From assembly GCA_025056095.1 (NCBI GenBank), contig JANWVW010000005.1:1-34126 (forward strand): a DNA stretch of 34,126 nucleotides. Direction: 5' to 3'. A program made the position numbers and the translations under genes. Within the stretch, counting starts at the first letter, position 1; each line of letters opens with the position of its first letter. Below the pieces are notes generated by a model. It searched no databases, had not been told where the DNA came from, and saw only the letters and a list, made by a program, of their open reading frames with translations. Shown piece after piece: positions 1 through 34,126 of the stretch. This DNA is from Bacteroidia bacterium. Its GTDB lineage: Bacteria > Bacteroidota > Bacteroidia > JANWVE01.

Positions 1-78
1 CGTAGCACCGAAGCGTTAGCGTAGCCCGAAGCACGCCGACCTTGTGGGCAAAAGCCCACAAGGGCACGCCCAAAAAAA
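1..78 (-). repeat. Truncated GC-rich repeat unit (family B)
   Basis: This is the outer part of a 130-bp GC-rich unit whose other end lies before the window. It matches the right arm of the element at 16104-16237 nearly base for base, in the same orientation. It contains a perfect 10-bp hairpin (CCTTGTGGGC 40-49, loop AAAA, GCCCACAAGG 54-63) and ends in CACGCCC (65-71) followed by an A run (72-78). The outer end is the same CACGCCCAAAA terminus seen on the complete copy. It has no coding role. It sits directly upstream of the nuoA promoter. Confidence 0.85.
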
Positions 79-84
79 TAATTC

Positions 85-117
85 TTTGTAAAATAAGTAG
101 AATTTGTTTTATATTTG
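85..117 (+). promoter_or_regulatory. nuoA promoter (-33 TTTG / -7 TATATTTG)
   Basis: TTTG at 85-88 and TATATTTG at 110-117 are separated by 21 bp and match the Bacteroidota housekeeping promoter. The -7 box ends only 6 nt before the ATG at 124, so the transcript probably starts at or next to the start codon. The TTG at 115 that would extend the ORF upstream lies inside this box and is unlikely to be a start. Confidence 0.7.
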
Positions 118-123
118 CCCAAT

Positions 124-480
124 ATGCTAAGTGCATATTTTCCTGTCTTATTGCTTTTAACTATTTCCTTATTGATTGCAGTAGGCTTTGTGCTGCTAGC
201 AAAGTGGTTAGGTCCAAGTAGACCTACCCGCATCAAACACAGCGCTTATGAAAGCGGTATGGATCCCGTAGGAACAGCACGTGATAGGTTCTCTGTAAAA
301 TTTTACATGGTAGCCATGCTCTTTATCTTGTTTGATGTAGAAGTTGTGTTTATGTATCCTTGGGCAGTTCAGTACAGACAGTTAGGGATTTACGCATTTG
401 CAGAAATGGTAACTTTTATTGCTATTCTATTCGTAGGATACATTTACTTATTCAAAAAAGGTGGTTTTGAATGGGAATAA
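124..480 (+). CDS. nuoA: NADH-quinone oxidoreductase subunit A
   Basis: This is a 118-residue inner-membrane subunit of respiratory complex I (NADH:quinone oxidoreductase, proton-pumping arm). Three hydrophobic segments are visible, at about residues 6-28, 58-80 and 86-110. Between the first two lies the family signature: an ESGMDP motif followed by RFSVKFY, then the acidic LFDVEVVF stretch of the second helix. Length is normal for NuoA. I chose the ATG at 124 because the upstream TTG (115) overlaps the -7 promoter box. The gene is not followed by nuoB; a separately promoted response regulator comes next, so nuoA is detached from the rest of the nuo operon or the other genes lie elsewhere. 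The upstream neighbour is a repeat element. Confidence 0.95.
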   Translation: MLSAYFPVLLLLTISLLIAVGFVLLAKWLGPSRPTRIKHSAYESGMDPVGTARDRFSVKFYMVAMLFILFDVEVVFMYPWAVQYRQLGIYAFAEMVTFIAILFVGYIYLFKKGGFEWE

Positions 481-502
481 AACTAAATTCATAAAATATG
501 AC

Positions 503-533
503 TTGACTTTTATACGAATTTCGTATATTTTTG
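503..533 (+). promoter_or_regulatory. Response-regulator promoter with embedded palindrome
   Basis: TTG at 503-505 and TATTTTTG at 526-533 are 20 bp apart, as in Bacteroidota promoters. The spacer contains the inverted repeat TATACGAA-T-TTCGTATA (511-527), which overlaps the first bases of the -7 box. That is a good place for a repressor to block polymerase. The -7 box ends 7 nt before the ATG. Confidence 0.6.
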
Positions 534-540
534 TAATGTA

Positions 541-948
541 ATGAAGAAGCAAGTAATACTTTGTGTAGATGACGAGAAGATAGTCTTGAGTTCACTAATT
601 CAAGAGCTGGAAGCTAATTTTGGAGATAGGTTTGTGTATGAAGCCGCTGAAACGGCTGAAGAGGCAAAGGAACTTATATCTGAATACGAAAGCAAGGGTG
701 AATATACCGTAACTTTAGTTATTTGTGATTGGCTGATGCCGCACATCAAAGGTGATGAGTTTTTGATTGAACTGTATCAAGTCTATCCTCATATTAAGAC
801 CATAGTGCTTACAGGTCAAGCTAATGCCGAAGCCATTGAACAGATGCAAAAATATGCCAATATTTCTGCTTATATCCATAAACCTTGGCAAGCAGAAAAG
901 CTTATTCAAACAATAGAGCAAGTGTTGAGTATAATTCCAGAGTCTTAA
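541..948 (+). CDS. Single-domain response regulator (CheY-like)
   Basis: This 135-residue protein is a bare receiver domain with no output domain. The full phosphorylation site is present: acidic pair D10-D11, phospho-acceptor D63 in an ICDWLMP context, T91 in VLTG, and K114 followed by Pro in HKPW. By family knowledge it receives a phosphoryl group from a histidine kinase and acts by protein-protein contact. No kinase gene is nearby, so the partner is unknown. It has its own promoter with a palindromic spacer and probably no 5' leader. It is convergent with the M28 peptidase gene, with one base between the two stop codons. I see no sign of a truncated output domain downstream. Confidence 0.9.
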   Translation: MKKQVILCVDDEKIVLSSLIQELEANFGDRFVYEAAETAEEAKELISEYESKGEYTVTLVICDWLMPHIKGDEFLIELYQVYPHIKTIVLTGQANAEAIEQMQKYANISAYIHKPWQAEKLIQTIEQVLSIIPES

Positions 949-949
949 A

Positions 950-2350
950 TTACTCTGTCCCATATTCAGAAAGTAAGTATAGCAGCGCTGCAATAGATCC
1001 TGCACCTAATTCTAATTCCCGCCTATTTACATTTGCAAATGTATCTATTTCGGCGTGATGATAATCAAAATACCTTTGCGAATCAGGAATATAGCCAATT
1101 AAAACAATATCTTTTTGATGATTTTTAAGTGGACTAATATCGGCACCACCTCCCCCTTCCTTAAATTCATATAAGCCATACGGTTCAAAGTATTTTGCAT
1201 ATTTGAGCATTTTAGACAGAATGTTTTTATTTTCACAACTAAATCCGAAGCCGCGTGGAGTAAACCCTCCTGCATCACTTTCAATAGCAGCAATGTGCTT
1301 TTCATTTGAATTTTGTGCAGCTACTTCTGCGTATTTTAAGCCCCCCCGCAGTCCATTTTCTTCGTTCATAAATAAAACTGCTCTTAAAGTACGTTTTGGG
1401 CGAATTCCGAGTACTTGAAACAAACGTAAACTTTCTATGGCATGCACACAGCCTGCTCCATCGTCGTGCGCGCCATCACCGTTATCCCAAGAGTCTAAAT
1501 GTCCGCCCACCAATACTATCTCATTGGGGTATAAAGTACCGCGAATTTCACCAATTACATTGTAAGACAGAACTTCACCCATCATCCTGCAATCGGTTTT
1601 GAAGTAAAATTTAAGTTCAGGGTCCTTTTTTAACATTTCGCTTAACTTATCTGCGTCATTTGTGCTAATAGCTACGGCAGGCAGCTTTTTGAATGCGGTA
1701 TCATAACGCAATGAACCTGTATGCGGATGATTATCATGAGCTAAGGTCATAGAACGAACTACTACGCCAACTGCACCGTACTTCGCTGCTTCACTAGCAC
1801 CCAAAGCTCTTTGATCTACTGCTTGTCCGTAAGAAACAAAAGTGTTGATATTACGGGGTTCCATAGGTCTGTTGTAAAACACGATTTTACCTTCAATTTT
1901 CTCTTTTCCTAATTTTTCTAATTCATTCAATCCCTTGACCTCTATGACTTGGGCAGTAACCCCCTTTTTATCTGTTCCTACTGAATTTCCTAATGCACAA
2001 ACATGCACATCTATCTTCCCAAATTTTTTGCTAATAATTTTGGCTTCTTCTTTTTTTCCTCTTACCCAATACGGTACCATTACTTCTTGCAAATAGACTT
2101 TATCAAATTTTAACGTGTCCATTACCATTTTTGCCCACTGAATCGCTTTTTGAGCTTGTGGCGAACCGCTTAATCTTCCCCCAATTTGGTTGCTTAGATA
2201 ATCTAACCACTGATAACATTTTCCTTGCATCAATGCGGCATCATAAAACTTGCGAATAATAATGGAGTCATTTGCTTGTTGAGGTTGAGTAAAAGCAGCA
2301 TTGCTAAGTGCGAAGAACAGCATTAAAATAAAAAACCTTTGCGCTTTCAT
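950..2350 (-). CDS. M28 family zinc peptidase, carboxypeptidase Q-like, secreted
   Basis: This 466-residue protein has an N-terminal signal peptide (hydrophobic stretch about 6-19, then Ala-rich cleavage region). A PA-type insert follows (about 120-250, including KIVFYNRPM and GAVGVVVRS). The M28 catalytic part comes next: GGHLDSWDNGDGAHDDG supplies a zinc-binding His and Asp, NEENGLRGG carries the catalytic/zinc Glu pair, and HHAEIDTF near the C-terminus supplies the last His. The order resembles plasma glutamate carboxypeptidase (CPQ) in the M28B group, so a role in extracytoplasmic dipeptide hydrolysis is likely; the exact substrate is inferred. I preferred the ATG at 2350 over the TTG at 2356. 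A -7 box TAGTTTTG ends 7 nt before this ATG. Confidence 0.88.
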   Translation of the reverse strand: MKAQRFFILMLFFALSNAAFTQPQQANDSIIIRKFYDAALMQGKCYQWLDYLSNQIGGRLSGSPQAQKAIQWAKMVMDTLKFDKVYLQEVMVPYWVRGKKEEAKIISKKFGKIDVHVCALGNSVGTDKKGVTAQVIEVKGLNELEKLGKEKIEGKIVFYNRPMEPRNINTFVSYGQAVDQRALGASEAAKYGAVGVVVRSMTLAHDNHPHTGSLRYDTAFKKLPAVAISTNDADKLSEMLKKDPELKFYFKTDCRMMGEVLSYNVIGEIRGTLYPNEIVLVGGHLDSWDNGDGAHDDGAGCVHAIESLRLFQVLGIRPKRTLRAVLFMNEENGLRGGLKYAEVAAQNSNEKHIAAIESDAGGFTPRGFGFSCENKNILSKMLKYAKYFEPYGLYEFKEGGGGADISPLKNHQKDIVLIGYIPDSQRYFDYHHAEIDTFANVNRRELELGAGSIAALLYLLSEYGTE

Positions 2351-2357
2351 TTTCAAG

Positions 2358-2387
2358 CAAAACTACAATATAAAGTTTAATTACAAA
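2358..2387 (-). promoter_or_regulatory. M28 peptidase promoter
   Basis: On the minus strand TAGTTTTG (2365-2358) is preceded by TTTG (2387-2384) with 18 bp between. The -7 box ends 7 nt before the ATG at 2350. The spacing is a little short, so confidence is moderate. Confidence 0.5.
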
Positions 2388-2418
2388 AAAGTAGAAGCTT
2401 TTATTTAGCTTCTACTTT
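2388..2418 (-). terminator. Intrinsic terminator of the PKD/T9SS gene
   Basis: There is a perfect 12-bp inverted repeat, AAAGTAGAAGCT (2388-2399) and AGCTTCTACTTT (2407-2418), with a 7-nt loop. Read on the minus strand, the stem runs straight into a T run. It lies 25 bp after the stop codon at 2443, so it ends transcription of the minus-strand gene before the M28 promoter, which partly overlaps it. Confidence 0.85.
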
Positions 2419-2442
2419 CAAAATGTCCAACTTTTGATCAGT

Positions 2443-4338
2443 TTATCTCGCAATAACCAGCTTTCTGTACACGCTTTGATGAGCTGATTGTATTCTGATG
2501 ATATAAACCCCTGTGGGTAGTTCGGAAGTGGTATAGCTTATGTTGTGAAGCCCCGGAGCTTGATTTTCTTGATGTACAAAGTAAGTTTTTCCACTTAGAT
2601 CGGATATGGTCAGAGTGATATTGTCTGTTCTGTTGAGTATATAGCTAATATTCACATTATCATTAGCAGGATTAGGGCTAATTGTAACACTATTTTGATT
2701 GATGATAGCGCTTTCTTGGATAGTAGTACTAGTAGTATCAGCGTTAATTGTGATATAAGCGTTCTTAACTGTAACGCCTGCACATCCCGTTCCTGGTAAA
2801 GGTGTAATTTTGAGAGTTACAGTATAGACACCAGGATTCAGGTATGTATAAGAAGGATTTTTAAAGCTACTGCTATCACCTGTTCCAAAATACCATTTAT
2901 ATTGGCTGCCCATTGGTATTCCGGAAGACATATCAGTGAAAAACACAGTTTGCGGTGCAGTGCCTTTAACAGGTGATGCAAAAAACGAAGGTACAACTGG
3001 AGGGCTAACGGTTACTAAAAAGTCATCTGAACGCTTTTTACAATTAAATGGAGTAGAAACTTCTACTGCAGCTACAAAATTTCCTGTGGCTAAATATTTA
3101 AAGGTTTGTCCTGTAGCTCCAGGTTGAAGAACGTACGTAGAGCCACTCTTGATATACCACTGGTTGCCTGTAGGAGAACTTGACATTAACGTTACAGAGT
3201 CTCCAATACATATTACTGCCGTAGATGGAGGAGAGATGCGCGTTATAGTAGGTTTATCTGGGTAAGGATTTCTTTTTATGATGATAATGTTAGACCAGGC
3301 ACTACATCCATTGGGAGCAGTTTCTTGTACTTTGACCGTGTCGTTATATTTAGGAATGTAATATATAGAGGTTGTCCCCATTGTGAAAAGTGTATCATTG
3401 ACGTACCATTTTATCAGACCTGTAGCGGTAGTAGTTATTGTAATGGGGTCCCCTATACATATATTTGGATTCGCCGTAGAGATAGTCGGATTAGGACGAG
3501 GTTTGACAATTACGTTTTTAATAATACTGTCTTTTAGTGAACCTAACGTAGCTACCAACTTAACTGGGTAAGAACCTGCTGCAGGAAACGTGAAAGTAGG
3601 ATTAACTGCGGTACTAGTACCTAAACCTGCAAAATCCCAAAGATAAGTGGGTGTACCACAGACTGCTGTAGTTAAGTTCGTGAAACTAGTAGGTAAATTG
3701 ACACAAACGGTATCCGCAGTGAAGTTGGGTATAGGTGCACCGATATTCTGGAAACGCATACGAGCTTGTGGTTTGGTAGTAGCATTTGTAGTAGTAGGTA
3801 CTCCACACTGATTGGATATATCTGAACGAATATACCTGAAACCATTAGTAGAAGTAAATATACGAATTTGGCCTGATGCATTCCAAGCAGGAACAAGATC
3901 AAAGCATACGTCAACTAAAATGTTATCCACACCATTCCAGCAAAATGGAGTATCTAAATCAAGTGTGTCCCACTTTCCTGCGGTAGGCATATAGCTGGCG
4001 ATAGTTTTTACTACTGTTAAACCTGAACCATCATATACACTAGGGTTAGTAGCGGTAGTGTGTTTCATAGAAATAGTGTAGTTGGGAAGCGCGTAAATCG
4101 GAGCTTGGTGTACATAAAAGCCAAATTTAGTCATTACTGCTGCACCTGGCAATCCTGCAGCATTAAGCTCTGATTTTGTGTAAACAAATTGACAATGCAA
4201 ACTACGATAGTAAATATTGATTGGACTTGCAGTAGTTGTAGTATTTACAGCAGTCCCTGAACCTATAGTAATTAGTTGGGCATAAGCACTGCAGGATAGG
4301 AGAACAAAAGCAATAGCTAATAAATAAGACCGCTTCAT
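2443..4338 (-). CDS. Secreted PKD-domain protein with T9SS type A sorting domain
   Basis: This 631-residue cell-surface or secreted protein starts with a clear signal peptide (residues 1-20, ending AYA). A beta-rich domain at about 24-200 resembles N-terminal regions of other large Bacteroidota surface proteins. A PKD domain follows at about 205-285 (YLWDFAGLG, then TFTFPAAGSYPVKL), then two Ig-like blocks with Cys pairs (about 285-450). A second PKD domain lies at about 455-540 (YKWYFGTGD, then SYTYLNPGVYTVTL). The last ~75 residues are a Por secretion C-terminal sorting domain: ISPNPANDNVNI, LTISDLSGK, LPTGVYIIRI and final RKLVIAR. By family knowledge T9SS exports such proteins across the outer membrane and removes the tail. 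The ligand is unknown. It is monocistronic, with its own promoter and terminator. Confidence 0.9.
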   Translation of the reverse strand: MKRSYLLAIAFVLLSCSAYAQLITIGSGTAVNTTTTASPINIYYRSLHCQFVYTKSELNAAGLPGAAVMTKFGFYVHQAPIYALPNYTISMKHTTATNPSVYDGSGLTVVKTIASYMPTAGKWDTLDLDTPFCWNGVDNILVDVCFDLVPAWNASGQIRIFTSTNGFRYIRSDISNQCGVPTTTNATTKPQARMRFQNIGAPIPNFTADTVCVNLPTSFTNLTTAVCGTPTYLWDFAGLGTSTAVNPTFTFPAAGSYPVKLVATLGSLKDSIIKNVIVKPRPNPTISTANPNICIGDPITITTTATGLIKWYVNDTLFTMGTTSIYYIPKYNDTVKVQETAPNGCSAWSNIIIIKRNPYPDKPTITRISPPSTAVICIGDSVTLMSSSPTGNQWYIKSGSTYVLQPGATGQTFKYLATGNFVAAVEVSTPFNCKKRSDDFLVTVSPPVVPSFFASPVKGTAPQTVFFTDMSSGIPMGSQYKWYFGTGDSSSFKNPSYTYLNPGVYTVTLKITPLPGTGCAGVTVKNAYITINADTTSTTIQESAIINQNSVTISPNPANDNVNISYILNRTDNITLTISDLSGKTYFVHQENQAPGLHNISYTTSELPTGVYIIRIQSAHQSVYRKLVIAR

Positions 4339-4362
4339 TGTATCGTTATTTAATTTTTATTA

Positions 4363-4394
4363 CAAAGTTAAACATGCCGCTTCAATTTTCCAAA
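4363..4394 (-). promoter_or_regulatory. Promoter of the PKD/T9SS gene
   Basis: Minus-strand TTTG (4394-4391) and TAACTTTG (4370-4363) are separated by 20 bp, a textbook Bacteroidota pair. The leader from the predicted start site to the ATG at 4338 is about 15-20 nt and has no Shine-Dalgarno sequence. Confidence 0.7.
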
Positions 4395-4396
4395 TT

Positions 4397-5038
4397 TTAT
4401 TTATTTATATAAAGCTTCATAACACTGTCTTGGCAGGTACCTCTCAAAGTAGCTGTGCTTGTATCATATAAAGGGCGTGCAAAAATCCTTGTAAAAAATT
4501 GAAACCGTTCAAACTGGTGCAGCATTAAAGCTGTATTTGTTTTAGCTAACATAGTGTTTTTTTGAGTAATTTTCATAGCATCATATTCCACAGGTATTCT
4601 GACCCAATGCATACTTTGAGATAGAATTTTTTGTTCTATTTGTGTAGTGCCGCTATCTAATAGTTTATTATCAAATACTGCCTGCCAACGTAGTTTTTCT
4701 AATTGCACAGGAACAGGATTATCATTTTGAACTAAAACATCTAAAAGTAATTTACCTGGCATTTGCCGCTGACTAAATCCCTCATTCACCATAAATTTAT
4801 CCATTGGATTGAGTTCATTGTAATTCCTTGCATACTTAACTTCACTCTTGCAAAATAAATGAGAATAAACCTGCACCTTAGATACTACACAAGGTTTAAC
4901 TTCAATAATACTTTTGTTAGACACTTTTGGCGGATTCTTTTGTGTACTTTGCTGCTGATTACGAATTTTAGCTTTAAACCATGCACAAGATTGCGTCAAA
5001 ATCAACAATACGGCAATAAAAATAAACTTTTCTTTCAC
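4397..5038 (-). CDS. Small lipoprotein, possibly LEA14/WHy-like
   Basis: This 213-residue protein begins with a lipoprotein signal: hydrophobic residues 4-15, then LTQSC with the lipidated cysteine at 18. It should therefore be membrane-anchored outside the cytoplasm. Residues 98-140 (LLLDVLVQNDNPVPVQL followed by a GTT turn) resemble the NPNP-type strand of LEA14/WHy domains, which are small immunoglobulin-like folds. That match is by eye only, and no function is assigned. The start codon is GTG at 5038; it lies 4 nt after a strong -7 box, so the mRNA appears leaderless. The promoter overlaps the end of the upstream DUF3822 gene, so the two may be separately controlled despite tight packing (24 bp apart). 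Confidence 0.7.
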   Translation of the reverse strand: MKEKFIFIAVLLILTQSCAWFKAKIRNQQQSTQKNPPKVSNKSIIEVKPCVVSKVQVYSHLFCKSEVKYARNYNELNPMDKFMVNEGFSQRQMPGKLLLDVLVQNDNPVPVQLEKLRWQAVFDNKLLDSGTTQIEQKILSQSMHWVRIPVEYDAMKITQKNTMLAKTNTALMLHQFERFQFFTRIFARPLYDTSTATLRGTCQDSVMKLYINK

Positions 5039-5042
5039 TTTG

Positions 5043-5074
5043 CAAAACTAAAATAACAATAACTAACGTTCAAA
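5043..5074 (-). promoter_or_regulatory. Lipoprotein gene promoter
   Basis: Minus-strand TTTG (5074-5071) and TAGTTTTG (5050-5043) are exactly 20 bp apart. The -33 element lies inside the last codons of the upstream DUF3822 gene. Only 4 nt separate the -7 box from the GTG start at 5038. Confidence 0.7.
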
Positions 5075-5902
5075 AAATAAAGCAAAATGATGATAATTAG
5101 GCAAGTATGAGGCGTAACTATTATGAGGACAAGTTACCATATCTGTCTGACGAAGGTACTTGTACAGCATTTGATACACATTTCCAACTTTTTCTACTCT
5201 TCCTTGTACATGTACATGCGTGGTTTGAGGATTAAAATTCAGCTGTTCCATAGTAAAAAGAACGTAATAGAGCATATCCTCAACCGCATCATACCTAAAT
5301 TGGTTGTAGTGCAGCCATTTTCCTTCCTTGAAACAAGCCATTTCTACATTATTAGTCTGGATATGTAAAACCACATCGGTTTCATTTTGTTTATTTTTGA
5401 GATACTTGTCATAATACGCAACGAGCTCCACAGCACTTAATCGAATATCAATATCTTGCTCTAAATACTTGAAATTTTTAGAGTACTCAATCGGCAAAGT
5501 ATAAATAAACGTGCATCTATGCGACTGAAAGACTTTTTTATGCAATGTTTCTAACTCAGGAAAGTAATCATTAACCACCATAAAATCTTGTACTAATGTG
5601 TCTTTTCGCCATAAAGCATCAGGAACAAATAAAAACTTAGGTGCTTGATACAAAAAACTAACTTTCTTAAACTTATCCAAAGCAGCCGCAATGTACTTAA
5701 TTGCTATTTCATGTCTTATTCCGTCGGTTATATGTGTATGAAACTGATAAGATGCAAATTGAATACACTTACTACCGTAAAATACTCCAAAATGAATCCC
5801 ATCACTATCTAATTGTACTTGCGTCTCGCACTCCTTTAAGTCATGTTTTTCATCGCTCTTATAATGAAAGTTGCAAACTGTACTACTATTCAAAAGAGAC
5901 AT
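5063..5902 (-). CDS. DUF3822 family protein
   Basis: This 279-residue cytoplasmic protein has no signal peptide. The pattern matches DUF3822, a Bacteroidota family thought to have an actin/ASKHA-like fold: an early strand HFGVFYGSKCIQFASY, a middle VVLHIQTNNVEMACFKEGK hairpin, and the strongly typical YYVLFTMEQLNFNP helix followed by VHVQGRV and MLYKYLRQ. The molecular function is not established. In related genomes I recall it near rsmD-like methyltransferase genes, but none is visible here. A -7 box TACCTTTG (5914-5907) ends 4 nt before the ATG. The downstream lipoprotein gene has its own promoter within this gene's 3' end. Confidence 0.8.
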   Translation of the reverse strand: MSLLNSSTVCNFHYKSDEKHDLKECETQVQLDSDGIHFGVFYGSKCIQFASYQFHTHITDGIRHEIAIKYIAAALDKFKKVSFLYQAPKFLFVPDALWRKDTLVQDFMVVNDYFPELETLHKKVFQSHRCTFIYTLPIEYSKNFKYLEQDIDIRLSAVELVAYYDKYLKNKQNETDVVLHIQTNNVEMACFKEGKWLHYNQFRYDAVEDMLYYVLFTMEQLNFNPQTTHVHVQGRVEKVGNVYQMLYKYLRQTDMVTCPHNSYASYLPNYHHFALFFER

Positions 5903-5906
5903 ACAG

Positions 5907-5914
5907 CAAAGGTA
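5907..5914 (-). promoter_or_regulatory. DUF3822 gene -7 box
   Basis: Minus-strand TACCTTTG fits TAnnTTTG and ends 4 nt before the ATG at 5902. I found no clear TTTG about 20 bp further upstream, so this is a half-supported promoter. Confidence 0.45.
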
Positions 5915-6188
5915 AATAAGTTTTTCATTGAATTGAAATTTTGCATAGCTTTACTGTCATAAAACCATCTCTTGAAACGATGTAGAATCTATCTGTTTCT
6001 AACTTTCAAATGTATAAATACGGTACCTCTGAACTTGATGTACAAGAAACATCCTTTCTTGAAAAAAGCCCGTTTTAGTTTCTTTCAGAAAGTTAGTTGA
6101 ACAAATTACCAGCACTACTTACCTAACTCATGGAATTTATTAGAGTAGCCCTATATAATACAGAAAAACCCAATTCTTTTAATTCTGC
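5915..6188. other. Intergenic region between divergent DUF3822 and corA
   Basis: These ~270 bp separate two divergent genes. I see no ORF of credible composition, no tRNA fold and no repeat-family sequence. There are short A/T-rich inverted matches but no strong hairpin. It is long for a simple divergent promoter given that both genes appear to have almost no leader, so a small RNA is possible but nothing in the sequence supports one directly. Confidence 0.4.
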
Positions 6189-6196
6189 TATATTTG
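6189..6196 (+). promoter_or_regulatory. corA -7 box
   Basis: TATATTTG ends 4 nt before the ATG at 6201. No convincing -33 TTTG is seen at the expected distance. It is part of the near-leaderless pattern seen across the window. Confidence 0.55.
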
Positions 6197-6200
6197 CATA

Positions 6201-7256
6201 ATGAAAAAATATACGTTCAGGCGTACCTTATTCACAAATCAAGCTCCAGGGGGCAATGATTTTCTTACTCAACACCCTAATAGCCAAGTAAGCGTACAAG
6301 TCTATCAATACAATCAAAATGATCTAAAAAACTATACGTGCAAAGTGTCCGATTTAACTTTTGATGATAAGTCCGAGTATTGGATACATATCGTTCACCC
6401 CAAAGAGCAAACAGCTTTGCATCAAATAGCCCATTTTTTTCAAATCAACAGCATTCATATTGAGGACGTTTTAGAACTTGGGCAGCGCGGCAAATACGAA
6501 AGCACTGAACATTATGAATTTTTCATCCTTACTCAAATCAATTATGATGAAAGTACACAAGGCATAGTGCAGGAGCAGTTAGCTGTATTCAAGTTTCACG
6601 AAGGAATTGTAATTACTATTCACGAAGACGATAGCGATAGCTTGAACAACATTCGGCAACGAATTTTGCATCCGCAGTCAAGAATTCGCAAGTTTGGTTC
6701 GGAGTATCTTATTCTTTCCATTTTTGATGCCATTGTCGATAATTATTTCCCTGCGCTTAAAAAAATTAGCGATAAAATAGATACAATAGAAGAACGCGTA
6801 TTTATAGGTGAAGGCAGTAAGCAGCTTTTGTCGGATTTATATCAATGTAAAAGGGAGCTATTACTTTTACGCAGGCATATATGGCCTATGCGGGAGATTG
6901 TTAATAGTTTTGCTCAAAGGGACAAGCTCAATATCAAGTTAGAACCTGTGCATAAAGACATTTACAATCAAATTGTGGAAGTTGTAGATATTATTGACAA
7001 TTTACGAGAAACAACTTCAAGCATTTTGGATATACATCTTTCCACTACCGCACATAAGACCAATGAAATCATGAAGTTTATGACCGTTTTGAGTGGTATT
7101 TTTGTACCTGTTACGTTTATTGCAGGAATTTACGGAATGAATTTTGAAAACATGCCCGAGCTCAAAATGAAGTATGCTTATTTTGTGGTATTAGGTTTTA
7201 TGGGATTAGTGATAGGTTTTTTGTTATACTTGTTCAAGCGTAGAAAGTGGATTTGA
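6201..7256 (+). CDS. corA: CorA family magnesium/cobalt transporter
   Basis: This 351-residue protein is an inner-membrane pentameric Mg2+ (Co2+) channel. The N-terminal ~285 residues are the cytoplasmic alpha/beta funnel plus a long stalk helix rich in charged residues (about 200-285). Two C-terminal membrane helices follow (about 292-312 and 322-342). The signature Y311-G312-M313-N314 closes the first helix and forms the ion-selective mouth; the next loop has the acidic-to-Pro NFENMPEL sequence. A basic tail KRRKW ends the protein, as usual. Length and order are normal for CorA. The start is an ATG 4 nt after a TATATTTG box. The DUF2279 frame downstream is open from a GTG overlapping the corA stop, but that frame is repeat-derived there. 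Confidence 0.93.
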   Translation: MKKYTFRRTLFTNQAPGGNDFLTQHPNSQVSVQVYQYNQNDLKNYTCKVSDLTFDDKSEYWIHIVHPKEQTALHQIAHFFQINSIHIEDVLELGQRGKYESTEHYEFFILTQINYDESTQGIVQEQLAVFKFHEGIVITIHEDDSDSLNNIRQRILHPQSRIRKFGSEYLILSIFDAIVDNYFPALKKISDKIDTIEERVFIGEGSKQLLSDLYQCKRELLLLRRHIWPMREIVNSFAQRDKLNIKLEPVHKDIYNQIVEVVDIIDNLRETTSSILDIHLSTTAHKTNEIMKFMTVLSGIFVPVTFIAGIYGMNFENMPELKMKYAYFVVLGFMGLVIGFLLYLFKRRKWI

Positions 7257-8305
7257 GAGTAAATTTTTTGGATAATTTTTTGGGCGTGTCCTTGCCTGCA
7301 TTTCGCTTACGCTCATGCAGGCAAGGTCGGCGTGCTACGGGCTACGCTATCGCTTCGGTGCTTCGCTGCGCTTCGCACTGGGCTAACGCCCACCCTTCGC
7401 ATGCCTCACGCAAAAAATCTCTCGCTATTATATGGATCCTATGCATTATTACCCATATTTCGTCATGGGCGCAGCAAGATAGTTCAGTTTATCAGCCTAA
7501 ACGCATGCGCTGGGTGGTAGGAATAAGTGCCACAGGATATGCTGCTACTATGGGCAGTGTATATGCGTTTTGGTACGCCAAAGAACCACGTTGCCCTTTT
7601 CACTGGTTTGACGACCAACATGAATGGAAACAAGTAGATAAGTTAGGACATACCTATGCCGCATATCAACAAAGCAGAATAGCTATTCAAGCCATGAAAT
7701 GGACAGGCATATCTCGCAAAAAAGCCGTATGGATAGGTGGAATGTATGGCATCTTGATGCAACACCCTATTGAATACTTTGATGGCTTAATGTGTAAATA
7801 TGGTGCAAGTGTAGCCGATTTAGTAGCAAATACCGTAGGCTCTGCATTAGTCATTACAGAAGAGTTATTATGGCAAGAGCAGCGCATAGATTTGAAATTT
7901 TCTGCTCACCTAACTCCTTATGCCGCACAAAGACCTGATCTATTGGGCAAAACTTTTTCAGAACGCATACTCAAAGATTACAATGGGCAAACTTATTGGT
8001 TAAGCTTCAACATATATGATTTTTTAGGCGAAAAAGCCCAAAAATGGTATCCCAAATGGTTATGCATGAGTATAGGTTACGGCGCGGATGGACTACTAGG
8101 GGATTACCAAAAACCTTTACCTTGGATCGTAAAACAACGTGAATTTAGACAGTGGTACATTAGCTTAGACTTAAATTTACGCAAGGTACATACTAAGTAC
8201 AAAGTCTTAAATCATGTATTGCATGCTTTTAATTTGTTAAAAGTCCCTTTTCCTGCGGTAGAATTCAGTAGAAAAGGTACGCGTGTGCATCCTCTATATT
8301 TTTGA
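7247..8305 (+). CDS. DUF2279 protein with repeat-derived, uncertain 5' end
   Basis: The conserved part (about 7430-8305) encodes a periplasmic or membrane-associated DUF2279 protein. It has a signal-peptide-like stretch ending WAQ, then a transmembrane-like segment, a DKLGHTYAAYQQSR motif, and EYFDGLMCKYGASVADLVANTVGS, the family's characteristic D/G/H pattern. Function is unknown. The start is the problem. The frame stays open back to GTG 7247, which overlaps the corA stop, but codons up to about 7411 are translation of a GC-rich repeat unit. No in-frame ATG precedes the signal peptide. An ATG at 7401, inside the repeat, is one base out of frame; a -1 shift or one extra A in the A6 run (7412-7417) would give an ideal signal peptide beginning MPHAKKS. 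Treat the true start as unresolved. Confidence 0.75.
   Translation: MDLRVNFLDNFLGVSLPAFRLRSCRQGRRATGYAIASVLRCASHWANAHPSHASRKKSLAIIWILCIITHISSWAQQDSSVYQPKRMRWVVGISATGYAATMGSVYAFWYAKEPRCPFHWFDDQHEWKQVDKLGHTYAAYQQSRIAIQAMKWTGISRKKAVWIGGMYGILMQHPIEYFDGLMCKYGASVADLVANTVGSALVITEELLWQEQRIDLKFSAHLTPYAAQRPDLLGKTFSERILKDYNGQTYWLSFNIYDFLGEKAQKWYPKWLCMSIGYGADGLLGDYQKPLPWIVKQREFRQWYISLDLNLRKVHTKYKVLNHVLHAFNLLKVPFPAVEFSRKGTRVHPLYF
7282..7411 (+). repeat. GC-rich repeat unit, family B, single copy
   Basis: This is a 130-bp unit starting GGGCGTG and ending GCCTCACGC, the same length as the right arm at 16104-16233 read in reverse. Stem 1 is CCTTGCCTGCAT (7290-7301) with ATGCAGGCAAGG (7315-7326). A second stem is GTGC (7358-7361) with GCAC (7375-7378). 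The third is TGGGC-TAAC-GCCCA (7379-7392). A few bases of AT-rich core remain beyond it (ATCTCT at 7417-7422, compared with the core edge at 16096-16101). It separates corA from the signal peptide of the DUF2279 gene and supplies the sequence upstream of it. Confidence 0.85.
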
Positions 8306-8313
8306 GTTTTGAC

Positions 8314-8321
8314 TATATTTG
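8314..8321 (+). promoter_or_regulatory. Enoyl-CoA hydratase -7 box
   Basis: TATATTTG lies 22 nt before the ATG at 8344 and 8 bp after the DUF2279 stop. A -33 element is not clear. The predicted leader is about 16 nt and has no Shine-Dalgarno sequence. Confidence 0.5.
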
Positions 8322-8343
8322 TGCTTGAACAATCATTGATTAT

Positions 8344-9126
8344 ATGAAAAACTACGAATTTATTTTGGTAGAACCCCAAGTGCAGCCCTATGTGGCTTTA
8401 ATTCGCTTAAACAGACCCAAAGAGCTGAATGCACTCAACTTGCAACTCATGTCTGAATTGGTAGATGCCCTGCAAACTTTGGACAGCGATGAGCAAGTTA
8501 GAGTCATTGTTATTACAGGTAACGAACGTGCTTTTGCCGCAGGTGCAGACATTAAACAAATGCAAGATAAGAGTGCCATAGAAATGCTCAATATAGACCA
8601 GTTTACCAAGTGGGATGCTATTCGTAGAATAAAAAAGCCGCTTATTGCCGCAGTAAGTGGTTTTGCTTTGGGGGGAGGTTGCGAACTTTCCATGATTTGC
8701 GACATGATTATTGCATCCGAAACAGCACAATTCGGACAGCCCGAGATCAATATTGGTGTAATGCCTGGCGCAGGGGGAACACAGCGCTTGACCCGCGCCG
8801 TAGGTAAAGCCCGTGCTATGGAAATGGTTCTAACAGGGCGATTCATCTCCGCAAAAGAAGCTTACGAATATGGCTTGATTAACAAAGTTGTACCTGTGGA
8901 ACTCTATCTATCCGAAGCCTTAAAACTTGCTTCAGAAATTGCTACTAAATCCCCTTTAGCTGTTAAGTTAGCCAAAGAAGCCGTACTCAAATCCTTTGAC
9001 ACTACTATTGATGATGGTCTATTATTTGAGCGCAAAAACTTTTACCTCTTGTTTGCTTCCGAAGATCAAAAAGAAGGTATGAAAGCTTTTGTAGAAAAAC
9101 GAAAGCCCGAGTTTAAGGGAAAGTAA
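8344..9126 (+). CDS. Enoyl-CoA hydratase (crotonase family)
   Basis: This 260-residue cytoplasmic enzyme hydrates trans-2-enoyl-CoA to 3-hydroxyacyl-CoA in fatty-acid beta-oxidation or related acyl-CoA pathways. Both catalytic glutamates of classical hydratases are present: E114 in GGGCEL and E134 in [19 protein letters not shown]. The oxyanion-hole segment [11 protein letters not shown] (63-73) and the C-terminal [21 protein letters not shown] helix are also typical. Length matches the mitochondrial/EchA group. The neighbours do not form a beta-oxidation operon, so the physiological substrate is not defined. It is transcribed from its own weakly supported promoter. A strong GC-rich hairpin follows 23 bp after the stop. 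Confidence 0.92.
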
Positions 9127-9148
9127 ATTTTGAGTGCTTAGTTTCAGC

Positions 9149-9183
9149 TGTGGTTCGCCCCCGCAAAGCGGGGGCGAACCACA
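9149..9183. terminator. GC-rich perfect hairpin between convergent genes
   Basis: There is a 16-bp perfect inverted repeat around an AAA loop (GTGGTTCGCCCCCGC at 9150-9164 and its complement at 9168-9182, plus T9149-A9183). It lies between the stops of the crotonase (9126) and the minus-strand NHL/OmpA gene (9255). That position suggests a two-way transcription stop, but neither side has a good T run, so it could instead be a small mobile palindrome. Its GC content is unlike the flanking DNA. It does not match the larger repeat family. Confidence 0.55.
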
Positions 9184-9254
9184 CACAAATTCCTACATAC
9201 CTTCACCAAATACCTCTATTTAACACACAAAACCCCCAACAACTACTCCAAAAA

Positions 9255-10973
9255 TCACTGCCCTGCAATAATCTCCACCTCTGTCCTTCTATTTTGACGC
9301 CTTCCTTCGGGAGTACTGTTGTCTGCTATTGGTCTTGTATTTCCAAAACCTTTGTATTTTACCCTGTGCGGCGAAATACCTAATTGAATAAGATAGTTCG
9401 CTACGGCTTGTGCCCTTTTTTGAGAAAGTTCTAATAAATATTGAGGGTTGGTCCCAGGTGCACCGTTATCTGTATGACCGTTAATTTGTATCTGCACAGT
9501 GGGATTATTTTTCAAAAACAAATAAATCTCATTCAAATCAGGATAAGATTCAGGTAAAAAAGTAGCTTCATTAGGATTGAAATTGATATTATTAAACGTG
9601 ATTATCTTTCCAACGTACAGCTTTTCAAGGTCAATAAAAAGATTTTTTTCTTTATCCTCTTTGCTGAAAGTAATATACTGCTTGCGCAACAAGTAGTCCT
9701 GATGTTGTACAGTCAGCTTGTACGTACCAGGTTCAAGGGTAATAGTTTCTGTTACCAAGCCATTGTTAGCCACTAAACGAATAGGGGCATGAGTGCTATC
9801 TTCTATAATAATTTGAGCATCAACAGGTAGGTAAGTTAGTTTGTCAGTTATTTTAGCACTAAATTTTACAGATATAGTTTTGGACAAAAAAGAAGGTTGG
9901 ACTGTTGGCGTACTTTCGGGCTTTAACTTACTAAATGTGATTTTACGGATACAATTATTTTTGTAATCAGCAACATAAAGGTTGCCCTTACTATCCATTT
10001 CAACATCATGAGGGGTATTAAATTGAGCTTCTTTACCTATTCCATCTTTGTAGCCTGGGCTACCGTTTCCAGCAATAGTAGAAACTATTCCGCGATAATC
10101 TATTTTACGAACTGTATGATTACCTTCCTCTACCACATAGATATTGTTTTCGGAATCAACACAAAGTTCGTAAGGATAGTTAAAAAGAGCTTCTTCAGCT
10201 TTGCCATCTTTGTAGCCTGCTAATCCATTTCCTGCAACTGTGGTTACAGTGCCATCGGGGGCTATTTTACGTATCCGATGATTGAAACAATCTGCTACAT
10301 ACAAATTACGATTTTTATCTATACAAATACCTGTGGGATTATTGAATTGGGCTTCAAGTCCCTTGCCATCAGCAAAACCTATTCTTTTACCTCCTGCAAT
10401 AGTAGTTACTTCGCCTTTTTGTGTTACTTTTCTAACCGCGTTGTTCCATTGCTCTACAATATAAAAGTTACCTTCTTCATCTACACACATGCCCGTAGGA
10501 GTATGTAATAAAGCATTTTCGCCCACACCATCTACAAAACCTGGAGTATCAGTTTTACCCGCTATAATCCGATGTGCTTTCTTAGGCTGAAAATGCATCA
10601 ATCTATGTTTTGAAGGTTCTGTAACAAACACATTTTCATAAAAATCTACGTATAAGCCCGCAGGGCGATAGGTTACAATTTGTGCAAGTATTTGCTTATC
10701 AAAATCTTTCCAACGAACTAAAGTACTCACGTTTCCGATAACATTTATTCTGCGCACGCAATAATTCTGCTCATCTGTAATGTATATGTTACCTGAATTA
10801 CTTATGTACAAACGATTAGGACCATAAAATAACGCTTGCTTACAATCTCCATCTTTATGCCCAACCTTTGTGGTTCCTGCTAAGGTAGTTACAGTAATAA
10901 TCTCCTTTTCTTCTTGCGTCAAACCTTGAACGATTCCACAAAAAAAACATATATAAACTATCCATTTTGGCAT
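9255..10973 (-). CDS. NHL-repeat protein with C-terminal OmpA domain
   Basis: This 572-residue envelope protein has a short signal peptide (about 1-19, ending QGLTQ). About six NHL-type repeats follow, roughly residues 25-350. Each has a variant of ADGKG-x-AQFNNPTGICID, NLYVADCFNHRIRKI and TVTTVAGNG, and together they form a beta-propeller. A beta-sandwich domain occupies about 375-450 (LPVDAQIIIEDS, TITLEPGTYKLTV). The OmpA-like peptidoglycan-binding domain lies at about 456-572 (INGHTDNGAPG, LSQKRAQAVANYLI, RVKYKGFGNTRPI, NRRTEVEII). By family knowledge the OmpA part binds peptidoglycan and the propeller binds a partner, which is unknown here. The architecture resembles other Bacteroidota OmpA fusions. 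It is monocistronic. Confidence 0.9.
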   Translation of the reverse strand: MPKWIVYICFFCGIVQGLTQEEKEIITVTTLAGTTKVGHKDGDCKQALFYGPNRLYISNSGNIYITDEQNYCVRRINVIGNVSTLVRWKDFDKQILAQIVTYRPAGLYVDFYENVFVTEPSKHRLMHFQPKKAHRIIAGKTDTPGFVDGVGENALLHTPTGMCVDEEGNFYIVEQWNNAVRKVTQKGEVTTIAGGKRIGFADGKGLEAQFNNPTGICIDKNRNLYVADCFNHRIRKIAPDGTVTTVAGNGLAGYKDGKAEEALFNYPYELCVDSENNIYVVEEGNHTVRKIDYRGIVSTIAGNGSPGYKDGIGKEAQFNTPHDVEMDSKGNLYVADYKNNCIRKITFSKLKPESTPTVQPSFLSKTISVKFSAKITDKLTYLPVDAQIIIEDSTHAPIRLVANNGLVTETITLEPGTYKLTVQHQDYLLRKQYITFSKEDKEKNLFIDLEKLYVGKIITFNNINFNPNEATFLPESYPDLNEIYLFLKNNPTVQIQINGHTDNGAPGTNPQYLLELSQKRAQAVANYLIQLGISPHRVKYKGFGNTRPIADNSTPEGRRQNRRTEVEIIAGQ

Positions 10974-11267
10974 AACAACGCAATATTACAAACAAAAAAC
11001 TCAAATATACATTTGAGCTATTCCTACCTTTTATAAGGCAAAATCTTATGCATTCTTTCTTTTGCAAGGGATTTCAACTACGTGCATTCTACAAATGACT
11101 ATTGAAGAGTTTTTAATTTTTTGGTGTGCCGTTGCTATATTTTGCTCCGGTTGTGTGGGCAAGGACACGAAGGTAAAGCTAAAATTTAAGCCTGCGTATA
11201 TGCTTCACATAAAACAAAAATGAACTTAATATAATCAAAAAACAGGATTAGAAATTTCCAAAAAAAA
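10974..11267. other. Non-coding gap with palindrome and possible repeat remnant
   Basis: No credible gene lies between the divergent NHL/OmpA and yceD-like genes. The region holds a candidate minus-strand -7 box TATATTTG (11009-11002) inside the palindrome CTCAAAT-ATAC-ATTTGAG (11000-11017), about 30 nt before the NHL/OmpA ATG. At about 11115-11170 a stretch resembles both termini of the GC-rich repeat collapsed together (TTTTTTGGTGTGCC, then GTGGGCAAGGACACG). This looks like a decayed copy, but the similarity was judged by eye. Confidence 0.4.
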
Positions 11268-11299
11268 TTTGTGCATTCAGAACGAAGTATATAACTTTG
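11268..11299 (+). promoter_or_regulatory. Promoter of the yceD-rpmF-plsX operon
   Basis: TTTG (11268-11271) and TAACTTTG (11292-11299) are 20 bp apart. The predicted start site is about 11305, giving a leader of about 16 nt before the ATG at 11322. No Shine-Dalgarno sequence is visible. Confidence 0.75.
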
Positions 11300-11321
11300 C
11301 AGTCCCTTCGATGCATGCAAT

Positions 11322-11873
11322 ATGGAAGAGCATTCGATTTGGATTGAGGTGCTTAGTTTGAAACAAGGTGTGTATGAGTACAAATTTGTATTAGATGACG
11401 CTTTTTTCCACGCTTTTGAACACAGTATAATCCAAAAAGCTAATCTCAATGCCCAGATTCAACTCAAAAAGGCTCATTACGGAATAGATACAAGATTATA
11501 TGTAGAAGGTCAGGTTATAGTACCCTGTGATATATGTGCAGAGGAATTCGCTCTACCTATACAGGCTAAAGACGAAGTTTTGTACCGCTACAAGGAATAT
11601 TTCAGTGAGCAGGAAAAGAAAAATTTAGAAGACAAAGAAGAAAGAGAACTAAGATGGTTCTCTGTGATAGACAAGCAAATCAATGTAGGTCAGGAGTTTT
11701 ATGAAGTAGCTCATGTGAAACTTCCTATGCGGTTATGCCCTGCACAAAAGAATGGAATATGCGTAGTATGCCAAAAAAAGCCCGAAGAGTGGCTCAATCA
11801 GGTAACAAAATCTAATCAAGATACAGAGGATATAGATCCTCGCTGGAATGACTTGAAAAAAATTAAGTTCTAA
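11322..11873 (+). CDS. DUF177/YceD-like protein
   Basis: This 183-residue cytoplasmic protein has the DUF177 layout: an N-terminal beta region, then VPCDICAEEFALP (about 66-78), an acidic middle with EEREL, and a C-terminal CPAQKNGICVVCQKKPEEW. The paired cysteines may bind metal. By family knowledge YceD/DUF177 genes almost always precede rpmF; the E. coli protein has been linked to 23S rRNA processing and plants have a counterpart for 23S rRNA, so a role in large-subunit maturation is likely. It is the first gene of the operon with rpmF 18 bp downstream. The C-terminus DPRWNDLKKIKF is also typical of the family. Confidence 0.88.
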   Translation: MEEHSIWIEVLSLKQGVYEYKFVLDDAFFHAFEHSIIQKANLNAQIQLKKAHYGIDTRLYVEGQVIVPCDICAEEFALPIQAKDEVLYRYKEYFSEQEKKNLEDKEERELRWFSVIDKQINVGQEFYEVAHVKLPMRLCPAQKNGICVVCQKKPEEWLNQVTKSNQDTEDIDPRWNDLKKIKF

Positions 11874-11891
11874 CCTTTAATAGATACAACT

Positions 11892-12074
11892 ATGCCAAAT
11901 CCCAAGAGAAAATTATCTAAATCAAGAAGAGATAAACGTAGAACACATCAAAAAGATCGTGTAGCTACTATCGTAAAGTGCAGTAACTGCGGTGCGCCAA
12001 AAGTATACCACACTATTTGTCCTGCATGTGGGTATTACAGAGGACAGCAGTATATTGTTAAAGAACAGGCTTGA
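11892..12074 (+). CDS. rpmF: 50S ribosomal protein L32
   Basis: This 60-residue basic ribosomal protein starts MPNPKRKLSKSRRDKRR, the usual L32 N-terminus (family PxPKxxxSxxRxxxRR). It carries two CxxC pairs, CSNCG and CPACG, forming a zinc ribbon, with the typical VYHTICPACGYYRGQQ ending. It lies between the DUF177 gene and plsX, an order conserved across many bacteria. The stop TGA overlaps the plsX ATG by one base, so the two are probably translationally coupled. There is no clear Shine-Dalgarno sequence in front of the ATG. Confidence 0.97.
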   Translation: MPNPKRKLSKSRRDKRRTHQKDRVATIVKCSNCGAPKVYHTICPACGYYRGQQYIVKEQA

Positions 12075-13015
12075 TGCGCATTGCCCTTGATGTGTTTGGT
12101 GGAGATTTTGCCCCTCAAGCTAGCATGGAGGGGGTATCTCTTTTTGTTCAAAACCACAAAGACTCACAAGTTATTCTTATTGGGGATGAAAGTGTAATAC
12201 AGGATTTGCTCTTACGCTACAAAATTCCTTTTAATCGTATAGAGATTGTCCATACTACCGAATATGTAGAGATGGACGCAAATCCTGTACAAGCCTTTCA
12301 GCAAAAACCTAAAAATAGTATAGCTATTGGACTAAATTTAGTAAAGCAAAAACAATCTGACGCTTTTATTAGCGCAGGAAACACAGGCGCTATGCTGGTA
12401 GGTGCTTCCTTAATTTTACCACTCATCAAAGGAGTTCAACGCCCTACTATTGGCACGTACTATCCACAAAAAAACGGAAGTTTTGCGTATTTACTAGATG
12501 TAGGTCTGAATATGGATTGTAAGCCCGAATACTTGGTCAACTTTGCACAACTGGGAAGTACCTACATGCGAGTTATGCACCACATAGAACGCCCACGAGT
12601 AGCACTGCTTAATGTAGGTCAAGAAAAAAGCAAAGGGAACCAAATGACTAAAAAAGCATACGAACTATTAGCACAGCAAAACTCTCTTCATTTTATAGGA
12701 AATATAGAAGGTAGAGATCTACACAATCAAAGTGCAGATGTAATTGTTTGCGATGGATTTATAGGTAATATCTTACTCAAACACGCCGAAGCAATATATG
12801 ACTTGTTCAAAGATAAGATAGATGTTAGCCTTTTTAATTACGAAACTTACGGAGGAACCCCTATATTAGGCTGTGAGGGAATTGCTATTGTAGGGCATGG
12901 GATTTCAAATGCTGTGGCTTTTAATAATATGTTTTTCAAAGCAGTAGAGTTGATAGAAAAAAAACTAGTCTCAAGTATTCAATCCGATTTTGAGAGCAAG
13001 TATGCGCTCCGTTGA
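12074..13015 (+). CDS. plsX: Phosphate acyltransferase PlsX
   Basis: This 313-residue enzyme converts acyl-ACP and phosphate to acyl-phosphate, the donor for PlsY in membrane phospholipid synthesis. It is a peripheral membrane/cytoplasmic protein. The N-terminus MRIALDVFGGDFAP is the PlsX signature. Also present are SAGNTGAMLVGASLILPLIKGVQRP, ALLNVGQEKSKGN and VVCDGFIGNILLKHAEA, all in the usual order. Length is at the short end of normal. The ATG at 12074 overlaps the rpmF stop; the TTG three bases earlier is not needed. The gene normally found next, fabH, is absent; a thioredoxin-like gene overlaps the end of plsX by 14 bp. Confidence 0.96.
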   Translation: MRIALDVFGGDFAPQASMEGVSLFVQNHKDSQVILIGDESVIQDLLLRYKIPFNRIEIVHTTEYVEMDANPVQAFQQKPKNSIAIGLNLVKQKQSDAFISAGNTGAMLVGASLILPLIKGVQRPTIGTYYPQKNGSFAYLLDVGLNMDCKPEYLVNFAQLGSTYMRVMHHIERPRVALLNVGQEKSKGNQMTKKAYELLAQQNSLHFIGNIEGRDLHNQSADVIVCDGFIGNILLKHAEAIYDLFKDKIDVSLFNYETYGGTPILGCEGIAIVGHGISNAVAFNNMFFKAVELIEKKLVSSIQSDFESKYALR

Positions 13016-13493
13016 GATATACTTTGGAGCTGTGTTAAGCTTTGCAGTAATAAGCTGGTGGGGCTGTAACAAGCAATATTTATCTGGTTATTTAACCGAA
13101 GAGCAATACTTCAAAGAAGTCAAATGGAAAGTGAAAGTAGATACTGTATACAGGTACAAAAAAGCAAACAAGGAAATACTTAGTGCCTTAGCGCAAGTCA
13201 AGGATTCGGTAGATGTGCTTATTTTCTTCGGTACATGGTGTTCGGATAGTAAGAAGTGGGTGCCTCGCTTATTAAGTATCAAAGAAAGTCTACCTGTTAA
13301 ACAGTATACCTTTATAGCAATTGATACTACAAAAAAAGATGAAAAGTTATGGGTAAAAAAATATGGGGTTAAAAAAGTACCAACAATTATATTTCTACGT
13401 GATAATCAAGAACTTGGGCGAATAGTAGAAAAACCTAAAAAAGGCTTAGAGAACAACATTTACAGAATTGTTAGTGAAAAAATTAAAAAATAA
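13002..13493 (+). CDS. Thioredoxin-like protein with single active-site Cys
   Basis: This 163-residue protein has an N-terminal hydrophobic segment (about 8-21) followed by C22 in SWWGCNK, which could be a non-canonical lipobox, so it is likely exported and perhaps lipidated. The rest is a thioredoxin fold: VDVLIFFGTWC (about 70-80), a WCSDS active site in which the second cysteine is replaced by Ser83, FIAIDTT, YGVKKVPTIIF with the cis-Pro, and a final helix. With only one Cys it cannot run a normal dithiol cycle; it may act as a monothiol or a binding protein. I chose the ATG at 13002 rather than TTG 12990. It overlaps plsX by 14 bp and should be cotranscribed. Confidence 0.75.
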   Translation: MRSVEIYFGAVLSFAVISWWGCNKQYLSGYLTEEQYFKEVKWKVKVDTVYRYKKANKEILSALAQVKDSVDVLIFFGTWCSDSKKWVPRLLSIKESLPVKQYTFIAIDTTKKDEKLWVKKYGVKKVPTIIFLRDNQELGRIVEKPKKGLENNIYRIVSEKIKK

Positions 13494-13525
13494 TTTGGTA
13501 GTTTGCATAAAAATACATAACTTTG
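13494..13525 (+). promoter_or_regulatory. DUF6089 gene distal promoter
   Basis: TTTG (13494-13497) and TAACTTTG (13518-13525) are 20 bp apart and begin right at the end of the thioredoxin-like gene. Transcripts from here would have a leader of about 70 nt, unlike most genes in the window. Confidence 0.6.
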
Positions 13526-13560
13526 TATCAATTTAAAAGCTGTATATAATTTTATTCTTA

Positions 13561-13591
13561 TTGAAGCAAAATTACGCACAAACTATTTTTG
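13561..13591 (+). promoter_or_regulatory. DUF6089 gene proximal promoter
   Basis: TTG (13561-13563) and TATTTTTG (13584-13591) are 20 bp apart, with the -7 box 11 nt before ATG 13603. The TTG that would extend the reading frame upstream is thus better read as the -33 element. With the distal pair this gives a tandem promoter. Confidence 0.55.
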
Positions 13592-13602
13592 TTAAACCAG
13601 CC

Positions 13603-14484
13603 ATGAATATGAATAAAACAGTTTGGGCGCTGATTATAGCCTTGCTGATTGGTTTTGAAGCTAACGCGCAGCGAACAGGCTTCAAACCGAGAGTATTTAT
13701 AGGTCCCTCGCTGGGTGCGATGAATTACATTGGTGACTTGGACGATGATTTCTATCCCAAGTTCACCAAGCTAGGTGGAGGGGGAGAAATTCGTGTCCAG
13801 TTTAACTCTCATATATCCGCGCGTGCTTTCGCTGCTTTTGGACGCATAGGGGCTACTGATGCAAAGAACACAGACAAAGTGAGAAAAGCCAGAAATCTTA
13901 GCTTCCGCTCCAATATATTTGAATTTAGCGGACACCTAATGTATGATTTCTTCGCTAGCACACGTAAGTATAGATACCGCCCTATGTACAATCCCTTTGT
14001 ATTTGCAGGTGTAGGTGTCTTTACTTTTAACCCCAAAGCAAAGTATCAGGGAAAATGGTATGCGCTACAACCTCTTGGTACTGAGGGACAAAATATCCCA
14101 GGTTCTAAAATCAAGCCTTATTCTTTAACTCAAATATGCATACCTTTCGGTGCAGGTTTGAGAGTTAAAATTAAACCTAACATAGATTTGAACTTTGAGC
14201 TTGGTTTCCGTTACCTATTTACAGACTACCTAGATGATGTAAGTACTAAAGAAGCTGCAGATCCATACTTGATTAAACAATACGCTGGTGCTAATGGAGA
14301 TATAGCCTTTGCCCTCGCTAACCGTGCTAACGAAGGTTCACCTGACCAACTCACTAGTGAAGAATATCAATGGTTCACCACAGGTCAGCAAAGAGGAGAT
14401 CCAAGCGATAGAGACTGGTATTCTTACACTGGTGTAACGCTTTCTTACTACCTTGACTGGGTCCGCTGTCCCAAATTCAAATAG
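13603..14484 (+). CDS. DUF6089-like outer-membrane beta-barrel protein
   Basis: This 293-residue protein has a signal peptide (MNMNKTVWALIIALLIGFEANAQ region, cleavage after the final Ala-Gln junction). The mature chain fits the Bacteroidota DUF6089/porin-like group: FIGPSLGAMNYIGDLDDD near the start, RYRPMYNPFVFAGVGVFTF in the middle, PFGAGLRVKI, and LNFELGFRYLFTDYLDDVS. It alternates short polar turns with amphipathic strands and ends in an aromatic-rich strand, as expected of an outer-membrane barrel. The cargo or substrate is unknown. An ATG at 13609 is an alternative start. It has a tandem promoter and a strong intrinsic terminator 25 bp after the stop. Confidence 0.82.
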   Translation: MNMNKTVWALIIALLIGFEANAQRTGFKPRVFIGPSLGAMNYIGDLDDDFYPKFTKLGGGGEIRVQFNSHISARAFAAFGRIGATDAKNTDKVRKARNLSFRSNIFEFSGHLMYDFFASTRKYRYRPMYNPFVFAGVGVFTFNPKAKYQGKWYALQPLGTEGQNIPGSKIKPYSLTQICIPFGAGLRVKIKPNIDLNFELGFRYLFTDYLDDVSTKEAADPYLIKQYAGANGDIAFALANRANEGSPDQLTSEEYQWFTTGQQRGDPSDRDWYSYTGVTLSYYLDWVRCPKFK

Positions 14485-14508
14485 AAAACTTCATTTTGAC
14501 AACAATAA

Positions 14509-14538
14509 GAAAGCCCCTTTCTGGGGCTTTCAGTTTTT
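14509..14538. terminator. Bidirectional intrinsic terminator
   Basis: GAAAGCCCC (14509-14517), loop TTTCT, GGGGCTTTC (14523-14531) is a 9-bp GC-rich stem. On the plus strand it is followed by AGTTTTTT, so it clearly ends the DUF6089 transcript. It also sits 7 bp beyond the minus-strand crotonase stop and may serve it too, although the minus-strand T tract is weaker. Confidence 0.88.
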
Positions 14539-14544
14539 TAATTC

Positions 14545-15324
14545 TTACCATACAATTTTTTCTTTGTTCAAAAAAGCTTGTATGCCTTTTTTACAATCTT
14601 CCGTAGAACGAGCTTCTGCGTTCATTTTTGCAGCAAATTCCAAAGCATCTCTCATGTTCATACCTTGCACATCTGCTATCATGCGTTTAGTAAAATTCAT
14701 AGATTGAGCGCTGTTTTGTTCGCACAATCGAAGTGCAAAACGCTTAACTTCATTGTCTAAATTTTCATCAGGTACTACATAGTTAATCAAACCGTAATTT
14801 TTAGCTTGTTCTGCGCTTATAATGTCTGCACTTAAAAGTAGTTCTCGAGCTTTACCTTCGCCAATTTTACGAATAAGATACACCATAACAATTGCAGGAA
14901 CAAAGCCGATTCTAGCTTCTGTATAGCCAAACTGTGCACTTTGGGCAGCAAAAGAAAAATCGCATATAGCTGCTAAGCCGCATCCTCCTGCTAAGGCGGG
15001 ACCTTGTATCTGTGCAATCACAACCTTGTCTAATTCGTAAATTTGATTGAATAGCTTAGCCAAATGGGATGAATCTCTGAAATTATCTTCAAACGTAAAT
15101 GCTTGCAGCTTTCTTAAAAAATCTAAATCTGCTCCTGCGCAAAAAACTTTACCGTTAGCTTTGAGTACAACTACCTTACAGTTTTCATCTTTGTTTGCTT
15201 TTTCAAAAGCATTTTGAAGTTCGGTTACTACATCAAAGCTAAGGGCGTTTCTTTTATCGGGTCTATTGAGTGTAATGTAAGCGATTCGCTGTTCGGTGTG
15301 ATAGGTAATAAATTCGTAGTCCAT
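14545..15324 (-). CDS. Crotonase-family protein, methylglutaconyl-CoA hydratase-like
   Basis: This 259-residue cytoplasmic acyl-CoA enzyme has the crotonase fold: KVFCAGADLDFL (59-70, oxyanion hole), PALAGGCGLAAICDFSFA (109-126), and FGYTEARIGFVPAIVMVYLIRKIGEGKARELLL. The first catalytic Glu of classical hydratases is replaced by Gly116, while E136 is kept. The AGGCGLA and FGYTE-x-x-IGF-x-PAIVM pattern is, from memory, that of Bacteroidota proteins annotated as methylglutaconyl-CoA hydratases (leucine degradation) rather than of the enoyl-CoA hydratase at 8344. The exact substrate remains inferred. A minus-strand -7 box TACTTTTG ends 4 nt before the ATG. Confidence 0.85.
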   Translation of the reverse strand: MDYEFITYHTEQRIAYITLNRPDKRNALSFDVVTELQNAFEKANKDENCKVVVLKANGKVFCAGADLDFLRKLQAFTFEDNFRDSSHLAKLFNQIYELDKVVIAQIQGPALAGGCGLAAICDFSFAAQSAQFGYTEARIGFVPAIVMVYLIRKIGEGKARELLLSADIISAEQAKNYGLINYVVPDENLDNEVKRFALRLCEQNSAQSMNFTKRMIADVQGMNMRDALEFAAKMNAEARSTEDCKKGIQAFLNKEKIVW

Positions 15325-15328
15325 GTTA

Positions 15329-15336
15329 CAAAAGTA
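15329..15336 (-). promoter_or_regulatory. -7 box of the minus-strand crotonase
   Basis: Minus-strand TACTTTTG ends 4 nt before the ATG at 15324. No clear -33 TTTG is found. It fits the leaderless pattern. Confidence 0.5.
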
Positions 15337-15408
15337 ATAAATTGTAGGAAAAAAGCAGAAAAAACTTTACTATTGCCACGCAAAGGTCTGTTCTTTTGTT
15401 GTGTATGT

Positions 15409-15879
15409 ATGCATCAAGAAGCAATAGATTTATATGGTAACCAATTACGCGTACGCGTGTGTGGAATCTATATTCAGGACAAAAAAATTCTTTTAGTCAA
15501 GCATCATGCTTTGCAGGAAGAAGGTTTTTTTTGGGCGCCACCTGGTGGAGGGCTTCAATTCGGAGAAAGTCTGGTACATGCTCTACAAAGGGAATTTTTA
15601 GAAGAAACAGGGTTGGAAATTGAAGTCAAGAGGCTAGTTACAGTTACCGAATATCTTAGGCTACCTTTACATGCAGTAGAACTTTTTTTTGAGGTTCAAG
15701 TTCAAAAAGGTATTTTGAAGCAGGGCAAGGATCCTGAAATCAGTGAGCAAAATCAAATTATTTCGGGCGTTGAAATGCTTTCTCTTGAAGAAATTGAAAG
15801 GCTCAAGCAGCAAAAAAGTTCTCGGCATGTTTTTCACAAGGTTTTAGAGGATAATTTAATATTGAATTTGCTTAGGTGA
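15409..15879 (+). CDS. NUDIX hydrolase
   Basis: This 156-residue cytoplasmic protein belongs to the family that cleaves nucleoside diphosphates linked to another group. A complete Nudix box is visible: G47, E53, then R61-E62-F-L-E65-E66-T-G68 followed by a hydrophobic residue, matching Gx5Ex7REUxEExGU. Upstream, VRVCGIYIQDKKILLVKH and FFWAPPGGGLQ are the usual first strands. The substrate cannot be told from sequence. The frame is open far upstream into the divergent crotonase, but the protein-like composition begins at ATG 15409, so I place the start there. Its stop is only 2 bp from the terminus of the composite repeat that follows. Confidence 0.88.
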   Translation: MHQEAIDLYGNQLRVRVCGIYIQDKKILLVKHHALQEEGFFWAPPGGGLQFGESLVHALQREFLEETGLEIEVKRLVTVTEYLRLPLHAVELFFEVQVQKGILKQGKDPEISEQNQIISGVEMLSLEEIERLKQQKSSRHVFHKVLEDNLILNLLR

Positions 15880-15881
15880 TA

Positions 15882-16237
15882 TTTTGGGCGTGCCCCTTGC
15901 TGACGCAAGGGTCGGGGCATTCCGCACTGCGCTTCGCTTCGGTGCTTCGCTAACGCTCCGCACTGCCTATCGGCATGCTCCATGCCCCTCACGCGGATAA
16001 CATAAGCAATTATCTCTTTACCTTGTTTAAGCTTGAAGTACAAGCACTTACAAGCTAAAACTTTGCATAAGAAACAGAGAAACGATGTTTTCAGAGATCT
16101 CTTGCGTGAGGCATGCGGAGGGTGGGCGTTAGCCCAGTGCGGAGCGAAGCGTAGCACCGAAGCGATAGCGTAGCCCGAAGCACGCCGACCTTGTGGGCAT
16201 GAGCGCAAGCGAAACGCCCACAAGGACACGCCCAAAA
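15882..16237. repeat. Complete composite inverted-repeat element (REPIN/BIME-like)
   Basis: This 356-bp element is bounded by TTTTGGGCGTG (15882-15892) and CACGCCCAAAA (16227-16237). It has three parts: a 109-bp GC-rich left unit A (15886-15994), a 109-bp AT-rich core (15995-16103), and a 130-bp right unit B in inverted orientation (16104-16233). Both units start GGGCGTG and end CCTCACGC. Each has three stems: CCCTTGC-TGAC-GCAAGGG or CCTTGTGGGC/GCCCACAAGG; GTGC/GCAC; TGCC-TATC-GGCA or TGGGC-TAAC-GCCCA. The core has its own hairpin at 16031-16055. No transposase gene is present. It begins 2 bp after the NUDIX stop and ends just before the next gene's promoter. Confidence 0.88.
15995..16103. 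ncRNA. AT-rich core of the repeat element (possible structured RNA)
   Basis: This 109-bp core lies between the inverted GC-rich units. It has exactly the same length in the second copy (33980-34088) and differs from it at only a modest number of positions by eye. Hairpins visible are GATAA/TTATC near the left edge, GCTTG-AAGT...ACTT-A-CAAGC (16031-16055), and GAAA/TTTC (around 16079-16092). No ORF spans it sensibly. Transcription is not shown, so the RNA call is only a hypothesis. Confidence 0.3.
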
Positions 16238-16259
16238 AATTATCTATTCTATACTTTCT

Positions 16260-16267
16260 TATCTTTG
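16260..16267 (+). promoter_or_regulatory. -7 box of the helix-hairpin-helix gene
   Basis: TATCTTTG ends 3 nt before the ATG at 16271. The region where a -33 element would lie abuts the end of the composite repeat (16237), and no TTTG is seen there. Confidence 0.5.
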
Positions 16268-16270
16268 TAC

Positions 16271-18382
16271 ATGCAAAAAATATGGCTTTATGTGCTCCTT
16301 ACAATACTACACCTGCACACATTAACCGCCCAAACTGATGTGGGAGAAAAAAGTAATCTAAATGATATTCTAGAACAATCTATCAATGACAACGACGACA
16401 ACAGCGCCGTAGACTATGAACAACTTACCTTATTACTGATAGACCTACAAAAAAATCCTACTAACCTCAACGAAGTCGATGAAAATATCCTGCTACAACT
16501 GCCAGGCATGAACAGTATATTAGTCAACAATCTGCGTAAATACATTCAACAAAACGGAAAACTAACTTCAATCTTTGAACTTCAAGCCGTACCTGGATAT
16601 GATTTAGAAGTTATCAGCCGCATACAACCTTATGTAACCGTCAAAGAAAGCTCTATTTTTGATATAAATCCTGACCAAAAAGCTTTTTCACGCCCCAATA
16701 TCCGCAATATTCCCAAAGACCTACACTACGAAATAATGGCACGCAGCATACGAATATTAGAAAAACAAGAGGGCTACATTCGTACCTCCGGCAACCGCTA
16801 TTTAGGTGATCCTTGGCGCCAATACTTCCGTTTTAGAGGAATGTACAGAAACAACCTTGCTTTTGGAATTGTGTTAGAAAAAGATGCAGGCGAACAAATG
16901 ATATGGCAACCTCAAAATAAAATTTACGGCGCAGATTTTATCTCTGCCCATTTTCACATCCGGGACTTTGGGCGAATAAAAGCACTTTCTATCGGAGATT
17001 ATACACTTAACATTGGACAGGGCTTGGTCTTTTGGAATGGATTAGCTTTTGGCAAAGGTGTAGAAACTATAAACATAGTCAAACGTAACGGTAGAGGCAT
17101 ATTACCTTATCGGTCTGTAAATGAATACATGTTTGCTCGTGGTGTGGCTACTACGGTGGCTATTACTAAACCGATAGAAATTACTGCTTTCTATTCAAAT
17201 CGTAACTTGGATGCTTCCGTAGCCCTCACAGATACCTTGAACGAAGAAATTCTTGCTTTTTCTACGATAAACATTTCTGGTTTGCATAGAACGCCCAATG
17301 AAATTTCTAAAAAGAACAACGTAAAGGAACAAATGTTCGGCGGGCGAATGAGCTACCAAAAATATAACTTTAAAGCAGGATGTACAGCATATTATCAAGA
17401 ATTTAATAAACCGTTTGTAGTACCTGCATCAGGATATAGGCGATATGAGTTTGCAGATAAAACTAACGCTGTATTTGGTGCAGATTATGATTATACTGTT
17501 GAGAATGTCAACTTTTTCGGAGAAGTGGCTATGAGTAAAAACCAAAAACCTGCTTTGATACAAGGCGCCCTAATGAGCTTAGACCCAAAAGTGGATGCAG
17601 CAATTCTGTTCAGATACTTAGACAAAAGTTTTCACAATACCAACGGAAATGTATTCGCAGAACGCCGCTTTGACTTAAATAATGAGATAGGTCTATACAC
17701 AGGAATTAAAATAAAACTTAATAGTAAATGGCTTTTGAGCAGCTACTACGATAAATTTTGGTTTCCACAATGGCGATATGATGTATCTATGCCGTCAGAA
17801 GGAAGCCGTTTTTTGGCACAAATAGACTTTTCACCCTCTCGCCAAAATGTAACTTCCCTACGGTATAGGCACAACTTCAAACAAAAAAATGCTGACAACC
17901 TCATTCCTAACCAAAATTTGAAATACCTCAATGATTTTTACACACAGTATCTACGTTTAGATAATCGTATTTTGCTTACACAGACTTTGGAAAGCCATAC
18001 ACGTATAGAACTTTGTTGGTACAAAGATGACGCCCCCAAAATACATACAGGTTTATTGATTTTACAAGATGTCAATTTTAAGATACTCAAAAACAGATTA
18101 GAATTCACGGGCAGGTATGCAATATTTGATAGCCGAAATTATCAAGCACGCATCTATGCGTATGAAAATGATTTATTAGGATTGTACACTATTCCTGCAT
18201 ACAGTGGGGTAGGTACGCGTACGTATTTTATGCTACGCTGGGCAATTACAAAGGATATAGACTTTTGGATACGATACTCCAATACTCTTTACGTAGATAG
18301 ACAAACCGTAGGTTCGTACTTAGATGAAAGTCAAGGAAGTAGGCGTTCAGATATAAAACTACAAATTCGTATGTGGTTCTGA
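16271..18382 (+). CDS. Helix-hairpin-helix protein with outer-membrane barrel-like C-terminus
   Basis: This 703-residue envelope protein has a signal peptide (about 1-20, ending TAQ). A ComEA-like helix-hairpin-helix pair lies at about 60-122 (LNEVDENILLQLPGMNSIL, then FELQAVPGYDLEVISRI). The remaining ~560 residues alternate aromatic and polar residues (RFRGMYRNNLAFGIVLEKD, LSIGDYTLNIGQGLVFWNG) and end in a LQIRMWF strand, which suggests an outer-membrane beta-barrel. This combination is common in Bacteroidota and its function is not established; DNA-uptake roles for ComEA do not transfer automatically. I chose ATG 16271 because the longer frame begins inside the repeat. Its last 24 bp overlap the end of the convergent res gene. 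Confidence 0.85.
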   Translation: MQKIWLYVLLTILHLHTLTAQTDVGEKSNLNDILEQSINDNDDNSAVDYEQLTLLLIDLQKNPTNLNEVDENILLQLPGMNSILVNNLRKYIQQNGKLTSIFELQAVPGYDLEVISRIQPYVTVKESSIFDINPDQKAFSRPNIRNIPKDLHYEIMARSIRILEKQEGYIRTSGNRYLGDPWRQYFRFRGMYRNNLAFGIVLEKDAGEQMIWQPQNKIYGADFISAHFHIRDFGRIKALSIGDYTLNIGQGLVFWNGLAFGKGVETINIVKRNGRGILPYRSVNEYMFARGVATTVAITKPIEITAFYSNRNLDASVALTDTLNEEILAFSTINISGLHRTPNEISKKNNVKEQMFGGRMSYQKYNFKAGCTAYYQEFNKPFVVPASGYRRYEFADKTNAVFGADYDYTVENVNFFGEVAMSKNQKPALIQGALMSLDPKVDAAILFRYLDKSFHNTNGNVFAERRFDLNNEIGLYTGIKIKLNSKWLLSSYYDKFWFPQWRYDVSMPSEGSRFLAQIDFSPSRQNVTSLRYRHNFKQKNADNLIPNQNLKYLNDFYTQYLRLDNRILLTQTLESHTRIELCWYKDDAPKIHTGLLILQDVNFKILKNRLEFTGRYAIFDSRNYQARIYAYENDLLGLYTIPAYSGVGTRTYFMLRWAITKDIDFWIRYSNTLYVDRQTVGSYLDESQGSRRSDIKLQIRMWF

Positions 18383-21313
18383 AGTCCATGCTAGCATATC
18401 CTTTATATCTTCAAACCAATAAGGGGCATATTCATTAGGTACAGCCAAAATATCCTCTGTTCTGCATTTGAGCAGCACTTTTACTTGGTAGCCGTTGAAT
18501 TCAAATATTTTAGGTTTATTGTCAAATTCAAATAATTTTTTGTATCCATCAATTTTACGGTAAGCAGCGGTATGCTCTGTGCCTTTTGGGTCTATAAAAA
18601 GAATGGTATATTCCTTACCTTTCCATAGCCAAAATATAAAATCAGGCTTGAATTTTTGAATACTATTGGACTTAGGTTCATAGTAAGGGATATAAACACT
18701 ATCTAATGTTTCATCTATTTTGGAAAAATACCACTTATCCAACTGATTGAAAAGGTTGTCCTGACAAGACAAATAATGTTCTAAATCCTGTATAAATCTA
18801 AATTCACTTTTTGTTTTGATAATGTGCTTGATGTAATCTACTTTTTCATCATCAGATAAACATAGAGGAACGTAGTAATGATGGTCAACATAGCGTATAA
18901 CTAACGGTGGAGCTTCTATCTGCTGCGGATATTCGCTTTCTAGTTTCTTGATATTATGAATGTAGTCTTGTCTGCTTATCTCTCCTTTGTCAAACTGTTC
19001 ATCTAAAATTTGCAATGCTTCTGGTTTTATAGGATATTTTTTGACTTTATCTATCAATTCCCTCAATCTGCGAGATACATTTACATTTGCACAAATATAC
19101 TTAAAATGAACAATCTCTTCTTCCAAAGGTTTAAATTCTCTTAGTACTTCGGTTTGAAGTTTTAAAAATTGTATGACTTTGCTGACAAGTTTTTCAGGGA
19201 CTTGTATTTTGTAAGTTTCTGCGTTATTTACCTTAAAGTATTTTTGCTTGTGGTTTAGTGCTTCAAAAAGTTTTTGGACTAAGGGCAAAGTAAGGTCAAA
19301 TTTGGCTAGTAGAATTTTTTTACCTAAATAGTTGCAATAGTTCTCTAACAAAGCTAAATCTTCGCTGTGTATTAAAAAGTAGGTAGATAAAATCCCACTT
19401 GGTACAGGTTCATTAAGGACAATTTTTGTATAAGTAGGAATAAGAAGTTCTTCTTTTTGTATATCAGGGTTAACTTCAAAAGATAAAAGCATACACTCTC
19501 CTGTGTATATTTTGAGGGCATTGACCACTTCAATAAGGTTATTTGCCTTAGTGCCATAGACAAATAAACTTTCTAACGGCTGTGCATATAAATTGAGATA
19601 TTCAAACAAATCGTTTTGAACCATCTTATTTTGCTGTAAAATCCTTAACCGCATGCGGTAGGGCGCAAAAGGACATATTCTTACTCCCCTGCCAATAGAT
19701 TGAAGTACAAATTTTTGTGCATCCTTTCCTTTTCCGATATTGACATATAGCAGAATATTTGGTCTGTCGCTATCCCAACCTTCGTAAAAAGTGCGAGAAC
19801 CCATTAAAATTTGTATCTCTGAACGCCTATCGTTAATCTTTCTAAATAAGCTTTCGTTTTCTACCCTTTCAGTAATGACGTAATCTTTGAGCTTATTTTT
19901 TATCCACTCTGTGATATCACCAATTTTGATAAGCGCAAAAGGTACATCGCTAGTAGTGAGCTTAAAAGCAATTTCTTTTTTATTACCAGGTATTTTAAGC
20001 ACTTCTATATTACCATGTATTTTGGCGTTGAGTACATTTTCTAAAATATCCTTCAAATCAATACTGTATATCCTGTTTTCATCTACCACAAAGGGACTTC
20101 TATCAAATTGATAAGTTCCTGAACGTAGGTCAGAAATTAAGCTTTTTTTGGCACTTTCCAACACTTCTGCTGAAACTTTATGTAAAGCAACATCTTCTAC
20201 TAGTTTGAAAAGCATGTACAAGTCAGAGTCTTCTGTATTTACAGAGTTTACAAGCGTTACTATAAGTGGATTGTGATAGTACAAGTCCCCTACCTCATTT
20301 TTCAATTTGCGTAAGTAGGTATGGAGTATAAAAACTTTGAGTATAATCTCTTGTTTCTTTTGAGCAGAAAATTCTTCCTCTTTATTTTTATTCTCTAATG
20401 CGGAAATATCCGCTTGGGAGATAAAAATTTTTTTACCATAGCCGTTTTGAATCAGCCTTTCTAAATTGAAGTTAAATACACAAGTAGCAAAGTCTATTTT
20501 ATCGGTAAATGTAGCAGAAAAGTTGAACATAAAACCTTTTCTTGCCATTATAGAGTAATAAAACTGCCGTTTGCTTTCCTCTTTATCGCCTTTGTGGGCT
20601 TCATCTAAAAGAATGTACCATTTACCTTGATTTTCATAGTTCCGAAAGTCTATAATTTTATCTTTTTGAATATCTGAAACTAAGTCACTGCGGTAGTAAA
20701 AAACGTCTATTTGCTTAGGTTTTGAGGGATTATTTTGTTGTTTTATGCTATCATATTCTTTGAGTGAATAGCAATGGATATGTAAATTGCCTGGATACTC
20801 ATTAAACTTTTGTATATGCGCTTTGAACTGTTCAATAAGATCTTCTCTACAAGTGAGAAAAAGAATATCCTGCTTAGGAATAGTGCCTTCTTTCATCAGC
20901 TGACCAAGTATACTAATCAGCTTGATTAGAATGACCGTTTTACCGCTTCCCGTAGCCATCCAAAAGCTCATTCGGTTGATAAAAGACCAGAAAGGAATAG
21001 AATTGCGTTCAATAGGGAATTCTGTGCTATATTCGTTAAAAACTTTGTATTTGTGGGCATCCTTATCCTTAAAAATCAAGTCTAAATTTTCACTTAAACC
21101 GTTATTTTTGTAGTAGTTAAAAAGCTGTTTTTTATCTTGGTTTAGTTTTTCGTAATATAAGTGCAAAGCTTTAATTGCATTTTCTAAACCTTTTTGTTGA
21201 TAGCCATGTAACTCAATATCTATAGAAAAAGTATGCAAGTCTACATCTTGCCAATAGGTGGTTAAGCTGCTAAAAGGAATGTACTCTACAATGTTTTGAA
21301 GGTATAGGTTCAT
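18359..21313 (-). CDS. Type III restriction enzyme, helicase/nuclease subunit (Res)
   Basis: This 984-residue protein is the motor and cleavage subunit of a type III restriction-modification system. The SF2 helicase core shows Walker A ATGSGKT (120-126), DEAH (237-240), FNFSATFTDK, the GSRTFYEGWDSDRPN segment and QSIGRGVRI (motif VI). The C-terminus has a PD-(D/E)xK nuclease signature: P890-D891 followed by F-I-D908-P-K910. Res cuts DNA after ATP-driven communication between two unmethylated sites and needs Mod for recognition. Mod is divergent at 23094 instead of sharing an operon. Res is the third gene after the ImmA-like and PIN genes, 18 bp downstream of the PIN stop. The stop codon lies inside the 3' end of the convergent HhH gene. 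Confidence 0.9.
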   Translation of the reverse strand: MNLYLQNIVEYIPFSSLTTYWQDVDLHTFSIDIELHGYQQKGLENAIKALHLYYEKLNQDKKQLFNYYKNNGLSENLDLIFKDKDAHKYKVFNEYSTEFPIERNSIPFWSFINRMSFWMATGSGKTVILIKLISILGQLMKEGTIPKQDILFLTCREDLIEQFKAHIQKFNEYPGNLHIHCYSLKEYDSIKQQNNPSKPKQIDVFYYRSDLVSDIQKDKIIDFRNYENQGKWYILLDEAHKGDKEESKRQFYYSIMARKGFMFNFSATFTDKIDFATCVFNFNLERLIQNGYGKKIFISQADISALENKNKEEEFSAQKKQEIILKVFILHTYLRKLKNEVGDLYYHNPLIVTLVNSVNTEDSDLYMLFKLVEDVALHKVSAEVLESAKKSLISDLRSGTYQFDRSPFVVDENRIYSIDLKDILENVLNAKIHGNIEVLKIPGNKKEIAFKLTTSDVPFALIKIGDITEWIKNKLKDYVITERVENESLFRKINDRRSEIQILMGSRTFYEGWDSDRPNILLYVNIGKGKDAQKFVLQSIGRGVRICPFAPYRMRLRILQQNKMVQNDLFEYLNLYAQPLESLFVYGTKANNLIEVVNALKIYTGECMLLSFEVNPDIQKEELLIPTYTKIVLNEPVPSGILSTYFLIHSEDLALLENYCNYLGKKILLAKFDLTLPLVQKLFEALNHKQKYFKVNNAETYKIQVPEKLVSKVIQFLKLQTEVLREFKPLEEEIVHFKYICANVNVSRRLRELIDKVKKYPIKPEALQILDEQFDKGEISRQDYIHNIKKLESEYPQQIEAPPLVIRYVDHHYYVPLCLSDDEKVDYIKHIIKTKSEFRFIQDLEHYLSCQDNLFNQLDKWYFSKIDETLDSVYIPYYEPKSNSIQKFKPDFIFWLWKGKEYTILFIDPKGTEHTAAYRKIDGYKKLFEFDNKPKIFEFNGYQVKVLLKCRTEDILAVPNEYAPYWFEDIKDMLAWTSEPHTNL

Positions 21314-21331
21314 AAGTCTTTTAAAATTTAA

Positions 21332-21868
21332 TTAAAATTTAAAGTTGAGGTTTCTAAGCATTTGAAATGTATCTATACAAGGAATACCTAAATCCTTACA
21401 AACATCAGGAATAGAGACTTTTTTACTTCCTCCAGGTTTTTCAAGAGTAACTATGCATAATTTTTGACTGTGACTGTAAGCATACGCAATAAGCCAAGCA
21501 TCAGCCTTGTTTTCGGCAAGAAAAGCATTAAGTGCATTTGGAGTATAATATGCATCATTTCTTGAGCTCAATTTTGTCTTGTTTTTTACACACACTGCGA
21601 CATTTTTGTATGCTTTTAGAGTAGTATTATCGTTTGTAGGATGAAAGTATTTGTCAAAATGTTTTATTGTCCATTCTTTCAGTGCATCCTCTCTTTGTTT
21701 AATTTCGTATAATACTTTAGCAATAGAGCAAATTATTTTTTGACTGGCTTTTTTTTCTAAAAAATTCCAAAATACCATACCAAAATCAAACGAATAGTAT
21801 TTATTAAAAGCATCAATAAATACGTTTGTATCCAGTAGATAACTACAATTAGACATGTTTTTATTCAT
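21332..21868 (-). CDS. DUF4411 PIN-domain protein (toxin-like nuclease)
   Basis: This 178-residue protein has the PIN nuclease pattern: D13 in LLDTNVFIDA, E55 in LYEIKQRE, and D123 in ENKADAWLIAYA, followed by LCIVTLE. The order and length fit DUF4411. PIN toxins are metal-dependent ribonucleases, and DUF4411 genes are known to pair with ImmA/IrrE-type (COG2856) genes, as here. The ATG overlaps the stop of the upstream gene by 4 bp (ATGA), so the two are translationally coupled. A second possible start is Met5. Position 18 bp before res suggests it is cotranscribed with the restriction subunit. Toxicity and target are untested inference. Confidence 0.85.
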   Translation of the reverse strand: MNKNMSNCSYLLDTNVFIDAFNKYYSFDFGMVFWNFLEKKASQKIICSIAKVLYEIKQREDALKEWTIKHFDKYFHPTNDNTTLKAYKNVAVCVKNKTKLSSRNDAYYTPNALNAFLAENKADAWLIAYAYSHSQKLCIVTLEKPGGSKKVSIPDVCKDLGIPCIDTFQMLRNLNFKF

Positions 21869-22992
21869 ACTTTCTCAAATAGTTTATGAACCGTACTTAG
21901 ATTTAAGTTAAGCAGGTGGCACAAATCTCTTTCAGATAAGTGCTCAGCTTGGTAGGCATATTTAAGAGTTTGGAGAAATTTTTTTCCATACCGAAGAACA
22001 GCCATTTTATAGAAGTTTGCTTTTGAAGTATTACTTCGCTTTTTAGGTGTAGTTTCTTGGTAAATTTGAAAAAATTTCTTGTATTCTGTCTGTGTTATGC
22101 GCTTTAGATCTAACAATCTGCGCGCAATAAGCAAAGGACTAACTTTGAACCGTTTAGCTAAAATTTGGTAAGTTTCTTCATTTATATCCTGTATAGGTTC
22201 AATTTCTGCTGTAGGTACTAAGAACTCAGCTGCACACTGATTACAGAATTTTTCTACCTCATTTTCATGAGTTTGTAAATAAGCTAAATCAAAAGAAGCG
22301 CTTTGTCCAACCAAAATATGGGCTAATTCATGCATCAGTGTAAATATCTTCGCAGACAAAAAGTCATTATTATTTACAAATACAAATGGTGCATACTCAT
22401 CATACAATACAAAACCCCTAACCTCTGGTGCTGTTAGTTGAGAATGAGTATTATCCTCTGCTAATGTACTAACAGATACGTATATTCCTGCTTTTTCAAA
22501 AGTACTAACTAGGTAGTTAAAAGCTTTTTGCCAAGATATCTGTAAAGCCGCCCAAGTTGTTCGCACTCCTAAAATTTCTCGCATTTTTTGTACTACCTCC
22601 TCAATAGGTGTAGTAGTTGTATATTTACCTGCAAAAGGTAAGGGTTCACTTCCCCATTCTATTAAAAAATCTTTTGTCCATTCTTGATATTTTTTAATCA
22701 ATAAGATAGCTTCTTTTAGCTGCTCTGATGGCTCATTTTTATCTTGTGGTCTGAGGGTTCTAAAATGTATTACTGGAAGGTCTATTTTTGGTAAAGAATC
22801 TAAAAATAAGTAGCCGAAGGGAATCTTAAAAGCCTTGGAAATATCTACTAATTGCTTATAAGTAGGAAAATCAGTTCCCATAAGCCATTTTTCTTTGTTT
22901 TTAGATTGAACCTTATTCCACTTATCAGGATATTGTACCGCTAATTCTTTGAGTACATCTCTACTATATACAGAAATTTTCGTCTTTCTCAT
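21865..22992 (-). CDS. ImmA/IrrE-family metallopeptidase-like regulator
   Basis: This 375-residue cytoplasmic protein is built from a helical N-terminal region (about 1-60, resembling an XRE-type DNA-binding segment, with TYKQLVDISKAFKIPFGYLF) and a COG2856/ImmA-type metallopeptidase domain. The zinc site is HELAH (H221, E222, H225) with E247 in VEKFCNQCAAEFLVP as the likely third ligand. A helical tail ends SERDLCHLLNLNLSTVHKLFEKV, perhaps a second helix-turn-helix. In known pairs this family acts as the antitoxin/regulator for DUF4411 PIN proteins. It is the first gene of the ImmA - PIN - Res operon and lies 101 bp from the divergent mod, so it may control both promoters. Confidence 0.88.
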   Translation of the reverse strand: MRKTKISVYSRDVLKELAVQYPDKWNKVQSKNKEKWLMGTDFPTYKQLVDISKAFKIPFGYLFLDSLPKIDLPVIHFRTLRPQDKNEPSEQLKEAILLIKKYQEWTKDFLIEWGSEPLPFAGKYTTTTPIEEVVQKMREILGVRTTWAALQISWQKAFNYLVSTFEKAGIYVSVSTLAEDNTHSQLTAPEVRGFVLYDEYAPFVFVNNNDFLSAKIFTLMHELAHILVGQSASFDLAYLQTHENEVEKFCNQCAAEFLVPTAEIEPIQDINEETYQILAKRFKVSPLLIARRLLDLKRITQTEYKKFFQIYQETTPKKRSNTSKANFYKMAVLRYGKKFLQTLKYAYQAEHLSERDLCHLLNLNLSTVHKLFEKV

Positions 22993-23093
22993 GTTCTTTA
23001 TATACCTGGCAAACGAAACGCTAAATTACTTCTTTCAAAATTTTTTGCCAAAAACTTGACATATTTTCAACAAAAAGATAGAAATTTGCATAT
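22993..23093. promoter_or_regulatory. Divergent promoter region between ImmA-like gene and mod
   Basis: These 101 bp must hold promoters for both halves of the restriction-modification system. On the plus strand a degenerate pair TTG (23056-23058) and GAAATTTG (23081-23088) precedes the mod ATG by 5 nt. A 7-bp inverted repeat, TGGCAAA (23007-23013) and TTTGCCA (23044-23050), spans the middle and could be a two-site operator. Neither promoter is a perfect consensus match. Confidence 0.4.
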
Positions 23094-25571
23094 ATGAGCA
23101 AAGAGCAATTATTTTATCAAACCTTGCAAGATATATTTATAGGGGCAGAAGTAGAAGGTAAAGGCGGATTTATCAAATTGATGCGCATCAAATCTAAGTA
23201 CTACAAAAGAATTGAAGACCTTCTCAAAGCAGATATCAATCAACGGCTTGAACGGTATCCTAGCTTCCGCGAAGAGCTCTTTGACAAACTCTATACCTTC
23301 TTCAAATACTATTTTGCTGAAAATGGTAGTATATACTTCAATCAAACTTCTTTTCATAACAACATTTATGAAAAAGTGTATTCTAATGAAAAAGATATCG
23401 TACTCTTTTGGAAAACGCAAATGCTTTATTACGTCAAAACCGATAGGATATTCCGTTCTATGCCCATAGAAATAGATAATTTATCTTTTTTCTTTGACGC
23501 TTCTACGATTGAAAACAAAAAAGCTAACGAAAAACGAAGTCTTATTTATAGTCTTAAAGAAGTAAAGACCGAAGGCTACAATGAAATTATAGTTTTTGAA
23601 GTTCTTTATGCTGAAAAAGGTAGAGTAACTCCCATAGAGGATATTCTCAAAGGGCTTAAAAAGTATAAAATTAAAATCACCGAAGAGCAATTAGAGCGTG
23701 CTTTTCGCATTTTTGAACGCCAAGCCGAGGTAGATTATTTTATTCACAAAAATGCCAAAGCTTTTTTGCAAGAACAGTTCAAATTATGGCTATATCAATA
23801 CTACTGGCAAGGTGCAGAATATTGGCACGTTGAAAGAGTAAATCAATTGCAAATTCTCAAAGACATTGCTTTCAAAATTATTGACTTTATTGCTCAATTT
23901 GAAGATGAATTAGTCAAAATATGGAATAAACCTAAATTTGTTAAAAACAGCCATTATGTTATTACGCTGGATAGAATTGCTGCGCAGCCTTCATCTACTC
24001 AGGTATTACAAAAAATTGTACAGCACCCTAACGTACATAAACAAGTAGAAGAATGGCAAAAGCTAGAAATGGTACCTCAAACCTTTAATATTGATGACAT
24101 TTTTGTGCATAACTTGATAGACCAGCCCCAAATAAGCTTAAAACCTGAATACCAATTTTTGCCGATTGACACGCATTACTTCAAAGATATAGAGCAAGAT
24201 ATTTTAGCTCTGTTTAGCGATTTGGATAATAGCTTAGATGGGTGGCTGATAAAAAGTGAAAATTACCAAGCTCTAAACACTCTTTTACCTAAATTCAAAA
24301 ACAAGGTACAAACTATTTACATTGACCCACCTTTTAATTTGGATAATTCTACACAATTTTTATACAACACAAATTACAAAGACTCCACTTGGGCAACCTT
24401 GTTAGAAAACCGCATTCGTATTGCCAAAGAGTGGCTTAATGAAAAAGGTTCTATTTTTGTCCGCTGCGATTACAACGGCAACTGGATAGTTAGACCCCTG
24501 CTAGATGATATATTTGGAAGGGAAAATTTTAGAAATGAACTTATCTTACGTAAAGTTAATTACCAAGGTACAAATGTACCTGACAGGTTCAATCCTGCAT
24601 GTGAGTCCTTATATTTTTTCAGTTGCAGCAACGAAATAAAATTTAAACAGATATTCAAAGAAAGGGAAAGAGAAGCAAAATGGATAAATGCAGTATCTCC
24701 GAAGGAAAATAAAAATGCAAATTATATTGTAATTGAAGGTAGAACGTTTATTGCGCCTAAAAATAGTCATTGGAGGTTTTCTCAGGAAAAATTTAATACA
24801 TTAAATCTAGAAAAAAGAATTAGAATCAATGAAGATTATGCTTACATTGATGTTTTGGGTAATCCACAAAGAGGAATTCCTCAATACTTAGAAGCAGAGT
24901 ATACTCCTATTGACTCAAACTGGACAGATATCTCAAGCTATTCATTTGGGTGGAATTTTTCAACGGAAAACTCAGAGTCTATCTTAAATCGTGTCATTCA
25001 ATCTACTTCACAATCTGGGGATTATGTAATGGACTTTTTTCTCGGTTCAGGTACGACTGTGGCTGTGGCGCACAAGTTAGGTAGAAAATGGATAGGTATA
25101 GAGATGGGGGCACATTTTTACACAGTGGTTTTACCTCGTATGAAAAAAGTTTTGTTTTATGACAAATCAGGCATATCACAGGATAATGAGGTCAAAGCAC
25201 ATTACAATGCCAAGCAAGCAGGTGGGTTTTTCAAATACTATGAGTTAGAACAGTATGAGGAAACCTTAGAGCAAACTGTATATCAGGATTATGACTTATT
25301 TTCAACAAGCAAATCTGCTTACGAACAATATGTATTTTTGAAAGATGAGAAACTACTTAAAGCCGTAGAGTTAGACGAGAGCAACAAAGTCATTAAAGTA
25401 GACTTGAATAAAATATATTCTGATATTGACCTTGCAGAATGTATCTCCCTCATTCGAGGTAAATGGATAAAGGCAATTAAAGCTGACAAAGTAGTGTTAG
25501 AAAACGGCGAAGAGTATTCTCTTGAAGATATAGACTTTACTTTAATAAAGCCATTTATTTGGTGGGAATGA
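23094..25571 (+). CDS. Type III DNA methyltransferase (Mod)
   Basis: This 825-residue N6-adenine-type methyltransferase is the modification and recognition subunit. The beta-class motif order is visible: catalytic D411-P-P-F414 (within YIDPPFNLDN) comes first and the SAM-binding F649-x-G651-x-G653-T654 (FFLGSGTTVAVAH, then GIEMG) comes later. The ~220 residues between them are expected to hold the target-recognition domain. Upstream is a ~400-residue N-terminal region, much longer than in EcoP15I-type Mod proteins; from memory a related extension (including IIDFIAQFEDELVKIW and HYVITLDRI) occurs in other large bacterial type III-like methyltransferases. It is divergent from the Res-containing operon, and its stop lies 13 bp before the LRR gene's -7 box. 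Confidence 0.9.
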   Translation: MSKEQLFYQTLQDIFIGAEVEGKGGFIKLMRIKSKYYKRIEDLLKADINQRLERYPSFREELFDKLYTFFKYYFAENGSIYFNQTSFHNNIYEKVYSNEKDIVLFWKTQMLYYVKTDRIFRSMPIEIDNLSFFFDASTIENKKANEKRSLIYSLKEVKTEGYNEIIVFEVLYAEKGRVTPIEDILKGLKKYKIKITEEQLERAFRIFERQAEVDYFIHKNAKAFLQEQFKLWLYQYYWQGAEYWHVERVNQLQILKDIAFKIIDFIAQFEDELVKIWNKPKFVKNSHYVITLDRIAAQPSSTQVLQKIVQHPNVHKQVEEWQKLEMVPQTFNIDDIFVHNLIDQPQISLKPEYQFLPIDTHYFKDIEQDILALFSDLDNSLDGWLIKSENYQALNTLLPKFKNKVQTIYIDPPFNLDNSTQFLYNTNYKDSTWATLLENRIRIAKEWLNEKGSIFVRCDYNGNWIVRPLLDDIFGRENFRNELILRKVNYQGTNVPDRFNPACESLYFFSCSNEIKFKQIFKEREREAKWINAVSPKENKNANYIVIEGRTFIAPKNSHWRFSQEKFNTLNLEKRIRINEDYAYIDVLGNPQRGIPQYLEAEYTPIDSNWTDISSYSFGWNFSTENSESILNRVIQSTSQSGDYVMDFFLGSGTTVAVAHKLGRKWIGIEMGAHFYTVVLPRMKKVLFYDKSGISQDNEVKAHYNAKQAGGFFKYYELEQYEETLEQTVYQDYDLFSTSKSAYEQYVFLKDEKLLKAVELDESNKVIKVDLNKIYSDIDLAECISLIRGKWIKAIKADKVVLENGEEYSLEDIDFTLIKPFIWWE

Positions 25572-25591
25572 GCGAAATTCTTTTACTTTTG
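25558..25591 (+). promoter_or_regulatory. LRR-murB-sua5 promoter
   Basis: TTTG (25558-25561) inside the end of mod and TACTTTTG (25584-25591) are 22 bp apart. The box ends 5 nt before the ATG at 25597. The spacing is slightly long but the -7 box is good. Confidence 0.55.
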
Positions 25592-25596
25592 CATAC

Positions 25597-26736
25597 ATGA
25601 AGCATGTTACTGCTTTCATATTCGTAATAGCAGTTTTAGTTCGGTTGTGTATTGCTCAGAGCGCGTTATTAGATTCTGCGGCTTTGGCTAAACAACCTTG
25701 GATAGATAATCTTAAAGATGCTCTAAAAAATCCTGAAAAGGTTTACAAGCTCACACTTTCTGCAAACAAATTAAAAACTTTACCGCCTGAAATTGGAAAA
25801 CTAACAGCTTTGCAGCAGCTCAACCTTTCCTACAATGAGCTTTCTACACTACCTTCCGAAATTGGTCAGCTCAAAAATTTACAAGCCATTATTTTGACAG
25901 GAAATAGATTCACAGAATTTCCTACACAACTTTATGAATTGCGAAAATTACAGTTGATTAGTCTGTCTGAAAATAGTTTGACTAAAATTCCTGTGGAAAT
26001 TGGTGTGCTATCTGAATTAGAATGGCTAGGGCTTGGAGATAATTACTTAACAGAGCTACCTGAAAATATCGGAGTATTGACAAAATTGAAACGGCTAAAT
26101 GTGGCAAATAATCAATTAAACACTTTACCTAAAAGTATAGAAAACCTTGCTCATCTGATAGAATTAAGCGCTACAGGCAACCAGTTTACAGAGATTCCCA
26201 AAGAAGTCTTTAAGCTCAAAAACTTACAAGTACTAAGCTTTGCTCGCAATCGGATTAAAGAGATTCCTGATGAAATTGCAAATCTGAAACATTTAATCAA
26301 GTTATATTTATTTGAGAATGAGATTAGTGAAATTAACCCGGCTATTTTTAAGCTTAAAAAGTTACAGGTATTGAGTTTGTCCAATAATCAAATAAAAAAA
26401 ATTCCTGATGAAATAGGGGAATTGGGTGAGCTTACTTGGTTAGGTTTAAATCACAATCAATGTAACTATGTTCCGAAATCTATCGGCAAGTTGAGTAAAT
26501 TAGAAAAACTATACTTGCATAACAATTTAATTTATGAGCTTCCTGTGGAAATTTCTAAATTGACTAAATTGACCAAAATTAACATTAGCAAAAATCGTAT
26601 TTCTGTTTTACCTATGGAAATTTCTTACTTAAAGCAGCTCAGGGAGTTGTATATTTATGATAATCCTATTTTACCTGCTCAAATAGAATATCTCAAAGCT
26701 GTTATGCACAAGTGCAAAATAGACGATGAGCCATAA
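25597..26736 (+). CDS. Secreted leucine-rich-repeat protein
   Basis: This 379-residue protein has a signal peptide (about 1-20, LVRLCIAQ) followed by about a dozen 23-residue leucine-rich repeats spanning residues 55-365. Each repeat has the form L-x-x-L-P-x-E-I-G-x-L-x-x-L-x-x-L-x-L-x-x-N. Such repeats form a curved solenoid used for protein binding; no enzymatic domain is present. Export suggests periplasmic or surface location. It is the first gene of an apparent operon with murB (11 bp gap) and sua5, an unusual partner for two housekeeping genes. No sorting domain or lipobox is visible. The start ATG lies just after a -7 box. Confidence 0.85.
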   Translation: MKHVTAFIFVIAVLVRLCIAQSALLDSAALAKQPWIDNLKDALKNPEKVYKLTLSANKLKTLPPEIGKLTALQQLNLSYNELSTLPSEIGQLKNLQAIILTGNRFTEFPTQLYELRKLQLISLSENSLTKIPVEIGVLSELEWLGLGDNYLTELPENIGVLTKLKRLNVANNQLNTLPKSIENLAHLIELSATGNQFTEIPKEVFKLKNLQVLSFARNRIKEIPDEIANLKHLIKLYLFENEISEINPAIFKLKKLQVLSLSNNQIKKIPDEIGELGELTWLGLNHNQCNYVPKSIGKLSKLEKLYLHNNLIYELPVEISKLTKLTKINISKNRISVLPMEISYLKQLRELYIYDNPILPAQIEYLKAVMHKCKIDDEP

Positions 26737-26747
26737 AAAGGTGAGAT

Positions 26748-27653
26748 ATGAAAAGCTATCAGTTGGAAGAGATACGTTCTTTTTTTAGAGGTAGCATTAA
26801 ATATAACGAGCCCATGAGCAAACACACAACACTTAAAATTGGAGGTGAAGCAGATTATTTTTTTGAACCTGTGGACAAGCAAGATGTGATTGAGTTAGTT
26901 CAGTATCATTACAAGAATGGGCTACCGTATTTTGTTTTAGGTAAAGGGAGTAATATTTTAGTTAGCGATAGAGGTATTCGTGGTAGTGTAATTGCTATAC
27001 GAGATACGTTAAGTTATTTGCAAGTAGAAGGGGAGTATGTTACTGTGGGTGCGGGGTACAATTTGCCGCGATTGGTATTAGATGTAATTGAAATGGGTTT
27101 TGAGGGGATTGAAAGTTTAGGGGGGGTTCCAGGTACAGTAGGAGGAGCAGTGATTATGAATGCAGGTGCGTACCAAAGAGAAATTTTTGATGTAATTACT
27201 CGGGTAGAGTGTTTGCGTGCAGGCAAGCATCTAAATCTTACTCGGGATGAGGTCAGCTTTGGATATAGGCAGACTGATCTTCGGGATAGTGTTATTTTGG
27301 AGATTACAATGCATCTTAAAAAAACGAATGATATTGAGAAAATTAAGCAAAAACGCAAAGTATTATTAGAAAAACGGTATCAGACACAGCCTTTGAATAA
27401 GCCGAATGCAGGTAGTATATTCAAAAATCCACCTAATGACTATGCAGGGCGATTGATAGAAGCTTGTGGCTTGAAGGGTTTTCAAATTGGTGGAGCAAAA
27501 GTAAGCCCCAAGCATGCTAATTTTTTAATCAATGAAAATAACGCCACCGCAGCAGACATGATAGCGTTAATTGAGAAAGTACGCACTTGCGTTTTTGAAA
27601 AATTTAATGTACTTTTGGAATTAGAAGTACAGTTAGTAGGTGAAGGTTTTTAA
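26748..27653 (+). CDS. murB: UDP-N-acetylenolpyruvoylglucosamine reductase
   Basis: This 301-residue FAD enzyme reduces UDP-GlcNAc-enolpyruvate with NADPH to UDP-MurNAc, the second committed step of peptidoglycan precursor synthesis in the cytoplasm. Signatures are KHTTLKIGGEADYF, GKGSNILVSDRGIRG, GFEGIESLGGVPGTVGGAVIMNAG, GYRQTDLRD, and NAGSIFKNP with the proton-donor Ser; the C-terminal LLELEVQLVG has the catalytic Glu. Length and the AGSIFKNP form fit the short type II MurB rather than the ~340-residue type I. A weak Shine-Dalgarno-like AGGTGA stands just before the ATG, consistent with an internal operon gene. Confidence 0.96.
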   Translation: MKSYQLEEIRSFFRGSIKYNEPMSKHTTLKIGGEADYFFEPVDKQDVIELVQYHYKNGLPYFVLGKGSNILVSDRGIRGSVIAIRDTLSYLQVEGEYVTVGAGYNLPRLVLDVIEMGFEGIESLGGVPGTVGGAVIMNAGAYQREIFDVITRVECLRAGKHLNLTRDEVSFGYRQTDLRDSVILEITMHLKKTNDIEKIKQKRKVLLEKRYQTQPLNKPNAGSIFKNPPNDYAGRLIEACGLKGFQIGGAKVSPKHANFLINENNATAADMIALIEKVRTCVFEKFNVLLELEVQLVGEGF

Positions 27654-28618
27654 TGGATAGGCAAAAAACCTTAGTAGGTAAGGATATTCAATTAGCCTTA
27701 GATCTACTCAAAAAGAATGAGTTGGTGGCTATTCCTACGGAAACGGTGTATGGTTTAGCGGCTAATGCGCTTAGTCCTGAAGCAGTGGTCAAGATATTTG
27801 AGGTCAAACAGCGTCCCTTTTTTGATCCTTTAATTGTACATGTGCATTCGGTAGAAGAGATTCAGAAGTACGTTACATACGTACCTATGGCTGTATATGA
27901 ATTAGCCAAGTACTTTTCTGCGATTACGTACGTTTTACCTAAGCAAGATATTATTCCTGACATTGTTACTTCGGGACATAACACAGTGGGCATTCGTATT
28001 CCTGGTCATCCTTTGACTTTGGAGTTATTGAAAAAACTAGATTTTCCTTTAGCAGCACCTAGTGCCAATCCTTTTGGTTATGTTAGTCCTACCACGGCTC
28101 AGCATGTTTTAGACTCACTTGGAGGAAAAATTCCATACATATTAGATGGTGGTACATGTAAGATTGGGGTAGAATCTACGATTATTAGTTTTGAAACAGA
28201 AATTCCGACCATTTTACGTTTAGGTGGTACAACGGTAGAAACAATTGAGGAGATTATTGGCAAAGTAGATGTGAATATACAAAGCAAAAACAATCCTGAT
28301 GCACCTGGAATGTTAGAAACGCACTACGCGCCGCATGTGCCATTGTATTTAGAAAAGTGCCCGCCTGAATACAGTTATGATGAAATTGGCGTTATTGCTT
28401 TTGAGCGTTATCATGAACGCGTACCTATTCATCAACAGTTTGTGCTTTCACCAACGGGAGATTTATCAGAAGCAGCACGGAATTTATTTCATGCTTTACG
28501 CAGTTTAGACAACATGCCCATAAAAGCGATCGTAGCTGAAATATTTCCTGAAAAGGGATTAGGCAAAGCAATTAACGACAGGTTGCGGCGGGCTTCTGTT
28601 AAAAGATTGCGTAAGTAG
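27653..28618 (+). CDS. sua5: L-threonylcarbamoyladenylate synthase (Sua5 type)
   Basis: This 321-residue enzyme makes threonylcarbamoyl-AMP from threonine, bicarbonate and ATP for t6A modification of ANN-decoding tRNAs. The YrdC domain (about 10-200) shows IPTETVYGLAANA, FEVKQRPFFDPLIVHV, VGIRIPGHPL, AAPSANPFGYVSPTTAQHV and GVESTIISF. The linker APGMLETHYAPHVPL and the C-terminal Rossmann-like domain (about 235-321) mark it as Sua5 rather than short TsaC. Its ATG overlaps the murB stop (TAATG), so translation is coupled. The partner genes tsaB, tsaD and tsaE are not in this window. Confidence 0.94.
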   Translation: MDRQKTLVGKDIQLALDLLKKNELVAIPTETVYGLAANALSPEAVVKIFEVKQRPFFDPLIVHVHSVEEIQKYVTYVPMAVYELAKYFSAITYVLPKQDIIPDIVTSGHNTVGIRIPGHPLTLELLKKLDFPLAAPSANPFGYVSPTTAQHVLDSLGGKIPYILDGGTCKIGVESTIISFETEIPTILRLGGTTVETIEEIIGKVDVNIQSKNNPDAPGMLETHYAPHVPLYLEKCPPEYSYDEIGVIAFERYHERVPIHQQFVLSPTGDLSEAARNLFHALRSLDNMPIKAIVAEIFPEKGLGKAINDRLRRASVKRLRK

Positions 28619-28667
28619 GGCAATTGCTATATTTTGTAAGCCATTGGTCATAATTTGAAAATACATA

Positions 28668-28699
28668 TTTGGTAGATAGCAAGTGGTGTTTTAGTTTTG
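28668..28699 (+). promoter_or_regulatory. TonB-dependent receptor promoter
   Basis: TTTG (28668-28671) and TAGTTTTG (28692-28699) are 20 bp apart. The -7 box ends 5 nt before ATG 28705. A TTG start at 28669 would lie inside the -33 element, which argues against the longer reading. Confidence 0.7.
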
Positions 28700-28704
28700 A
28701 AGCC

Positions 28705-30966
28705 ATGAAGGCATTCTTTCTTTGTTTGTGTGGAATTCTACTTACAGCTACGATGTACGCCCAAAAAACAGGTGAAGTAAGAGGTTTTGTGAATAACGAT
28801 AAGGATGGCTCGCCTGTACCTTTCGCTACAGTGTACTTAAAGAATACAACTTATGGGGCTAATACAGATATAAACGGCTTTTTTTCTATTTCTCGCGTAC
28901 CTGTTGGGGAGTATGACTTAGTAGTAACCTGCATCGGTTTTGACACATTACAAGTGAGAGTAAAAATTAGTAATGAAAGCAAAACCAACTTAAAGCTCAA
29001 TATAAAAGAACAAGCTATTGAGCTGCAGGCAATAGAAATAGCTGGGGAACAAGCAGAAAAAAAAGAAAAAACTTTGGTTTCTACTATTACCATCACTCCG
29101 CAAGAGATTAAGCGCATGCCTAGTATTGGGGGTGAACCTGATGTGCTGCAATACATACAAACAATACCAGGAGTAGTATTTACAGGGGACCAGGGGGGAC
29201 AAATTTACATTCGCGGGGGAACCCCTATCCAAAACAAAGTCATTATGGACGGAGCAGTTATTTACAACCCTTTTCACTCTATTGGCTTATTCTCTATTTT
29301 TGATACAGATATTATCCGTAGCGTAAATGTTTACACAGGGGGGTTTGGAGCAGAATACGGTGGAAGAATATCCTCAATTATGGACATTACTACCCGAGAT
29401 GGAAATAAAAAAGAGTACAAAGGTAGAATATCAGTTAACCCCTTTACTTCAAAAGTCTTGCTTGAAGGTCCTTTGGGTAAAAGAGAGAGAGAAGCTTCAT
29501 TTTACATTACCAGCCGTACCAGCTATTTGGAACAGAGTAGTAAAATTTTTTACCCTTACATACGCCCCGGCGAGGGCTTGCCTTATAATTTTTTAGACGT
29601 GCATGCCAAAGTTTCTCTGTCAGGTAAGTCAGGTAATAAATTCAATGTTTTTGGCTTTCATAACACAGATAGAGTGAATTTACAATTTCCTTCTAAACTG
29701 CAATGGCGCCAATACGGAGGGGGAACAAACTTTTTGCTTTTACCTACTACGGCATCTACTATTATCAGTGGCAATTTTGCTTACTCTAATTACATTTCTG
29801 AAATTCAGGAAGCTAAAGGGTCTTATACACGCTCTAGTCAGATTGGAGGATTTAATGGTTCGCTTAATTTTTCTTATTTTATAGGCAAAAATGAAGTAAA
29901 AATCGGATTTGAGGTTTATGGTTTTACCACTAATTACAACTTTGTCAATGCACTAGGTGCAAGAATTAACCAAGAAGAATTTACAACCGAAGCAGCCACA
30001 TTCATCAAATATAAAATTGCAAAATCTCGGTACATTTTAGAACCTTCTTTACGTTTTCATTACTATGCATCTAAAAACTATCCTTCACTTGAACCTCGTA
30101 TCAGTGCTAAATATATTGTTACAGAATTTTTGCGAATTAAGGCAGCAGGAGGTAGATACTCTCAAAACTTTGTTTCAGCTAATTCCGATAGAGATGTGGT
30201 TAACCTGTTCCAAGGATATCTTTCTGCTCCCGAAGGGGATATTGCTAACCAAATCTATAATCACCCTATGCAAATTGCTTATCATGCTGTAGGGGGCTTT
30301 GAACTCGATGTTACTAAAAAAATAACTCTGAACATTGAAGGTTTTTACAAGAATTTTACCCAAGTAACTAATGTCAATAGAGATAGACTATTCCCCGAAG
30401 AGCCTCAATTTATTGCAGAAACAGGGCGATCTTTTGGGGCAGACCTTTCTACTAAATGGGAGACTAAGCACTATGCTTTTTCGTTGGCTTATACTTGGTG
30501 TAAAGTGGATAGAACTTTTTCTTACAAAGGCATAACTACTACCTACTACCCTGTGTTTGACCGTAGACACAATCTTAATACCGTGTTTAGCTATTTTTGG
30601 GGCACAGAACCTAACAAGTGGGAAGTAAGTATGCGATGGAACTTAGGTTCAGGGTTTCCTTTTACACAAACTCAAGGCTTTTTTGAAAAAATATTGTTTG
30701 AAAACATTACTTCAGACTATCTTACTCAAAATGGACAGTTAGGCATTTTGTACGCACCGCTCAATCAAGGGCGTTTGCCATACTATCACAGAATGGATCT
30801 ATCCCTTAAATATACTCGTAAAATAGGAAAAACTGAATTAGAGGGAATTGCAAGCATTGTTAATGTATATAACCGCCAAAACATCTTTTACTTTGATAGA
30901 ATACGTTACATTCGAGTTAATCAGTTGCCTTTTTTACCTGCTGTGGGAATTAACTTCAATTTTTAG
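28705..30966 (+). CDS. TonB-dependent outer-membrane receptor
   Basis: This 753-residue protein has a signal peptide (about 1-20, ending MYAQ). A carboxypeptidase-regulatory-like beta-sandwich follows (about 23-105: GEVRGFVNNDKDGSPVPFATV, GANTDINGFFSI). The plug domain covers about 130-230 (MPSIGGEPDVLQYIQTIPGV, QIYIRGGTPIQNKVIMDGA, VYTGGFGAEYGGRISSIMDI). A ~22-strand barrel runs to the C-terminal VGINFNF with a terminal Phe. By family knowledge it imports a large substrate (siderophore, vitamin, peptide or glycan) using TonB energy. No SusD partner or substrate-specific enzyme is next to it, so the ligand is unknown. It is monocistronic, with a good promoter and a likely terminator. Confidence 0.92.
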   Translation: MKAFFLCLCGILLTATMYAQKTGEVRGFVNNDKDGSPVPFATVYLKNTTYGANTDINGFFSISRVPVGEYDLVVTCIGFDTLQVRVKISNESKTNLKLNIKEQAIELQAIEIAGEQAEKKEKTLVSTITITPQEIKRMPSIGGEPDVLQYIQTIPGVVFTGDQGGQIYIRGGTPIQNKVIMDGAVIYNPFHSIGLFSIFDTDIIRSVNVYTGGFGAEYGGRISSIMDITTRDGNKKEYKGRISVNPFTSKVLLEGPLGKREREASFYITSRTSYLEQSSKIFYPYIRPGEGLPYNFLDVHAKVSLSGKSGNKFNVFGFHNTDRVNLQFPSKLQWRQYGGGTNFLLLPTTASTIISGNFAYSNYISEIQEAKGSYTRSSQIGGFNGSLNFSYFIGKNEVKIGFEVYGFTTNYNFVNALGARINQEEFTTEAATFIKYKIAKSRYILEPSLRFHYYASKNYPSLEPRISAKYIVTEFLRIKAAGGRYSQNFVSANSDRDVVNLFQGYLSAPEGDIANQIYNHPMQIAYHAVGGFELDVTKKITLNIEGFYKNFTQVTNVNRDRLFPEEPQFIAETGRSFGADLSTKWETKHYAFSLAYTWCKVDRTFSYKGITTTYYPVFDRRHNLNTVFSYFWGTEPNKWEVSMRWNLGSGFPFTQTQGFFEKILFENITSDYLTQNGQLGILYAPLNQGRLPYYHRMDLSLKYTRKIGKTELEGIASIVNVYNRQNIFYFDRIRYIRVNQLPFLPAVGINFNF

Positions 30967-31011
30967 AAATATCGTTATATTCCGAATTGAATACAGCTAA
31001 TTGATAATCAA

Positions 31012-31042
31012 CGGCTTTTCTATTGAAAAGTTGGCTATTTTT
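31012..31042 (+). terminator. Probable terminator after the TonB receptor
   Basis: CGGCTTTTC (31012-31020), loop TATT, GAAAAGTTG (31025-31033) forms a 9-bp stem with two G-U pairs in RNA. It is followed a few bases later by a run of six T. It lies 46 bp after the receptor stop. Confidence 0.5.
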
Positions 31043-31124
31043 TAAGAAAAGCTTGTTTTTAAGCTACTAATTTGCTTCGGAATTGCGTAATTTACGTATA
31101 AGCAAAGAATAAATACGTGGGGCT

Positions 31125-31823
31125 ATGTATTCAAAGCTGCTAACAAAGGTTTTTAGGAGATTTTTGTATGTGGTTTTAGGAAGTGTAATTTTGGTTGTTG
31201 CTTTTTTAATATGGGCAAAATGGCATATCAAAAATACTACAAGAGCACAAATTGTAAGAGATGTACATTCTGTCCCATATCATAAAACAGCTTTAGTTTT
31301 AGGTACCAGTAGATATTTACCACATCACATTCCTAATATGTATTTCAATTATCGGATACAAGCGGCATGTGAGCTATATTTTGCACAAAAAGTAAGTTAT
31401 ATTATTGTTAGCGGAGATAATCGAAGTGCATATTACAACGAACCCCGAGATATGCAGCAAGCTTTGATAGAAAAGGGAGTACCCAAAAAAGCAATTATCA
31501 TGGATTATGGAGGTATACACACATTAGACTCTGTCATTCGGTGCAAGAAAATATTTGGACAAGATAAGTGTATTATCGTTTCTCAAGAATTTCATGTGGC
31601 CAGGGCTTTATTCCTTGCTAACCATTCAGGGATGAATTGTGTGGGATATCCCGCTAAAGATATTCCTTTGAAAGATGATTACAAAACTCATTTGAGGGAA
31701 TATTTAGCTTGTGCTAAAGCTGTATTAAATATGTATTTATTTCGCCCTGCCCCTAAGTATCTCGGCAATCCTGTACGTATTGATACGAATAGTGTCCACC
31801 CTGTTGAAAAAGGAGGTGCGTAA
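31125..31823 (+). CDS. sanA: SanA-like DUF218 membrane protein
   Basis: This 232-residue protein has one N-terminal membrane helix (about 13-32) and a soluble DUF218 (ElyC/SanA/YdcF) domain outside the inner membrane. It carries the SanA-specific pattern: ALVLGTSRY, a YFNYRIQAACELY helix, SGDNRSAYYNEPRDMQ, GVPKKAII-x-DYGG with THTLDSV-like spacing, and IVSQEFHVARALFLA. By family knowledge SanA affects envelope permeability (vancomycin resistance at high temperature in E. coli); the biochemical activity is unknown. No consensus promoter is clear upstream; a small palindrome CGTAA-T-TTACG lies at 31086-31096. Its last codons contain the ribosome-binding site of the next gene, and the stop overlaps that ATG. 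Confidence 0.88.
   Translation: MYSKLLTKVFRRFLYVVLGSVILVVAFLIWAKWHIKNTTRAQIVRDVHSVPYHKTALVLGTSRYLPHHIPNMYFNYRIQAACELYFAQKVSYIIVSGDNRSAYYNEPRDMQQALIEKGVPKKAIIMDYGGIHTLDSVIRCKKIFGQDKCIIVSQEFHVARALFLANHSGMNCVGYPAKDIPLKDDYKTHLREYLACAKAVLNMYLFRPAPKYLGNPVRIDTNSVHPVEKGGA
31811..31816 (+). promoter_or_regulatory. Strong Shine-Dalgarno site for pabA/trpG
   Basis: AGGAGG lies 6 nt before the ATG at 31823, inside the last codons of sanA. It is the only full-strength Shine-Dalgarno sequence I see in the window and decides the start of the glutaminase gene. Confidence 0.8.
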
Positions 31824-32404
31824 TGATTTTAGTAGTAGACAATGAAGATAGTTTCACTTATATTTTAGCCGATTACCTCAAACAATGCGCAGCACAAAAT
31901 GAAGTCAAAACCATTTTTCATTATGATAAAAAGTCTATTAGGGCAGTTTTACCATATATAAAAGGTTTAGTAATATCTCCAGGTCCAGGCAGACCTGAAC
32001 ACAGTCAGGCAGATTTTGCTTATTGGTATGCTATTGAGCAGAATATTCCTGTACTAGGGGTTTGCCTTGGACATCAGTGGATAGGATACGCTAATGGTAT
32101 GCGGATTATACCTGCACCTGAACCTTCACACGGTTACACAAGCCTTGTAACCCATAATCAAAAAGGGATATTTGCAAATATACCTGCTTCTATTCAAGTA
32201 ATGAGATATCATTCCTTAATTGTCAGCTCGGCTTACATTCCTGATGGTATAGAAATTACAGCTCAAACTCAAGAGGGGATAATTATGGGTATGCAGTATA
32301 AAAATAAACCTGTATACAGTGTTCAGTTTCATCCCGAATCTGTGCTTACAGAGTATGGTTTACAGATAATACAAAATTGGGTAGATTTTTGTGAAACACG
32401 GTAG
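31823..32404 (+). CDS. pabA: Anthranilate/aminodeoxychorismate synthase glutaminase subunit
   Basis: This 193-residue class I glutamine amidotransferase releases ammonia from glutamine for TrpE or PabB, in tryptophan or folate synthesis. Signatures are VVDNEDSFTY at the N-terminus, VISPGPGRPEH, GVCLGHQ with nucleophile C81, and VQFHPESVLTE with H170 and E172 completing the triad. Sequence alone does not separate TrpG from PabA, and many bacteria use one protein for both. No trpE, pabB or other trp gene is adjacent, which slightly favours a stand-alone amphibolic role. It overlaps sanA by one base with a strong ribosome-binding site, so its translation is coupled to an envelope protein gene. 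Confidence 0.9.
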   Translation: MILVVDNEDSFTYILADYLKQCAAQNEVKTIFHYDKKSIRAVLPYIKGLVISPGPGRPEHSQADFAYWYAIEQNIPVLGVCLGHQWIGYANGMRIIPAPEPSHGYTSLVTHNQKGIFANIPASIQVMRYHSLIVSSAYIPDGIEITAQTQEGIIMGMQYKNKPVYSVQFHPESVLTEYGLQIIQNWVDFCETR

Positions 32405-32458
32405 ATAATAAAGGTAAGATTTTAAAAACTCACTTTAAAATACTTTTATTACATTTTT

Positions 32459-32490
32459 ATTGCTTATTTGACTTTTTAAGGTTAAATTTG
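32459..32490 (+). promoter_or_regulatory. Promoter of the Cys-rich T9SS gene
   Basis: ATTG (32459-32462) and TAAATTTG (32483-32490) are 20 bp apart. ATG 32510 or 32519 follows 19-28 nt later, so this gene has a normal short leader. Confidence 0.5.
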
Positions 32491-32518
32491 TGTTATAGAT
32501 TAAATATTGATGCTGCGT

Positions 32519-33775
32519 ATGAAAAATTCAATACTTTTGTTACTATCATACTTGTGGCTTTTGGCTTCTGCCCAAACTGTGTTTTGGTCAGAGAACTTCA
32601 ATAATGGTTGCCTTGAAGGTTGCTTTGCTAATGCTTACGTAGGACCTAATGGCGCATGGAGTGTAAATAATGCAGGAGGTCCGAATGGTGGTGCTCCTAA
32701 CCAATGGTTTGTAAGCTGTGCTGAGAATAACACAGGCGTAGGAAATTGTAGCGCAGCGTGCGGCACAAATGCCACCCTGCATGTAGGTGCAAACCCAAGC
32801 TCTTTTTGTACTTGTTGGGTTTGTTTTGGTCTAAACGGCGATTGTGGCGCTGCCTATGATGCTTGTAGTTTCAATCTTTGTGCAGGTAGCAGCCCTGCTA
32901 CTAGCCGCAGAGCTTTTTCACCCAACATTAACACTGTAGGACAAACAGGTATTACATTGTCTTTTGTTTATATTGAGAATGGTGAAGGTAGTGCTGATAA
33001 TGCTACTGTTCAGTACAGTGCAGATGGCGGAGCTACTTGGGTTAATCTAGTCGATCCTGCTAAAACAACTGTTTGTGGAAGCTCTGGACAAGGTGTATGG
33101 ACAAGTCTTTCTATTGCTTTGCCCGCTGCTTGTGAAAATATCACTAATCTTCGTATTGGCTTTGTGTGGAACAATAATATAAACGGCGTAGGTGCAGATC
33201 CCTCTTTTGCTGTAGACGACGTACAATTGAGCGTAGGAAGCCCTTTACCTACTTTGTTTGCAAATTTCACTGTAAAAAATGAACACGATAAAAACTTTAT
33301 CTATTGGCAAAATCATGGAAATAAGCGTGGAAAGTATTTTATAGAGCGTTCAAGTAATGGAGAAGACTTTTACACTATTGCTGCGTTTGAAAATGATGAA
33401 ACATACTACGTTTACCTTGATGAAAATCCCTATAATGGTACTAATTTTTATCGCTTACATTTACAGGACAAAGATGGTAACCACTATTACTCACGTATTG
33501 AAAGTGTAGAGATACACGGATTACATCGTTTTGAAATAAGTCAAATATCATATCAAGCGCAGACTTTGAGTTACTTTGTCAATGCAGCAGAAGCAACGCC
33601 TTACGTGTTAAAATTATACGACATGACAGGTAAAGTAATACTCAATCTTTATCATCAAGCACAACCGGGAGCACACCAGTATTCGCATGAGTGCGGGGCT
33701 TTGGCTAAGGGAATATACCAAGCTGTTTTTATTAGCCAAAAGGGAATTGAGTACAAAAAGCTCTACGTACAGTAA
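32519..33775 (+). CDS. Cys-rich secreted protein with T9SS sorting domain
   Basis: This is a roughly 418-residue protein. The signal peptide covers about 1-19 (ILLLLSYLWLLASAQ). Residues ~20-240 form a jelly-roll-like domain (FWSENFNNGC, GITLSFVYIENGEG, VQYSADGGATWVNL, FAVDDVQLSVG) carrying about 13 cysteines, an unusually dense set that should form disulfides outside the cell. A second beta domain follows (about 245-335, KYFIERSSNGEDFYTIAAF, the common pre-sorting fibronectin-like module). The end is a type A sorting domain: YVLKLYDMTGKVIL, LAKGIYQAVFI and KKLYVQ. It is probably exported by T9SS to the surface or medium. Function is unknown. ATG 32510 and TTG 32507 are alternative starts; 32519 gives the best signal peptide. 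Confidence 0.85.
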   Translation: MKNSILLLLSYLWLLASAQTVFWSENFNNGCLEGCFANAYVGPNGAWSVNNAGGPNGGAPNQWFVSCAENNTGVGNCSAACGTNATLHVGANPSSFCTCWVCFGLNGDCGAAYDACSFNLCAGSSPATSRRAFSPNINTVGQTGITLSFVYIENGEGSADNATVQYSADGGATWVNLVDPAKTTVCGSSGQGVWTSLSIALPAACENITNLRIGFVWNNNINGVGADPSFAVDDVQLSVGSPLPTLFANFTVKNEHDKNFIYWQNHGNKRGKYFIERSSNGEDFYTIAAFENDETYYVYLDENPYNGTNFYRLHLQDKDGNHYYSRIESVEIHGLHRFEISQISYQAQTLSYFVNAAEATPYVLKLYDMTGKVILNLYHQAQPGAHQYSHECGALAKGIYQAVFISQKGIEYKKLYVQ

Positions 33776-33864
33776 AGTTTGCCATGTAGAGCGCGAAAAA
33801 TGCTCACAGAGATTTATCAAAAAAGTCATCAAATCAGTATTGTAGGTTTAAGAAGGTAATTTCA

Positions 33865-34126
33865 TTTTTTGGGCGTGCCCCTTGCTGACGCAAGGGTCGG
33901 GGCATTCCGCACTGCGCTTTCGCTTCGGTACTTCGCTACGCTTCGTACTGCCTAACGGCATGCTTCATGCCCCTCACGCAGATAACCTTTGCAGTTATGT
34001 CTTTACCTTGTTTAAGCTTGAAGTACAACTACTTACAAGCTAAAACTTTGCATAAGAAACAAAGAAACGATGGTTTCAGAGATCCCTTGCGTGAGGCATG
34101 CGAAGGGTGGGCGTAAGCCCAGTGCG
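33865..34126. repeat. Second composite repeat element, cut by window end
   Basis: This is the second copy of the 15882-16237 element in the same orientation: a T run, left unit A (33871-33979, 109 bp), AT-rich core (33980-34088, 109 bp) and the first 38 bp of inverted unit B (from 34089). The lengths of unit A and core are identical to the first copy. Stem changes include GTAC (33928-33931) with GTAC (33945-33948), where the first copy has GTGC with GCAC. The core hairpin GCTTG-AAGTA-CAAC-TACTT-A-CAAGC (34016-34040) is better paired here. It starts about 90 bp after the T9SS gene stop, and no gene lies between. Confidence 0.88.

Follow-up and report, generated by a model that had tools for sequence, protein, structure and literature searches.

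Inverted three-way-junction repeats dispersed in a Bacteroidia genome: a probable non-autonomous mobile element related to nuclease-carrying composites

Several described systems come close to the element reported here. The first are the REPIN/BIME doublets mobilized by RAYT transposases; in Bacteroidetes, subclass 2.6 of the TnpA-REP proteins has been reported with atypical flanking structures (PMC6006769). The rpn genes form a second case. Rpn acts as a toxin whose antitoxin is intragenic, and it is capable of anti-phage activity; Zhong et al. (2023) found rpn genes to have variable ends and no identifiable inverted repeats or duplications (PMC10327210). The same authors consider Rpn unlikely to be a transposase, so that the label "putative transposase" given to the Rpn-like family in NCBIfam is disputed (PMC10327210). 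Finally, Flavo-1 (RF01705) is a candidate sRNA without known function (PMC2864571, PMC9029176), and its matches in F. psychrophilum are both sense and antisense to transcripts, many being untranscribed (PMC9723704).

The window analyzed here is a stretch of 34,126 nt, contig 5 of a draft Bacteroidia genome (G000; 3.05 Mb, 397 contigs). It was compared with the MAG SKYG108 (G001; JANWVE01), of the same genus, and with a second congener (G002). At 15882-16237 the window holds a gene-free element of 356 bp. The earlier note had described 11-bp terminal inverted repeats; these are exact, and both ends were read where it had placed them (TTTTGGGCGTG at 15882-15892 and CACGCCCAAAA at 16227-16237). 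Two units in opposite orientation, A (113 nt) and B (136 nt), flank an AT-rich core, as had also been proposed, and this core measures 107 nt rather than 109. Other boundaries needed similarly small corrections: the second copy, placed near 33865, begins at 33867 and is truncated by the end of the contig, and the single B units given as 1-78 and 7282-7411 extend over 1-75 and 7278-7412. At 109-136 nt, the units are larger than classic REPs, which had been remarked on before. The features are listed in Table 1.

Table 1. Element units and related features in the window. R1, covariance model constructed with units from other families
Feature	Position	Strand	Details
A unit	15882-15994 (113 nt)	+	Outer end TTTTGGGCGTG; three-way-junction part 15886-15994; inner end CACGC
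AT-rich core	15995-16101 (107 nt)	+	16010-16070 and 16074-16098 match Rpn-composite margins (90%, 88% identity)
H hairpin repeat	16015-16062	+	AT-rich, ~45 nt; lies within the core
B unit, inverted	16102-16237 (136 nt)	-	Outer end CACGCCCAAAA; R1 match 16104-16233, 25.1 bits, E 1e-4
Second full-type doublet	33867-34126	+	Contig end cuts the B unit; 92% identity over 260 nt
Single B unit	7278-7412	+	R1 match 7282-7411, 26.6 bits, E 5e-5
B unit cut by contig start	1-75	-	Outer end at right; R1 match weak, E 0.36

Each unit has the architecture GGGCGT–hairpin–TCGGG…CCCTCACGC and folds as a three-way junction. The outer end extends into a T-tract (A-T6/7-GGGCGTG, with six or seven T in 138/181 ends), and at the inner end CACGC precedes an A. 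The predicted folding energy of the whole 356-bp element lies 10-13 s.d. below that of shuffled sequences. In the window, an Rfam scan found no credible family, its NEAT1, snoRNA and tmRNA matches being far under the cut-off, and Flavo-1 (gathering cut-off 42 bits) gave no match. The window also contains four spaced repeats of 68 nt (25864-26552; 60-75% identity) inside the ORF at 25597-26736, and these are probably leucine-rich-repeat coding sequence.

The possibility that only these copies exist in the genome was refuted by the copy count, which runs to hundreds. Of 706 candidates in G000, 40 were scored, and all 40 matched at full or near full length with E<1e-126; at least 39 further places thus carry the element over its whole or almost whole length at 88-94% identity. 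The 18-nt end pattern occurs at 296 sites in G000, against none for the reversed control, and the generalized motif GGGCGTKNCC-N5-35-GGTCGGSS at 725 sites in the 3.05-Mb draft, again against none. With some 725 unit sites in 3 Mb and no conventional transposase found so far, this is a very dense invasion.

The forms of the element were counted in an 829-kb sample of G000. Full doublets number 29 in this sample and short ones about 20, and clear of contig ends there are 12 single A and 32 single B units, 44 in all. The short doublets (~95-121 bp) have lost the interior and kept both outer ends, and forms of ~570-620 bp are also present. Without exception, the copies of the H hairpin (56 in the G000 sample, 191 in 245 kb of SKYG108) are located within elements or adjoin units. 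The number of H per core varies, reaching four or five in other copies; the dominant SKYG108 cores have one H (~107 nt), or three or four (~300-350 nt). A doublet cluster of G000 (C25; L176, 2691-10004) has enlarged cores of 128-435 nt with several tandem H, the long form that is common in SKYG108. In a different arrangement on SKYG108 contig JANWVE010000121.1 (L255, 5713-7296), two inverted A units stand 1.36 kb apart around a short array of near-identical repeats, which was seen as a repeated peptide in six-frame translation and looks like a CRISPR array.

Copies are found mostly between genes: 101/109 are intergenic in G000, where coding sequence makes up 87%, and most of the remaining eight overlap ORF starts, which have probably been over-extended. 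They are slightly commoner between convergent genes (26/101, vs. 99/529 gaps). Many G000 contigs begin or finish within a unit, and the fragmentation of this assembly would be explained by contigs breaking inside units.

Units also occur as the ends of larger composites. Pairs of outward-facing units, spaced by 1-2 kb, each surround one nuclease gene in the layout unit-H-gene-H-unit, with the same ends as the 356-bp doublet. The only close paralogues (≥70%) among 644 sampled genes belong to two nuclease families. The first comprises four Rpn-like proteins, three of which match TIGR01784 at E 1e-6 to 8e-9, under its curated cut-off, while the fourth is missed. PF12784 scores ~22 bits on these proteins and up to 77 bits on congener homologues. 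The PD-(D/E)XK residues D58, E76, Q78 and K79 are invariant, and no related solved structure was found by sequence search. The second nuclease is an AAA-ATPase/PDDEXK_9 protein (PF09820, 3e-47; PF08011, 4e-15).

Distinct Rpn genes were counted by using the four Rpn-like proteins as a profile and scanning the retrieved loci for units. An outward-facing unit is present on the assessable sides in 13/13 cases in G000 and 12/13 in SKYG108 (25/26 together). Enclosure by outward-facing units was observed for 4/4 sampled Rpn genes vs. 2/640 other genes (Fisher 2e-9). Among the sampled PDDEXK_9 relatives, C7, C28, C38 and C39 show an outward unit wherever a side could be read, and C3 is without any. 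None of the assessable sides of the G002 Rpn genes has an outward-facing unit. That genome contains at least 20 Rpn-like genes or fragments (e.g., L301 and L294), some in tandem and many at contig ends; neither units nor common inverted repeats were found around those examined.

Composites at different places are similar across gene, H and unit, and the similarity ends within ~5 bp of the outer end. Examples of such boundaries are L302/L324 (1246/507), L302/L306 (2742/1106) and L308/L315 (1242/549), and the PDDEXK_9 pair L189/L190 behaves in the same way. The composite thus moves as one piece. In three subclades of the Rpn tree, unit-flanked genes of G000 and G001 group with G002 genes that have no flanking units, a pattern suggestive of three or more separate captures of Rpn. 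Moreover, L299 and L308 are 89% identical over the C-terminal half of the Rpn-like gene, H and the A unit, with N-terminal nuclease domains that fall in different subclades; domain swapping within the element is a possible origin. We found no description of such composites in the open-access literature, which does not prove that none exists.

The core of the 356-bp form can be traced to these composites. Positions 16-76 of the core (window 16010-16070) share 90% identity with the margin that separates the Rpn stop codon from the A unit in L299 and L308, and positions 80-104 (window 16074-16098; 25 nt only) share 88% with the margin preceding the B unit in L305. The core thus represents both inner margins of such an Rpn composite, fused to each other, and the 356-bp form is therefore an internal-deletion, MITE-like derivative.

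This derivation also fits an explanation in which the Rpn-like nuclease is itself the mobilizer, the composite being autonomous, the 356-bp doublet its MITE, and the PD-(D/E)XK enzyme cutting the folded unit ends. All G000 and nearly all G001 Rpn loci are inside composites, and both of these genomes have doublets and hundreds of copies, while G002, where Rpn is unlinked, has few copies, mostly single units. We nevertheless consider this explanation unlikely, because two unrelated nuclease families share the same ends and because 20 unit-bearing genomes have no TIGR01784 match, although this model likewise fails to recognize one of our four Rpn-like proteins. The separate capture of three or more Rpn lineages and the arguments of Zhong et al. 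against Rpn as a transposase point in the same direction. Rather than a transposase, the nuclease is more likely a stabilizing or anti-phage toxin-antitoxin cargo.

Evidence that the element moves also comes from its insertion sites. A comparison of flanks, suggested in the earlier note, was run on 44 doublets and 45 single units and found no target duplications. Three sites differ in presence or absence between G000 and G002, a comparison that includes no close strains and does not fully separate gain from loss. In the cleanest case, a 102-nt unit of G002 (L209, 629-730) lies between genes that in G000 are separated by ~5 nt (L067, near 18390); at the other two sites G000 has a single A unit and a short doublet, respectively, that G002 lacks. 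The scarcity of such sites is due to poor conservation of gene order between the two genomes. Element-bearing gaps are less often collinear with G002 (2/22 vs. 12/42 gaps over 60 bp), which is no more than suggestive. Plasmid sequences gave no match to the element or to Rpn, and phage sequences none to Rpn. Five viral contigs in IMG/VR (L268-L272) have the exact Flavobacteria-type unit motif; these may be phage-borne units or mis-binned host pieces.

The earlier note had compared the element to REPIN/BIME doublets mobilized by a RAYT. The comparison held for the dispersed inverted doublet in hundreds of copies and failed for the RAYT. Pfam Y1_Tnp (PF01797) is absent from G000, G001 and G002 (91-99% completeness), and the anticipated TnpA-REP/RAYT gene sharing the termini of the element was not found elsewhere either: the generalized motif occurs at none of 30 Y1 loci (~3.3 kb each) from other unit-bearing genomes, and 13 of these 30, searched with the structure-aware model R1, contain no unit. 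A RAYT/Y1 transposase was thus rejected for this genus. It would still be conceivable that the element is a true REPIN whose RAYT/Y1 mobilizer was lost or is missing from the draft. Its inverted doublets of structured units without target duplication, the Y1 genes present in 15/17 other unit-bearing genomes searched, and the atypical flanks of TnpA-REP subclass 2.6 (PMC6006769) would agree with this, but given three genomes without Y1_Tnp and Y1 loci without units we hold it to be very unlikely. A retro-element was dropped as a candidate, there being no reverse transcriptase (PF00078) in the three genomes. Tyrosine recombinases gave 2-5 matches per genome.

The unit is old and spread across the phylum rather than restricted to this genus. 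The generalized motif was found in 91/396 Bacteroidota genomes (42/172 genera), mostly with 1-26 sites each, and some of the matches in GC-rich genomes are due to chance, as shown by the control. In most of the other genomes sampled, single units are the only form, without an inverted partner. An alignment of 21 units from other families has invariant GGGCGT, GGTCGGGCT and ATCC-T-ACGC, and yields a three-way junction made of P1 (GCGTG/CACGC), a hypervariable hairpin P2 and a long arm P3. Compensatory double changes are present in 7/19 pairs, among them GGGCGTT, which is always paired with TAACGC. The arms of P2 vary and yet remain complementary (11.4 of 12 pairs vs. 8.7 when shuffled). Selection for folding can produce such compensatory changes, but so can hairpin self-correction. 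A strand bias of G.T pairs in P2 (33 vs. 2) was given no weight, since it may reflect one inherited pair in one subfamily.

The covariance model R1 was built from these 21 units alone, leaving out the genus of the window. It finds four units in the window (E 1e-7 to 1e-4) as well as units of G002, which bears out the relatives in other Bacteroidota that had been suggested earlier. It scores 33.7 bits (E 6e-7) on the A unit at 15886-15994, with P1, P2 and P3 in the predicted fold, and 36.8 bits (E 1e-7) on the second doublet at 33871-33979.

The Flavo-1 model gives a match on the unit at 7/7 sampled loci of other families, one reaching 62 bits and the rest, at 28-40, falling short of the cut-off. 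When R1 is compared with canonical Flavo-1, the matching region is P3 only. At L113 (2678-2759), a canonical Flavo-1 of 79 bits consists of the P3 arm alone, without P1 and P2, and is a sister repeat of the unit. This relationship offers an explanation for Flavo-1, an "sRNA" family that is very abundant in bacteria and has no known function; at least some of its members would be pieces of dispersed mobile DNA. A motif search of the open-access literature gave no description of the repeat.

The conserved fold with its covariation, the Flavo-1 match of the unit family, and the intergenic location with a slight preference for convergent genes could also be read as signs of a structured RNA or regulatory repeat (a Flavo-1-like sRNA, an mRNA-end stabilizer or a terminator) that is not mobile and was spread by ordinary recombination. 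We regard this as highly improbable: composites move whole with exact ends, and units differ in presence or absence between congeners. Intrinsic terminators are ruled out by the polarity of the outer ends, which have T before the stem and A after it. The mixed orientation of the Flavo-1 matches in F. psychrophilum and the lack of transcription of many of them (PMC9723704) also argue against an RNA and are as expected for a dispersed DNA element.

The 356-bp element is, in our judgment, quite probably non-autonomous mobile DNA of the MITE/REPIN type, derived from a nuclease composite and mobilized in trans. This conclusion draws on the observed copy number, the common ends, the homology across Bacteroidota, the presence/absence sites, the composite boundaries and the deletion-derivative core. 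The ends of the element would be the two inverted three-way-junction units, closed by GCGTG/CACGC, with their T-tract-GGGCG sides outward. Larger composites with the same ends carry a PD-(D/E)XK nuclease gene, either Rpn-like or AAA-ATPase/PDDEXK_9, and move whole. Internal deletion of an Rpn composite would have given the 356-bp form, which, together with shorter and single-unit forms, would then have multiplied in AT-rich regions between genes, leaving its target sites unduplicated. A putative trans-acting enzyme would recognize the units, probably on a folded single strand; the conservation of the fold, together with the missing duplications, points to such single-strand processing. The family as a whole is most likely selfish and non-autonomous, with folded ends recognized in trans. 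We count against the doublet model that it leaves the movement of single units unexplained. A broader proposal seems unlikely to us. In it, the Rpn-like enzyme would mobilize a transposon of its own, autonomous and free of duplications, whose three-way-junction ends would be used by virtue of their fold alone; the element would represent the massively amplified deletion derivatives of this transposon, and the unit family would also account for Flavo-1.

Compared with known systems, the element resembles REPINs/BIMEs in its intergenic inverted palindromic doublets, hundreds of copies, variable spacer and lack of target duplication. It differs in having units that are three-way junctions of 109-136 nt rather than simple short hairpins, in the absence of a RAYT, and in being able to enclose nuclease genes. 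Instead of a GTAG/CGTC tag on a 20-40-bp palindrome, its ends read T6-7-GGGCGTG and CACGC-A. The CGTC-tagged REPs (PMC3733652), some of them from Bacteroidetes, are likewise palindromic and lack a dedicated transposase, but have another tag and much smaller units, and the text consulted reports no enclosed genes. Flavo-1 RNA (RF01705) is similar insofar as its model matches the long arm P3 of the Bacteroidota unit, at best with 62 bits. Its canonical form is without P1 and P2, however, the G000 units are under detection by the Rfam model, and the unit here is part of mobile DNA, known from DNA sequence only.

Like MITEs, the element has inverted ends, is non-coding, occurs in many copies and has an internally deleted, gene-carrying parent. 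In contrast to MITEs, its ends are long structured units, target-site duplication is absent, and the parent encodes an Rpn-like PD-(D/E)XK nuclease and not a recognized transposase. With the rpn genes (COG5464), the genes of the Rpn composites share an Rpn-like N-terminal nuclease domain, a C-terminal helical region with variable repeats, multiple copies and mobility. Rpn-like nuclease genes, putatively toxin-antitoxin and anti-phage, inside exact inverted ends were not found in published work: the rpn genes of Zhong et al. have neither inverted repeats nor fixed ends, whereas the composites described here have both, in two genomes, and these exact ends make the spread of rpn-like genes testable.
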